A stretch of 64,000 bases of DNA from an uncultured Bacteroidota bacterium (GTDB lineage Bacteria > Bacteroidota > Bacteroidia > UKL13-3), in the NCBI GenBank assembly GCA_903883965.1, contig CAISCU010000011.1:1-64000 (forward strand). Direction: 5' to 3'. Shown here one piece after another: positions 1-64,000 of the stretch. The translations under genes and the position numbers were made by a program. The notes under the pieces were generated by a model. That model was not told the DNA's origin. It worked only from the letters and a program-made list of their open reading frames with translations, and made no database searches. Every line of letters starts with the position of its first letter. The first letter of the stretch is position 1.

Positions 1-21
1 CCGCGGAACTTTCTCCAATGA
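1..21 (+). CDS. possible 3' end of an upstream gene (partial)
   Basis: Frame 1 reads six codons (P-R-N-F-L-Q) and then TGA at 19-21, so a gene entering from outside the window could end here with its stop overlapping the coaE start in an ATGA arrangement. That overlap is a common sign of translational coupling. Only seven codons are visible, so neither the product nor the reality of the gene can be established. Confidence 0.3.
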   Translation, partial: PRNFLQ

Positions 22-599
22 AAAAAATAGGCATTACAGGCAATATTGGAAGTGGTAAATCTACTTTAACAAAAATATTCTCATTAATGGGAATTCCTGT
101 TTATGATGCCGACTCTAGGGCCAAATGGCTCATGCAAAATCACCCCGAAATTCAAAAAGGCTTAATCGCAATCTTTGGCGATGAGGTATATGATCACAAC
201 CAAATTTTAAACAGGGCTTATCTAGCCAATTTGGTATTCAAACAGCCCAGTATGTTGGCTCAACTCAACGCCCTGGTTCATCCATTGGTATTTGCAGATT
301 TTGACCACTGGTTAGCTGTACAAAATGCACCCTATATTGTAAAAGAAGCGGCACTGTTAATTGAAAGTGAATCTTACAAACAATTAGATGAACTTATTTT
401 GGTGCGCGCACCCGAACATATTCGCATCCAAAGAACCATGGAAAGAGATGGTGTCAGCCTAGAAGCAGTTGAAGCCAGAATGAAAAACCAAATGGACGAA
501 TCGCTTAAAATTCCTTTTGCCAAATACATTGTTCAAAACGATGGTATGCAATTGCTCATTCCTCAAATTATGCGCATTCATCAAATGCTAGTAGGGTAG
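18..599 (+). CDS. coaE: dephospho-CoA kinase
   Basis: This cytosolic kinase catalyses the last step of coenzyme A synthesis, ATP-dependent phosphorylation of the 3'-hydroxyl of dephospho-CoA. A Walker A loop GNIGSGKS lies at residues 8-15, directly after the first beta strand, as is usual for the family. An acidic 'DADS' follows near residue 30, and the 193-residue length is typical. The ATG at 18 puts the P-loop at its normal distance from the N-terminus. The gene may be coupled to a gene upstream of the window through an ATGA overlap. It converges with the helicase gene, 14 bp apart, with no obvious hairpin terminator between them. Confidence 0.95.
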   Translation: MKKIGITGNIGSGKSTLTKIFSLMGIPVYDADSRAKWLMQNHPEIQKGLIAIFGDEVYDHNQILNRAYLANLVFKQPSMLAQLNALVHPLVFADFDHWLAVQNAPYIVKEAALLIESESYKQLDELILVRAPEHIRIQRTMERDGVSLEAVEARMKNQMDESLKIPFAKYIVQNDGMQLLIPQIMRIHQMLVG

Positions 600-613
600 T
601 ATTAACAAACCAA

Positions 614-2902
614 TTAGGGGGTTAAAATTTTAAGTTTTGCAAATTTCAAAACCAGTACTTTCTTTCCGCTAGCCTCAAACTCAATATTGGCTTTGCGGTT
701 GTCTCCACTGCCGTCTATTTGCAGCACCATTCCTTTACCAAAACGTTGGTGTTCAACTTGCATACCTTGTGCTAATTGAGAAGTATCATCGCCTACAAAA
801 TCAGGGTCTGGTGCTGGTTTATGAGTAGCTTCATTCTTTTTGGGTAGCGGTTTCAATCCACCCGATAATATTTTTTTAGGCAATCCGCTCAAAGTTCTGC
901 TAGAAGGGTCTTGTCTGTTACTATCGGCTTGGTTGGCTTTGCCCAATACATTTTCAAAATTTAAAAACTCAGGATTGATTTCTTGTAAGAAACGGCTGGG
1001 TTCTGCATACACAATAGAACCAAAGCGGAACCTTGATGTAGCAAAAGTCAAAGTGAGTTTTTTCATGGCTCTCGTTAGGGCAACATAAAACAAACGCCTT
1101 TCTTCTTCCAACTCCTGACGGCTGTTCAATGCCAATTGAGAAGGGAATAAATTTTCTTCTAAACCTACCACATACACATATTTAAATTCAAGCCCTTTTG
1201 CAGAGTGGATGGTCATTAAACTAACATGGTCTTTGTCTTCGTTTTTGTTTTGGTCGTCATTGGTAAGCAATGCCACATCCGACATAAAATCTGCCAATAA
1301 TTTGTTTTCCAAAACACCGTCATCATCGGCAGTTTCTTGCACACTGAATTCTTTGATGCCACTCAACAATTCTTCAATGTTTTCGTAACGAGCAATGCCC
1401 TCAACAGTTTTGTCTTCGTATAAATTTTTTAACACGCCACTTTGTTTGGCAATATACATGGCCACATCATAGGCATTCTTGTTTAAAATTGTTTGGAAAC
1501 TCTGAATCATGGTTACAAAATCGGTGATGGCTGTTGCGCCTTTAATGCCATACTGTTCCAAATTTTCCATTACCGCCCATAAACTTTTTTGTTCACGGTC
1601 GGCCAAAACCATCAATTTGTCCATACTGGTTTTGCCAATGCCTCTGGTTGGGTAATTGATAATGCGCTTCAATGCTTCTTCATCATTTGGGTTCAATACA
1701 ACCCTGAAGTAAGCCAATAAATCTTTGATTTCTTTGCGTTGGTAAAAAGACATTCCTCCATAAATTTTATAGGGGATATTCATTTTACGCAATGCTTCTT
1801 CTAAGGCCCTACTTTGTGCATTGGTTCGGTACAAAATGGCAAAATCTTCGTTCATCACATGGCTATTCATCTTTTCTTGAAAAATAGAGGATGCCACCAA
1901 TTTGCCTTCTTCGTTATCGGTGAGTGCTTTGATTACTTTAATGCGATCGCCATTTTCATTGTCGGTCCAAACCGATTTTTTAATCTGGTCTTTGTTTTTG
2001 TCTATAACACTTGATGCCGCATTGACAATGGTTTGCGTACTTCTGTAGTTTTGTTCAAGCTTAAAAGTTTTTACATCTGGAAAGTCTTTCTGAAAGCCCA
2101 AAATGTTTTTAATATTGGCACCCCTAAATGCGTAAATACTTTGTGCATCATCTCCTACTACTGCAATGTTTTGGTGCACGGCTGCCAGTTTTTTTACAAT
2201 CATGTACTGGGCATGGTTGGTGTCTTGAAACTCATCCACCATGATGTATCTGAATAAGTGCTGGTATTTATTTAAAATATCTAAATGATTGCTAAACAGT
2301 TTATGTGTATTCACCAATAAATCGTCAAAATCCATTGCGCCCGCTCTGAAACAACGGTCTTGATATGCTTTAAAAAGCATGCCAAATTTGGGCCTGCCAC
2401 TTTCATTGTCATACGCTGAAAGTTCATCGTTCATTAAATATTCTTCGGCGCTAAGCAAGCCGTTTTTAGCAGATGAAATGCGGGTTAACATATTGCCTGG
2501 CTTGTACAATTTTTCGTCCAAGTTCATTTCATTCACAATGGTTTTGATTAAGCTTTTACTGTCGTCACTGTCGTAAATGGTAAAATTTCTAGGGTAGCCA
2601 ATGCGTTCACTTTCCGACCTCAGAATTCTTGAGAAAATACTGTGGAAAGTTCCCATCCAAATGTTCTTAGCTTCTGGGCCAACAGCTTGTTGTACCCTAT
2701 GCCTCATTTCTTTGGCAGCTTTGTTGGTGAAAGTCAAAGACAAAATTTGAAACGGATCTACATCATGCCTCAACATGTGTACAATACGGTAAGTCAATAC
2801 CCTTGTTTTGCCTGAGCCAGCACCTGCAACAATCATCACAGGCCCATCTATTTGTTCAACGGCAGCTCGTTGTGCCGGGTTCAATGTTTGAAGGTAATCC
2901 AC
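614..2902 (-). CDS. ATP-dependent DNA helicase, UvrD/PcrA type (Rep family)
   Basis: This is a superfamily 1A 3'-to-5' helicase of DNA repair and replication. Visible motifs include the Walker A sequence AGAGSGKT at about residues 26-33, 'VDEFQDTN' (motif II), 'GDDAQSIYAFRGA' (motif III), and 'LMTIHSAKGLEF' and 'VALTRAM' in the C-terminal core. A Tudor-like tail near the end (from 'GMQVEHQRFGKG') resembles the RNA-polymerase-binding domain of PcrA. The frame is open from an ATG at 2959, but that ATG lies inside a dispersed 61-bp repeat and would add 19 non-family residues. The GTG at 2902-2900, giving a product that begins VDYLQTLNPAQ, is therefore preferred. Choice between uvrD and pcrA as a name is not possible here. 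Confidence 0.93.
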   Translation of the reverse strand: MDYLQTLNPAQRAAVEQIDGPVMIVAGAGSGKTRVLTYRIVHMLRHDVDPFQILSLTFTNKAAKEMRHRVQQAVGPEAKNIWMGTFHSIFSRILRSESERIGYPRNFTIYDSDDSKSLIKTIVNEMNLDEKLYKPGNMLTRISSAKNGLLSAEEYLMNDELSAYDNESGRPKFGMLFKAYQDRCFRAGAMDFDDLLVNTHKLFSNHLDILNKYQHLFRYIMVDEFQDTNHAQYMIVKKLAAVHQNIAVVGDDAQSIYAFRGANIKNILGFQKDFPDVKTFKLEQNYRSTQTIVNAASSVIDKNKDQIKKSVWTDNENGDRIKVIKALTDNEEGKLVASSIFQEKMNSHVMNEDFAILYRTNAQSRALEEALRKMNIPYKIYGGMSFYQRKEIKDLLAYFRVVLNPNDEEALKRIINYPTRGIGKTSMDKLMVLADREQKSLWAVMENLEQYGIKGATAITDFVTMIQSFQTILNKNAYDVAMYIAKQSGVLKNLYEDKTVEGIARYENIEELLSGIKEFSVQETADDDGVLENKLLADFMSDVALLTNDDQNKNEDKDHVSLMTIHSAKGLEFKYVYVVGLEENLFPSQLALNSRQELEEERRLFYVALTRAMKKLTLTFATSRFRFGSIVYAEPSRFLQEINPEFLNFENVLGKANQADSNRQDPSSRTLSGLPKKILSGGLKPLPKKNEATHKPAPDPDFVGDDTSQLAQGMQVEHQRFGKGMVLQIDGSGDNRKANIEFEASGKKVLVLKFAKLKILTP

Positions 2903-2943
2903 CTTACGAAAATAAGCCAGAAACTTGAGCAAATGGGGGCAAG

Positions 2944-3004
2944 ATTTCAACACGCTCATGCCCCCAAATCATTCAAATTGGGGATAAAAAAAGATCCCCA
3001 ATTT
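2944..3004. repeat. 61-bp hairpin repeat, copy A
   Basis: This copy matches 7173-7233 at 57 of 61 positions by eye and lies in the same orientation. It contains an 11-bp perfect inverted repeat, AAATTGGGGAT at 2975-2985 and ATCCCCAATTT at 2994-3004, around an A-rich 8-base loop. It lies just upstream of the helicase start, so it could form a hairpin in that gene's leader. The 3' flank has no T-run, so it does not look like a classical terminator for plus-strand transcription. Its function is unknown. Confidence 0.85.
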
Positions 3005-3604
3005 AAGAGTCCAAATTTCAATTCAAATCCTTCTACTTATTAGATTGATAACTTTTTGAAAATTTAATGTAAAATTAATATGCATTTATTTTCAAAAAAA
3101 TATCTTTTGTATTAGTATTATGATAATATATTATATACATTCGTATTCATATACATGTAGTGTTTTACCCATTCCTTTCACTGTATAGTTAAATTTATTA
3201 GCCAATGAAATTTTTTTATAAAAAAAATAGAAACTAGAAAGACTAGCATTTATATTTTACTTTTTTTTGAATCAGACTAATCTGTTTCAATTGTGATTAT
3301 TTAACAAGTAAATTTTAATGCAAATTGTTTAAATAATGAAGAAAAACTTTCAAAAGTTGAATTGATTATACATTAAATTTAAAAATTAGGATTTAACCAA
3401 CTAAAAAATGTATGTGCGATTTTAGTTGTGAAAATTGTTTCCAAATGTAATATCTATTTTACTTTGAATAAGAGTAATAGTTCATTTTTACAAATCAATT
3501 TGAAAAAATTACTAGAATTAAATTTAAAGTAAAAATATTTATGCTTAGAGTAAAAAAATGATAAAACCGTTTAGCCTAAAATATCTTTTTTAAATTATAT
3601 AAAA
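3005..3604. other. 600-bp AT-rich stretch without a recognisable gene
   Basis: No ORF with coding character was found on either strand; the stretch is dominated by A and T runs. It should contain the promoter of the T9SS cargo gene that starts at 3605. The closest match is TATCTTTT at 3582-3589, one mismatch from the Bacteroidota -7 box TAnnTTTG, but without a good -33 TTG at the right spacing. A second near match, TATCTTTTG, lies at 3101-3109. I see no RNA gene or strong hairpin. Confidence 0.6.
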
Positions 3605-5728
3605 ATGAAACAATCAATTACCAAAAGTCTAAGTTTAAATTTACTCTTAATGAGTGTGTTTTCCATTTTATTGTTAAATAAAGCTTATTGCCAAGTTGTA
3701 CCAGAAATTAAAGTAACTTGGCATTTAGAAAATAAAGTTTTAAAGCCCTGGAATACAATTGGAGACGGATATTTAATAAAAATAGCAACAATTTATACTG
3801 ACGAAGTATACAACTCTAATATTAATTTTTTACAACAATTATATCTTAATGTAACAACTTCTGGACCAATAATATCTGGAATTTCTACCTCAAAACTATG
3901 GATACACAATCCTTATATTGCTGGACCTTTTAATGCAGGTCTTAGCCCAACTGTAATCAATGGAAATATTTTTGATCCAACTATTGTTCGCACAATTGCA
4001 CCATTTAGGGTTTCTTCAAGTCAACAAGGATCAACGTATGAAATTTGGATGCAATTTAATATGAACACTGAAGTGTCAAATTGCCAATGGATTAAATTTA
4101 GAATTAATACAGTATGGAATAATGCGCAACTTAATGATACTTATGATGGCAAAAGTGAATTTTATTTTGCTAGATATGCTAATAATCTAACAGAATATAA
4201 TACTCCTGACTTATTTGTTAAAGATAATTCATTTGATACAGGAGTTGAACCAAATTGGCAGTCAAGTATTTCTGATATAACTAAAAGTGTAAGTATATTA
4301 AATAAATTAAATGGAGTAGCTGTTAGAGATTATAATGGATTAAATCCTCAATTAATGTTAAATAATTATGCTCAACCAAGTACATTAGGTAATTATAATA
4401 CAATGAATGTATTAGTTGAAAATAGAGGTTGTGCTGCAACAACAGCAAATGCAAATCTAAATCTATATTGGACAGTTGCAAGAATTTGGGAGCCATGGGG
4501 ACATGATTGGCATAACTTTTCAAATTACCCAACATTTGCAGGTAGTAATTTTGTAAATTGGCTTAATCCGTCCACTAATATGGTAGAGCAAAAACCAATG
4601 GGCAATAATATAACTTTAATGGACAAAAATAATTATAAATCTGATTCTAAGCCTATAGAAATTCCTTCAGGAATATTACACACAAGTAGAAATTTAAGTA
4701 CTTTTGAAAATACAGGAGGTTTTTTAGCAAGCGTTCAGTGGAATCCCCCTGTTGCAGATTGGTATAGAAGTTCATCGACAATTTTTCATCATAATAATGT
4801 TGAACCTGTTATTTGTTATTTGGCTGAAATTAAAGAACCTTATAAACAAGATAGTGGATTTTATCAAAGTTATAGTTTAAATAGTTCTGTTAGTATAACG
4901 GACTATGCACTATATAATAATAATGTGGCAACAGTTAATTCATATTTAGCCTCACCAAATGGTCTTTACAAAAGTCATCCAACAGCTGGAAAATTTAGAA
5001 GTAATATTGGTGTAATATATGTTACAAATCCTTCGAATCCAATATCTTCAATTCCAATAAGTATCGTATTAGAAGGAGGTCAACCAATATTTCGTAATCA
5101 TGGTTCTATTTATGTGATTTTTGATGAAATATTATGGCATAAATGGAATGAAAATGGGATGTCTGGTTCTGGTTTCGAAATTGTAACAGAACAAGTAGTT
5201 AAAATTACAAATGATAGTTTAGTTACTTTTACAGGTATTGAATTAGGAGAGCAAGATAGAGGAATGTTAGGAGTTCAATTTGAATATGATGGGGATAATG
5301 TTCCAGAAAATGATTTTTTATATAGTTTATCTGTTGGTACTTTTAATGAAAATCCAATGTCTCAAATTGGTTCTCCAACACATTTCATAACACACGTTCT
5401 TCATACACCAGTAGTTGATGGCGAGTCAGGTTTTTACAAAAATGGTTCAACTAATTTTTCAAATAATATCAAAATAGATTTTGTAAATATGTATCCAAAC
5501 CCAGTAACTGAAAAGTTGAATTTAATGTTTGAGTTGAAACATGATGCAGGAAACATTAGTATTGAAGTCTATGATTTGCAACTACGATTAATAAAAAAAC
5601 ATGAACTAAATCAAGTTAGAAAAGGAGGATTTTCATATGCCATTTCTACGGATGATTTGTCGGGAGGAAATTATTTACTAAAATTAAAAGTAGAAGACTC
5701 CATTCAAACATTTAAGTTTATAAAGTAA
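3605..5728 (+). CDS. secreted protein with T9SS type A C-terminal sorting domain
   Basis: The product is 707 residues long and begins with a signal peptide (hydrophobic core about residues 10-24, with 'AYCQ' at the probable cleavage site). It ends in an approximately 80-residue type A T9SS sorting domain, recognisable from 'MYPNPVTEKLNL', the 'YDLQ' turn, 'LSGGNYLLKL' and the terminal 'FKFIK'. Such proteins are exported by Sec, then carried across the outer membrane by T9SS and released or anchored. The roughly 600-residue central part was not recognised; it is rich in Asn, Ser, Tyr and Trp and resembles a beta-sandwich adhesin or exoprotein. It is more AT-rich than the housekeeping neighbours and lies between two copies of a 61-bp repeat. 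The next cargo gene follows after 7 bp. Confidence 0.85.
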   Translation: MKQSITKSLSLNLLLMSVFSILLLNKAYCQVVPEIKVTWHLENKVLKPWNTIGDGYLIKIATIYTDEVYNSNINFLQQLYLNVTTSGPIISGISTSKLWIHNPYIAGPFNAGLSPTVINGNIFDPTIVRTIAPFRVSSSQQGSTYEIWMQFNMNTEVSNCQWIKFRINTVWNNAQLNDTYDGKSEFYFARYANNLTEYNTPDLFVKDNSFDTGVEPNWQSSISDITKSVSILNKLNGVAVRDYNGLNPQLMLNNYAQPSTLGNYNTMNVLVENRGCAATTANANLNLYWTVARIWEPWGHDWHNFSNYPTFAGSNFVNWLNPSTNMVEQKPMGNNITLMDKNNYKSDSKPIEIPSGILHTSRNLSTFENTGGFLASVQWNPPVADWYRSSSTIFHHNNVEPVICYLAEIKEPYKQDSGFYQSYSLNSSVSITDYALYNNNVATVNSYLASPNGLYKSHPTAGKFRSNIGVIYVTNPSNPISSIPISIVLEGGQPIFRNHGSIYVIFDEILWHKWNENGMSGSGFEIVTEQVVKITNDSLVTFTGIELGEQDRGMLGVQFEYDGDNVPENDFLYSLSVGTFNENPMSQIGSPTHFITHVLHTPVVDGESGFYKNGSTNFSNNIKIDFVNMYPNPVTEKLNLMFELKHDAGNISIEVYDLQLRLIKKHELNQVRKGGFSYAISTDDLSGGNYLLKLKVEDSIQTFKFIK

Positions 5729-5735
5729 AATTGCC

Positions 5736-7133
5736 TTGATAATTAATAGAAATCTAATTATATTATTATTGCTTTTGTCAAATCTAGTTGGTAAATCTCA
5801 AAACTTGGTTCCCAATCCAAGTTTTGAGATTTATACTTTGTGTCCAACCTATAAAAATATGTCTGGAGTCAAAGATAATATTCAAAGATTTTGTGCAAAC
5901 TGGGAAAACATAGGAGTTCAACAAGCTTTTGCTTCTGGTTATGGGGGGCAATATTATAATGAATGCGCGAATAAGCCAGAGGATAGACCATTTTCCTTTG
6001 TTCAAAAAGCACATTCTGGAAAGGGAATGGCACAAATTCTAAATACGAATGCTGGTTTTTTTCAAGAAAGAATTTTTTATGGAATTAAATTAATCACATC
6101 ATTAAAAATTGGACATCGCTACGCGGTGAGTTTTTTTATAAACCTTGCCGATAGCAGTTGTTCTGCAATGAATAATATAGGCGTTTTATTCTGTACTCAA
6201 AAAATAAAAATTATAGATACATCTAATATTACATCAGTTTGTTACCCCAATAGAGCTCAAGTCTATAGCAAAAATGTAATTGAAGACAAAATTAATTGGG
6301 TAGAGATTAAGGGGTCTTTTATAGCTGATAGTGCATACAATTACATGGTAGTTGGGAATTTATTTGATTATAAAAAAACAACATATAAAAATTTAGATTG
6401 TACGGGTGCTCTTGAATATCCTGCTTATCTAATAGATGATTTTACAGTTGAAGAAATAAATAATTCAATTCAAATAAATAATAAATTGATATGTAAAGGC
6501 GATTCGGCTATTTTACAAGTAACGGGCAATTTGTCTCAATTCTATTGGAGTTTAAACAAATCAGATACGCTCTCAACTTTAAACAGAATAAAGTTGAAAG
6601 TTGATTCTTCTTTTATGATTTATTTGATTTCAGAATATATTATCGATTCTTTGAATATCACTGCTATTGATTGGCCAGTTAAGAAAATACCAATAGATAC
6701 TTTTTTGTGTAATGGTTATTATGTTGAGATCGATGGAAGTGCTCAAAATGCTATTTATAAATGGAGCACAGGAAATTTAAGTCCATTACTTAGAATAAAA
6801 GAAGAAGGAAATTACATACTTGAAACAATAACTGGTTCTTGTAACAGATATGATACTCTTCACGTTTTTTCATGTCTATATGTTCCTAATGCATTCACTC
6901 CAAATGGGGATAATGAAAATGATGTTTTTTCCCCAATTGGTTTGCGGGCTTATAATTACCATCTTTTAATTTTCAATAAATGGGGGCAGCAATTATTTCA
7001 ATCAACTGATATAAGTAAGGGTTGGGATGGAGAAGGGCAAACTACTGATGTGTATTTTTATCGTATTACATATACCAGTGTTGAAGGAACTCATGTTTAT
7101 GAGCAAAAAGGGAACTTTACATTGTTGAAATAA
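5736..7133 (+). CDS. secreted protein with gliding-motility-associated (CHU_C, T9SS type B) C-terminal domain
   Basis: A 465-residue product starting at a TTG, seven bases after the preceding stop. No ATG precedes the first internal methionine, and the TTG gives a good signal peptide (ILLLLLSNLVGKSQ), so the TTG is preferred. The C-terminal about 85 residues are a type B sorting module: 'VPNAFTPNGDNENDVF', 'IFNKWGQQLF', 'GWDGEGQTTDVYFYRI' and a final 'KGNFTLLK'. The N-terminal 'LVPNPSFEIYTLCP' is common at the start of Bacteroidota exoproteins with a carbohydrate-binding-like jelly roll, but no enzyme active site is recognisable. It is probably in an operon with the type A cargo gene upstream and shares its AT-rich composition. 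Confidence 0.82.
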   Translation: MIINRNLIILLLLLSNLVGKSQNLVPNPSFEIYTLCPTYKNMSGVKDNIQRFCANWENIGVQQAFASGYGGQYYNECANKPEDRPFSFVQKAHSGKGMAQILNTNAGFFQERIFYGIKLITSLKIGHRYAVSFFINLADSSCSAMNNIGVLFCTQKIKIIDTSNITSVCYPNRAQVYSKNVIEDKINWVEIKGSFIADSAYNYMVVGNLFDYKKTTYKNLDCTGALEYPAYLIDDFTVEEINNSIQINNKLICKGDSAILQVTGNLSQFYWSLNKSDTLSTLNRIKLKVDSSFMIYLISEYIIDSLNITAIDWPVKKIPIDTFLCNGYYVEIDGSAQNAIYKWSTGNLSPLLRIKEEGNYILETITGSCNRYDTLHVFSCLYVPNAFTPNGDNENDVFSPIGLRAYNYHLLIFNKWGQQLFQSTDISKGWDGEGQTTDVYFYRITYTSVEGTHVYEQKGNFTLLK

Positions 7134-7172
7134 ATAATACTAATCTGAAAAGTATGAAATTAAGAATTTGTC

Positions 7173-7233
7173 ATTTCAACACGCCCAAGCCCGCAAATCA
7201 TTCAAATTGGGGATAAAAAAATATCCCCAATTT
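7173..7233. repeat. 61-bp hairpin repeat, copy B (16-bp perfect stem)
   Basis: This is the second copy of the element at 2944-3004, with four mismatches, direct orientation and identical spacing. In this copy the inverted repeat is longer: 16 bp pair perfectly between 7200-7215 and 7222-7237 around a six-A loop. It lies 40 bp past the stop of the type B cargo gene, where it could stabilise the transcript end, although only a short T-rich flank follows. Together the two copies bracket the AT-rich cargo-gene segment. Confidence 0.85.
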
Positions 7234-7297
7234 GAATTTAGAATTTAGAGTTCAGGATTATTTTGAAAATCCATGTATGTATACACCAAATTGGTTT

Positions 7298-7549
7298 TTA
7301 CCAGTTTTTTTCTTCAAGTTTGCAATTGTTACTTGGATGTAGCTTTAGACCACCGTATTCATTGCATATTGCTGAAATATCCCAGCCTCTATTGTACATT
7401 TCATATTTTAAAGATTGCAAATAATAAGAACGACTGGTGCACCAACCTTGTTTGGTAATTTCCATGTTGTAACAACGCAACAATTCTTTGTCTGAACAGG
7501 CTGCATGGTATTTGCGATTATCGCTGTTGATTTTTGAATAATCTATCAT
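7298..7549 (-). CDS. hypothetical small protein, 83 aa
   Basis: Not recognised. The predicted protein is soluble, polar and rich in Lys, Asn, Tyr and Cys. It has a stretch 'YYLQSLKYEMYNRGWDISAI' that could form one or two helices and reads more like a real coding sequence than the opposite strand does. There are five cysteines without a clear metal-binding spacing. It begins with ATG at 7549, only 3 bp after the stop of the preceding ORF and in the same frame, which suggests a short minus-strand operon with the two ORFs upstream. A homology search would decide whether it is conserved. Confidence 0.5.
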   Translation of the reverse strand: MIDYSKINSDNRKYHAACSDKELLRCYNMEITKQGWCTSRSYYLQSLKYEMYNRGWDISAICNEYGGLKLHPSNNCKLEEKNW

Positions 7550-7552
7550 TTT

Positions 7553-7921
7553 CTATAAATATTGAATTTCACTTAATTGAGAAGTAAAGCTGCTAATATT
7601 CCCTTGAACCAATAATACATAGCGCTGTTGAACCAATACTTGGTATACCTGTCTGGCTTTTTTATTGACAGATATGGCACCAGTAAATTGTTTGTTTTCA
7701 TCAAAATACAACAACAAACTATCCTTGATTCCATATAAATCTATCAGTGTGTTCAAATGTGAATGCACACAGTGAACAAGCAATCCTTTACTTTCACTAA
7801 TTTGAGATTTGTTAACATGTAAAAATGGTTTGGGTAGTTCTACCAATTCAATTGCAAGATCTTTTGCCTTTTTATTTTTATAGGCTAGGCTAGCCATATT
7901 TTTACTTATTTTTTGTTCCAT
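7553..7921 (-). CDS. hypothetical protein, 122 aa
   Basis: Not recognised. It is a basic, soluble-looking product with alternating hydrophobic segments in its C-terminal half (around 'DSLLLYFDENKQFTGAISV' and 'VYQVLVQQRYVLLVQ'), compatible with a small alpha/beta fold. It has no signal peptide or membrane segment. Its ATG overlaps the 3' end of the preceding minus-strand ORF by 16 bp, and the next ORF begins 3 bp after its stop, so the three may be translated together. It lies between the AT-rich T9SS segment and the lipoprotein gene at 8288, in the least explained part of the window. Confidence 0.5.
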   Translation of the reverse strand: MEQKISKNMASLAYKNKKAKDLAIELVELPKPFLHVNKSQISESKGLLVHCVHSHLNTLIDLYGIKDSLLLYFDENKQFTGAISVNKKARQVYQVLVQQRYVLLVQGNISSFTSQLSEIQYL

Positions 7922-8109
7922 TGTTTTTTAAAATTTAATTGATGCTGAGATACAAACAAAAATGTTTGAGAGCTGAAATGCCCTTTTGAGACTGGTGGCA
8001 AACGGATACATAGATTTTTTTTCATGGCAAAAATGTTTTTTGCATGAAGAAGGCTTTTGCTCAAATCAGGAATGTGTAGTTCTAGATTTTTTGACCAGAT
8101 GGCCCGCAT
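7906..8109 (-). CDS. hypothetical small basic protein, 67 aa (doubtful)
   Basis: Not recognised. It is a basic 67-residue ORF whose start region is uncertain; an internal ATG (Met29) would leave a 39-residue peptide. Its last codons overlap the next minus-strand ORF by 16 bp, which is the only contextual support. The region just upstream (8101-8127, read on the minus strand) looks slightly like a tRNA D-arm, and the opposite strand also has a moderately long open frame here. It may be a spurious ORF or the remnant of a larger gene. Confidence 0.3.
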   Translation of the reverse strand: MRAIWSKNLELHIPDLSKSLLHAKNIFAMKKNLCIRLPPVSKGHFSSQTFLFVSQHQLNFKKQWNKK

Positions 8110-8287
8110 TGCTCTACCACCGTGGATCTAACTCGGTTGGTATTCTTTTTAAGAATTCTTAATGCACTACAAAGGTAAAATAGTTTTCTTGAACTATGCA
8201 AGAAAAAAATAGTAGCCAACTAAAAGCAAGCTTTTGCTTAACTTGCAAGTGGCTCATTTTATTTTTTTTGCCTTCATTAGCTATCCA

Positions 8288-8536
8288 ATGAAATTAAAAA
8301 TTATACTGCCTTTTCTTTTATGTATGGCCTTGTTTGGTTGTGATATTGAGCCCCTTGATGAAAACGACAAGGGTTATTACCATTATGTGTCGCCATCTAT
8401 TGATGCTAGAGGTCGTTTCAGAAAAGGACATATTAGAAAATCAATGAGTACAAACAAGAATGTATTCAAAAACAGGGCTCGTTCAAGGTATTATTACCAA
8501 ACGAGAGGCAAGTATAGAAGAAGAAAAAAACATTAA
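8288..8536 (+). CDS. small lipoprotein with Arg/Lys/Tyr-rich tail, 82 aa
   Basis: The product has a clear lipoprotein signal: a hydrophobic stretch ending in the lipobox 'LFGC' at about residues 15-18, then an acidic 'DIEPLDENDKG'. The rest is strikingly basic, with many Arg, Lys and Tyr residues and an 'RRRKKH' C-terminus. The frame is open further upstream, but the ATG at 8288 places the lysines and hydrophobic core correctly for a signal peptide. The function is unknown. A positively charged tail on an anchored lipoprotein could bind peptidoglycan, LPS or nucleic acid, but that is inference. The next gene starts 1 bp after its stop. Confidence 0.7.
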   Translation: MKLKIILPFLLCMALFGCDIEPLDENDKGYYHYVSPSIDARGRFRKGHIRKSMSTNKNVFKNRARSRYYYQTRGKYRRRKKH

Positions 8537-8537
8537 A

Positions 8538-9017
8538 ATGAACAACAATCAACCTGACAACATCCCAGCCATCAATACCCATTTTTGGTTCAAAGAAAAT
8601 GCTGTTGCAGCAGCTAATTTTTATGTAACAGTATTCCCTCATTCAAAAGTTTTGCATACCAGTACCATGCATGCCAATACCAGTTACCAAGTTGAAATAG
8701 TTCAATTTGAACTGGCAGGTCAAAAATACAGTGCCATGAGTTCTGCAAACAACTTTAAGTTGAACGAATCAATGTCATTGGTGATTCACTGCAAAAGTCA
8801 ACAAGAAATAGATTATTACTGGAGTTTATTGGGAGATAAAGGAATAGAACAATCATGTGGTTGGCTCAAAGATCAATTTGGCATTTCATGGCAAATTATA
8901 CCAAGTCATTTAGGTCAGTTGCTAGCTGCTAATCCAAACAAACAATCACATATCATGCAATGCTTTTTGGGGATGAAAAAAATTTCAATTCAAGCACTGC
9001 AAGAAGCTGCTCAATAA
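8538..9017 (+). CDS. VOC-superfamily protein, PhnB/3-demethylubiquinone methyltransferase-like fold
   Basis: A 159-residue member of the PhnB-like glyoxalase-fold family (often annotated 3-demethylubiquinone-9 3-methyltransferase). The family pattern is visible: 'INTHFWFKENAVAAANFYVTVFPHSKV' is given here in two parts, INTHFWF near residue 11 and 'AANFYVTVFPHSKV' near residue 22, followed by 'GQKYSAMSS' and 'CGWLKDQFGISWQIIP' near the C-terminus. Family members have no methyltransferase motif and their substrates are mostly unknown. The ATG at 8538 is preferred over an upstream extension that only overlaps the lipoprotein gene. The methyltransferase gene follows after 7 bp, so these two may act on related substrates. 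Confidence 0.85.
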   Translation: MNNNQPDNIPAINTHFWFKENAVAAANFYVTVFPHSKVLHTSTMHANTSYQVEIVQFELAGQKYSAMSSANNFKLNESMSLVIHCKSQQEIDYYWSLLGDKGIEQSCGWLKDQFGISWQIIPSHLGQLLAANPNKQSHIMQCFLGMKKISIQALQEAAQ

Positions 9018-9024
9018 ATCAAAC

Positions 9025-9648
9025 ATGCAAACACCAGAACAAGTTTGGAATTCCAGATACCAAGATTTGGCTTACGCGTATGGCGAATTGCCTAATGAAT
9101 TTTTTAAGGAGCATATTCAGCAACTCATACCAGGTAAACTCTTTTTGCCAGCAGAAGGGGAGGGCAGAAATGCAGTACATGCAGCTGCATTGGGATGGGA
9201 TGTAAATGCATTAGATATTAGCGAAGCAGGTAAAAACAAAGCACTTAAATTGGCAGAAAAACACCATGTTCAAATACATTACCAAGTAGCAGACATGGGT
9301 TTATTTAGTTATGCACCACAATCGTTTGATGCCATTGGTTTGATATATGCCCACTTTCCAGCTTCTAAAAAATCGGCTTATCACCAGCAACTGGGACAAT
9401 ATGTAAAGATGGGTGGCTATATTATTTTTGAGGCATTTAGTAAATCACATTTAACATACCAGGAAATCAACCCTGGAGTAGGAGGTCCAAAAGACAAAGA
9501 CATGCTGTTTTCTGTTCAAGAAATTGAAATCGATTTTGACAATTTTGAAACCATCTTTTTAAAAGAAGAAACAATTGAACTCAACGAAGGTATTTACCAC
9601 AAGGGTAAGGGTTCAGTTATTCGTTATATTGGAAAAAGATGCAAATAA
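9025..9648 (+). CDS. class I SAM-dependent methyltransferase
   Basis: The 207-residue protein resembles TehB/thiopurine-methyltransferase-like small methyltransferases. The N-terminal 'VWNSRYQDLAYAYGELPNEF' is the family's opening helix. Motif I is degenerate ('LFLPAEGEGRNAVHAAALG', about residues 39-57), the acidic strand-2 end is 'VNALDIS', and 'VADMGLF' and 'FDAIGLIYAHFP' follow for motifs II-IV. The substrate cannot be told. It lies between the PhnB-like gene (7 bp upstream) and the acetyltransferase (10 bp overlap), consistent with one transcript. Confidence 0.85.
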   Translation: MQTPEQVWNSRYQDLAYAYGELPNEFFKEHIQQLIPGKLFLPAEGEGRNAVHAAALGWDVNALDISEAGKNKALKLAEKHHVQIHYQVADMGLFSYAPQSFDAIGLIYAHFPASKKSAYHQQLGQYVKMGGYIIFEAFSKSHLTYQEINPGVGGPKDKDMLFSVQEIEIDFDNFETIFLKEETIELNEGIYHKGKGSVIRYIGKRCK

Positions 9649-10130
9649 CTATCAGACCATATTTAGTAACAGACGAACAGGCGTGCTTGCAACTATTTGA
9701 AAGCAATTGCCCGCTGTATTTTGATGCATCAGAGTTGCCAATGTTTGCCAATTGGTTAAAACACCAAGGTACAGGTGCTACCTATCAAAGTCCAACTTAT
9801 TCAAATGCCATACACGATGCATTTTATGTTATTACCGAACCTCAATTGGGCATTGTGGCTTGTGGTGGGTTTTATATAGTAAATCACATTCCGGAGGCGA
9901 GAATGGCATGGGGGATGGTTGCTGCCAGCTTACACAATAAAGGCTATGGAAGGGCTTTGTATGCTTTTCGTAAACATGAAATTGAACTAAAATGGCCTCA
10001 GCACAAAATTACTTTAGGCACCAGTCAACATACCTATCAATTTTATGAAAAAATGGGACTGAAAGTACAACAAATCATACCTCAAGGGTATGGTCCTCTC
10101 CTAGACAGAATAGATATGGTTGCATTATAA
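9639..10130 (+). CDS. GNAT-family N-acetyltransferase
   Basis: This 163-residue protein has the GNAT layout: an N-terminal 'ITIRPYLVTDEQACLQLF' strand-helix, a central 'GIVACGGFYIV' strand pair, and the acetyl-CoA-binding region around 'AWGMVAASLHNKGYGRALYAF', where 'NKGYGRAL' corresponds to motif A (Q/RxxGxG/A). The C-terminal 'YQFYEKMGLKVQQ' is the usual strand 6-7 segment. The acceptor substrate is unknown. It overlaps the methyltransferase gene by 10 bp and is probably co-translated with it. Confidence 0.88.
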   Translation: MQITIRPYLVTDEQACLQLFESNCPLYFDASELPMFANWLKHQGTGATYQSPTYSNAIHDAFYVITEPQLGIVACGGFYIVNHIPEARMAWGMVAASLHNKGYGRALYAFRKHEIELKWPQHKITLGTSQHTYQFYEKMGLKVQQIIPQGYGPLLDRIDMVAL

Positions 10131-10143
10131 TTGACAATAGGAA

Positions 10144-11220
10144 ATGAAGTATTTATTTACAGATAGCGTTTTATTATTTTTCATACTCACTAGCATTGCC
10201 TGTCAAAAGAATCAATCTAGTCAGGTCAATGTTAATCAATCTGACAGCTTGTTTTATAAAGGGGCAGATGTGTCATTTTTACCAGCCATCGAAAATACTT
10301 CTTTTCAATATTTAGATGCATCAGGTAAAGCAGTGCCGTTATTGCAACAACTCAAAATGGCAAATGTATCGCTCATTCGTTTGCGTTTATGGGTCAATCC
10401 TACCGATTCATTTGCAAATTTTCAGAACATGAAAAGACTCCATCTTCAAGCACAACAAATGGGGTTTCATACGTTGTTGTCTGTTCATTATTCAGATACA
10501 TGGGCCGACCCCTCTGCTCAAAGTATTCCAGCTAGTTGGTCTCAAAATAATTTTCAAGAACTCAAAAAACAACTCTATGCTTATACAGCACAATTAGCTG
10601 CTGAGTTTAAACCCAATTACATTCAAATTGGAAACGAAATCAACAATGGCTTTTTATGGCCAATAGGTAGTTATTCCAATAAGGCACAATTTGTATCGCT
10701 CATTGATACGGCCATTCAGGCAGTTCGCTTGTATAGTCCCAGTTCAAAAATTGTTTTGCATTATGCCGGACACCAATATGCCGGTGCTTTTTTTAGTCAA
10801 TTTACACATTCCGATTATGATGTAATAGGCCTGAGTTATTACCCAATTTGGCATGGAAAAAGTATAGATACACTGGCCATCAATTGCAATACATTGTATC
10901 AAAGTTTTCATAAACCCATTTTAATCTGTGAAACAGCCTATCCGTTTACACTTTTATGGAACGACAATACCAATAATATTTTGGGGTTAAACAACCAACT
11001 TTTACCAGGTTTTTCTGCAACACCGGAAGGGCAGAAGGCCTATATGGAAACATTGGTTCAGCAACTCAAAAACAACAATCATGTAATTGGGGTATGTTAT
11101 TGGGGCGCAGAATGGGTAAGTTTCAAAGGCCCCTTGTCTACTCAAGGTTCTTCATGGGAAAATCAGGCATGGTTTGATTTTAACAACAAAGCATTGCCGG
11201 TTCTCAATTATAAGAATTAA
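10144..11220 (+). CDS. arabinogalactan endo-beta-1,4-galactanase, GH53 family lipoprotein
   Basis: This 358-residue enzyme should hydrolyse internal beta-1,4-galactosyl bonds in type I arabinogalactan of plant pectin. The N-terminus has a lipobox ('TSIAC', Cys at about residue 20), so it should be anchored in a membrane facing the periplasm or cell surface. GH53 signatures are 'KGADVSFLPAIE', 'LIRLRLWVNP', 'HYSDTWADP', the acid/base Glu in 'IGNEIN' (E165) and the nucleophile Glu in 'ICETAYP' (E263). The C-terminal 'YWGAEWV' and 'WENQAWFDF' also fit. No SusC/SusD pair lies beside it, so it is not in a typical polysaccharide-utilisation locus. Confidence 0.93.
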   Translation: MKYLFTDSVLLFFILTSIACQKNQSSQVNVNQSDSLFYKGADVSFLPAIENTSFQYLDASGKAVPLLQQLKMANVSLIRLRLWVNPTDSFANFQNMKRLHLQAQQMGFHTLLSVHYSDTWADPSAQSIPASWSQNNFQELKKQLYAYTAQLAAEFKPNYIQIGNEINNGFLWPIGSYSNKAQFVSLIDTAIQAVRLYSPSSKIVLHYAGHQYAGAFFSQFTHSDYDVIGLSYYPIWHGKSIDTLAINCNTLYQSFHKPILICETAYPFTLLWNDNTNNILGLNNQLLPGFSATPEGQKAYMETLVQQLKNNNHVIGVCYWGAEWVSFKGPLSTQGSSWENQAWFDFNNKALPVLNYKN

Positions 11221-11262
11221 CCAATCTATTTGCTTAATTTAGTGAACAATGAACCTCAATTT

Positions 11263-11814
11263 ATGCAAGTAATGAGTTTTTTATTAGAGTTGGTATTGAC
11301 AATTTTGGCTATAGATTTTATTTCGGGATTGATTCATTGGGCTGAGGATACATTTGGGTCAGCAACTACTCCAATTTATGGCAAATGGATCGTAGAACCA
11401 AATACTTTACACCACGCGCATCCATCTGCTTTTATTAGTAAAAATTGGTGGCAAAGTTCATGGGACTTGACATTGGTATCTGGCATCATAGTGTTCGTTT
11501 CATATTTGAATGATATGTTGACATGGCATGTTGTTTTATTTGCTTTCTTAGGAGCCAATGCCAACCAATTGCACAAATATGCACACATGCCTACTGCTCA
11601 AGTTCCTTTATTGGTGAAGTTTTTTCAATATATAGGTTTGTTACAAAAAGCCAAACACCACGCATTGCATCATCAAGGTCAAAAAAACAACGCCTATTGT
11701 GTCATTACTCCCTATTTGAATCCAATATTAGATGCCATTGGCTTTTGGCGATTGTTAGAAAAAATAACAGTACCTATATTTGGAGCACCCAGAAGAGAAG
11801 ACTTAAAAAAATAA
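11263..11814 (+). CDS. carF: CarF/TMEM189-type plasmanylethanolamine desaturase (lipid desaturase domain)
   Basis: The protein has the complete histidine pattern of the Kua/TMEM189/CarF family: 'LIHWAEDTFG', 'LHHAHPSAF', 'NQLHKYAHM', 'HHALHHQGQ', and the family-specific 'YCVITPYLNPILDAIGFWR'. Known members (bacterial CarF, animal PEDS1) use O2 and a di-iron centre to introduce the vinyl-ether bond that turns plasmanyl into plasmenyl ethanolamine lipids. There are several hydrophobic membrane segments. A TTG at 11230 would lengthen the frame; the ATG at 11263 fits the family better. The small membrane protein downstream is 4 bp away. Function is inferred from family motifs; no ether-lipid synthesis gene is visible nearby. 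Confidence 0.85.
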   Translation: MQVMSFLLELVLTILAIDFISGLIHWAEDTFGSATTPIYGKWIVEPNTLHHAHPSAFISKNWWQSSWDLTLVSGIIVFVSYLNDMLTWHVVLFAFLGANANQLHKYAHMPTAQVPLLVKFFQYIGLLQKAKHHALHHQGQKNNAYCVITPYLNPILDAIGFWRLLEKITVPIFGAPRREDLKK

Positions 11815-11818
11815 AAAG

Positions 11819-12295
11819 ATGTATACAGAAAAACAGCGTTTCAGACAAATTTGGTTATGGGTAATTTTAATAGGTATATTAAGTTTGGCTACCTTTCAAT
11901 GGGTTCAAGTGAGTATTGAAACCAATCAATTGATCAATGAGCGCTTTGTTCCATTTGTAGTTTTGTTGCTAGTTTCTAATTTAATTTATGCGATTGAACT
12001 CAAAACCCAAATCAACGAAAGGGGTGTTCAAGTTCAGTTTTTTCCAATTCATTTTAAACCCAGGTTTTATGCATGGGAAGGTATTTTAAAAGCTGAAGTG
12101 AGAAATTATTCTCCATTGGCTGAATATGGCGGATGGGGCTATAGAATTGGGTTGTTTGGTGCCGGTAAAGCCCTCAATATTCAAGGTAATTGGGGTTTGC
12201 AATTGGTTTTTAAAAATGGCCAAAAATTGTTAATTGGCACGCAAACTCCAGAAAAAATGAGTGAAATCATGAATCAAATTAAGCTCAATGCTTAA
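11819..12295 (+). CDS. small membrane protein with PH-like C-terminal domain (DUF6141-like)
   Basis: A 158-residue protein with two N-terminal membrane segments (about residues 11-27 and 43-60) and a soluble C-terminal part. The pattern 'FYAWEGILKAEVRNYSP', 'YGGWGYRIG' and 'KNGQKLLIGTQTP' resembles small bacterial PH-like membrane proteins, in which the last strand carries 'LIGTQ.PE'. No catalytic residues are apparent. It starts 4 bp after the desaturase gene and is likely in the same transcript, but a functional link is unproven. Confidence 0.65.
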   Translation: MYTEKQRFRQIWLWVILIGILSLATFQWVQVSIETNQLINERFVPFVVLLLVSNLIYAIELKTQINERGVQVQFFPIHFKPRFYAWEGILKAEVRNYSPLAEYGGWGYRIGLFGAGKALNIQGNWGLQLVFKNGQKLLIGTQTPEKMSEIMNQIKLNA

Positions 12296-12340
12296 CGATT
12301 GCCATTAATTTTAATTAATTTTACACTTTAAATTCAAGTT

Positions 12341-13723
12341 ATGATTAAATCCTATATCCAAGAAAATCAACAAAGGTTTTTAGATGAATTGTTTGAACTG
12401 CTTCGCATCCCTTCAATTAGTGCTGATGCCTCTTTTAAGTATGAGGTACACAAAGCAGCAGAATACATTCAAGAAAAATTAATTGCTGCAGGTGCAGATA
12501 ATGTACAATTGTTCCCTACACCGGGTTTTCCAATAGTTTACGGTGAAAAAATAATAGACCCAAAGTTGCCAACAGTTTTGGTATATGGACATTATGATGT
12601 GCAGCCAGCTGTTCCTTTAGAATTGTGGGATTCTCCTCCTTTTGAACCTGAAATTCGCAAAACAGCTATCCATCCAGAAGGTGCTATTTTTGCAAGAGGT
12701 GCTTGTGATGACAAAGGTCAAGTATACATGCATGTAAAAGCATTCGAATACATGATGGCCAAACACCAAATGCATTGCAACGTGAAATTCATGATTGAAG
12801 GGGAAGAAGAAGTTGGTTCTTCTAATTTGGGATCATTCTGTATTGCAAACAAAGAATTGCTCAAAGCGGATGTGGTTTTAATTTCAGATACCTCTATGAT
12901 TGCAAATGATGTGCCTAGTATAGACAGTGGCCTCAGAGGTTTGAGTTATGTAGAAGTAGAAGTAACTGGCCCTAACCGCGACTTACACAGTGGGGTTTAT
13001 GGTGGGGCAGTAGCCAATCCAATTAATATTTTGGCAAAAATGATTGCCAGTATGCACGATGAAAATAACCACATCACCATTCCGGGTTTTTATGATGCTG
13101 TTCAGGAACTAACTGCCAACGAAAGAGCTGAGTTAAACAAAGCCCCTTTTGAATTGGATGCATACCAAAAAGACTTAGAAATAGATGCAGTTTGGGGAGA
13201 AAAAGGTTACAATACATTAGAAAGAACAGGTATCAGACCAACTTTAGATTGCAATGGCATTTGGGGTGGATATACCGGAGAAGGTTCTAAAACTGTTTTA
13301 CCATCAAAAGCATTTGCTAAAATTAGCATGCGTTTGGTGCCTAACCAAGTATCGGACGAAATAACAGCGTTGTTTAAAAAACATTTTGAATCAATTGCCC
13401 CTGCTGGAGTAAAGGTTGTAGTAAAACCTCACCATGGTGGAGAGCCCGTTGTTACACCAATTGACTCAGTTGCTTATAAAGCTGCTGAAGCTGCAATGGA
13501 AACAACTTTTGGTAAAAAACCAGTACCTACTAGGGGCGGTGGAAGTATTCCAATTGTTGCCTTGTTTGAAAAAGAATTGGGCTTAAAATCTGTTTTATTT
13601 GGTTTTGGTTTAGACAGCGATGCATTGCACAGTCCTAACGAACATTATGGTGTTTTCAATTACTTAAAAGGCATTGAAACCATTCCTTATTTCTTTGAAA
13701 ATTTTGCAAAGCTGAAACAGTAA
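12341..13723 (+). CDS. M20/M28-clan dipeptidase (CNDP-like metallopeptidase)
   Basis: A 460-residue cytosolic zinc peptidase that should hydrolyse dipeptides. All metal ligands and catalytic residues of M20 are visible: His and Asp in 'YGHYDVQP', bridging Asp in 'GACDDKGQ', the Glu pair in 'EGEEEVGSSN', Asp in 'ISDTSM' and the C-terminal His in 'DALHSPNEHYG'. The dimerisation domain begins near 'GLRGLSYVEVEVTGP'. Length and layout match the dipeptidase group rather than ArgE or DapE. The gene stands alone, with a weak 7-bp hairpin (13732-13749) lacking a T-run just after it. Confidence 0.93.
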   Translation: MIKSYIQENQQRFLDELFELLRIPSISADASFKYEVHKAAEYIQEKLIAAGADNVQLFPTPGFPIVYGEKIIDPKLPTVLVYGHYDVQPAVPLELWDSPPFEPEIRKTAIHPEGAIFARGACDDKGQVYMHVKAFEYMMAKHQMHCNVKFMIEGEEEVGSSNLGSFCIANKELLKADVVLISDTSMIANDVPSIDSGLRGLSYVEVEVTGPNRDLHSGVYGGAVANPINILAKMIASMHDENNHITIPGFYDAVQELTANERAELNKAPFELDAYQKDLEIDAVWGEKGYNTLERTGIRPTLDCNGIWGGYTGEGSKTVLPSKAFAKISMRLVPNQVSDEITALFKKHFESIAPAGVKVVVKPHHGGEPVVTPIDSVAYKAAEAAMETTFGKKPVPTRGGGSIPIVALFEKELGLKSVLFGFGLDSDALHSPNEHYGVFNYLKGIETIPYFFENFAKLKQ

Positions 13724-13752
13724 AAGGCTTTACAATCCAAATGGATTGTCCG

Positions 13753-13760
13753 TATCTTTA
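13753..13760 (+). promoter_or_regulatory. candidate -7 box of the porU2-like gene
   Basis: TATCTTTA matches the Bacteroidota -7 consensus TAnnTTTG at all but the last base. It lies about 33 bp before the ATG at 13794 and overlaps the region of a possible TTG start at 13746, which argues against that TTG. The -33 element is weak (TTT about 21 bp upstream). Confidence 0.4.
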
Positions 13761-13793
13761 CAAACAAGTTCTTTATTGAACTATATTTTAAAG

Positions 13794-16700
13794 ATGTATC
13801 GGATTTATACATATACAAAAAAGCTCAAGCAATGGATGGTATTAACCTACTGTTGTTTGGGCTTTTTTGTTCAATTGAATGCGCAAAATTTGGGTTTTGA
13901 ATGGGCTGCAAATGCTACCAAATTACTCAAGTTTCCTGTAGTAAAAAATGGGGTTTATCGCATTAGTGGGTTGCAAATGCAGCAAGCCGGATGGCAATTA
14001 AATGACATCAAACCTGCACAAATTGCAATGTATAAAATGGGTCAAGAATTGCCTATTTTACTTCAGCTCAATAACCCGAATCAACTTCAGGTAACAGATG
14101 CCATTTTATTTAATGCAACTAAAAATGAGGGTTTGCTCGACCAACAATTGTATGAGCAAAATTCAGATCAACCTCATACCTACAATAGCCTATTGGATGA
14201 TACTGCTTGGTATTTTTTAAGTATTGATACAGCCTTTCAAAGGCAAGCTATTCGTTACACTTATCCTTTACCCATAGATACTACAGGGTTGATTCCATTT
14301 TCTACATTTAATAAGCAAACCATACTGGCTCCACAAGAATATTATTACAGGGGCAAAAGACTTCCTGCCAATGAATCATATTATGTAGCTACTTATGCAG
14401 GTGGAGAGTCTTGGAGCAGTTCCCCCATAGCAAAGGGACAAAGTAGGCTTTTTAATTTCAGTGTGCCTGCATTTAAGCCTCAGTCTGAAATCAAAATGAA
14501 GGCAATTGTGATGGGTGTTTCAGATTATTTTGTGTCGGGTAACAATTTACCCAATCACCATTTTAGAATCAGTATAGTAGACAAAGTTTCCAATTTATTT
14601 TCGCTCATAGATACTTTTTATAGTGGTGCAATTCCAATTAGTATTCAAGCTTCTTTCAATTCAGATTTAATTGACACAGCATTTCAGGTTCGGGTAGAGG
14701 TAATTGATGATTTGGGTTTGGGCACAGATGTTCAAGTACTTTCTTTGATTGAAATACATTCCACACAAGATCGGCTGTCCTCAGCTATTGGTGTACAAAA
14801 ACTTGTTGCAGCAGCAGGGAGTAAAGGTCTGTTGGAAATACAACAACAAAGCGCCGATTCTTTCTTGATATTCAACTTAGCTGATTTGAAAGCCTATTGG
14901 GTCAAAGAAAAAATAGCCATTCAACTGGAAAATGCAAATGCAGAAATTGCCATCTGTCACCCTGATTCCATTTTAACAATTACAGCACTTCATACCACGC
15001 AGGTTCAAACAAATTTCAATGACGATTCCATTGCATATGTCATTGTGAGTAGTCAAAAAATAGAAACCTCAGCAAAAGCATATGCCAATTACCGCTCTAA
15101 TCAATACCATACAAGGTTATTTTTAATAGAAGATTTGGCAAATACCTATACATACGGTTACAAGCATCCGCTTGCCATTCAAAGATTGTGTCGTCATTTA
15201 TACCTATTGCAAAAACAAGCGCCTCGTTTTTTATTTTTATTGGGAAAAGGTTATCAAATAGATATTTTAAAACAAAATCAGCAAAGCATTCTAGACAATT
15301 TAGTGCCAAGTATTGGAGATCCACCATCAGACCAATTGTTCACCGAAAAATTAAATGCCAATTCTTATTTTCCTGCATTTGCCACGGGTCGTTTACCAGC
15401 ATCTTCCAATGAAGAAGTGTTGCATTACCTCAATAAAATACAAGAATCAGAAAACAATTCTAGTGCCTTAGCTTGGTGGAAAAAGCAAGCTTTGCATGTA
15501 AGTGGTGGTACCGATTACCAAACAGAACAATTGCCCTATACCCAAGTTTTAAATGGGCTCAAACCCATCATTGAAAATAACAAATTGGGCTATCAAGTAC
15601 ATACTTACAATCAAAATAATAAAAATCCTCACACTGAAAATCAATTGGCTCAGCTAGTCAAGTATCAGAATGAAGGGTTGCAATTGTTTACTTTTTTAGG
15701 ACATGGATCCTTGAGTGTATTAGATGTTTCTATAGGAAGCCTTTCTGATTTAACCGAATCGCACAAACCCGCTTTTTATTATTTCAATGGTTGTGCAATT
15801 GGTAATCCGGCAACGCTCTCACCTCAAGGTTCAGGTAAAATTTATGCGAAGGATTATTTATGCAGTCCAAACAAAGGTGCAATAGGTTGGTTGGCGCATG
15901 CTAATTTAACCTTAAATGGTCCTTTGTTTGCACAGATGGAACAAGTTTACCAATCCATTGCAACATATTCTGGTTCAATCGGAGAACAATTGCAACAGGC
16001 CTTGAATCAATATACAGCTGACAAAGATTTGTATAAAATTGAACACGCCAGACAATTGATTTTACAAGGTGATCCGGCTTATCAATTGTATCAACCTAAG
16101 TTGCCAGATATACAAATTGACGACCAATCTATTTGGATCCAAACTCCAGCTATCCATGCACAACTCGCTCAAATTCAAGTAGCAATTTGGGTGAAAAATT
16201 TGGGTAAATCTTTTGCCGATTCTGTAACGGTATTGGTAAAAAGAACTTTGCCCAATCAAGAACAAATTCAATTGCCCAGTTTGCGCTTTCCTATACCAAA
16301 TAACGCCGATACAATTGTATATACGCTAAGTGGAATTTTACCGGATCAAGCAGGTCTCAACCAATTAGATATTCAATTGGTAATTGCCGATAGTTTAAAT
16401 GAATACAATACCTCTAACAACCATGCTCATCTAGTTTTTTATTTACCAGGAAGTGGCTTGCAACCCTTATTCCCGCTACAGTTTTCAAATAGTTCATCTG
16501 ATACATTACTGCTATCCGTACAACAACTCAAACAACAAATTTCACCTGGTAGCATTCTTTTTGAAATTGATACAACACCTACATTTTTGAAAAGCAGTTC
16601 TGCATACCAGCAGTTTTTAAAAACATCTAAAAGCAATTTATACCAACAAACAATTGTATGTCCTGCACCAGATAGCTCGGTATATTGGTGGAGAGCCAAA

Positions 16701-18794
16701 TCAGTCGAAGATTCAGTTTTTGTAATAGGTACATTTAAAAAAGACAAACGCTTTTCTAATCAATTTTCACAAACAAATTTTTATCAATTCATGCAAGAAA
16801 GCACCTTGCAACAGCTCATTCCAGATACATCTCTCAAGCGTTTTAATTTTGAAAATAACTTTTGGAATATTGGCATTGAGAACAGAAGATGGGACCATAG
16901 AATGATGGGAGTGACCGAGCCTTATTTGTTAAATGAAGGTGTTGGCAATTGCATATCTCAAGGAGTTGTTGCCTTGGCATTTGATCCAAATCTGGTTGCT
17001 ATGCCTCAAGAAATTGCTGCATTCCCATTTAATTGCACCTACGTTCAAAATAACAAAAGCAATATCAGTAATCGGTATTATACTTTCAATACCAATACAC
17101 TTTCTGGGGAACAAGAATTGGTGCAGTTTATTCAGTCAGTTCCTGATCACTTTGAAATAGCAATGTTTTCAAGGTATGCCAGTCATATTCATTCTTGGCA
17201 AATAGCTACCAAACAAGCGCTATCCTCAATTGGAGCCAACAAATCAATTCAGCTTCAAACCGATAATTCGGCTTGGGCAATTATTGGTTCAAAAGCAAAC
17301 CCATTGCAATCTGAAGAAGACACGGTAAGCAATGTTGAATTGGCAGGAAATGTTCATCTTCCACCTTTGCCAAACGAAGCTCAAGATATTAATTATTTAA
17401 AAATCAATAAACAGGTAAATGGCAAATGGTATAATGGATCACTCTCAACTCAGTGGGTAGGTCCTGCTGCAAATTTTAATAAATTCAAGGCTGAATTTAA
17501 ATTGCTCGAACCTTCAGATAAAATATCAGTTCAATGTTTGGTCCAAAATAAACAATCAATCGATTCAATGTTATTTGAAACAAATCAATTCGATTCCATT
17601 TCAATTGCAGATTTTACCAAACAAAAATCCCCATACCTCAAATTCATATTCAATTTTACAGATAGCATCAATAGAACTCCCGCCCAATTGTCTAAATGGA
17701 CTTTGACTTATGATCCATTGCCTGAATTATTAGTTGATCCTTTTAATGGGATCCCATTCATTCCTAGTCAAATTATACAAGGAGATCAGGTAACACTTAA
17801 TTTGCCTGTTAGAAACATTTCTACAACACCAGCTGATTCATGCGAAATTCAATGGAAAATAATTGATTCTTTACAACATCAAGTATATTTTAATAAGAGC
17901 CTAATCGCACCAATTATAGGGTTGGATACCACTGATGTGAACATCACTTTTTCAAGTCATTTGTTAACAGGTAAATGTGCCTTAGAGTTAGAAATCAATC
18001 CGAACCATTTGTTTCAAGAAGTAAATTATTCAAATAATTATTTGAAAACCTATTTTCAGGTGATACCAGACAATTCAGCTCCTGCATTGGAAGTACTTGT
18101 AGATGGTCGAAAAATTATCTCTGGCGAAATGGTATCAGCAAAACCTGGTATAGAATTACGCCTAACAGATTCTCACTATATCGGTCAAAATATAGATAGC
18201 ATTCCATTTGAATTGAAATTGAGAAAACCCAATCAAACCCAATTTGAAACAATCAACCTTCATGCCGCAAATGTTAAATACACCAGTTCAAATGGGCCCA
18301 ATAGCCAAGCCATTTTAAATTACTATCCTGTTTTTGATATGGATGGAATCTATACCCTTCGAGCTAGAGCAGTTGATGGCATTGGTAATTGGACAGTACA
18401 GCCAATTGAAATACAGATGGAAGTGAAAAATGCAGCTGCAATTTCTCATTTTTATCCTTATCCCAATCCGTTTACATCGCAAATGAGATTTGTGTTTACT
18501 TTAACGGGTTCGGAAATTCCTGAACAAATTTTAATTCGAATTTTTACTGTTGATGGAAGGTTAGTGAAAGAGGTTAGTCAGTCTGAATTAGGGAATATAC
18601 ATATAGGTACTAATATCAGTTCGTGGTATTGGGATGGCACAGATCAATTTGGAGATCAGTTAGCAAATGGAGTTTATTTTTATACTGTTCATACCCAATT
18701 AAATGGCAAACAACTCGAAGTCAATCCCGTTAATAACAAGGAAAATGAGAGGTATTTCAAAGCAAATACAGGCAAAATTTATTTGATGCGATAA
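13794..18794 (+). CDS. porU2: putative T9SS sortase, PorU2-like, peptidase C25 family
   Basis: This very large 1666-residue protein has a signal peptide (hydrophobic core near 'VLTYCCLGFFVQLNAQ') followed by a beta-rich N-terminal region. It then has a gingipain-type C25 domain with catalytic His in 'TFLGHGSLS' (about H637) and Cys in 'YFNGCAIGNP' (about C667), spaced as in gingipains. The C-terminus has CARDB-like beta domains and an FlgD-like 'YPYPNPF...GTDQFGDQLANGVYFY' ending. PorU is the C25 sortase that cleaves the CTD of T9SS cargo and attaches it to the cell surface; PorU2 is its larger paralogue of less certain role. The T9SS cargo genes elsewhere in the window are plausible clients. 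The ATG at 13794 is chosen. Confidence 0.82.
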   Translation: MYRIYTYTKKLKQWMVLTYCCLGFFVQLNAQNLGFEWAANATKLLKFPVVKNGVYRISGLQMQQAGWQLNDIKPAQIAMYKMGQELPILLQLNNPNQLQVTDAILFNATKNEGLLDQQLYEQNSDQPHTYNSLLDDTAWYFLSIDTAFQRQAIRYTYPLPIDTTGLIPFSTFNKQTILAPQEYYYRGKRLPANESYYVATYAGGESWSSSPIAKGQSRLFNFSVPAFKPQSEIKMKAIVMGVSDYFVSGNNLPNHHFRISIVDKVSNLFSLIDTFYSGAIPISIQASFNSDLIDTAFQVRVEVIDDLGLGTDVQVLSLIEIHSTQDRLSSAIGVQKLVAAAGSKGLLEIQQQSADSFLIFNLADLKAYWVKEKIAIQLENANAEIAICHPDSILTITALHTTQVQTNFNDDSIAYVIVSSQKIETSAKAYANYRSNQYHTRLFLIEDLANTYTYGYKHPLAIQRLCRHLYLLQKQAPRFLFLLGKGYQIDILKQNQQSILDNLVPSIGDPPSDQLFTEKLNANSYFPAFATGRLPASSNEEVLHYLNKIQESENNSSALAWWKKQALHVSGGTDYQTEQLPYTQVLNGLKPIIENNKLGYQVHTYNQNNKNPHTENQLAQLVKYQNEGLQLFTFLGHGSLSVLDVSIGSLSDLTESHKPAFYYFNGCAIGNPATLSPQGSGKIYAKDYLCSPNKGAIGWLAHANLTLNGPLFAQMEQVYQSIATYSGSIGEQLQQALNQYTADKDLYKIEHARQLILQGDPAYQLYQPKLPDIQIDDQSIWIQTPAIHAQLAQIQVAIWVKNLGKSFADSVTVLVKRTLPNQEQIQLPSLRFPIPNNADTIVYTLSGILPDQAGLNQLDIQLVIADSLNEYNTSNNHAHLVFYLPGSGLQPLFPLQFSNSSSDTLLLSVQQLKQQISPGSILFEIDTTPTFLKSSSAYQQFLKTSKSNLYQQTIVCPAPDSSVYWWRAKSVEDSVFVIGTFKKDKRFSNQFSQTNFYQFMQESTLQQLIPDTSLKRFNFENNFWNIGIENRRWDHRMMGVTEPYLLNEGVGNCISQGVVALAFDPNLVAMPQEIAAFPFNCTYVQNNKSNISNRYYTFNTNTLSGEQELVQFIQSVPDHFEIAMFSRYASHIHSWQIATKQALSSIGANKSIQLQTDNSAWAIIGSKANPLQSEEDTVSNVELAGNVHLPPLPNEAQDINYLKINKQVNGKWYNGSLSTQWVGPAANFNKFKAEFKLLEPSDKISVQCLVQNKQSIDSMLFETNQFDSISIADFTKQKSPYLKFIFNFTDSINRTPAQLSKWTLTYDPLPELLVDPFNGIPFIPSQIIQGDQVTLNLPVRNISTTPADSCEIQWKIIDSLQHQVYFNKSLIAPIIGLDTTDVNITFSSHLLTGKCALELEINPNHLFQEVNYSNNYLKTYFQVIPDNSAPALEVLVDGRKIISGEMVSAKPGIELRLTDSHYIGQNIDSIPFELKLRKPNQTQFETINLHAANVKYTSSNGPNSQAILNYYPVFDMDGIYTLRARAVDGIGNWTVQPIEIQMEVKNAAAISHFYPYPNPFTSQMRFVFTLTGSEIPEQILIRIFTVDGRLVKEVSQSELGNIHIGTNISSWYWDGTDQFGDQLANGVYFYTVHTQLNGKQLEVNPVNNKENERYFKANTGKIYLMR

Positions 18795-18837
18795 AATGCA
18801 AATTATTGGTTAAATTTACCTCAATAAATTCAATCTT

Positions 18838-19761
18838 ATGCCTACACTGATTCTATTATTCTTTGTAATTGTTGTCATATTTCTTTCAGTTACAACCGTA
18901 CAACAAGGTTTGGTAGCAGTTACAACCATATTTGGTAAGTACAACCGCATTCTATATCCTGGGTTAAATTTTAAGGTGCCATTTATAGAAGTTGTATTCA
19001 GAAAAATTTCTATTCAAAATAGGTCTGTAGAACTGGGTTTCAATGCCACTACCATTGACCAGGCAAATGTGAATTTTACAGCCATGTTGTTGTATTCTGT
19101 TTTGAATCAAGATGAAGAAACTGTTAAAAATGTGGCTTTTAAATTTATAGATACAGGGAATTTCATGCAAGCATTAACACGTTCTGTTGAAGGTTCAATT
19201 CGGGCATATGTAGCCACTAAAAAGCAGGCCGAAATTTTAGGTCTCCGCAGAGAAATAACGGAAGCAGTAAAAGAGAATATGGATAAAACCCTCGAAGAAT
19301 GGGGCTATCATTTAATTGATTTGCAAATCAACGATATCAACTTTGATGAAGAGGTAATGAAGTCAATGGCTAAAGTTGTTGCATCAAACAATATGAAATC
19401 AGCTGCAGAAAATGAAGGACAGGCTTTGTTAATTACAAAAACCAAAGCTGCAGAAGCTGAAGGAAATGCTATTAAAATTGCGGCACAAGCAGAAATGGAA
19501 GCTGCTCAACTCAGAGGTCAGGGTATTGCATTGTTCAGAGAAGAAGTTGCAAAGGGAATGAGTGTGGCTGCCAAAACCATGCAGGATAATAATTTAGATG
19601 CATCTTTCATATTGTTCAGCATGTGGACCGAATCAGTGAAAAATTTCGCAGAACATGGAAAAGGCAATGTCATATTTTTAGATGGTTCCTTAGATGGCAT
19701 GCAAAAATCCATGAAAGACATGATGGCTTTTTCACAATTAGACCGCAATTCAAAAAAGTAA
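18838..19761 (+). CDS. SPFH/band 7 (stomatin/prohibitin-like) membrane protein
   Basis: A 307-residue protein with one N-terminal membrane segment (about residues 2-20) followed by 'VTTVQQGLVAVTTIFGKYNRILYPGLNF', quoted here as two segments VTTVQQGLVAV and 'GKYNRILYPGLNF', which is the opening of the SPFH domain. 'ALTRSVEGSIRAYVATKKQAEIL' style helices and an Ala/Glu/Lys-rich coiled coil ('KTKAAEAEGNAIKIAAQAEME') follow. Such proteins form oligomeric rings that scaffold membrane microdomains or proteases. No NfeD partner is next to it. The downstream glycosyltransferase starts one base after its stop codon. Confidence 0.9.
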   Translation: MPTLILLFFVIVVIFLSVTTVQQGLVAVTTIFGKYNRILYPGLNFKVPFIEVVFRKISIQNRSVELGFNATTIDQANVNFTAMLLYSVLNQDEETVKNVAFKFIDTGNFMQALTRSVEGSIRAYVATKKQAEILGLRREITEAVKENMDKTLEEWGYHLIDLQINDINFDEEVMKSMAKVVASNNMKSAAENEGQALLITKTKAAEAEGNAIKIAAQAEMEAAQLRGQGIALFREEVAKGMSVAAKTMQDNNLDASFILFSMWTESVKNFAEHGKGNVIFLDGSLDGMQKSMKDMMAFSQLDRNSKK

Positions 19762-19762
19762 T

Positions 19763-20743
19763 TTGAGAATAAAGTATATTTCCTATGGTATGCAAACTAC
19801 CGGTGGATATTTACATGAATTGTTTTTTGCCAAGGCACTTTGTAAAGCGCTCGAGAAAAAACAGGTTAAAATTGAATTCTCAACAATTCGATTTCCCCAA
19901 TATTTCATAGGATTATTAGCCTATTTTAAACTGCAATCCCTTTCGTTTAAAGCCCTTCATTCAGCGCAAACTGCTTTAGTTGTCAGTCGAATGGCTTGGG
20001 TTGTATTGTTTAAACAGGTATTGAAACAACATTTTAAATCATTGGTTGTATTGCATCATTTAGATTGGTCTGTACCTAGTTCCAAATTTTATAAAATATA
20101 CCTTCAATCGTTTTTATATGTTTTAAATCGTTTTAAAATTCAAGGCATAGGTATCATTGTTGTTTCTCCATTTTGGTTGAAAGAACTACAACAAAATTAC
20201 CCGCATCTTCGTGTTTTTTTATTTCCCAATTTGTTCAATCCAATTGATTACGAAACATACATAACCAAAACAAAATCCAACTACATACATTTAGGGCAAT
20301 GGAGCTGGAAAAATGACTCTGCAATTACCGAATTAGCCAAACAATTGTACATGCAAGGTTATACATGCTACTTTAGTTCAAACAATCCTGAAGAACAATG
20401 CCATCATGAATTTTATGACGTCATATGTGAAGATCACTCTGCATATTTAAAAAGAATGGCTTCCGCACAATGGACATTGGCTTTGAGTTCATATAAAGAA
20501 GGTTGGAACAGAACAGCTCACGAAAGTATATTAGTTGGAACACCTGTTATAGGATATGCCAATGGAGGGCTTTCTGATTTGTTACAATTGAGTCATTCTA
20601 AAATTGTCAAATCTCCCAATGAAGCATTTAGTTTGATTTGTCAAAATGCTCCTCACATATCTAATTGTTCAAGCTTAATTGAGCAATTTCATACCAATAA
20701 ATGCAGCCAATACCTGCAACCAATTCTTCAATTTTTGGGTTGA
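19763..20743 (+). CDS. glycosyltransferase, GT4-like (GT-B fold)
   Basis: A 326-residue protein. 'RIKYISYGMQTTGGYLHE' resembles the N-terminal strand-loop of GT-B enzymes, and the C-terminal half has 'SYKEGWNRTAHESILVGTPVIGYANGG', quoted as 'EGWNRTAHESILVGTPVIGY', the GT4 nucleotide-sugar-binding motif with the conserved E-x7-E equivalent. The donor and acceptor are unknown. The start is a TTG placed one base after the SPFH stop; it retains the first beta strand that the next ATG (Met10) would remove. This tight spacing suggests translational coupling. Confidence 0.78.
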   Translation: MRIKYISYGMQTTGGYLHELFFAKALCKALEKKQVKIEFSTIRFPQYFIGLLAYFKLQSLSFKALHSAQTALVVSRMAWVVLFKQVLKQHFKSLVVLHHLDWSVPSSKFYKIYLQSFLYVLNRFKIQGIGIIVVSPFWLKELQQNYPHLRVFLFPNLFNPIDYETYITKTKSNYIHLGQWSWKNDSAITELAKQLYMQGYTCYFSSNNPEEQCHHEFYDVICEDHSAYLKRMASAQWTLALSSYKEGWNRTAHESILVGTPVIGYANGGLSDLLQLSHSKIVKSPNEAFSLICQNAPHISNCSSLIEQFHTNKCSQYLQPILQFLG

Positions 20744-20763
20744 AAAAGTCTTTTTTAACAATT

Positions 20764-20811
20764 ATTGCAATTTATGCCAACTAGCTATTGGCTATTTGTG
20801 AAATTTGCAAT
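20764..20811. other. nested inverted repeats after the glycosyltransferase gene
   Basis: Two nested inverted repeats are visible: an outer imperfect pair (ATTGCAATTT at 20764-20773 with AAATTTGCAAT at 20801-20811) and an inner GCCAA/TTGGC pair (20776-20780 and 20788-20792). There is no T-run, so this is not a clear rho-independent terminator. It could be a leader structure of the lipoprotein gene at 20893 or simply chance. Confidence 0.3.
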
Positions 20812-20892
20812 AAATACATCTTCGCATAATTGGAATTCAATTCGGTTCTGCTTTTTTAAGCTCACAACTTTGTTAAAGTAAAATTTCATACC

Positions 20893-21681
20893 ATGAAAAC
20901 AACTTTAACAAAATCAATTGTATTCATTTTAGGCTTGGTGTTATTTACATTTAATGCTTGTAAAAAAGACAGTGCTAGTTCAACGCCTGAAACAAGTCAG
21001 CCAATTGTTGAGGCTCAAAGTTGTTTAATAAATAAAATGAATTCTGACTCTATTCGGTATAATTTAGATAGCACAATTAAATCATATGGCGATGTGCTTT
21101 TTAAAAGATTTGGCGATACTTTATATACTCAATTTTATGGTATGCCTTTTGGCTATGTTGTTTATGATCAATTAAACAGACCAGAACTGATTAAATTTCC
21201 TGGTGATACATGCTGCAAGAAAATACTTAAATATATTGGCAACACAAATAAAATCAGTTCAGTAGAATTATTTGGTTACTCAAAAGATAGTTTAAATCAG
21301 CAAGAGCTTTCTTACTACTATAAACTCGTATTTACTTATTTGGGCAATAAAATCATCAATGCAAATTATGAGTTCTTAAACAAGGGAAAAGACATTGAAT
21401 TGACTAAAGGTATTTTTCAGTATAACTATTTAACCAAATATACCGATAGTAGAATGCTAACAATTCAAAAATTGCTAGCACCAATTCTATTTCAATCTAA
21501 TCCCATTCAAGAAATTTCACAGTATAGTATTTACCCTGTTTCTACGGTTATAGATTCACAAAATAAATTCAGCTCAAGCTTTACATATGAATTTGATACA
21601 ATGGGTAAAATTACAAAGGAAACAGTGAGAGAAAGCTTTTACATTGTTTCGGAAACTTCTTATTCTTACTCATGTAATTAA
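20893..21681 (+). CDS. hypothetical lipoprotein, 262 aa
   Basis: Not recognised beyond localisation. A signal peptide with lipobox ('FTFNAC', Cys near residue 23) is followed by a Ser/Thr-rich linker. The mature part has repeated patterns of the type 'YDQLNRPELIKF', 'YIGNTNKISSVELFGY' and 'YEFDTMGKITKETV', a short strand-turn-strand rhythm seen in RHS/YD-like or YwqJ-type Bacteroidota lipoproteins that read like '...D..GRI...T...'. It stands alone and ends before the bidirectional hairpin shared with recA. Confidence 0.7.
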   Translation: MKTTLTKSIVFILGLVLFTFNACKKDSASSTPETSQPIVEAQSCLINKMNSDSIRYNLDSTIKSYGDVLFKRFGDTLYTQFYGMPFGYVVYDQLNRPELIKFPGDTCCKKILKYIGNTNKISSVELFGYSKDSLNQQELSYYYKLVFTYLGNKIINANYEFLNKGKDIELTKGIFQYNYLTKYTDSRMLTIQKLLAPILFQSNPIQEISQYSIYPVSTVIDSQNKFSSSFTYEFDTMGKITKETVRESFYIVSETSYSYSCN

Positions 21682-21713
21682 ATTATTTAAAACCTCAAAT
21701 ACCCCTCTCTTAA

Positions 21714-21742
21714 CAAAAAAAAGGCCGAGCGCAAGCTCGGCC
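21714..21742 (-). terminator. rho-independent terminator of recA
   Basis: An 8-bp perfect GC-rich stem (GGCCGAGC at 21723-21730, GCTCGGCC at 21735-21742) has a GCAA loop in plus-strand orientation. On the minus strand it is followed by a run of T bases (complement of the A-run at 21714-21722), which makes it an intrinsic terminator for recA. It may also stop plus-strand transcription from the lipoprotein gene, though the plus-strand tail is less uniform. Confidence 0.85.
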
Positions 21743-21764
21743 TACTTTAAAAAAACCTTTGGAA

Positions 21765-22790
21765 CTATTCGTTTTCGTTTGATTTAAAAACTTCGCCTCC
21801 ATTGGCTTTTTCTCTAATTAAACCTTCAATTTCATTGCAGAGTTCAGGGTTGTCGGTTAGCAATTGTTTGACTGCATCTCTTCCCTGACCCAATTTGGTT
21901 TCATTGTAGCTAAACCAAGATCCGCTCTTTTTGATAATTTCTAAATCAACTCCTAAGTCGATGATTTCACCAAGTTTAGAAATACCTTCTCCGTAAATGA
22001 TATCAAATTCAACCGTTCTGAAAGGTGGAGCAACTTTGTTTTTAGCAACTTTCACTTTTGTACGGTTACCAATAACTTCTAAACCATCTTTTAATTGACC
22101 AATTCTTCTGATATCTAAACGAACCGAAGCATAGAATTTCAAAGCATTACCGCCAGTAGTTGTTTCAGGACTACCAAACATCACACCTATTTTATCCCTC
22201 AGCTGGTTAATAAATATACAAATACATCCAGTTTTGTTAATGGTACCTGTGAGCTTTCTTAGCGCTTGAGACATTAAGCGAGCCTGCAATCCCATTTTAC
22301 TTTCACCCATATCTCCTTCTAATTCCGCCTTAGGAACCAATGCCGCAACTGAGTCAATTACAATGATATCGATTGCACCCGAGCGAATCAGGGCATCTGC
22401 TATTTCTAGCGCTTGCTCACCGTCATCTGGTTGTGATATAATTAAATTTTCTACATCTATTCCAAGCTTTTCAGCATAGTTTCTGTCAAAAGCATGTTCA
22501 GCATCAATAAACGCAGCAATGCCACCTTTCTTTTGAGCTTCTGCAATGGCATGCATAGATAAAGTTGTCTTTCCTGACGACTCTGGACCATAAATTTCAA
22601 TGATTCTGCCCGTTGGAAATCCACCTATTCCCAAAGCAATATCCAAAGACAACGACCCCGTAGACAATGATTCTATATTGTCAATTTTCTGGTCACCCAT
22701 TTTCATTACTGTTCCTTTGCCATAAGCTTTGTCAAGCTTATCCATGGTAAGCTGCAGTGCTTTTAATTTTTCTTTTACGTCGGTACTCAT
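21765..22790 (-). CDS. recA: recombinase RecA
   Basis: This is the strand-exchange protein of homologous recombination and SOS co-protease activity. The 341-residue sequence has the family core: Walker A 'GPESSGKTT' at residues 68-76, Walker B '[15 protein letters not shown]', the L1 '[20 protein letters not shown]' loop (given as '[13 protein letters not shown]') and L2 '[21 protein letters not shown]' region. The C-terminus is shorter and less acidic than in E. coli. It has its own terminator and a plausible promoter 22 bp upstream. I found no LexA-like palindrome in the short upstream region. Confidence 0.98.
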
Positions 22791-22812
22791 TTCTTTCTTT
22801 TATAAATCTTAC

Positions 22813-22820
22813 CAAAAATA
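22813..22820 (-). promoter_or_regulatory. candidate -7 promoter box of recA
   Basis: Read on the minus strand this is TATTTTTG, an exact match to the Bacteroidota -7 consensus TAnnTTTG, 22 bp before the recA ATG. The -33 TTG is not clear at 19 to 23 bp upstream, so support is moderate. Confidence 0.45.
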
Positions 22821-22975
22821 CACGCAACTTTGAGTTAAAAAGATGTCTCTTACTGAATAAGTATCCACAAGTTATACCTAATTCCGTAGGAATAATCTCG
22901 ATCAATTTAGCTCCAAAAACCTCATAAAATTTACAAGTTTAAGTTTCATCTGTCAGTGAATCAGAGAAGTATAAT

Positions 22976-23326
22976 TTATGCTTCTTCTTTTTTAGGACCA
23001 CCAACCAGTAACATTTCTTGTACGAGGATCTCCGAAATGTATTTTTTAACACCGTTTTTATCTAAGTAACTTCTGTTTGCAATTTTGCCTTGAATGACTA
23101 CTTCTTTTCCTTTTGATAAAAATTTTTCTACAATTTCGGCGGTTTTACCCCAGGCAACCATATTGTGCCACATGGTTTCTGTTTGCTTTTCGCCATTTGG
23201 GTCATAAAATACATCGGTAGTGGCAATGTCAAAATTGGCAACTTTTTTACCTGAAGTAGTTGTTTTGATTTCGGGGTTTGCACCTACATAACCAATGAGG
23301 TGCACATTGTTTCTTAATGAATTCAT
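22976..23326 (-). CDS. ssb: single-stranded DNA-binding protein
   Basis: A 116-residue OB-fold SSB. 'NNVHLIGYVGANPEIKTT', 'VANFDIATTDVF', 'WHNMVAWGKTAEIVEKFLSKG' and 'VVIQGKIANRSYLDKNG' are the typical strands. It is shorter than E. coli SSB and ends in 'GGPKKEEA', so the flexible Gly/Pro-rich tail and the acidic tip DDIPF that recruits other proteins are absent or minimal. Short SSBs of this kind are common in Bacteroidota. It lies upstream of recA in the same direction but with a 185-bp gap, so it probably has a separate transcript. Confidence 0.95.
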   Translation of the reverse strand: MNSLRNNVHLIGYVGANPEIKTTTSGKKVANFDIATTDVFYDPNGEKQTETMWHNMVAWGKTAEIVEKFLSKGKEVVIQGKIANRSYLDKNGVKKYISEILVQEMLLVGGPKKEEA

Positions 23327-23415
23327 GTTTTAAAAATTAGCTTACAAATTTCTGATAGCTCACCCAATAGATTCGTTTGTTATCCGTTTGTAAACGTTTA
23401 ATTTCGTTTGTGTAG

Positions 23416-24303
23416 ATGCAACGCAAAGATTTTATTAAATTAACTTCCTCTTTCACTTTATTCAGTGCTATGCAAGACATACAAGCTTTTGGTCAAGAGC
23501 TCACCGATTTTAAAAGTACTCCTATAATGCCTGTAGTGTTTATTGGGCATGGCAATCCAATGAATGCCATTCTAGATAATACATTTAGCAGGACCTGGAA
23601 ATCACTTGGTAAACAATTGCCTCAGCCAAAAGCCATCTTATGCATTTCTGCTCATTGGTTAACTAAAGGGAGTTTTGTTACTACCAATGCACACCCAAAA
23701 ACAATACATGATTTTGCTGGATTCCCTGATGAATTGTTTCGTCAACAATATCCCGCAACAGGTGCAAGCGATTTTGCAAATCAAACCATACGTGCAATAA
23801 AAGAACCACAAATTCATGGAACAGAAGAATGGGGTTTAGATCACGGAACTTGGTCTGTACTTTTGCCTATGTATCCAATGGCTAATATACCGGTTTACCA
23901 ATTGAGTATTGATTTTTATAAGCCATTGCAATACCATTTTGATTTAGGCAAACAATTGCAGTTTTTAAGATCCAAAGGTGTTCTGATTGTAGCTAGTGGC
24001 AATGTGGTGCATAACCTTCAAAAAATCAAATGGGAAGGTGGCGAATATGATTGGGCACATCGTTTTGATGAATTTGTCAAAAATCAAATCGACTCACATC
24101 AATACAATGAACTCATCAATTACCAAAAATTGGGTAGTATTGCCAGTTTAGCTCATCCAAGTAATGACCATTACTTACCTTTGTTATATACTTTAGGGTT
24201 GAGCGACAAAAACGACTCCCATCAATTTTTCAATGCGCATTTTGATTTAGGATCTGTATCTATGCGATCAGTCATATTTAGCCCAGATACCTATCATTTT
24301 TAA
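23416..24303 (+). CDS. ygiD: 4,5-DOPA dioxygenase extradiol-like protein (LigB/YgiD family)
   Basis: A 295-residue class III extradiol dioxygenase. Metal-binding and catalytic patterns are 'FIGHGNPMNAI', 'AILCISAHW', 'FPDELFRQQYPATG', 'WGLDHGTWSVL' and 'VASGNVVHN'. The family opens L-DOPA-type catechols in vitro, while the natural role in many bacteria is unclear. The start 'MQRKDFIKLTSS' followed by a weak hydrophobic stretch looks like a degenerate Tat-type leader, which would place the enzyme in the periplasm, but the twin arginine is R-K only. It is convergent with the TonB receptor gene, 6 bp apart. Confidence 0.9.
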   Translation: MQRKDFIKLTSSFTLFSAMQDIQAFGQELTDFKSTPIMPVVFIGHGNPMNAILDNTFSRTWKSLGKQLPQPKAILCISAHWLTKGSFVTTNAHPKTIHDFAGFPDELFRQQYPATGASDFANQTIRAIKEPQIHGTEEWGLDHGTWSVLLPMYPMANIPVYQLSIDFYKPLQYHFDLGKQLQFLRSKGVLIVASGNVVHNLQKIKWEGGEYDWAHRFDEFVKNQIDSHQYNELINYQKLGSIASLAHPSNDHYLPLLYTLGLSDKNDSHQFFNAHFDLGSVSMRSVIFSPDTYHF

Positions 24304-24309
24304 GCTAAT

Positions 24310-26532
24310 TTATATTTTGATAGAAATACCTAGTTTAATATTTCTACCAGGTGCACTGATTCCACTACCAAAAGTTCTGTAATTTTTATCAAGGCAATTT
24401 TCAATTCCGCTACTCAATCGAATTTTCTTTTTCTTATCTGGAAACCAAGTCAATTGTACATTAATTGTGTACCATGCAGGCAGACCACTTGCTGTTGCAT
24501 ATTGGAAATTATCTTCCCCATTTAAATAATAATCTTTTGCTGATTTATTTCCATTGAATACAGTCCAAATTTGTGCTGCTATTTTTTTATATTGATAGTT
24601 TAAACCTATTCTACCATAGACAGGTGGAATATGATCCAATGGCATTGTGCTGTCTGCAATTATTCTACCATTTGTAACAACTATACTTGCATCAAACTTT
24701 AGGTTCTGATTTAGTACGTAATTCAGTTCTAAAGAAGAGCCATAAATACTTGCCAATTGTTTATTTTGTTGGGCATAAGTTCTGGTGATTTTCCCATCAT
24801 AAATTTGACTATCTGATTGATTGATTTGAATAGGAACAGTTACAATAGCATCAAATAAAAGTGTATGAAAGATTTGTGTTTGAATCGATAAAAATTGAGT
24901 TGGTTTCAATGTAATACCAACTTCGTTTGTCCATGAAATTTCTGGTTTTAATTGGTTATTGGGTAAAATGAGTTGTTTGCCCGATTGACTGTCAAAAATT
25001 TTGTTAATATCATCTATGTTGGGGGCTCTAAATCCAGTTGCAGACTGAGCCGTCATTCTTATTTTTTGTGAGGGCATCCATACCATTCCAATATTGCCAC
25101 ACACACCTAAATAGTTTTGGGTGAATTGATCAGGTAAAAATGAATAAAAGAGTTTGTCTTTGAACTGAGCATTTAAATGGATAGCCGATAACCGCATACT
25201 TTCTGTAAATACCAATTTATCAGAAAACTCTTTGCTATGACTGATGTAAATACCTGATAGTAGTAGTTGCGATCCGTTATCTGCATAACGGGTGCTTATA
25301 GGTGTATGTATACCTGTTGCGATATTTTTTGCATAAGCTTTTGATTGAACATCGTTCCATTGAACATCTATCCCGTATCGTATTTCGTGTTTTTGAATTT
25401 GTTTAAAACAGTCAAAATTTGAACTAATTACCTGAACATTTTCGATGCGATTGTTTTCGTTGGATTTGCCAAAATTCCGGCTAATTCTACTTTCTTCTAT
25501 CCATTGGTATGCGGTATTCCATTTCCATTGATCAGCCCAATTGTTTTTTTGATGGTGTTCAATTTGATAATTGCTCATCAGTCTTATTTCAGGTCCATAA
25601 TACCAAGCCCCAAAAACAGGGGTGTCATTTTTTAATTCACTCAAACGGTCAAATCTTGGCACATTCCCTGTTCTGCTGAACTGTAAATTGAATAGGTGTT
25701 TAGTGAGTTTGTTTTTTTCTAAAATGACAGATTGACTGACATCTAATTGCGAGTATGCTGAACCAATTTGTAAGTTAGGATTGTTATTTTGAAGCAATAC
25801 ATCTTTTCCATTCAGGTTGCTTTGATAAATTTTTCTTAAACCTAGATCTCCTATGTCAGAACTTCTGTTTAAACCTTGTAATACATCTCCAAACTCGTTG
25901 TAAGTAATTCCAGTTAAAAAGCCGATGGTTTTAAATCCTTTTTGCAAATTCAAATGAAAGGTATTACCCATATTTACACTATTGAACCGATACACTGCTT
26001 CTCCTCCAATTGCTTGGTTCAATTTTGGCTTTTTTGTCATTAAATGAACAACACCACCTAGCGCATCTGATCCATACATCACACTTGAAGGGCCATATAC
26101 AATTTCTATGCGTTCTAGCATCAATGGATCAATACGAAGTATATTTTGTAAATGTCCAGCTCTGTAAATGGCATTGTTCATTCTAACTCCATCAATCACC
26201 AATAAAATTTTATTGGCTTCAAATCCTCTTATAATAGGACTCCCTCCACCTTGCTGACTTTTCTGTACATAGGCACTGCCTGATTGTTCCAATACATCAG
26301 CATTGGTTAAAGGTTTAATTTGATCGATGGTTTTTGCCGATAATACTTTTACGAACTGTGGAATATCTGTTTTTTTCTCCCAGCTTCTATTTGCAGATAC
26401 AATCATTTCGTTGAGGGTATCTGATTGTTGTGCAATTGTTGGATGAATATTCATAGAATAAACCAACAGGGTTACAAAAATATAAAAAGAGTTAAGGTAG
26501 AATTTGAATTGGGTGGTTGATTGAACAAACAT
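24310..26532 (-). CDS. TonB-dependent outer-membrane receptor
   Basis: A 740-residue receptor. A signal peptide is followed by 'LNEMIVSANRSWEKK', near the TonB box/plug start, and a plug domain with 'VLEQSGSAYVQKSQQGGGSPIIRGF', quoted here as 'GGGSPIIRGFEANKILLVID', and 'RIEIVYGPSSVMYGSDALGG', a signature of the family. A beta barrel follows with a C-terminal 'GRNIKLGISIKI' ending. The 'IRGFEANKILLVIDGVRMNN' type plug resembles haem/haemoglobin and cobalamin receptors, but the ligand is not certain. Its 5' end overlaps the DCC gene by 41 bp, so it may be the last gene of the long oxidase-side operon. Confidence 0.92.
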   Translation of the reverse strand: MFVQSTTQFKFYLNSFYIFVTLLVYSMNIHPTIAQQSDTLNEMIVSANRSWEKKTDIPQFVKVLSAKTIDQIKPLTNADVLEQSGSAYVQKSQQGGGSPIIRGFEANKILLVIDGVRMNNAIYRAGHLQNILRIDPLMLERIEIVYGPSSVMYGSDALGGVVHLMTKKPKLNQAIGGEAVYRFNSVNMGNTFHLNLQKGFKTIGFLTGITYNEFGDVLQGLNRSSDIGDLGLRKIYQSNLNGKDVLLQNNNPNLQIGSAYSQLDVSQSVILEKNKLTKHLFNLQFSRTGNVPRFDRLSELKNDTPVFGAWYYGPEIRLMSNYQIEHHQKNNWADQWKWNTAYQWIEESRISRNFGKSNENNRIENVQVISSNFDCFKQIQKHEIRYGIDVQWNDVQSKAYAKNIATGIHTPISTRYADNGSQLLLSGIYISHSKEFSDKLVFTESMRLSAIHLNAQFKDKLFYSFLPDQFTQNYLGVCGNIGMVWMPSQKIRMTAQSATGFRAPNIDDINKIFDSQSGKQLILPNNQLKPEISWTNEVGITLKPTQFLSIQTQIFHTLLFDAIVTVPIQINQSDSQIYDGKITRTYAQQNKQLASIYGSSLELNYVLNQNLKFDASIVVTNGRIIADSTMPLDHIPPVYGRIGLNYQYKKIAAQIWTVFNGNKSAKDYYLNGEDNFQYATASGLPAWYTINVQLTWFPDKKKKIRLSSGIENCLDKNYRTFGSGISAPGRNIKLGISIKI

Positions 26533-26869
26533 GTTTATTTGAAGTTATTCTATGCCGATTTCTTGCCACACAATGATACAAATAGTTGTTAACATACAAA
26601 GGCAGATACTGACCTATTAATAAAAATTTAAAGGGCCAACCCATTAACTCAATTAACTGATAGATAGCTTTAGACTGCGTATATACTTGCTGTTCTATTT
26701 CTACAATTATTGAATCAGCACTAACCAATGATGGGTGATTTAGCAAAAGTTTTTGATAGGTAATGCCACCAATTGGGGCAAAATAGAGTTGTTTTGATTG
26801 GATATGTTTAGAAAGAAAACGAACTGCTTTATGACAAAGCAGGCATTGATCATCAAAATAAACAACCAT
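26492..26869 (-). CDS. DCC-family thiol-disulfide oxidoreductase-like protein (DUF393)
   Basis: A 125-residue protein of the DUF393 family. The N-terminal 'VVYFDDQCLLCHKAVRFL' carries a C-x2-C pair (Cys9, Cys12) following the D-D/DxxC signature that gave the family its name (DCC). 'AKSI' to 'YRLIELMGWPF' and 'NYLYHCVARNRHRI' are the usual middle and C-terminal parts. Members are thought to be small redox proteins; the substrate is unknown. It sits between DUF983 and the receptor gene and overlaps the receptor by 41 bp. Confidence 0.88.
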   Translation of the reverse strand: MVVYFDDQCLLCHKAVRFLSKHIQSKQLYFAPIGGITYQKLLLNHPSLVSADSIIVEIEQQVYTQSKAIYQLIELMGWPFKFLLIGQYLPLYVNNYLYHCVARNRHRITSNKHVCSINHPIQILP

Positions 26870-26876
26870 AAAAGGC

Positions 26877-27278
26877 TTATTTTTTATTTGCCAATGCAGG
26901 GTTGAATCTGATAGGAGAGAACCAATAAATCATCATTACACGCGCATATCGGTAGGTAAGCGGCGAAGACAATACCAATGCGGATACAATTGGGATGACA
27001 TAACCATAAAATCCGGCAGATGCTCCCCAAACAGCCAATATGAATCCACCCAATACCAACATCAAACCAACAGTTAATCCATAACTGACATACATAGCAC
27101 CCCAAAAAAATCCAGGTTCTATTTCAAAATGTAAGCCACAAACTGGACAATCTGGGTGCATCCCTGTAAACTTACTCAACTTGTAAAATGAATGGGTAAA
27201 CATTTTTCCGCTCCGGCATTGAGGGCATTTCCCCTTTACAATAGACAAAGTTTTTGAAGGTTCGTAAGCATCACACAT
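26877..27278 (-). CDS. DUF983 zinc-ribbon membrane protein
   Basis: A 133-residue protein with two Cys pairs, 'KCPQCRSGKMF' near residue 17 and 'DCPVCGLHFEIEPGFFWGAMYV' (quoted as 'DCPVCGLHFEIEPG') near residue 43, followed by two membrane segments. This is the DUF983 layout. The family is repeatedly found beside cytochrome oxidase genes in Bacteroidota and Alphaproteobacteria, and a role in oxidase assembly or metal handling is suspected but not proven. Spacing to the neighbouring small gene is 2 bp, indicating one operon. Confidence 0.9.
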   Translation of the reverse strand: MCDAYEPSKTLSIVKGKCPQCRSGKMFTHSFYKLSKFTGMHPDCPVCGLHFEIEPGFFWGAMYVSYGLTVGLMLVLGGFILAVWGASAGFYGYVIPIVSALVLSSPLTYRYARVMMIYWFSPIRFNPALANKK

Positions 27279-27280
27279 GG

Positions 27281-27544
27281 TTATAAACTAGGGTTGTTTT
27301 TTGACTTTTTGAGACGGTAATTTCTGTAATAAATCACTCCAAATACGCCTGCAATTAAATAGGGGAGTGCCAATAAATACAAAATTCCATTGTTGAGCGT
27401 ATTTCCAACAGCTGTACCACCATTGGTTCTGGCCATTTCTAAATTACTTTTACACATGGCACATTGTGAAAGTACTGGTTCATTTGCCATGCAAACAACC
27501 AATACTATTGCCAATACAAACCATTTCTTTTGATGGAAATACAT
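27281..27544 (-). CDS. small membrane protein with a Cys pair, oxidase-cluster associated
   Basis: An 87-residue protein with an N-terminal signal or membrane segment, then 'SQCAMCKSNLEMARTNGG' with a C-x2-C pair, and a second membrane segment 'YLLALPYLIAGVFGVIYY'. The Cys pair faces the periplasm if the signal is cleaved. I recall similar small proteins next to oxidase genes in other Bacteroidota, but no function is known. A role in copper or heme delivery would be a guess. It lies in the operon between DUF420 (14 bp gap) and DUF983. Confidence 0.7.
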   Translation of the reverse strand: MYFHQKKWFVLAIVLVVCMANEPVLSQCAMCKSNLEMARTNGGTAVGNTLNNGILYLLALPYLIAGVFGVIYYRNYRLKKSKNNPSL

Positions 27545-27558
27545 GCTACAAAATTAAT

Positions 27559-28149
27559 TTATTTAACCAATGTATCTGTAACAATTGTTCCTGACTCAAT
27601 AGGGTAATATGGGCTTATCATTAAATAAACAATTACACCCGTGATGGTAACATACAACCAAATTGGATAGGCAAAACGAACTATTTTCTTGTGCAATGCC
27701 ACTTGCATTTGTAATCCTCTATAAAAGCTCATTAAAATTAAGGGGAGTACAACTGCTGCAAGCACAATATGAGAAATTAAAATCAATAAATATGTTTGTC
27801 TTAAACTTGGGTTGTTGTTAGGAAATTCTGTGCTTTCAGCCAACCAATGGTATAAAACATATGATACCAAAAATACCGATGACAATGCAAATGCAGTTAA
27901 ATTAGTTATTTTATGTGCTTGGATGTTTTTCTTTTTGATGAAATAAAGAGAAACTACCAATAGCAAACTACATGTAGCGTTAATAAATGCATTTAATTTA
28001 GGTAAAAAGTATGTCCACGATGGCAGAACATCTGGTTTAGGCAGTACCTGTTGGTTTAAAACAATAACTGCAATGAGTACTACAATACTAATGCTCATTG
28101 CAATTTTAAAAATGAGTTTATCTTGCTGATCCTGGTGCGTGGTATTCAT
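27559..28149 (-). CDS. DUF420 membrane protein (CtaM-like)
   Basis: A 196-residue integral membrane protein with five or six predicted segments. The segment 'LPKLNAFINATCSLLLV', the histidine-containing 'IQAHKITNLTAF', 'LYHWLAESTEFPN' and 'LILISHIVLAAVVLPL' are the DUF420 signatures. Family members such as CtaM are required for maturation of heme A-containing oxidase in Gram-positive bacteria, and here the gene lies directly after SCO in the oxidase operon, with a 32-bp overlap. Direct evidence in Bacteroidota is not visible from sequence. Confidence 0.88.
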   Translation of the reverse strand: MNTTHQDQQDKLIFKIAMSISIVVLIAVIVLNQQVLPKPDVLPSWTYFLPKLNAFINATCSLLLVVSLYFIKKKNIQAHKITNLTAFALSSVFLVSYVLYHWLAESTEFPNNNPSLRQTYLLILISHIVLAAVVLPLILMSFYRGLQMQVALHKKIVRFAYPIWLYVTITGVIVYLMISPYYPIESGTIVTDTLVK

Positions 28150-28786
28150 ATAGTAATAATTTAATATCTCCTTCTAATCGTTTAATTTCAGCATCGCTTT
28201 CACTGTCATAGACACCTCTAATTCTATTTGATTTGTCTACCAATATAAACTGTTGACTGTGGTCAATTGTTTTGCTTTCATTTGAGATGGGTAACAACAA
28301 GCCTTTCCCTAACTTCACAATTGTATCATTGTTTCCTGTTAAGAAATGCCAAATTTTTGGATCTGCTTTGAATTGATTGGCATATTCTTTTAAAACGGAG
28401 ACACTGTCATTTGCTGGATCTACAGTAACAGTTGCAAAATGTACTTCACTAAATTCTTTGTATTTGTCGTAAATGCTTTGCAATCTTCTGTTCATCCTTG
28501 GACAAACTTCTTCGCAGTTTGCAAAAAAGAAATTATAAATAGTGATGCCATTGCTTAAATTTTGTTGAGAGAAAGTTTGTCCTGTTTGGTCTACCAAATG
28601 GAAATCAGGTACAGCGTAATAGACTGTATCTGTTGAATGGATACCATCTGGTGGGGTTCTTTCTCCAAAAATGGGCAGTCTCTCAAAATTTTGTGTTCCA
28701 GCATTGAACACATAAAAAAAGACAACCGGAATAACAAGTATCCCGGTTGCCAGCCAAAAGCTCTTTCTGTTCATATTTTTTACCAT
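28118..28786 (-). CDS. SCO1/SenC-type copper chaperone of cytochrome oxidase
   Basis: The 222-residue protein has an N-terminal membrane anchor (about residues 11-28) and a thioredoxin fold. The copper site is C-x3-C-P 'NCEEVCP' (Cys91 and Cys95), with the conserved distal His in 'TIDHSQQFILVD'. SCO proteins deliver copper to, or reduce the cysteines of, the CuA site of subunit II, whose gene is in this same operon. The first ATG lies inside the stop region of the subunit IV gene (7 bp overlap); a second ATG 12 bases later is an alternative. Confidence 0.93.
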   Translation of the reverse strand: MVKNMNRKSFWLATGILVIPVVFFYVFNAGTQNFERLPIFGERTPPDGIHSTDTVYYAVPDFHLVDQTGQTFSQQNLSNGITIYNFFFANCEEVCPRMNRRLQSIYDKYKEFSEVHFATVTVDPANDSVSVLKEYANQFKADPKIWHFLTGNNDTIVKLGKGLLLPISNESKTIDHSQQFILVDKSNRIRGVYDSESDAEIKRLEGDIKLLLYEYHAPGSAR

Positions 28787-29115
28787 CTCAACTGAAAGGT
28801 GTAATCTCCTTCAATCAGCATCAATGCAATAAAGAAAACCACAAAAATCATAGGTACAATAATCATGTACATCAATACTTTTCTTTCAAATTTCATGTGC
28901 ATGAATACACCAACAATGTACCAAGCTTTTACTATACCCAATACAATAAACAATGCATTTTTAAGCATTGAATGAGTGCTCAACAAAGCAAAATACAATG
29001 CAATGTCAACAATGGTTAATCCCAATAAAATCCAGAATGTATGCCAGATTTTACTTTTCATATCTGCTGGAGTTTCCGTGTGCTCCAAGTGTTCTGTGTG
29101 ATCCATGTGTTCCAT
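28780..29115 (-). CDS. cytochrome c oxidase subunit IV (prokaryotic)
   Basis: A 111-residue protein with three membrane segments after a His/Glu-rich N-terminus (several 'H' residues in the first 12). The segments 'FWILLGLTIVDIALYF', 'ALFIVLGIVKAWYIVGVFMHMKFE' (quoted as 'KAWYIVGVFMHMKFE') and 'MYMIIVPMIFVVFF' fit the COX4-pro family, in which 'VKA.yv..yFMHmk.E' is the signature. It is a small accessory subunit of the oxidase with unclear role. Operon spacing to subunit III is 28 bp. Confidence 0.9.
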   Translation of the reverse strand: MEHMDHTEHLEHTETPADMKSKIWHTFWILLGLTIVDIALYFALLSTHSMLKNALFIVLGIVKAWYIVGVFMHMKFERKVLMYMIIVPMIFVVFFIALMLIEGDYTFQLRW

Positions 29116-29143
29116 TATCTTAATAATTTTAATGCGTGCTAAA

Positions 29144-29899
29144 TCAAATTAAATAGAAGAAAGTAAATACAAATACCCAAACTAAATCTACAAAGTGCCA
29201 GTACAATCCAACTTTTTCAACCATTTCATAGTGGCCTCTTTTTTCATAAGTGCCATTTAAAACATTTATATAGATGATTACATTCAATACAACACCTGAA
29301 AATACGTGAAAGCCATGGAAACCTGTTACAATAAAGAACAATGCTGCAAAGGATCTAGGTCCAAATGGGTTACCATACAACCTAGCACCTTCACCAATAA
29401 ATGTTGTCCATTCCCAAGCTTGACATCCTAAAAAGGCTGCACCTCCAATAATGGTTAACAACATGTAGTTTGCTACTTCTTTTTTCTGCATTCTGTGTCC
29501 AGCTTCAACTGCCAATACCATGGTAACTGAGCTAAATATCAAAATGAAAGTCATTAAACTTACAAAAAACAAAGGCAAGTGAAGTCCATGTATAAAAGGA
29601 AAATGGTTAAATACCAATTCTGGAGCAGGCCAATGATCTTGAACAAATAAGCCAGCTTTGTTCATGGCTTCAGTAAAATGTTCAGCAACATGAGAAAGGG
29701 GTTTTACTATGGTATTTTCCATTGGACTTGGAAAGCTATACCTAATGAATCCGTATGCAATGAGCAAAGACGAGAAAGTAAATGCATCTGAAAGAAGGAA
29801 AATCCACATCATTAATTTTCCATAACTCACGCTGAAAGGAGATTTGCCTCCACCCCAAGCTGTTTTCTTGTCGGTACTTAAGTTAGTTGTGTTAGCCAT
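29144..29899 (-). CDS. ctaE: cytochrome c oxidase subunit III (first copy, longer)
   Basis: A 251-residue heme-copper oxidase subunit III. Features are 'GKLMMWIFLLSDAFTFSSLL' near the N-terminus, 'CQAWEWTTFI', 'FFIVTGFHGFHVFSGVVLN' with the conserved histidines, and the C-terminal 'GLYWHFVDLVWVFVFTFFYLI'. This is the signature end of the family. The insert between helices I and II ('VKPLSHVAEHFTEAMNKAGLF') is larger than usual and is typical of Bacteroidota. A second, shorter subunit III gene lies directly upstream in the operon. Confidence 0.93.
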   Translation of the reverse strand: MANTTNLSTDKKTAWGGGKSPFSVSYGKLMMWIFLLSDAFTFSSLLIAYGFIRYSFPSPMENTIVKPLSHVAEHFTEAMNKAGLFVQDHWPAPELVFNHFPFIHGLHLPLFFVSLMTFILIFSSVTMVLAVEAGHRMQKKEVANYMLLTIIGGAAFLGCQAWEWTTFIGEGARLYGNPFGPRSFAALFFIVTGFHGFHVFSGVVLNVIIYINVLNGTYEKRGHYEMVEKVGLYWHFVDLVWVFVFTFFYLI

Positions 29900-29938
29900 G
29901 TTTGAATAGATTGCTGTTATAAGTTGTTTTATTAATTA

Positions 29939-30523
29939 TTATCTATTTAGGTATAGGAAAAAGTACAAGTATATCCAAAGTATGCCAATGAAATGCCAGT
30001 AGGTATTACACATGCTGTGGTAAATATTCATACCAGAACCATTTTTAGTTTTAGACAGCGATTGAATACTTACAATACTTAGAAATAAAATTCCTCCAAT
30101 CATGTGGGCCAAATGAACGCCTGTTATCACATAAACAAATGAATTGGATGGATTAGAAAATGCAAAATAAACATTGTCTGCTATGAGTTGTTTCCAACCT
30201 AAATATTGCAATACACAGAATAAAATTCCTAATCCTAGTGTAAACCACAAAAACAAACTTGCTTTGGCATGATTTAATTTTTTTGCAGAAAGGGTTGATA
30301 ACTGCATGCTCACTGATGAAAGTATAATTGCAATTGTAGAATAGATGAAGTTGCTAGGTAAATTAAATAATTCCCAGTTGCCTTCTCCTCTTCTAACAAT
30401 GTATGCACTGGTAAAGCCAGCAAATAACATCACACTTGCCACTATGATTAACCACAAAACAAATTTTTTCGGGTTGATGACAAAGTCTGTCTCAGATGCG
30501 TTGGTTATGGTATTGGTACTCAT
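29939..30523 (-). CDS. cytochrome c oxidase subunit III (second copy, shorter)
   Basis: This shorter subunit III has about 194 residues from the ATG at 30523; a TTG at 30538 would add five residues and is less likely. The sequence has 'KFVLWLIIVASVMLFAGFTSAYIVRR', quoted as 'IIVASVMLFAGFTSAYIVRR', then 'YVITGVHLAHMIGGILFL' and 'MCNTYWHFIGILWIYLYFFLYL'. These match helices III to VII of the family. Duplicated subunit III genes are common in Bacteroidota oxidase operons. The two copies differ strongly, so they are old paralogues, not a recent duplication. Confidence 0.9.
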   Translation of the reverse strand: MSTNTITNASETDFVINPKKFVLWLIIVASVMLFAGFTSAYIVRRGEGNWELFNLPSNFIYSTIAIILSSVSMQLSTLSAKKLNHAKASLFLWFTLGLGILFCVLQYLGWKQLIADNVYFAFSNPSNSFVYVITGVHLAHMIGGILFLSIVSIQSLSKTKNGSGMNIYHSMCNTYWHFIGILWIYLYFFLYLNR

Positions 30524-30524
30524 C

Positions 30525-31421
30525 TTAGATTTTATCAATTAAATAGGCCAATTGTACAAGGGGTAAATATAAAAACGAAGCAAACATCAATTTTTTTGCT
30601 TCTTTCATTTCGCAGGTTTTGTATAATTTAAAGGCAAAATAGCTCAGCATTAAACCACCAAGAATACCTACTATTCCTGCAATTGGACCTGCTATACCCA
30701 GTTGAACAGGTATGAATCCAAAAGGTATCAATACCAAACTAAAAGCAAGTGTTTGCAACGCGGTAATTTTATCTCTCCCAGTTGTTGAAGGCAACATCTT
30801 AAATCCTGCTCGTTTGTAATCGTCGTCTAATATCCAAGCAATACTCCAAAAATGGGGGAATTGCCAAAAAAACTGAATGCCAAATAGTGCCAAACCAGAA
30901 GCATCAATTTTTCCAGTTAAAGCTACCCAACCCAATAGTGTTGGCAATGCACCCGGAAAAGCCCCAACAAATACAGAAATAGGAGTGATGCGTTTCATTG
31001 GGGTATATATGAAAGCATAAGAAAGCAATGCTGCCAATGCTAAAAAACCGGCTAATTGGTTTAAAAACAACGCAATAATAGCAATTCCGATGATTCCCAA
31101 TATTGCACTAAACAATGATGCTTCCAACACCGACATTCTGTTGGTTGCAACAGGCCTGTTTGCAGTTCTGAGCATCAATTTGTCAAAATCTTTTTCAATT
31201 ACTTGATTGATGCCATTGGCTGCACCTGTTACCATGAACCCGCCTATGGCAAGCATTGCAACTTCTGTCCAATTGACACTGCCATGATTGGCTGTAAAAT
31301 AAGTAACCACAGAAGAGAAAACCACCAAAGAGCTAAGTCTTAACTTAACCAATTGGCTGTAGTCTTGTAATTTGCCATTCAGCAAGCTCAAGGTACCGAT
31401 TTGTTTTTCTGTTGTTATCAT
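30525..31421 (-). CDS. ctaB: protoheme IX farnesyltransferase (heme O synthase)
   Basis: A 298-residue UbiA-superfamily membrane enzyme that attaches a farnesyl group to heme B to give heme O. Key motifs are 'GAANGINQVIEKDFDKLMLRT', quoted as 'NGINQVIEKDFDKLM', with the N-x3-D-x2-D-type prenyl diphosphate site, 'RPVATNRMS', 'YTPMKRITPISVFVGAFPGALP' (given as 'TPMKRITPISVFVGAFPGAL'), and the second acidic site 'DDDYKRAGFKMLP'. It has several membrane segments. The next gene encodes heme A synthase, which takes the product further, and both feed the aa3-type oxidase. Confidence 0.96.
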   Translation of the reverse strand: MITTEKQIGTLSLLNGKLQDYSQLVKLRLSSLVVFSSVVTYFTANHGSVNWTEVAMLAIGGFMVTGAANGINQVIEKDFDKLMLRTANRPVATNRMSVLEASLFSAILGIIGIAIIALFLNQLAGFLALAALLSYAFIYTPMKRITPISVFVGAFPGALPTLLGWVALTGKIDASGLALFGIQFFWQFPHFWSIAWILDDDYKRAGFKMLPSTTGRDKITALQTLAFSLVLIPFGFIPVQLGIAGPIAGIVGILGGLMLSYFAFKLYKTCEMKEAKKLMFASFLYLPLVQLAYLIDKI

Positions 31422-31430
31422 TTTATTTAT

Positions 31431-32402
31431 TTACGCGCTATGCGATTCAATTTCAGTTTTTGTAAATACCAAGATTGCAATGAACAATTGCAATCCAATG
31501 GTCAAGCTACCCAATGTTAAATGAATACTTTGCATTTGACCGGGAAAGCCTAGGTTACTAAGAATTACACCTGTAAATGCTTGTAAACTCATTAATAACA
31601 ATAAGGCCAAGCCTGATTTGTATATGAGTTGGTGAGGATAGAATAGTTTTCTGTACTGTGTAAACAAGTAAAAACTGATTACCAAATTGAGGCTGCTCAA
31701 ACTTCTGTGAAAATAAAACACTGCAGATGCATGATCAATCCACTGATTTCGATCGTCTATCATTAGCGCAATTTGATCTACCCATTCTCGCACTTGAGTG
31801 CCGCTAATAGTTTGAATCAAGCCAATGCACAAGCCCAATAACAATAGTTTATGCAAATGTTTGTGTGTTTGTTTTTGCTGAATTTTAAATTGCTGACTGC
31901 GAGTTATTGTATATATCAACAAGCCAACAATCACCAAGGCAATTACCATGTGAATGGTAATCATCCAGGTAGCCAAATCTGTCGCTACTACTTTTGCTCC
32001 AATCCAACCTTGAAATCCAACCAATAGCAATGCCAGAAAACTCAACCAAAATATTTTAGGGTCAGTTTTTCTGTATGGAAAAGCAAAAACTACAGTTAAT
32101 AAAATCAAGAACCCTATTACTACCCCAATCAATCGATTGATGTACTCAGTCCAAGTTTTAAAGGCATCAAAAGGCGCGATTGATTTTCCTGCAACAGCAA
32201 ACACCTCTTGGTAATTTTCTGGTAATTCGGTTACTTGAGTAGGAGGTACCCATTTGCCAAAACATTTTGGCCAATCAGGACACCCCATTCCACTACCAGT
32301 ACTTCTTACCAGTCCACCAACAAATATGAGAAAGAACAAAGCGAAAATGGTTGCAATTCCAAATCGTCTGAATCGAATAATATAGCTTGGTTCGTTTTTC
32401 AA
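31431..32402 (-). CDS. ctaA: heme A synthase (COX15/CtaA family)
   Basis: This 323-residue eight-helix enzyme oxidises heme O to heme A. Signature segments are 'GGLVRSTGSGMGCPDWPKCFG' (given as 'VRSTGSGMGCPDWPKCFG'), the conserved 'WTEYINRLIGVVIGFL' with the helix II His replaced by an E-Y-I-N-R-L-I-G pattern, 'GAKVVATDLATWMITIHMVIAL' and the C-terminal 'SIHLTLGSLTIGL' with His. The Cys pair 'GMGCPDWPKC' matches the family. No ATG precedes the first helix; the start is a TTG at 32402, 24 bp after subunit I. A TTG start is plausible because it keeps a basic N-terminus before the first helix. Confidence 0.94.
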   Translation of the reverse strand: MKNEPSYIIRFRRFGIATIFALFFLIFVGGLVRSTGSGMGCPDWPKCFGKWVPPTQVTELPENYQEVFAVAGKSIAPFDAFKTWTEYINRLIGVVIGFLILLTVVFAFPYRKTDPKIFWLSFLALLLVGFQGWIGAKVVATDLATWMITIHMVIALVIVGLLIYTITRSQQFKIQQKQTHKHLHKLLLLGLCIGLIQTISGTQVREWVDQIALMIDDRNQWIDHASAVFYFHRSLSSLNLVISFYLFTQYRKLFYPHQLIYKSGLALLLLMSLQAFTGVILSNLGFPGQMQSIHLTLGSLTIGLQLFIAILVFTKTEIESHSA

Positions 32403-32426
32403 GATCCGCTATTCTATTTCAATCAA

Positions 32427-34265
32427 CTAGTGGTTTGCTGAATTTTCGGTATTAACTGGCTCAGGCAATCCATTTGATTCATCAAGTGGATCAATTTGGC
32501 CTTTATCTGGAACATTTTGAGGAATGAAGTCTTCATTGTGTCCAGGTTTGCTGTAATCATAAGCCCAACGGTACACATGTGGAATTTCACCTGGCCAGTT
32601 GCCATGCAAATGTTCAACTGGAGCAGTCCATTCTAAAGTGTTAGATTTCCATGGGTTTTGAGGTGCTTTTCTACCTTTTAATGCTGAGTAGAAGAAGTTC
32701 ACCAAGAATATAACTTGAGCCAAACCACCTAACAAAGCAGCAATGGTAATGAATTGGTTCATGTCAATAAATACATTGAACTGATCATAAGCAGTATTGG
32801 CATAATATCTTCTTGGAACACCAGCCAATCCCATGAAGTGCATAGGGAAGAATACGCAATAAGCAGAAATCAATGTTAACCAGAAGTGAATTTGACCAGC
32901 AGTTTCATTCATCATACGCCCAAACATTCTTGGGAACCAATGGTAAATTCCACTCATCATTCCAAAAATGGCAGCACTACCCATTACTAAGTGGAAATGT
33001 GCTACTACAAAATACGTATCGTGTAAGTTAATATCTAAAGCGGCATTTCCTAGGTAAATACCAGTTAAACCACCAGAAATAAACAATGAAACCAATCCAA
33101 TGGCAAACATCATAGCTGGTGTCAATTGTAAATTACCTTGCCAAAGTGTGGCCAAGTAATTGAATGTTTTAACTGCAGAAGGAACCGCAATAATTAAGGT
33201 TCCTAACATAAATACAGATCCCAAGAAAGGATTCATACCAGTTAAAAACATGTGGTGACCCCAAACGATGAAACTCAAAACACCAATGGCCAAGATAGAA
33301 CCAATCATGGCTCTGTAACCAAAAATTGGTTTGCGAGAATTGGTAGCAATTACTTCAGATGTAATACCCAAAGCAGGCAATAAAATGATGTATACCTCAG
33401 GGTGACCTAAGAACCAAAACAAATGCTGGAACAAAATTGGAGATCCACCAGTTCTTTCAATGCCACCTGCAAACTCAGCCACAATTTCAGATAAATAGAA
33501 CGATGTTCCAAAACTTCTATCAAATACCAATAACAAAGAACCGCCTAACAATACAGGGAATGAAAGTAAACCCAAAACAGCAGTTACTAAGAATGCCCAA
33601 ATAGTCAAAGGCAAACGAGTCATTTTCATGCCCTTTGTGCGCATGTTTAAAATGGTTGCAATATAATTGATACCTCCTAACAAAGAAGAAGCAATGAACA
33701 AAATCATTGAAACCAACCACAGCGTCATACCAGTTCCAGATCCTGGAATGGCTTTAGGCAATGCAGAAAGTGGAGGATATACTGTCCATCCTGCTGATGC
33801 TGGTCCACCATCTACAAATAAAGAGAATACCAATACAGCAGAAGAAAGGAAGAAGAACCAGTAAGACAACATATTCATAAATGGAGATGCCATGTCTCGA
33901 GCACCAACCTGTAATGGAATGAGTAAATTACTAAATGTTCCACTTAAGCCTGCTGTCAATACAAAGAACACCATGATGGTACCATGAATGGTAATCAAGG
34001 CTAAATAAAAATTTGGATCTAATTTACCATCTTTACCCCAATGTCCTAAAATGCCTTCTAAAAAGCTGAATTTCATGTCAGGATAAGCCAATTGTAACCT
34101 GAATATCATAGACATTAACATACCCAATGTTCCCATGATAATACCTGTAATCAGGAACTGACGGGAAATCATTTTGTGGTCCATGCTAAAGATGTACTTT
34201 GAAATGAAAGTCTCTTTGTGGTGACCGTGATCTTCGTGATGATTGTTCATATTGTGATCGCTCAT
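32427..34265 (-). CDS. ctaD: cytochrome c oxidase subunit I, A1-type heme-copper oxidase
   Basis: The 612-residue catalytic subunit has 12 membrane helices. It carries 'HGTIMVFFV', the K-pathway/CuB region 'WFLGHPEVYIILLPALG' (His and cross-linked Tyr; the GHPEV form marks the A1 subfamily), 'WGHHMFLTGM' for the two CuB histidines, and 'HDTYFVVAHFHLVMG' for the heme a3 and heme a histidines. It catalyses reduction of O2 to water coupled to proton pumping. The N-terminus is His-rich ('NNHHEDHGHHKE'), unusual and possibly metal-binding. It is directly followed by heme A synthase and preceded by subunit II. Confidence 0.97.
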   Translation of the reverse strand: MSDHNMNNHHEDHGHHKETFISKYIFSMDHKMISRQFLITGIIMGTLGMLMSMIFRLQLAYPDMKFSFLEGILGHWGKDGKLDPNFYLALITIHGTIMVFFVLTAGLSGTFSNLLIPLQVGARDMASPFMNMLSYWFFFLSSAVLVFSLFVDGGPASAGWTVYPPLSALPKAIPGSGTGMTLWLVSMILFIASSLLGGINYIATILNMRTKGMKMTRLPLTIWAFLVTAVLGLLSFPVLLGGSLLLVFDRSFGTSFYLSEIVAEFAGGIERTGGSPILFQHLFWFLGHPEVYIILLPALGITSEVIATNSRKPIFGYRAMIGSILAIGVLSFIVWGHHMFLTGMNPFLGSVFMLGTLIIAVPSAVKTFNYLATLWQGNLQLTPAMMFAIGLVSLFISGGLTGIYLGNAALDINLHDTYFVVAHFHLVMGSAAIFGMMSGIYHWFPRMFGRMMNETAGQIHFWLTLISAYCVFFPMHFMGLAGVPRRYYANTAYDQFNVFIDMNQFITIAALLGGLAQVIFLVNFFYSALKGRKAPQNPWKSNTLEWTAPVEHLHGNWPGEIPHVYRWAYDYSKPGHNEDFIPQNVPDKGQIDPLDESNGLPEPVNTENSANH

Positions 34266-34294
34266 ATACCTATTGTTTTCTTTTTCTGATTAAA

Positions 34295-35725
34295 TTATTT
34301 AGACGCAATTGAATTGTTTACAGGTTGGTTCGTAATTGTTTTTTGACTAGCTAACCATTTTTCGTAAGCTTCTTTAGTGTCAACTACAACCACCATTTTC
34401 ATTCTGTAATGTGCACTTCCGCAAATCTTGTTACAAAGTAATACGTAATCAAATTCAGGTTTACCCAATTTATTTCTCATGTCGGCAGTAGTAACTGTTG
34501 GTGTAAAAGAGAATTTAGTCGGTAAGCCTGGAACTACGTTCATTTGTGCACGGAAATGAGGGAAATAAGCACTATGAATTACATCTTTTGATCTGAAATG
34601 GAAGTTCACTGGTTTGCCAACTTCTAAGTGCAATTCTTTTACTACAACATCGTCTTTTGCTTTCTCATCAGTAGTATCAACACCCAACGCATTCACTTTT
34701 CCGATTTCTCTAAAATTGTGTGCGCCTAATTTGTTATCAGCTCCAGCAAGGCGGGCATCCCAAGCAAATTGGTATCCAAAAATTTCAACTTCACGGGCAT
34801 TTTCTTCTTTGCTGTACATGATATTGTTCCAAGTCATCAAACCTCTAATTACCAAAACGGTTAAAACAACAGCTGGAACGATGGTCCAAATGAATTCTAA
34901 TTTGTGGTTATCAGGGAAGTACATGGCTTTTCTCTTGCCATCATTCTTGTATTTGTAAGCATACCAGAATAACAATATTTGAGTGATTACAAATACCACA
35001 CCGGTTAATCCTAAGGTAATCATAAACATATTGTCATACTCATCTCCATGAGCAGATGCAGAACCCATTGCGAAAACGGTTAATTTACCGTGTACATAGA
35101 ACTCCCAGAATGTGGCAATCAATCCAATGATGAGGAATGCCATCACCAACAAACCATTGGTTTGTGTCCAATTGATGACAGGTTTACCTTGTATTTCACC
35201 AATTTTGTTCAATATGCCAAATATTCTAGAAATAATAGCAATGAGTAAAATAGAGATGATAACCAATAACCAATTGATTTCAGTTTTGTAATCATTGCTT
35301 GTATTTGCAGTTTCGTTGGTGTTTGATCCAGCTACAGTTGCTGTAGCAGCTTGAGCAGCAGGTGCTTCACTTTCAGCTTTTACATAAGCAATGATTGATT
35401 TTATTTGTACATCGGTTAAACTTTCAAAAGAAGTCATGACACTTTCGTTGTTCTCTTTATACAATTGAACAGCTGTGGCATCTCCTGATTTTACCATGGC
35501 TTGTGAGTTTTTTACCCATTTAATCAACCATGATTCTTCTCTGCGCTTGTGTACGTCTTTCAATGCTGGTCCAACAATTTTATCGTTGATGGCATGGCAT
35601 GCGGTACAATTTGCATTGAAAAGGGTCTTTCCTTCATCGGCACTTTGGGCTTTTGTAGAAAAACCAAAAGAGATTAAAATGGATAAAAAGAAAAGACTTT
35701 TAGTTAATGATTTGAAAATCTTCAT
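34295..35725 (-). CDS. ctaC: cytochrome c oxidase subunit II with N-terminal cytochrome c domain
   Basis: A 476-residue product from the ATG at 35725; the open frame extends to a TTG at 35773 but the later start gives a clean signal peptide ending 'STKAQ'. Residues about 25-115 form a class I cytochrome c domain (heme site 'CTACH', distal Met in 'SVMTSFESL'). After a low-complexity Ala/Thr linker come three or four membrane segments and a cupredoxin CuA domain with 'HSAYFPHFRAQMNV' and 'CNKICGSAHYRM', the complete CuA ligand set. In canonical caa3 oxidases the cytochrome c domain is at the C-terminus. Here it is N-terminal. Confidence 0.93.
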   Translation of the reverse strand: MKIFKSLTKSLFFLSILISFGFSTKAQSADEGKTLFNANCTACHAINDKIVGPALKDVHKRREESWLIKWVKNSQAMVKSGDATAVQLYKENNESVMTSFESLTDVQIKSIIAYVKAESEAPAAQAATATVAGSNTNETANTSNDYKTEINWLLVIISILLIAIISRIFGILNKIGEIQGKPVINWTQTNGLLVMAFLIIGLIATFWEFYVHGKLTVFAMGSASAHGDEYDNMFMITLGLTGVVFVITQILLFWYAYKYKNDGKRKAMYFPDNHKLEFIWTIVPAVVLTVLVIRGLMTWNNIMYSKEENAREVEIFGYQFAWDARLAGADNKLGAHNFREIGKVNALGVDTTDEKAKDDVVVKELHLEVGKPVNFHFRSKDVIHSAYFPHFRAQMNVVPGLPTKFSFTPTVTTADMRNKLGKPEFDYVLLCNKICGSAHYRMKMVVVVDTKEAYEKWLASQKTITNQPVNNSIASK

Positions 35726-35845
35726 TTTGCTTACTTTTTGTGAGGTTCCTGTTTGGTTTATTTTGCGTTGCAATATAAGAAAGTAATCTTTTTGTTAAAG
35801 ATTATTTGCTAAAAAAGAATTCCCTGCACGCTGTTGAAATCTGCT

Positions 35846-37030
35846 TTAGTTGTTTATCTTGTTGATTTTAAGTGGAATTGGAGTTTTGTAAATTCTAGCT
35901 GAATCCAATTGTCCACTTGCTTTCTTAGGCAATTTGTCTAATTCAGCTTTGGCGTTTTTGGATTTGTTCATGAATTCAGCCGAATCTTTGGTCAAATTTT
36001 TACCAATTCCAGCCTTCAGCGCATCGGCTGTTTTAATTAAATTTCCTTCTGAAATGAACAAACCAGAGTTGTAGATACGAGTACCATAATTGCTCTCACT
36101 TTTTAGAGTTGTGGCCGCAGCAAAGTATTTATTATTAGCATTAAAACTCAAATCATTGATGATCAAATTTTGTTCTTCAACGCTACGAACCAAATTACCA
36201 GTTTCTGTTTCCCAAATTTTAATTGAGCCATCATTGCAACCAGTGATACAATATTTTGAGTCATCACTGAATGCAACTGCAGTAATTTTCCAGCAACCGA
36301 CAGCTAACACTTTGAAAGGTTTGAATGTTTTTAAATCCCAAATAATGGCTGTTTTATCGTTTGAGCCACTTAAGAGGTACTTGTAGTTTTTACTAATAGC
36401 AATTGCATTGACATGGTCTTTGTGTCCTTCTAGTTTTTTAAATACTTGGCCATTGCTTAAATTTAGAAGTTTGATAACAGGTTCGGCTCCAGCAACAAAC
36501 AAACTACTTGTATTGGTATAGGTTGCAAATGAAGTAACAGCAACTGTATTTGGAATGGTTTTGATTGCTTTTTTGTTCAATAAATCCCAAATGATGATTT
36601 TTCCTTCCTCGCATCCACTGAATAAAAATCGACCGGTACGGTCAAATTGCAAAGCAGATATATTGGCGTTGTGTTTGTTTTTAGAGTCTTCTGGAATTTT
36701 ATAAGCATTGTACATAGAATCCCAAATCATTACCTGAAAGTCTTTTCCACCTGTTGCTATGAAACTACCTGTTGGGGTATAACTCATACAAGTAATTGGT
36801 GCAGCATGTGCGGCAAATGTTTTAACCAATTGAAATGGGCTATCGGCTTTGTAAACCATTATTTTTTGGTCCCATGTTCCTGTTACCAAATGTTTGTTTT
36901 TTCCAGGAACAAACTGTGCAAAACTAACGTCATTGGTTTGTCCAGATAAAATGGCACTTGGTTTCTTAATCAAGTCTTGTGCTTGTAAACCAAAGCTGAT
37001 GAATAAAAATAAGTTTAAAATGAGCTTCAT
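35846..37030 (-). CDS. secreted or periplasmic WD40 beta-propeller protein
   Basis: A 394-residue protein with a signal peptide ('FLFISFGLQAQ') followed by about seven WD40 repeats, each seen as a GH/H...SG..D..I.IWD unit, for example 'GGKDFQVMIWD', 'GCEEGKIIIWDL', 'GSNDKTAIIWDL' and 'GCNDGSIKIWETE'. It should fold as a seven-bladed propeller. A Lys-rich tail follows. Partner proteins are unknown. It lies upstream of the oxidase operon in the same direction (120 bp from the subunit II ATG), but a functional link is not supported. Confidence 0.82.
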   Translation of the reverse strand: MKLILNLFLFISFGLQAQDLIKKPSAILSGQTNDVSFAQFVPGKNKHLVTGTWDQKIMVYKADSPFQLVKTFAAHAAPITCMSYTPTGSFIATGGKDFQVMIWDSMYNAYKIPEDSKNKHNANISALQFDRTGRFLFSGCEEGKIIIWDLLNKKAIKTIPNTVAVTSFATYTNTSSLFVAGAEPVIKLLNLSNGQVFKKLEGHKDHVNAIAISKNYKYLLSGSNDKTAIIWDLKTFKPFKVLAVGCWKITAVAFSDDSKYCITGCNDGSIKIWETETGNLVRSVEEQNLIINDLSFNANNKYFAAATTLKSESNYGTRIYNSGLFISEGNLIKTADALKAGIGKNLTKDSAEFMNKSKNAKAELDKLPKKASGQLDSARIYKTPIPLKINKINN

Positions 37031-37121
37031 GATGCAAACATACTACTGCTCAGTTAAAAATAAACAGCAAGGGCTAAAATTTATGCCCAAAATGACCACA
37101 TTTTACAATGACTCTAGTTGG

Positions 37122-37412
37122 TTATAGAAAAAACTTCAACAATACAATGGCAAAGCCATATAAGAATGTTGCTAATATAATGCCTTTAGCAATTTTAAAA
37201 CGTTCAAAATGAATGAACAAATAGAATACGCCTAAGTTAATGACGCAGCAAAGACTCAGCAATGGAGAAAGTAATTTTTCTTTGATAGAGAGTTCAATGA
37301 ATTGACTCAAATTATGTGCATTGAAATTGAATGCATAAAAGCCAAATATACCTATAGAAGGAGCCAGTAAGCCCATTAAAAAGCCGATGATGAGTAAGTC
37401 TTTAATTTTCAT
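37122..37412 (-). CDS. small membrane protein, 96 aa
   Basis: Not recognised. The protein has three predicted membrane segments (about residues 6-27, 50-66 and 74-94), with a short polar loop 'FNAHNLSQFIELSIKEKLL'. It has no cysteine motif or catalytic pattern. It overlaps the 3' end of surE by 11 bp, which suggests it is translated together with that gene. Small membrane proteins in this position occur in other Bacteroidota, but I cannot assign a function. Confidence 0.65.
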   Translation of the reverse strand: MKIKDLLIIGFLMGLLAPSIGIFGFYAFNFNAHNLSQFIELSIKEKLLSPLLSLCCVINLGVFYLFIHFERFKIAKGIILATFLYGFAIVLLKFFL

Positions 37413-38181
37413 GTTTAAATGTCCATTGGTTTAAGTAGGCAATTGCATTGTGAGCTGTTAAGTCAAATTGAACCGGTACTATAGATGCATAATCGTTTGC
37501 CAATGCCCATTCATCGGTATCTTCACCTGCATCAAAGTTTTTGAATTTTCCGGTTAACCAGTAATAACTTCTTCCGTTAGGGTCAGTTCTGTGGTCAAAA
37601 TTCTCTTCCCATTTGGCCAATGCTTGTCGGCCTATTTTAATGCCTTTGAATGAAGCCTTGTCAACTTTTGGTACGTTCACATTTAACAATACCCCCTTTG
37701 GTAAGCCATTTTCAATAACATTGAGGGCAACTTGATAAGCAATTTCAGCAGCCAAAGTAAAATCGGCATGGTAGTCAAAATCACACAAGCTAAAACCAGC
37801 GGCAGGTATTCCCTCAATTGCGGCTTCTACAGCTGCACTCATAGTTCCAGAATAAATGACATTGATAGCACTGTTTGAACCATGATTGATACCTGAAAAA
37901 ACAAAATCTGGTTTGCGGTGCAATACTTTGTCTACTGCTATTTTTACACAATCTGCAGGTGTACCACTGCATTGGTAAGATTTGATAGCTCCAAAAATAG
38001 TTGTTTCGCTCAACCTCAGTGGTTTAGAGATTGTTACTGCATGTCCCATGCCACTTTGAGGTCCATCGGGTGCAACTACTACAATTTCGCCCAAGCGTTT
38101 CAATGAATGAACCAAAGCATGCATTCCAGGAGCTGTAATGCCGTCGTCGTTGGTAATTAGAATCAATGGTTTGTTTTCCAT
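37402..38181 (-). CDS. surE: 5'/3'-nucleotidase SurE
   Basis: This 259-residue phosphatase acts on nucleoside monophosphates and was first described as a stationary-phase survival factor. The metal-binding N-terminus 'ILITNDDGITAPGMHALVH' has the conserved Asp pair; 'VVAPDGPQSGMGHAVTI', 'CSGTPADCVKIAV', 'PDFVFSGINHGSN' and 'YSGTMSAAVEAAIEGIPAAGFS' (given as 'SGTMSAAVEAAIEGIP') are the SurE hallmarks. The ATG at 38181 is chosen; a TTG three codons earlier is an alternative. It may be coupled to the small membrane protein gene downstream. Confidence 0.96.
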   Translation of the reverse strand: MENKPLILITNDDGITAPGMHALVHSLKRLGEIVVVAPDGPQSGMGHAVTISKPLRLSETTIFGAIKSYQCSGTPADCVKIAVDKVLHRKPDFVFSGINHGSNSAINVIYSGTMSAAVEAAIEGIPAAGFSLCDFDYHADFTLAAEIAYQVALNVIENGLPKGVLLNVNVPKVDKASFKGIKIGRQALAKWEENFDHRTDPNGRSYYWLTGKFKNFDAGEDTDEWALANDYASIVPVQFDLTAHNAIAYLNQWTFKHEN

Positions 38182-38213
38182 GTGCAACAAAGGTAAGCTA
38201 TTTTATTGATTGC

Positions 38214-38741
38214 CTAAAATGCTTGCTTGTTGTTTAAAATTTGTAATAAATCAGCTTCAAAACTCACTGATGGATGTTCTATGATTCTGCCAATTTCTTT
38301 TCCCTGCTTGTAAAAAATAAAACATGGGATGGCTTTCACATGTATGGGTTTTGTTGCAAAAAAACGGTTTTGTTTATTTCTATCGACCAGTTGAATAGCT
38401 ATTAGACTGTCGTTGATTGCAAGTTTTTGGAGCAAACGCATCATTTTAGGCAATTCAATTTGGGTATCGCCACACCAAGTGCCGGCCACTATCAATACAC
38501 CCAAACTATCAGTAAGCGGTTTCAGGTTTTGAACCAAACTGTCATTAGGATGGTAAGCGTTTTTGCCATAATAATACCAAGGAAATGTGTTGGCATTGTC
38601 TAATAGTTTTGACGAGGTGTGCCCGAGCAGTATCTTTTCTTTTTGAGATTTTACCCAATAAACAGCAGACGGAGACTTGCAGGCAGAAAGCAGGTTCAAG
38701 CCCATTAAAAACAAAGCAAGGAGAAGGTGATGGTATTTCAT
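38214..38741 (-). CDS. thioredoxin-fold lipoprotein with a single active-site Cys
   Basis: The 175-residue protein has a lipobox ('NLLSAC', Cys near residue 21) and a thioredoxin fold. The active-site loop reads 'GTWCGDTQIELP', so the family's usual C-G-D-C motif has lost its second cysteine (replaced by Thr). The cis-Pro is present in 'VKAIPCFIFYKQGKEIGR'. A C-x2-C thioredoxin would not work normally here; a one-Cys form could still bind a thiol or metal or act in glutathionylation-like chemistry. It is anchored in a membrane of the envelope. It is upstream of surE, with a 32-bp gap, and in the same direction. Confidence 0.82.
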   Translation of the reverse strand: MKYHHLLLALFLMGLNLLSACKSPSAVYWVKSQKEKILLGHTSSKLLDNANTFPWYYYGKNAYHPNDSLVQNLKPLTDSLGVLIVAGTWCGDTQIELPKMMRLLQKLAINDSLIAIQLVDRNKQNRFFATKPIHVKAIPCFIFYKQGKEIGRIIEHPSVSFEADLLQILNNKQAF

Positions 38742-38840
38742 AAATTAGAATATGGAGTAACAAATATGAATATTCTGAAGCAAATCTTTACTTTTGGAAT
38801 AGTATTTGTAAAACAAGATTTAATCTAAAATAAATTCAAT

Positions 38841-39428
38841 ATGAAACATTCAATTTTACTGGCGGCCATTTCTTTTACCTTGGTTTTTTCAGACTGTAAC
38901 CAATCTAGACAAGTTCAACGAATAGATCCCAATCAAGTGATTGATTTGAGTGGCAGATGGAATGATGTAGATGCCAAATTGGTAGCAGCAGAGATGACCA
39001 AAGACGTATTAACCAGGCCTTGGAAAAGTGTTTACGAAGCCAAATACAATAAAAAGCCTACAGTAATAGTTGGTCAAATCAAGAACAAAACATCTGAACA
39101 CATTGATGCAACTAATTTCATAAAAAACATTGAGAGAGAGTTTATCAATTCTGGAACTGTAAGTGTGGTTCAGAGTGGAGACGCAAGGGTAGAGGTGAGA
39201 AATGAAAGAAACGATCAACAAACTTTTGCAAGCGAAGAAACACGTAAAAAATGGGCAAAAGAAAAAGGTGCTGACTTTATGCTAAATGGGGTAATGACCT
39301 CTGTGATTGATGAATACAAAAAAGAAAAAGTGGTATCTTATCAAATCAACTTAGAGTTAACAGATTTAGAAACCAACGAGAAAGTTTGGTTGGGCGAAAA
39401 ACAAATTAAAAAATTTGTGAAGAACTAA
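38841..39428 (+). CDS. lpoB: LpoB-like penicillin-binding-protein activator lipoprotein
   Basis: A 195-residue lipoprotein of the LpoB family. After a signal peptide with Cys near residue 19 ('FSDC'), the domain shows 'LSGRWNDVDAKLVAAEMTKDVL', quoted as 'SGRWNDVDAKLVAAEM', 'KPTVIVGQIKNKTSEHID', 'FINSGTVSVVQSGD' and 'WAKEKGADFMLNGVMTSV'. In E. coli LpoB reaches through the peptidoglycan to stimulate PBP1b. The downstream gene encodes a TPR lipoprotein of the COG3014 type that often accompanies lpoB-like genes, with 6 bp between them. This suggests a small envelope operon. Confidence 0.88.
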   Translation: MKHSILLAAISFTLVFSDCNQSRQVQRIDPNQVIDLSGRWNDVDAKLVAAEMTKDVLTRPWKSVYEAKYNKKPTVIVGQIKNKTSEHIDATNFIKNIEREFINSGTVSVVQSGDARVEVRNERNDQQTFASEETRKKWAKEKGADFMLNGVMTSVIDEYKKEKVVSYQINLELTDLETNEKVWLGEKQIKKFVKN

Positions 39429-39434
39429 GCATTG

Positions 39435-40838
39435 ATGTTAAAAAGCAAGCTGTTTTTAGGATTGTGTTCAATGTTTTTAATGTTGGGACTTGTTTCCTGC
39501 ATGAGTTATTATCAGCAGAACGATGCACTGATGCAAGCTGTCTACAATGAAAATTATAGCAAGGCATTGTCATTAATGGACGAGAAATCTAAAATGGCAA
39601 CTGTTAAAAGAAACCGTTTGTTGTATTACTTGAACAAAGGCAGTGTATATACATTGAATAACCAACCTGATTCGAGTTTAATTTACTTTAGAAAGGCCGA
39701 TTACTTCATTGAAGATTTTTCTAAAAACAGTACAGAGTACATAGAAACCATGGTGACTAACAAATCTTACAGTACCTATGAGGGTGAAGATTTTGAAAAG
39801 GTATTGTTACACTATTATGCCGCCATGAATTATTTGCAATTAAACAATTTAGACGAGGCTTTAATTGAAGCCAAACGCATGTTGCTTAAAATGCAGAAAA
39901 ATACAGATAAGTACCAGTCTAAAAATAAATACAAAAGAGATGCATTTGCCCATCATTTATTGGGGATTATTTATGATGCACAAGGGGCTTATAACGATGC
40001 ATTTATTGCCTATAGAAATGCTTTGGAAGTTTATACTACAGACTACCAACAGTTTTTTAGTACTGAAGTGCCATTGCAATTAAAACATGATATACTGAGA
40101 ACAGCCTATTTGAGCGGATTCAAAGAGGAATTTGATAAATACCAAGAAGATTTTAAACTGCAGGTGCAACCCCAAAAATACGCCAGTCAAAAACAAGTTT
40201 TGGTTTTTTGGAACAACGGTTTGTGCCCAGTGAAAGACCAATCGAGCATCAATTTTTTGATAGTGCCTCAACAGAACGGAGCTTATCAAATTGTGAATGC
40301 AGAATTAGGTATTTCAATTCCATATTATACTTCTGATAAAAAGACCAATGCAGATTTATTAGATATGCGGTTCATTCGGATTGTGATTCCAAAATATGTA
40401 TCTAGGAAATTGAAATATACCTCCGCTTCGATTACTGCAAATAACAATGCCCAATTTCAGTTTCAACTGGCAGAGAATATTGATGCCATTGCCTTTAAAT
40501 CATTGTCTGATAGAATGCTCAAAGAACTGGGAGAATCATTGTTAAGAACCTTTTTAAAACAATTGGCTGTATACCAAGCAGAGAAGAATAAGAAAGATGG
40601 GTTAGCATTTGCCGTTAGTTTATATGGGGCTTTATCAGAACAAGCCGATACTAGAAATTGGCAATTGTTGCCCTCACAAATTCAATATGTACGCGTGCCA
40701 ATAGATTCGAGTACCAAACAGTTGACATTTAAAGCGCAAACAGTTGAAGGAAATACAAATTCTATGCAAATTAATATCAGAGGAGATGAAAAATTTAAAT
40801 TCATTCAAACCATTGATTTTAATGGTTTCAAGCCATAA
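39435..40838 (+). CDS. TPR-containing lipoprotein, COG3014-like
   Basis: A 467-residue lipoprotein from the ATG at 39435 (lipobox 'GLVSC' near residue 22). The N-terminal half contains TPR-like helices ('YFRKADYFIEDFSKNS', 'YYAAMNYLQLNNLDEALIEAKRML', given as 'NYLQLNNLDEALIEAKRML', and 'HHLLGIIYDAQGAYNDAFIAYRNAL', given as 'YDAQGAYNDAFIAYRNALE'). The C-terminal part is a less clear beta-rich domain. It is the neighbour of the LpoB-like gene in the usual pairing. Its partner and role are unknown. Only 2 bp separate it from the phosphatase gene. Confidence 0.78.
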   Translation: MLKSKLFLGLCSMFLMLGLVSCMSYYQQNDALMQAVYNENYSKALSLMDEKSKMATVKRNRLLYYLNKGSVYTLNNQPDSSLIYFRKADYFIEDFSKNSTEYIETMVTNKSYSTYEGEDFEKVLLHYYAAMNYLQLNNLDEALIEAKRMLLKMQKNTDKYQSKNKYKRDAFAHHLLGIIYDAQGAYNDAFIAYRNALEVYTTDYQQFFSTEVPLQLKHDILRTAYLSGFKEEFDKYQEDFKLQVQPQKYASQKQVLVFWNNGLCPVKDQSSINFLIVPQQNGAYQIVNAELGISIPYYTSDKKTNADLLDMRFIRIVIPKYVSRKLKYTSASITANNNAQFQFQLAENIDAIAFKSLSDRMLKELGESLLRTFLKQLAVYQAEKNKKDGLAFAVSLYGALSEQADTRNWQLLPSQIQYVRVPIDSSTKQLTFKAQTVEGNTNSMQINIRGDEKFKFIQTIDFNGFKP

Positions 40839-40840
40839 AC

Positions 40841-41329
40841 ATGTATAGCGTTTTATTTGTTTGTTTAGGAAATATTTGTAGGTCGCCATTGGCTGAAGCT
40901 TTGTTCATGAAATTGGTAAGTGAACAAGATTTAAATGCAGTTTTTACTGCAGATTCTTGTGGTTTGATTGATTTTCACAAAGGCAATTTGGCCGACCCAA
41001 GAACCCGACATACTGCCAAGCTTTTTGGTATTGATATTTTGCATAGGTCTAGACAAATTACACTGAAAGACTTTGAAGCATTTGATGAACTATTGGTGAT
41101 GGATGAATCAGTCTATACCCAAGTAATGGCAATGAAGCCAGCAAGTTTTGATGGCAGTAGAATTAATTACCTACGTGCTTTTGATCCGGTTTTTCCGGGA
41201 AACACAGTGCCTGATCCATATTACCAAGACCAAGCAGCATTTGAAGAAGTACATCACATTTTGGAAAGGTGTATTGCAAACTACCTACAAATGGTTCGCC
41301 AATCAATACCTCCAAAAAACCATACTTAA
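40841..41329 (+). CDS. low-molecular-weight protein-tyrosine phosphatase
   Basis: A 162-residue cytosolic phosphatase with the P-loop 'VCLGNICRSP', where Cys8 is the nucleophile and Arg14 completes C-x5-R, and the general acid Asp in 'VPDPYYQ' near residue 125. Length is typical. In bacteria these enzymes dephosphorylate tyrosine kinases of capsule export or arginine-phosphorylated proteins; no such kinase is in the window. It follows the TPR lipoprotein after 2 bp and its 3' end overlaps the convergent UbiA gene by 27 bp. Confidence 0.94.
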   Translation: MYSVLFVCLGNICRSPLAEALFMKLVSEQDLNAVFTADSCGLIDFHKGNLADPRTRHTAKLFGIDILHRSRQITLKDFEAFDELLVMDESVYTQVMAMKPASFDGSRINYLRAFDPVFPGNTVPDPYYQDQAAFEEVHHILERCIANYLQMVRQSIPPKNHT

Positions 41330-50258: not shown

Positions 50259-52268
50259 TTATTTATAACTTCTCTGTGCAATCTTGATATTGTCGTAAAT
50301 GAGGTCTTCTTTGTTCAGTTCCCAATTTCCCAATTCAAGCATTTCCCATGCTGCTACATATTTAAAGTTTTCGTCGTCACGCAATGCTTCACCTTCTTCA
50401 GTTTGGTATTCTTCTCTAAAGTGACCACCGCATGATTCGTTTCTTTTTAAGGCGTCTAAACACATCAATTCACCAAGTTCTAAGAAATCAGCCACACGGC
50501 CAGCTTTCTCCAATTCAGGATTCAATTCATTGGCAGCACCTGGAACTCTTACGTTATTCCAGAATTCGTTGCGCAATGCCTTGATTTCTTCAATGGCTTC
50601 TTTTAAACCTGCTTCGTTACGGGCCATACCGCATTTGTCCCACATGATTTTACCCAGCTTTTTGTGGAAATAATCAACTGATTTATTCCCCTTTATAGAT
50701 AAGAATTGGTCTATTTTATCTTGAACAGCTTTTTCTGCAGCAACAAATGCTTCATGGTCTGTAGAGATGGCTTTGGTTCTAATTTCGTTGTTTAAATAGG
50801 CACCTATGGTATAAGGAATGACAAAGTATCCATCCGCTAAACCTTGCATCAATGCAGATGCTCCTAAACGGTTTGCACCATGGTCTGAGAAATTGGCTTC
50901 ACCCAACGCGTACAATCCGGGTACAGTAGTCATTAAATTGTAATCAACCCATAAACCTCCCATGGTATAGTGTACCGCAGGATAAATCATCATTGGGTTC
51001 TCATAAGGGTTTACTCCGGTGATTTGTTGATACATGTCAAACAAATTGCCGTATTTCTCTTTGATTACTTCATGACCCAATGATTTGAGTTGTTCTTCAG
51101 TAGGGTTACTGATGCCTTTTTTAGTGGCTTCAATTTTACCATACTTGTATTTCATATTGAAAGCAAAGTCTAAGTAAACCGCTTCACCTGTTTTGTTTAC
51201 TCCAAAACCAGCATCGCATCTTTCTTTAGCTGCACGGCTGGCAACATCACGCGGAACCAAATTACCAAAAGCAGGATACCTTCTTTCTAAATAATAATCT
51301 CTTTCTTCTTCTTTGAGTTGGTTAGGATTTAATTTACCAGCTCTGATAGCTTCTGCATCTTCTTTGCGTTTAGGTACCCAAATTCTACCATCATTTCTTA
51401 AAGATTCAGACATTAAGGTTAATTTTGATTGGTGATCGCCCGAAACCGGAATGCAAGTAGGGTGAATTTGAGTAAAGCAAGGATTTGCAAACATGGCACC
51501 TTTTTTATGCGCTTTCCATGCAGCTGTAACATTTGAACCCATTGCATTTGTAGAAAGGAAGAAAACGTTTCCGTATCCGCCAGTACACAATAAAACAGCA
51601 TGTCCAAAATGTCTTTCTAATTTGCCACTAACTAAGTCACGGGCAATGATACCTCTGCAAACACCATCAATATTTACCACATCTAACATTTCGTGACGGG
51701 CAAACATTTGCACTGCGCCCATTCCTACTTGTCTTTGCAAACCACTGTATGCTCCCAATAACAATTGTTGACCGGTTTGGCCTGCTGCATAGAATGTTCT
51801 TTGTACTTGGGTACCACCAAAAGAACGGTTTGATAACAACCCCCCATATTCACGGGCAAATGGAACACCAGAAGCCACACTTTGGTCGATGATATTCGCA
51901 CTTACTTCAGCCAAACGATATACATTGGCTTCGCGGGCACGGTAATCGCCACCTTTAATGGTATCGTAAAACAAACGGTAAACTGAGTCTCCGTCATTTT
52001 GGTAGTTTTTAGCAGCATTGATTCCACCTTGAGCGGCAATACTATGCGCTCTTCTGGCCGAATCTTGGAAACAAAATACTTTTACTTTATAGCCCAGTTC
52101 TGCCAATGTTGAAGCTGCCGAAGCACCTGCCAAGCCAGAACCAACCACAATAATTTCTAAACTTCTTTTATTGGCCGGATTGACCAAAGGAACAGTAGAA
52201 CGGTATTTACTCCATTTTTGTTCTAAGTTCCCTTCAGGGATTTTTGATGCTATTTTTGATGAACTCAT
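50259..52268 (-). CDS. sdhA: succinate dehydrogenase/fumarate reductase flavoprotein subunit
   Basis: A 669-residue flavoprotein that oxidises succinate to fumarate. It has the dinucleotide-binding '[19 protein letters not shown]', the covalent FAD His in '[15 protein letters not shown]', '[16 protein letters not shown]' and the substrate-site region 'HPTCIP' and '[11 protein letters not shown]' with '[14 protein letters not shown]'. The frame is open upstream to 52376, but the extra residues overlap sdhC and lack family similarity, so the ATG at 52268 is used. It is 16 bp from sdhC. Confidence 0.97.
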
Positions 52269-52284
52269 AACGCTGTTTAATTTT

Positions 52285-53073
52285 TTACTTGAAGAAAAAG
52301 TACAATGGCATGGCAGCAAATCCGGCAGGAATACCAATTGCAAATATCCAAGTGCCAATAAAGTTGACAATACCATTTATTTTTGGATGGTTGATTCCAA
52401 ATGATTTGAAAGCACTCTGGAACCCATGGTACAAATGGAAACTGACAGCACACATTGAAAGTAAATAGACAATTACCAACCAAGGTGATTTAAAGCCTTC
52501 TGCTACCTCTAAATATAAATCTTTAACGATGGTTACTTTGAACTGTCCTTCAGGGGTAATCATGGTTGTTTCTTCCAACTTGTTGAATTGTTTGTAATCG
52601 GGAGGGGTTGGAATCAATCTGACTTCGCCGTCTGTTAAATTAGTGGCATAAGTGGCGTAAGGTACATGACCAAATTTGTATTCAAACCAAAAGTCGCTCA
52701 AATGAACGGCTATGAAAACCAATAAAATGGTACCTAGTAAACCCATATTTCTGCTGGCCCATGTACTGCTTGCTTTTCCTTCATAAACTGCGTATTGAAC
52801 TGGTCTTGATTGTTTGTTTTTGAAGACCAAGTAAATGCCTTGAATGGCATGTCCTATGATTGACAAATACAGCAAATAAGAAACTGTTTTAATAAATGGG
52901 TTGGTAGTCATTAAAACGGCATACAGATTGAAAGCCAATCCTTGGTCGTTTTTAAACAATTGCAAATTCCCAATCATGTGAACGACCAAAAAGGTGCAGA
53001 GAAATAATCCGGTAAGACCCATGACGAATTTCTTACCCAATGATGATGAAAATAATTTAGTTACCCAATTCAT
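52285..53073 (-). CDS. sdhC: succinate dehydrogenase cytochrome b subunit
   Basis: A 262-residue single membrane subunit of the type with five membrane helices (SdhC/FrdC of diheme, fused type). '[26 protein letters not shown]' (given as '[19 protein letters not shown]') has the first heme-binding His; '[18 protein letters not shown]', '[11 protein letters not shown]' and '[18 protein letters not shown]' have the others. A large polar insert between helices III and IV (about residues 130-180) is typical of Bacteroidota. It is the first gene of sdhCAB. Promoter-like TAAATTCG lies on the minus strand at 53108-53101. Confidence 0.93.
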
Positions 53074-53266
53074 GTTTGTTTGTGGTTTTTTCGGTGCCTG
53101 CGAATTTAAGATGCCTTGTCATTATTAAAAGTTTTCGACACATTTATTTTGAACATTTTACACATATTTATAATCATTCTAAATAAATCTTGCCTAAACT
53201 TTTGATTCAATGCTATAAACCAACCAACTAAAGAAAAGTTTATTCAATACAAGAATTCAGTAAAGT

Positions 53267-53298
53267 TTGAATATTTGGTGTAGGAAGGGTTAAATTTG
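53267..53298 (+). promoter_or_regulatory. candidate promoter of pyrD
   Basis: TTG at 53267-53269 is followed after 21 bp by TAAATTTG at 53291-53298, an exact match to the Bacteroidota -7 consensus at a good spacing. If it is used, transcription would start near 53304, which is downstream of the TTG at 53296 and supports the TTG at 53317 as the pyrD start codon. Confidence 0.55.
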
Positions 53299-53316
53299 TT
53301 AGCTAAAATTACCGTT

Positions 53317-54351
53317 TTGTACAAGTTTATACGCAGTCTTTTATTTTTACTCCCGGCCGAAACGGCGCATCAATTTACTTTTTTTTGTCTCAAATGGGCC
53401 TGTAAAGTACCTTTTGTTAAAGCTTTAATGCATCAATATTACTTTGTCGAAAATTCATTTGAATTTGAAGGCATTCGTTTTCCAAACAGGGTAGGTTTAG
53501 CTGCTGGATTTGATAAAAATGCCGCCTATTTAAATGAATTGGCTGCTTTGGGATTTGGGTTTGTAGAGATTGGAACCGTTACCCCACTGGCTCAAGCCGG
53601 AAATGAAAAACCCCGATTGTTCAGGCTTAAAAAAGATTCGGGTATCATTAATAGAATGGGCTTTAACAATGATGGTGTTGATGTTGTTATTGAACGATTA
53701 AAAAAGAGACCTAAAAAATTAATTGTTGGAGGAAATATTGGAAAAAATAAAATCACTCCAAATGATGAAGCTGTAAATGACTACCGCATTTGTTTTGAAA
53801 AAATGTATCCTTATGTAGACTATTTCGTGGTAAACGTCAGTTCTCCCAATACACCTGGTTTGAGAGAACTTCAAGAAAAAGGCCCATTGACAGCTATTTT
53901 AAGTACATTGGTAACTTTGAGAAACCAATTTATAAAACAAGATTTTCCATCGAAACCTGTCTTTTTGAAAATTGCACCCGATTTAACCCATACTCAGTTA
54001 GACGATGTCATTGAAATTGTAAAAGAAACAGGAATCAACGGAATTGTTGCAACCAATACCACTATAGAGCGCAATCATTTGCAAACAGATAAAAACCTTT
54101 TACAACAAATAGGCAATGGTGGATACAGTGGAAAGGCATTGTTTGATCATGCAACAGCGGTTTTAAAATACATAAACCAGCAAACAGAAGGACAATTGCC
54201 ATTGATTGGTGTAGGTGGCATAAATAGTGTATCTTCTGCTGCAGATAAGGTTAAAAACGGCGCTTCATTGGTTCAGCTCTATACAGGCTTTATATACGAA
54301 GGGCCGGGATTGGTTAAACAGATCAGTATGGCACTCAAAAAAATCAACTAA
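53317..54351 (+). CDS. pyrD: dihydroorotate dehydrogenase (quinone), class 2
   Basis: The enzyme oxidises dihydroorotate to orotate in pyrimidine synthesis and passes electrons to quinone. The N-terminal helix pair that contacts the membrane ('YKFIRSLLFLLPAETAHQF') marks class 2. Further motifs are 'FPNRVGLAAGFDKNAAYLNEL', given as 'PNRVGLAAGFDKNAA', 'GFVEIGTVTPLAQAGN', 'NRMGFNNDGVD' and 'VNVSSPNTPGL' with the catalytic Ser. No ATG occurs before the first helix. A TTG at 53317 gives the usual family start (M-Y-K-F-I-R), and a promoter-like match just upstream excludes the earlier TTG at 53296. Confidence 0.94.
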   Translation: MYKFIRSLLFLLPAETAHQFTFFCLKWACKVPFVKALMHQYYFVENSFEFEGIRFPNRVGLAAGFDKNAAYLNELAALGFGFVEIGTVTPLAQAGNEKPRLFRLKKDSGIINRMGFNNDGVDVVIERLKKRPKKLIVGGNIGKNKITPNDEAVNDYRICFEKMYPYVDYFVVNVSSPNTPGLRELQEKGPLTAILSTLVTLRNQFIKQDFPSKPVFLKIAPDLTHTQLDDVIEIVKETGINGIVATNTTIERNHLQTDKNLLQQIGNGGYSGKALFDHATAVLKYINQQTEGQLPLIGVGGINSVSSAADKVKNGASLVQLYTGFIYEGPGLVKQISMALKKIN

Positions 54352-54352
54352 C

Positions 54353-54661
54353 ATGCAACTTATTGAACTTACAGAGGCGGCAAAAGCAGCCATCAAACAA
54401 TACCGTTCTCAACTCATTGTTCCAGAAAATTATTCATTGAGAATTGGGATCAAGCAAAAAAATGCAACAGACAAAGGCTTGGTGATAGGTTTTGATGAAC
54501 CAACAGACAAAGACCAACATGCTGAAGTAGACGGCATTCAAATGATTTATCATCCGGGTCAGGTTTTTTTCTTTGCAGGGATGGTGATTGATTTTATTGA
54601 AAAGAACGAAAAAAAAGGTTTTCAATTGGTTGAACGCAGTCAGCTCAATACAAAGTCATGA
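54353..54661 (+). CDS. HesB/IscA-like protein without cysteines
   Basis: A 102-residue protein with the fold pattern of A-type iron-sulfur carriers: 'IELTEAAKAAIKQY', 'SLRIGIKQK', 'YHPGQVFFFAGMVIDFIEK' and a Gly-rich C-terminal turn. IscA and HesB use three conserved cysteines (one in the middle and a C-x-C near the end) to hold iron or clusters. This sequence has none at all, so the classical cluster-carrier role is unlikely. The frame is open upstream but overlaps pyrD; the ATG at 54353 follows the pyrD stop by one base. It overlaps the permease gene by 4 bp (ATGA). Confidence 0.8.
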   Translation: MQLIELTEAAKAAIKQYRSQLIVPENYSLRIGIKQKNATDKGLVIGFDEPTDKDQHAEVDGIQMIYHPGQVFFFAGMVIDFIEKNEKKGFQLVERSQLNTKS

Positions 54662-55890
54662 CCATCAAAGAAAATATAGGCATCGCTTTTAATTCAATCA
54701 AAGGCAATGCACTAAGGGCTGTTATTACGGCTTTGATTATTTCTTTGGGTATTATGGCTCTTGTAGGAATTTTAACGGCTATTGATGGCATTAAGTCGTC
54801 TATTAATTCCAATTTTTCGAGCATGGGGGCCAACACATTTAATATCAAAAACAAAGGTCAAAGTGTCCATTTTTCGGGTAAAAACAGACAACAAAAAAAA
54901 TACAAAACCATTTCTTATACAGAGGCAAAATCGTTTGCTAGTGAGTTCCATTTTCCGGCTACTGTTTCTATGAGTGTCAATGCCAGCTTTGCCAGTACAA
55001 TTAAACACGAATCATTGAAAACAGATCCCAATGTAATGGTAATGGGAGCCGATGCCAATTACCTAACAGTAGCGGGTTATGAAATAGATAGGGGAAGAAA
55101 TTTTCAGGAAAAGGAAATCAACCATGGCGCCAGTCATGTTCTGATTGGTAAAGAAATCAAACAAAAATTATTCAGAAACAAAGAAGCCATAGGTGAATCT
55201 ATATTAATAGGTGGTGCCAAGTTTAAAGTAATAGGAGTGCTCAAAGAAAAGGGGTCGAGTATGGGTTTTGGAGGCGACCGCTTGGTAATTGTACCAATTG
55301 ATGTTGCTTATCAAGCATTTTCAATGCCCAACATGAGTAGTGTCATTACGGTAATGGTAAAAGATGCTCAGCAGCTCAGTATTGCCATAGAAGAAGCCAG
55401 TAGTTTGTTTCGAAAAATTAGAAAATTACCGGTTGTAATTCCAAACAATTTTGAAGTGTTTAAAGCAGACAGTGTTTCTGAAGATTTAATTGGTAACCTC
55501 AAATATGTAACCATGGCAGCATCCATTATTGGTTTGATTACTTTATTGGGAGCCGCTGTAGGTTTAATGAATATTATGCTGGTTTCTGTTACTGAAAGAA
55601 CCCGTGAGATTGGAATTAGAAAAGCCATTGGTGCAACTAGCAGTGAAATTAAAAAACAATTTTTAATTGAAGCAATTGTCATTTGCCAAATTGGTGGATT
55701 GGGTGGAATAGTTCTTGGAATTAGCATTGGCAATGTGGTATCAGCATTGGTTGGTGGAGGTTTTATAGTGCCTTGGTTGTGGATGGGAAGTGGCATAGTT
55801 TTGTGTATTTTAGTAGGTTTGATCAGTGGCATTTATCCTGCAATTAAAGCTTCAAAACTTGATCCAATAGAGGCCCTGAGATTTGAATAA
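54658..55890 (+). CDS. MacB/FtsX-family ABC transporter permease
   Basis: A 410-residue membrane protein. It has an N-terminal helix ('ALRAVITALIISLGIMALVGIL'), a long periplasmic region with 'MGANTFNIKNKGQ' and a FtsX-like C-terminal domain of three helices ('LIGLITLLGAAVGLMNIMLVS' and 'TREIGIRKAIGATSSEIKKQF', quoted as 'VTERTREIGIRKAIGAT'). This is the MacB permease pattern, in which ATP-driven conformational change acts on periplasmic substrates. No ATP-binding partner gene is adjacent, so the ATPase must be encoded elsewhere. It overlaps the HesB-like gene by 4 bp and stops directly before the sulfatase-fold gene. Confidence 0.92.
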   Translation: MTIKENIGIAFNSIKGNALRAVITALIISLGIMALVGILTAIDGIKSSINSNFSSMGANTFNIKNKGQSVHFSGKNRQQKKYKTISYTEAKSFASEFHFPATVSMSVNASFASTIKHESLKTDPNVMVMGADANYLTVAGYEIDRGRNFQEKEINHGASHVLIGKEIKQKLFRNKEAIGESILIGGAKFKVIGVLKEKGSSMGFGGDRLVIVPIDVAYQAFSMPNMSSVITVMVKDAQQLSIAIEEASSLFRKIRKLPVVIPNNFEVFKADSVSEDLIGNLKYVTMAASIIGLITLLGAAVGLMNIMLVSVTERTREIGIRKAIGATSSEIKKQFLIEAIVICQIGGLGGIVLGISIGNVVSALVGGGFIVPWLWMGSGIVLCILVGLISGIYPAIKASKLDPIEALRFE

Positions 55891-57780
55891 ATGGAAAAAA
55901 TGCGTGGGTTTCTGAAACATATCTTTTATCAGAACAAGACGATTGTTGTTCGCTTGTTGTTATTGTTGATAGGTTATGCTTACGCACGCTTTGTTTTTTT
56001 ATACTTGAACCCTGCTTTTTTTGAACAATCAAATTGGCAAATTTGTTACGCGTTTTGGATAGGGATGCGGTTTGATTTGGCAGTGATAATTTATACGAAT
56101 GCTTGGTGGTTATTGCTTGAACTGTTTCCAGTTAAAATGCAATGGCACCAAAGAATGAAGCCTTTGATAAATTTTTTGTTTGTTGGAATCAATGCCTTCG
56201 TATTGTTTTTGAATTTTATAGATGCAGTGTATCTAAAGTTTTCTGGCAAAAGAAGTGGCATAGATTTATTTTATTCAAGTAAAGAATGGACTGGTCAACT
56301 GGCAATATATATGCAAGATTATTGGTTCATAATGGTTTTGTTTTTGCCTGTTTTAGCATTATTGCTTACTGGCAATTATTTATTAAAACAATACATCCCA
56401 CAGCAGCATTTTAAAAATACAAACAAATTACAACTGCTATTCAGAAGCACTTTCATTGCCCTTTTGGCCTTTATTGGCGCTAGAGGTGGAGTTAAATTAT
56501 TGCCTTTGAATGCAGCAGATGCAGCCAAATATACAGGCGCAAAAAATACGCCGCTAACACTCAATACGGGTTTCAATGTATTGATGTCTATTCAGCAACA
56601 AGGTATAGATCCAATTGTGTATTACGATGCAGCAACTATAGGTGCCATTTATACACCTGTTCATTATATGCAAAAAGAAGGTTCTGGTCATGCCAATTTA
56701 GTGCTCATTGTACTAGAAAGTTTTGGAAAAGAATATTTAGGAAAACAGGCCAATGGAAAGACCTATACCCCTTTTTTAGATTCCTTGATGCAGAAAGGTG
56801 AAAATTATATACATGCATATGCCAATGGCAAACGTTCTATTGAGGGAATTCCTGCTATAGTGGCGGGTATGCCAAGTTGGAAGGGAATAGAATACATCAA
56901 CAGTTTTTATCAAAATAACCGATTAGATGGCTTGGGAGCATACCTCAAAAAAAATGGTTACGATTGTAGTTTTTACCATGGAGGTAAAAATGGGACAATG
57001 GGTTTTGATAATTTAATTTCTATCTCCAACAATGGGGCATATTTTGGATTGAATGAGTATCCAAATGCAGCACATTTTGATGGAAACTGGGGAATTTTTG
57101 ACCACCATTATTTCAATTATTGGGTCAATGAATTAGGAAAAAAAAGAAGGCCATTTTTTTCTACTTTGTTTACCCTTTCTTCTCACCACCCATACACTAT
57201 TCCTAAAGCATTTGAAGGTAAATTTACAGGTGGAACCTTACCCATTCATAAGACCATTCAATATGTAGACGAGTCTTTGCGCCAATTTTTTGAACAGGCT
57301 TCAAAACAAGCTTGGTTCAATGAAACAGTTTTTATCATTACAGCCGATCATTCTTCTGAAAATGAAAAGCTTTATTACCAAACCGCACAAGGTAAGTTTC
57401 AAATTCCTTTATTAGTTTATCAACCCAATACAAATAAGCAACTAGCAATTACACAAACGGTATCACAACTAGATATTTTGCCATTGGCAATGTCTGCTTT
57501 GAATTTGTCTGATTCTGTATTTGGTTTTGGAGCTTTCCCTGAAGACAGTTTTGCAGTTCAGTTTCAAGATGGCTATTTCCAAATGGTTCAATACCCTTGG
57601 GTGTATCAGTTTGATGGCAAGCAAGCTATTGGCTTGTTTCAAATAGAAAATGATAGCTTACTGTTGCAAAATTTGATTCCTAAAAATTTACCAATTCAAG
57701 AACAGTTAGAAAAAAAATTGAAAGCAGTCATTCAGCAATACACTTACCGTTTAAAAAACAACCAAACTCATTTGAATTAA
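55891..57780 (+). CDS. LTA synthase-like sulfatase-fold membrane protein
   Basis: A 629-residue protein with four or five N-terminal membrane segments and a C-terminal alkaline-phosphatase-superfamily domain. 'LVLIVLESFGKEYLGK', 'TPFLDSLMQKGENYIHAYANGKRSIEGIPAI' (given as 'YANGKRSIEGIPAIVAGMP') and 'VFIITADHSSENEKLYY' show the metal-binding Asp/Glu/His residues and a Ser/Thr nucleophile position in 'KRSIEG'. Relatives transfer phosphoglycerol or phosphoethanolamine to envelope glycans or lipids. The exact substrate is unknown for Gram-negative members. It starts right after the permease gene and converges with the lipid kinase gene (4 bp overlap). Confidence 0.9.
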   Translation: MEKMRGFLKHIFYQNKTIVVRLLLLLIGYAYARFVFLYLNPAFFEQSNWQICYAFWIGMRFDLAVIIYTNAWWLLLELFPVKMQWHQRMKPLINFLFVGINAFVLFLNFIDAVYLKFSGKRSGIDLFYSSKEWTGQLAIYMQDYWFIMVLFLPVLALLLTGNYLLKQYIPQQHFKNTNKLQLLFRSTFIALLAFIGARGGVKLLPLNAADAAKYTGAKNTPLTLNTGFNVLMSIQQQGIDPIVYYDAATIGAIYTPVHYMQKEGSGHANLVLIVLESFGKEYLGKQANGKTYTPFLDSLMQKGENYIHAYANGKRSIEGIPAIVAGMPSWKGIEYINSFYQNNRLDGLGAYLKKNGYDCSFYHGGKNGTMGFDNLISISNNGAYFGLNEYPNAAHFDGNWGIFDHHYFNYWVNELGKKRRPFFSTLFTLSSHHPYTIPKAFEGKFTGGTLPIHKTIQYVDESLRQFFEQASKQAWFNETVFIITADHSSENEKLYYQTAQGKFQIPLLVYQPNTNKQLAITQTVSQLDILPLAMSALNLSDSVFGFGAFPEDSFAVQFQDGYFQMVQYPWVYQFDGKQAIGLFQIENDSLLLQNLIPKNLPIQEQLEKKLKAVIQQYTYRLKNNQTHLN

Positions 57781-58655
57781 GGAGTCAGTACCGCTATTGA
57801 TTTGGCATACATGCCAATGTTTAATTCTGCTTGCATCCAAACAGGCTCTCCATCAATATTTACAAATCCTGGTTTTACTCTTTGCAATTGAATTGAATGG
57901 GCTTTTAATTGTTTGATTTCTTTGACCCAATTTATTTTTTTTAGGAGCATGCAACCTGCAATAAATGGTATTTTCCAAGCAGGAAATTGTTCGATGATTG
58001 TGATATCGAATAGCCCATCTGTTAAAGTGGCATTAGGAGCAATAAATGCATTGTTGCCAAATTGAGGGCCGTTACAAATACTAACCATGAAAACCGTACT
58101 TTCAACACTCGTAGTGTCGGTTTGAATATGAACCCGTTCAGGTTTAAAGTTTAGCAATTCTTTCCAAATGATAGATAGGTAGGAGCGGAGCCCTCTTTTT
58201 ACAGAGCCAGCAAACAATGAACCCACATGAGCATCAAAACCAATGCCGCATAAATTCACAAAAAATTCATCATTGATATTGCCACTGTCTACTTGTGTAC
58301 TTTTGCCTTGATTGATAATTTGAATGGCTCTTTGCGTAGATCCATACAGTTTCAGTTCTCTTGCAAATCCATTGCCTGATCCAAGTGGAATGATAGCCAG
58401 TTTTGTTTGGGAATTTTTAGTGAATTTTGCGATGTTGTTGATGGTTCCATCTCCACCTACCGCTACCAATATTGCCACTTTTTCTTCGACTGCTTTTTTT
58501 GCCAGTTGCAAGGTATGTTCTGCCGATTGGCTGGTTAAAATATGCGCATCATACATTTGTATATTTAAATACTTGTGAATGGTTGATGGTATGTGGTTTT
58601 TGTTTTTTCCTCCAGCTATTGGATTGATGACAAACCAAATTATTTTTTTAGCCAT
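57777..58655 (-). CDS. diacylglycerol kinase-like lipid kinase (YegS/DgkB family)
   Basis: A 292-residue lipid kinase with the DAGK catalytic signature: 'WFVINPIAGGKNK', 'VAVGGDGTINNIAKF' (GGDGT nucleotide-binding loop) and 'LAIIPLGSGNGFARELKLYG'. The second domain contains 'FVNLCGIGFDAHVGSLF' and a C-terminal 'INIDGEPVW'-like 'FVNIDGEPVWMQ'. The substrate could be diacylglycerol or another lipid. It is 9 bp downstream of ruvB in the same direction and converges with the sulfatase-fold gene. Confidence 0.92.
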   Translation of the reverse strand: MAKKIIWFVINPIAGGKNKNHIPSTIHKYLNIQMYDAHILTSQSAEHTLQLAKKAVEEKVAILVAVGGDGTINNIAKFTKNSQTKLAIIPLGSGNGFARELKLYGSTQRAIQIINQGKSTQVDSGNINDEFFVNLCGIGFDAHVGSLFAGSVKRGLRSYLSIIWKELLNFKPERVHIQTDTTSVESTVFMVSICNGPQFGNNAFIAPNATLTDGLFDITIIEQFPAWKIPFIAGCMLLKKINWVKEIKQLKAHSIQLQRVKPGFVNIDGEPVWMQAELNIGMYAKSIAVLTP

Positions 58656-58664
58656 TACACTTCT

Positions 58665-59687
58665 TTAAAACAACCTGTTTTTATAACTGGGGCCCATACC
58701 CAAATGTCTATAAGCTTTTTCAGTGATTTCTCTTCCTCTAGGCGTACGAACCATAAAACCCTCTTGAATTAAATAAGGTTCATACACCTCTTCAATGGTG
58801 CCAGCATCTTCACCAATTGCAGTTGCAATCGTATTTAATCCTACTGGACCTCCTTTGAATTTTTCGATGATGGTTTTTAGAATTCGGCTGTCCATTTCAT
58901 CCAAACCTTCTTCATCTACATTTAAAGCATTGAGCGCAAATTGAGCGATGGGTAAATTGATGGTGCCATCTCCTTTAATCTGAGCAAAATCTCTGGTTCT
59001 GCGCAACAATGCATTGCCAATTCTGGGTGTTCCTCTGCTTCTTCTGGCAATTTCAAATGCAGCTTCTTCGTCAATGTAAGAATTTAAAATATCGGCGGAG
59101 CGACCAATGATGCTGCGCATTAAATTTTTATCGTAATATTCGAGTCTTGAATTGATCCCAAAACGGGCTCTTAGCGGTGCTGTTAATAGTCCTGAACGGG
59201 TGGTTGCTCCAATTAAAGTAAACGGTGCTATTTCTATTTGAATGCTTCTGGCATTTGGACCACTGTCAATCATGATGTCAATTTTGTAGTCTTCCATGGC
59301 TGAATACAAAAATTCTTCTACAACTGCACTGAGGCGGTGTATTTCATCTATAAATAAGACGTCTCCAAATTCGAGGTTGGTTAATAAGCCAGCTAAATCT
59401 CCTGGTTTTTCTAAAACTGGTCCACTGGTGGTTTTGATATTGGCTCCTAGTTCATTGGCAATGATATGTGCCAAAGTGGTCTTTCCCAAACCTGGAGGGC
59501 CGTGCAACAATACATGGTCTAAGGCTTCTTTGCGTTGTTTAGCCGCCTGAACAAATACGTGTAAATTGGCAAGTATATTGGCTTGACCAGTAAAATCTTC
59601 AAATGATTTTGGACGCAATACCCGTTCAATATCTTTTTCAGTATTGTTCAGGTTTGTTTCTTCAGGGTCTAAATTTGGGTTCCTCAC
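58665..59687 (-). CDS. ruvB: Holliday junction ATP-dependent DNA helicase RuvB
   Basis: The motor of Holliday junction branch migration, 340 residues. '[19 protein letters not shown]', Walker A 'GPPGLGKTT', '[20 protein letters not shown]' (given as '[16 protein letters not shown]'), Walker B 'LFIDEIHRL', sensor '[18 protein letters not shown]' and the winged helix '[25 protein letters not shown]' (given as '[15 protein letters not shown]') and terminal '[13 protein letters not shown]' are all canonical. The start is a GTG at 59687; no ATG precedes the core in this frame. A promoter-like TAAATTCG lies on the minus strand only 5 bp upstream of it. Confidence 0.97.
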
Positions 59688-59798
59688 AGCACGAATTTAA
59701 TTGTTTTTTGTGGAATGTTGATACGGATGTGCTCGCAGTTCAATTGAATCAAATCAAATCTTATATTCGTTGATGTATTTCAAATAAATACAACCATT

Positions 59799-61109
59799 AT
59801 GCAAACACCCTTATGGCTTGTGAGCCCTTTTTTTATCTTGTTGCTCAGCATTGCTATTTTACCTGTCATGCAACCAAAATTATGGCACAAGTGGTATAAA
59901 GTTTTGTCTTTAGGCTTAGGACTATTGGTTGGAATGTACTATGTTCTTTTTATAGGAAATATTGCATTGCCTATTGAAGCCTTTTCAGAATACTTTTCTT
60001 TTATTTCATTAATGGTATTGTTGTATGTGGCAAGTGGTGGTATATTTTTGTTTATTGATAGGCCCTCTAATGTATTGAATAATTGTGTTTTCTTATTGCT
60101 GGCTGCAATAGCAAGCAATTTAATTGGTACAACTGGTGCTTCTATTTTATTGATTAGACCATTTATTCGCTTAAACCGTTACAGGGTAAAAGCCTATCAC
60201 ATTGTCTTTTTTATATTTATTGTTTCAAATATGGGGGGCATGTTAACGCCCATTGCCGATCCCCCTTTATTTATTGGGTTTTTAAAAGGAGTTCCTTTTA
60301 CATGGACATTGTTTCAATTGTGGTTGCCATGGATAACTGGGCTTGGTATGTGTTTACTTGCATTTTGTTTTTTTGATAGCCGGAACAAAGTTTTGAATGC
60401 AATTGATAGCGATACAAAACACAGCGGCAAAATTGTGATACAAGGTAAAAGGAATTTTATTTGGTTAGGCATTGCAGTGGGTTCAGTATTTCTAGATCCT
60501 GTATTATTCAATTGGATTCCTACAATTCATTACCATGGGCAATCCATTTCATACTTGAGAGAATGTTTACAACTAGCAATTGCATTTATTTGTTACCGCA
60601 CTGCCAATCAGAAGGCATTACTTAGCAACGATTTTAATTTTACCCCAATTGTAGAAGTGGTGTTTTTATTTTTTGGTATTTTTTTGAGCATGATTCCATT
60701 GGTAGAATGGTTAACATTGGCTGTTCAAAATAGTCCATTGGCCTCCAATGTGAATATGCCAATGTTGTTTGGCTTAACTGGATTTTTCTCGAGTTTTTTA
60801 GACAATGCCCCAACTTACTTGTGTATGTTTACCATGATGCTAGCTGCCAATGGCCTTTCAGTTCATTCAATAGCAGATGTTCAGGTATTTTTAAATGGAA
60901 ATGAAAGCCAATTGCTGGCTGCTATTTCTGTGTCTTCAGTAGTTTTTGGCGCCATGACTTATATAGGGAATGGTCCTAATTTAATGGTTAAATACATTGC
61001 TGAACATGCCGGTATTAAGATGCCGTCATTTGGGGCATATATTTTGCGTTTTTCCTTACCCATTTTATTGCCCATATTTGCGGTGATGTATTTGCTGTAC
61101 TTTAGATAA
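59799..61109 (+). CDS. NhaD-like sodium:proton antiporter or related ion transporter
   Basis: A 436-residue protein with about 12 membrane segments of the ion transporter superfamily. Motifs include 'LLVGMYYVLFIGN', 'LVNNSG'-equivalent 'ASNLIGTTGASILLIRPFIR', 'SNMGGMLTPIADPPLFIGFLKG' (given as 'GGMLTPIADPPLFIGFL') and the C-terminal counterpart 'FFSSFLDNAPTYLC' with 'GAMTYIGNGPNLMVKYIAE'. These two re-entrant loops are typical of the NhaD/CitM group. Na+/H+ exchange is the most likely function, but dicarboxylate transport is possible. It is followed after 4 bp by the GT2 gene. Confidence 0.82.
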   Translation: MQTPLWLVSPFFILLLSIAILPVMQPKLWHKWYKVLSLGLGLLVGMYYVLFIGNIALPIEAFSEYFSFISLMVLLYVASGGIFLFIDRPSNVLNNCVFLLLAAIASNLIGTTGASILLIRPFIRLNRYRVKAYHIVFFIFIVSNMGGMLTPIADPPLFIGFLKGVPFTWTLFQLWLPWITGLGMCLLAFCFFDSRNKVLNAIDSDTKHSGKIVIQGKRNFIWLGIAVGSVFLDPVLFNWIPTIHYHGQSISYLRECLQLAIAFICYRTANQKALLSNDFNFTPIVEVVFLFFGIFLSMIPLVEWLTLAVQNSPLASNVNMPMLFGLTGFFSSFLDNAPTYLCMFTMMLAANGLSVHSIADVQVFLNGNESQLLAAISVSSVVFGAMTYIGNGPNLMVKYIAEHAGIKMPSFGAYILRFSLPILLPIFAVMYLLYFR

Positions 61110-61113
61110 TTTT

Positions 61114-61857
61114 ATGCTGAACGGAAAGAAAATAATAGTGGTATTACCGGCTTATAATGCTGAAAAAACACTCGAAAAAACATACAAAGAAATTCCATTT
61201 GACATTGTAGATGATGTTATTTTGGTTGATGACGCCAGTAAAGATCATACCAGTGAATTGGGTGCTCGTATTGGAATTAGACACGTTATCAGACACGAGA
61301 AAAACAAAGGATATGGTGGCAATCAAAAAACATGTTACAACAAAGCGCTTGAATTGGGTGCAGATATTGTAATCATGTTGCATCCCGATTACCAATACAC
61401 CCCGCATTTAATTCATGCCATGAGCAGTATCATTGCTTATGAGGTGTATCCAGTAGTATTTGGTTCTCGAATTTTAGGAATGGGCGCCTTAAAAGGAGGT
61501 ATGCCATTGTATAAATTTGTTTTCAACCGCATGCTCACTTTGTTCCAAAATATTCTCATGCACCAGAAACTATCAGAATACCATACTGGCTATAGGGCTT
61601 TTAGTGCAAAGGCATTGCAAACTGTTCCCTACGAAGTATGTAGTGACGATTTTGTGTTTGACAATGAAATTACGGCTCAATTGTTCATGCACAATTTTGA
61701 AATTGGAGAGGTTACTTGTCCAACAAAATATTTTCCAGAGGCTTCTTCCATTAACTTTAAACGCAGCAGTATATATGGATTGGGTGTCATTAGAACATCA
61801 ATTTATTACAGGCTACACAAGTGGGGCTTAGGCTCATTTAGAATTTTTAAAAAATAA
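61114..61857 (+). CDS. glycosyltransferase family 2 (dolichyl-phosphate mannose synthase-like)
   Basis: A 247-residue GT-A enzyme. 'IIVVLPAYNAEKTLEKTYKEI' (given as 'IVVLPAYNAEKTLEKT'), 'DDVILVDDASKDHTSELG' with the DDAS motif, 'HEKNKGYGGNQKTCYNKALEL' (quoted as 'EKNKGYGGNQKTCYNKAL'), 'ADIVIMLHPDYQY' with HPD instead of the usual DxD, and 'EYHTGYRAFSAKAL' match the DPM1/GT2 subgroup common in Bacteroidota. No membrane helix is seen, so it acts on cytoplasmic or lipid-linked acceptors. It follows the transporter gene after 4 bp and precedes the CvfB-like gene by 10 bp. Confidence 0.9.
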   Translation: MLNGKKIIVVLPAYNAEKTLEKTYKEIPFDIVDDVILVDDASKDHTSELGARIGIRHVIRHEKNKGYGGNQKTCYNKALELGADIVIMLHPDYQYTPHLIHAMSSIIAYEVYPVVFGSRILGMGALKGGMPLYKFVFNRMLTLFQNILMHQKLSEYHTGYRAFSAKALQTVPYEVCSDDFVFDNEITAQLFMHNFEIGEVTCPTKYFPEASSINFKRSSIYGLGVIRTSIYYRLHKWGLGSFRIFKK

Positions 61858-61867
61858 CAAACAACGC

Positions 61868-62716
61868 ATGCAGCCTGAATTAGGAAAGACACTCACGCTT
61901 AAAGTGAAAAATAAATTGAATACCGATTGGGTCATTCAAGCCGGAAATCAGGTAGTGCTTTTGCCTGAAGAAGAAGCACCTCATGGATTACAAATTGGCG
62001 ACTTCATTAGTGTCATTTTGTATTTGAATACAAAAGGTGAATTAGTTGCCAGTGCGCAACCAGCCATTGCAGAGGTGGGGCAGAATGCCAGTTTAAGAGT
62101 GGTTGCCAGTTCTGAAACAGGAGCTTTTTTAGATTGGGGTTTGCCCAAGGATTTGTTTTTACCAAGGACCAAACAAAAACGCATGCCTGAAGTAGGAGAG
62201 TATGTTTTTGTAAGGGTGTTTTTTGATACGTTTAGCAACCGTTTGGCTGCTTCTGCATTAGAAGAAGATTTATTTAGCAATGAAAACCACCAATTAAAAG
62301 AAATGCAATTGGTAAAATTGAAATTGTTTAAAAGTACCCCTATGGGCTATTTAATGATTGTCAATAACCAGCACATTGGTATGTTGTATAACAATGAAGT
62401 GTTTGCTGCTGTTCAGCCCAATGTGGAACTTGAAGGGTATGTGAAAAAGGTAAAAGAAAACAACCTCATTGACGTTGTTTTGGGCAAGCCGGGTTACCAA
62501 AAAGTGGGCGATCAAACCCAACAAATTTTACAGTTACTCAAAGAGGCCAATGGCTATTTACCTTATCATGATAAATCAGACCCTGAGGAAATTTATAGGG
62601 TGTTTGGAATGAGTAAAAAGAACTTTAAAATGTGTGTAGGAAATTTGTTCAGAGAAAAGAAAATTCAATTGCTTTCTGATGGCATTGAGTTGGTAGGAAA
62701 AACCAAAAAACCTTAG
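61868..62716 (+). CDS. CvfB-like protein with S1 RNA-binding domains
   Basis: A 282-residue protein with S1-type OB-folds and a winged-helix end. 'IGDFISVILYLNTKGELVAS', 'GAFLDWGLPKDLFLP', 'VGEYVFVRVFFDTFSNRLAAS' and 'LIDVVLGKPGYQKVGDQTQQ' are the S1-like elements; 'DPEEIYRVFGMSKKNFKMCVGNLFREKKIQL', given as 'IYRVFGMSKKNFKMCVGNL', is the C-terminal winged helix. CvfB proteins bind RNA and influence virulence gene expression in staphylococci; the function here is unknown. Its 3' end overlaps folD (convergent) by 4 bp. Confidence 0.9.
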   Translation: MQPELGKTLTLKVKNKLNTDWVIQAGNQVVLLPEEEAPHGLQIGDFISVILYLNTKGELVASAQPAIAEVGQNASLRVVASSETGAFLDWGLPKDLFLPRTKQKRMPEVGEYVFVRVFFDTFSNRLAASALEEDLFSNENHQLKEMQLVKLKLFKSTPMGYLMIVNNQHIGMLYNNEVFAAVQPNVELEGYVKKVKENNLIDVVLGKPGYQKVGDQTQQILQLLKEANGYLPYHDKSDPEEIYRVFGMSKKNFKMCVGNLFREKKIQLLSDGIELVGKTKKP

Positions 62717-63573
62717 CTGTTTTGTACAGCTTGTAAAGTATTGAGCAAAAGTCCTACTCGGGTCATTGGCCCAACTCCTCCTGGTACAGGTGTTATCCAA
62801 CTGCATTTGGGTGCTACATTGGCAAAATCAACATCCCCTTTTAATAAATATCCTTTTGGGTGATTGCTGTCTTCAACTCGTGTAATACCCACATCAATGA
62901 CGATGGCACCTTCTTTTACCATTTCAGCTTTTAAAAATTCTGGAATGCCTACTGCGGCTATAATGATATCTGCTTGTAAGCAAATTTCTTTCATGTTCAC
63001 TGTTTTGCTATGGCATGTAGTTACCGTGCAATTTTTTTGCAACATCAATACACCCATAGGCTTGCCAACAATATCGCTGCGACCAATAATGACACAGTGT
63101 TTGCCGGTAGTTTCAATGTTGTAATGTTCGAGCATTTGTACAATGCCATAAGGAGTAGCCGGTAAAAAGCAAGGCAATCCTTTGAACATATAGCCTACAT
63201 TCATAGGGTGAAAACCATCTACATCTTTTTTAAAACTGATGGTTTCGGTAATTTCTTTTTCAGGAATGTGTTTTGGAAGTGGCAATTGCACGATCAAGCC
63301 ATCTATTTCGGGGTTGTTATTGATTTGGATGATTTCTTGAATAAGGGCTTCCTTGCTAATATTGGCGTCAAAATGCAATACAGTTGATTGAAAACCAACT
63401 TCCGCACAATCTTTTGCTTTTGCGTTTACATAGGTCATGCTGGCACCATCTGAACCAACTAAAATAGCTGCCAAATGAGGTGTTTTTTTGCCAGCTTGTT
63501 GAAGTTGTTCAACAGCTTTTTTTATCTTGCCTTTGAGTTCTTTGGCTACTTCGTTTCCGTTTAAAAGATTCAT
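62713..63573 (-). CDS. folD: bifunctional methylene-THF dehydrogenase/methenyl-THF cyclohydrolase
   Basis: The 286-residue FolD interconverts one-carbon forms of tetrahydrofolate. Typical segments are 'LAAILVGSDGASMTYVNAKAKDC' (given as 'VGSDGASMTYVNAKAKDC') with the catalytic Lys, 'DGLIVQLPLPKHI', 'KDVDGFHPMNVG', 'CVIIGRSDIVGKPMGVLM' and 'PVPGGVGPMTRVGLL'. The ATG at 63573 is used; a TTG at 63585 would add four residues and overlap the upstream gene. It follows the DUF1569 gene by 1 bp and converges with the CvfB-like gene. Confidence 0.97.
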   Translation of the reverse strand: MNLLNGNEVAKELKGKIKKAVEQLQQAGKKTPHLAAILVGSDGASMTYVNAKAKDCAEVGFQSTVLHFDANISKEALIQEIIQINNNPEIDGLIVQLPLPKHIPEKEITETISFKKDVDGFHPMNVGYMFKGLPCFLPATPYGIVQMLEHYNIETTGKHCVIIGRSDIVGKPMGVLMLQKNCTVTTCHSKTVNMKEICLQADIIIAAVGIPEFLKAEMVKEGAIVIDVGITRVEDSNHPKGYLLKGDVDFANVAPKCSWITPVPGGVGPMTRVGLLLNTLQAVQNS

Positions 63574-63574
63574 A

Positions 63575-64000
63575 TTACAATCCAAATTGTTTGAGGTGAT
63601 GGTCTAAGTGTTTGTACATGCCTTTGCCATATTGTTCTGGGCTTATTTTACCGTAAAATGGATTAGGATGTGTGGTACATGCAGCTTCACCTGCAACAGA
63701 AAAATTGCGCATAATTTCTAGCAATTTTGTTTTTTCAATTTCAAATTCAGGCTGGTTACTGATGATATAATTGGGTGAAGTATGAGTGCTTTTAGGCCAA
63801 GGTTTATCGTTGTAAAAGCTCGATTTGAACAATGGTCCTAAAATTCTACCAATGAACAGTCGTTCTTCTTTGATACTGCCATTGGCAACTTCAAATGTTT
63901 TGTAACAATGCAAACACATTTGTGCTGCATTCATTTTTCCCCACAAGGCTTTGCTATTGGCTTCTAGTCTCTGCAGTCTTTGGGTCAATTCAGCAAGTAC
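63575..64000 (-). CDS. DUF1569/DinB-like protein, 5' end cut by the window edge
   Basis: The frame is open to the last base of the window (the four codons 5' of the TTG at 63988 read V-L-A-E), so the true start lies outside. The visible part is DUF1569-like: 'LEANSKALWGKMNAAQMCLHC', given as 'SKALWGKMNAAQMCLHC', 'ILGPLFKSSFYNDKPWPKST' and 'HPNPFYGKISPEQYGKGMYKHLDHHLKQF' (given as 'YGKGMYKHLDHHLKQFG'). The His pattern is that of the DinB four-helix fold, which can bind a metal ion. The role is unknown. folD follows after 1 bp. Confidence 0.85.
   Translation of the reverse strand, partial: VLAELTQRLQRLEANSKALWGKMNAAQMCLHCYKTFEVANGSIKEERLFIGRILGPLFKSSFYNDKPWPKSTHTSPNYIISNQPEFEIEKTKLLEIMRNFSVAGEAACTTHPNPFYGKISPEQYGKGMYKHLDHHLKQFGL

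What the first reader, a model, noticed from the sequence alone, without database searches (positions are those of the whole stretch)
11263..11814. CarF/TMEM189-type plasmalogen desaturase in a Bacteroidota genome
The protein has all histidine clusters and the IGFWR-type C-terminal signature of plasmanylethanolamine desaturases, enzymes that make the vinyl-ether bond of plasmalogens using oxygen. Bacterial members are known mainly from myxobacteria and a few other groups. Here the gene is in an aerobic bacterium with a complete oxidase operon. The source of the alkyl-ether precursor is not visible.
Basis: partly seen in the sequence, partly recalled or inferred. Interest (0 to 1): 0.6.

Follow-up and report, generated by a model that had tools for sequence, protein, structure and literature searches.

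The report
Bacterial lipid desaturase, probably not plasmalogen-making
A Bacteroidota genome carries a small membrane enzyme of the family that includes the human plasmalogen-making enzyme and a plant chloroplast desaturase, but it lacks residues, and its genome lacks partner genes, expected of a plasmalogen maker, so it more likely puts a double bond into an ordinary membrane lipid chain.

Summary
The gene is real: window 11263-11814 (+), 183 aa, Pfam PF10520 Lipid_desat (E 3e-38), with all eight family histidines and the essential aspartate. The 'CarF/PEDS1' label is not supported. The ninth histidine required in CarF/PEDS1 is lysine here, mouse Phe118 is Asn, and CarF's first transmembrane helix is missing. 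The score to NCBI's CarF model (90.6 bits) matches other bacterial relatives (63-95) and plant FAD4 (72), against 234 for human PEDS1. The 'IGFWR' motif is not diagnostic. The genome shows no AGPS, FAR-acyltransferase fusion or PlsA, so no route to the ether precursor was found. Trees mostly place window-type proteins apart from PEDS1, but PEDS1's position is unstable and AU tests do not reject a link. Best reading: an uncharacterised, patchily distributed bacterial subgroup of O2-dependent di-iron lipid desaturases, probably acting near the backbone end of an acyl chain in intact phospholipid. Context support comes from Verrucomicrobia of a neighbouring clade, where the gene heads an lplT-(lnt-like)-aas lysophospholipid-recycling cluster. 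Phages also carry the family. The product is unproven; ordinary to mildly interesting.

The parts
11263..11814 (+). Lipid_desat (PF10520) membrane di-iron lipid desaturase, 183 aa; ligand His at residues 25, 50, 51, 104, 108, 133, 136, 137; Asp29 = mouse PEDS1 D100
   Evidence: AlphaFold2 model mean pLDDT 91.7
11230..11262 (+). possible 11-aa N-terminal extension from an alternative TTG start; the open frame reaches only 14 aa upstream of the ATG, so no extra transmembrane helix is encoded there
11819..12295 (+). uncharacterised 158-aa protein, 4 bp after the desaturase stop, probably co-transcribed; no Pfam match; among the fetched loci a homologue is found only in the same-genus relative L012 (58% identity)
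10144..11220 (+). GH53 family glycosidase, 42 bp upstream; conserved next to the desaturase only in L012

Best explanation
The gene encodes an O2-dependent, di-iron membrane lipid desaturase of the PF10520 family, in a bacterial subgroup distinct in its residues from CarF/PEDS1. Eight histidines and Asp29 form the metal site (shown: conservation; inferred by homology: metal binding). Like its two characterised relatives it probably works on an intact glycerophospholipid and removes two hydrogens from carbons close to the glycerol backbone (inferred). Since no ether precursor pathway was found and the PEDS1-specific residues are missing, the substrate is most likely an ester-linked acyl chain, so the product would be a C2-C4 unsaturated acyl phospholipid in the manner of plant FAD4, rather than a vinyl ether (inferred). 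The gene is an accessory trait, patchily carried and probably laterally spread. No redox partner was identified.
For: PF10520 E 3e-38. Eight His and the Asp invariant in 65 sequences. Ninth-His column is K in the window and its Bacteroidota sister rows (R in the two Planctomycetota) and F118 column is N. CarF-model score 90.6 bits against 234 for human PEDS1, 72 for FAD4, 63-95 for other bacterial relatives. No AGPS: the single FAD-oxidase_C protein is GlcD/LctD type (421 bits to glcD; 308 bits full length to LctD; only 68-82 bits over part of its length to AGPS structures). No PlsA family. NAD_binding_4 matches lie in frames of 314-375 aa and one of 649 aa, none recognisable as a FAR-acyltransferase fusion. 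In Verrucomicrobia L018, L023, L030, L033 the gene precedes lplT, followed by an lnt-like gene and aas in L018, L023, L033; Omnitrophota L072 has a fused LplT-PlsC-Aas 1.3 kb downstream. Patchy: 9 of 58 relatives have PF10520; Planctomycetota rows nest among Bacteroidota rows (99/92).
Against: The lplT/aas context is in relatives at about 45% identity, not at the window, whose neighbours (GH53, 158-aa hypothetical, M20 peptidase) say nothing about lipids. Regiochemistry and substrate class cannot be read from sequence. H131A of mouse PEDS1 keeps some activity (PMC8960569), so loss of the ninth His is not absolute proof of a different reaction.
Confidence: 0.5

Rival explanations
1. It is a true plasmanylethanolamine desaturase: it makes the vinyl ether of plasmalogens from alkyl-ether phospholipids taken from the environment or made by an unknown route.
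For: All eight shared ligand histidines and Asp29 present. IGFWR-like C-terminus. When FAD4 and two alphaproteobacterial rows are left out, human PEDS1 attaches beside the window clade (10-row set, 97/94), and AU tests do not reject {window clade + PEDS1} (p 0.068; p 0.35).
Against: Ninth His = K and F118 = N. CarF-model score at the level of FAD4. First CarF transmembrane helix missing. No AGPS, FAR-acyltransferase fusion or PlsA found. In the full trees PEDS1 falls outside the window-type rows (99/96; 97/93).
Confidence: 0.13
2. It desaturates a Bacteroidota-type non-glycerolipid (sphingolipid, sulfonolipid or N-acyl amino-acid lipid).
For: Host is Bacteroidota, which make such lipids (PMC10191378); the substrate of this subgroup is unknown.
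Against: The same subgroup occurs in Verrucomicrobia, Planctomycetota, Gemmatimonadota, Acidobacteriota and phages, and where context speaks it is lysophospholipid recycling.
Confidence: 0.2
3. It is a PF10520 protein with another di-iron outcome (lipid hydroxylase or similar) or an acyl-chain desaturase acting far from the backbone.
For: Histidine-rich di-iron membrane enzymes include hydroxylases (established knowledge). The genome already has four ordinary FA_desaturase (PF00487) genes, so a redundant mid-chain desaturase is possible.
Against: Both characterised branches of PF10520 are desaturases acting near the backbone (PMC8960569, PMC9131029).
Confidence: 0.17

Closest known systems
CarF / TMEM189 / PEDS1 plasmanylethanolamine desaturase (NCBIfam NF045946, EC 1.14.19.77)
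   Same: PF10520 domain, eight ligand histidines, essential Asp (mouse D100), FWxxLE-type C-terminus
   Different: Ninth His is K, F118 is N, the N-terminal region with the first transmembrane helix is missing, 90.6 bits to the CarF model against 234 for human PEDS1, no ether-lipid genes found in the genome
Plant FAD4 (delta-3-trans desaturase of chloroplast phosphatidylglycerol)
   Same: PF10520 domain, eight histidines, no ninth His (R in plants, K here), similar low CarF-model score (72 against 91)
   Different: Sequence is distant and does not group specifically with the window; no chloroplast PG context; trans geometry and PRXQ dependence untested
Alphaproteobacterial CarF homologues (such as that of Bradyrhizobium), reported not to replace CarF
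   Same: Bacterial PF10520 proteins without the ninth His (PMC9131029)
   Different: The tested Bradyrhizobium protein itself was not fetched; the alphaproteobacterial rows here fall either outside the window-type group (L107, L109) or in a separate clade of it (L051, L052, L077, L083, L084)
Uncharacterised bacterial PF10520 subgroup of Verrucomicrobiota, Planctomycetota and Bacteroidota
   Same: The window lies inside it; PNxxHHxxPxxFxxxxWWQSSWD-type signature; about 38-78% identity
   Different: Verrucomicrobial members have lplT/aas or divergent LysR neighbours that are absent at the window

Membership tests
PF10520 Lipid_desat | Score over the Pfam gathering cut-off across the domain | tested here: met
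   131.9 bits against 26.4, profile 3-174 of 175
PF10520 Lipid_desat | Eight conserved ligand histidines | tested here: met
   H25, H50, H51, H104, H108, H133, H136, H137
CarF/PEDS1 | Essential Asp (mouse D100) | tested here: met
   D29; also present in FAD4, so not discriminating
CarF/PEDS1 | Ninth histidine (CarF H113, mouse H131) | tested here: not met
   Lys in the window and its Bacteroidota sister rows
CarF/PEDS1 | Phe at mouse F118 | tested here: not met
   Asn; Asn in 64 of 68 rows
CarF/PEDS1 | NCBIfam NF045946 equivalog cut-off | tested here: not met
   90.6 against 500 bits; human PEDS1 itself gets 234, so the relative score counts more than the cut-off
CarF/PEDS1 | N-terminal region with the first of four transmembrane helices | tested here: not met
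   Match starts at model position 59; the open frame reaches only 14 aa upstream of the ATG
CarF/PEDS1 | Grouping with PEDS1 in a tree | tested here: inconclusive
   Outside in full trees, beside it when other distant rows are left out, AU p 0.068 and 0.35
CarF/PEDS1 | Ether-precursor genes in the genome (AGPS, or FAR-domain ElbD) | tested here: not met
   Only a GlcD/LctD-type FAD-oxidase_C protein; no FAR-acyltransferase fusion recognised among NAD_binding_4 matches; no PlsA. ElbD itself was not used as a query
CarF/PEDS1 | Vinyl-ether product or carF complementation | not testable with these tools
   needs lipidomics or genetics
Plant FAD4 type | Delta-3 double bond in the sn-2 acyl chain of phosphatidylglycerol | not testable with these tools
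   needs lipid analysis
Plant FAD4 type | Grouping with FAD4 in a tree | tested here: not met
   FAD4 falls outside the window-type rows, on a very long branch and from a recalled sequence

The most novel reading that the evidence does not exclude
A widespread but unstudied bacterial (and phage-carried) branch of PF10520 is a new class of backbone-proximal phospholipid desaturase, tied in some lineages to LplT/Lnt/Aas lysophospholipid recycling, making an unusual C2-C4 unsaturated phospholipid in aerobic bacteria.
Probability: 0.35. Interest if true: 0.6.

Novelty: new member of a known kind. Interest (0 to 1): 0.3.

Why it matters
It warns against reading any bacterial PF10520 gene as evidence of plasmalogens: one residue column and the presence of ether-lipid genes help to separate the cases. 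If this branch has its own product, that would be an undescribed bacterial membrane lipid type, and the relatives' gene context points to a testable role in phospholipid remodelling.

Tried and rejected
Plasmids: no tblastn match to the window protein. Solved structures: no sequence match, single or profile, and no Foldseek match in the PDB at E up to 0.001; the confident fold matches were two viral proteins, one a Harvfovirus Lipid_desat protein. Window neighbourhood: conserved only in the same-genus relative, so uninformative. The idea that the GlcD-like gene is an AGPS was tested and rejected. The idea that IGFWR marks PEDS1 was rejected. Tree evidence alone was judged inconclusive.

Full report
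Observation. The ORF at 11263-11814 (+) is open, 183 aa, with an optional TTG start 33 bp upstream. Pfam PF10520 Lipid_desat matches it end to end at E 3.2e-38, and it is the only such gene in the 2.48 Mb, 55-contig genome. An AlphaFold2 model from 65 homologues is confident (mean pLDDT 91.7, pTM 0.86). It has no confident match in the PDB but matches a giant-virus Lipid_desat protein.

What kind of PF10520 protein. The family has two characterised branches: CarF/TMEM189/PEDS1, which makes the vinyl ether of plasmalogens, and plant FAD4, which makes a delta-3-trans acyl chain in phosphatidylglycerol. Two papers give the discriminating facts (PMC9131029, PMC8960569). Eight His are essential in both. 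A ninth His (CarF H113, mouse H131) is present in metazoan, myxobacterial and Leptospira proteins, is usually Arg in plants and is absent from Alphaproteobacteria; the plant and alphaproteobacterial homologues did not replace CarF in M. xanthus. In the mouse enzyme H131A kept a little activity, D100A lost all and F118A kept 6%.

Residue test. All 65 aligned sequences keep the eight His and the Asp. Only four bacterial rows (L018, L024, L026, L074) have His at the ninth column, and none of 16 viral rows does.

Profile test. The window scores 90.6 bits to NF045946. Ten diverse bacterial relatives score 63-95 and FAD4 72, against 234 for human PEDS1. The window is therefore no closer to CarF than the rest of its bacterial branch. 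The match starts at model position 59, and the open frame gives no room for the first of CarF's four transmembrane helices. The IGFWR motif occurs in 11 of 70 rows, including acidobacterial and planctomycetal ones.

Tree test. With all rows, 66 window-type rows lie on one side of a branch (99/96) from PEDS1, FAD4 and two alphaproteobacterial rows. This is not robust: with FAD4 and those two rows left out, PEDS1 moves beside the window clade, and holding the window clade with PEDS1 is not rejected (AU p 0.068; 0.35 with viral rows added). Holding only window, L012 and PEDS1 together is rejected (p 0.006). I count the tree as inconclusive on the window clade versus PEDS1. It is clear that the window sits in a Bacteroidota-Planctomycetota clade (99/95), next to Verrucomicrobia with weaker support (91/86).

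Genome test. No AGPS: the single FAD-oxidase_C gene is GlcD/LctD-like. In nine other genomes that carry the desaturase, the best FAD-oxidase_C proteins align to this GlcD over most of its length at 24-89% identity. No PlsA family. NAD_binding_4 matches lie in frames of 314-375 aa and one of 649 aa, and none was recognised as a FAR-acyltransferase fusion. So an alkyl-ether precursor route is not evident. Four ordinary FA_desaturase genes are present.

Distribution and context. 9 of 58 searched genomes (the own genome and its relatives) carry PF10520. The CarF model rings in 2 of 396 Bacteroidota. 76 loci were found in Bacteroidota, Verrucomicrobiota, Planctomycetota, Gemmatimonadota, Acidobacteriota, Alphaproteobacteria and candidate phyla. 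At the window the neighbours are GH53, a 158-aa hypothetical and an M20 peptidase, shared as a set only with the same-genus relative. In Verrucomicrobia L018, L023 and L033 the order is desaturase, lplT, lnt-like, aas; L030 has desaturase, lplT; Omnitrophota L072 has a fused LplT-PlsC-Aas downstream. LplT flips lysophospholipid and Aas reacylates it; Lnt produces lyso-PE by taking the sn-1 chain of PE (PMC11416262). Most Opitutae loci have a divergent LysR gene instead.

Mechanism proposed. A di-iron centre at the eight His activates O2 and abstracts hydrogens from a lipid chain (established for the family, inferred here). An acyl rather than alkyl substrate is inferred from the ether genes not found and the PEDS1 residues missing. 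Backbone proximity is inferred from both known branches. A phospholipid substrate is inferred from those branches and from the lplT/aas context of relatives.

Verdict. Family correct, PEDS1 label not supported, function of the subgroup unknown experimentally. Useful as a correction; the subgroup itself deserves a lipidomics test.

Noticed in passing
L141:3004-3549, L136:3001-3543, L131:2168-2731, L133:2980-3516, L146:2992-3522 (IMG/VR); OL955261.1 2337-2873 (Erythrobacter phage vB_EliS-L02, L148): Phages carry PF10520-type lipid desaturases: L141's lies directly before a terminase large subunit, L136's is near a head maturation protease/major head gene, and the cultured Erythrobacter phage has one (annotated hypothetical) between phoH and the portal gene. 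No PHROGs family matches the copies tested.
   Followed up: partly
L018:4989-10540, L023:5001-10414, L033:5001-10540; L030; L072: The desaturase heads an lplT, lnt-like, aas cluster in Verrucomicrobia, and sits upstream of a fused LplT-PlsC-Aas gene in Omnitrophota.
   Followed up: yes
L019-L022, L025-L028, L031, L032, L034-L036, L039, L043, L049, L068, L086: A LysR-family regulator is divergently transcribed next to the desaturase in most Opitutae loci, suggesting regulated expression.
   Followed up: partly
L018, L024, L026, L074: Four bacterial rows have a His at the PEDS1 ninth-histidine column although they belong to the non-CarF branch.
   Followed up: no
window 28118-35773: Readable caa3/aa3-type cytochrome oxidase cluster (Sco, CtaA, CtaB, subunits I, II with a cytochrome c domain, III) on the minus strand.
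   Followed up: no
window 13746-18794 and 46681-49362: Large proteins that look like type IX secretion or gliding-associated proteins (PorU-like; gliding-type C-terminal domain), from reading the translations.
   Followed up: no
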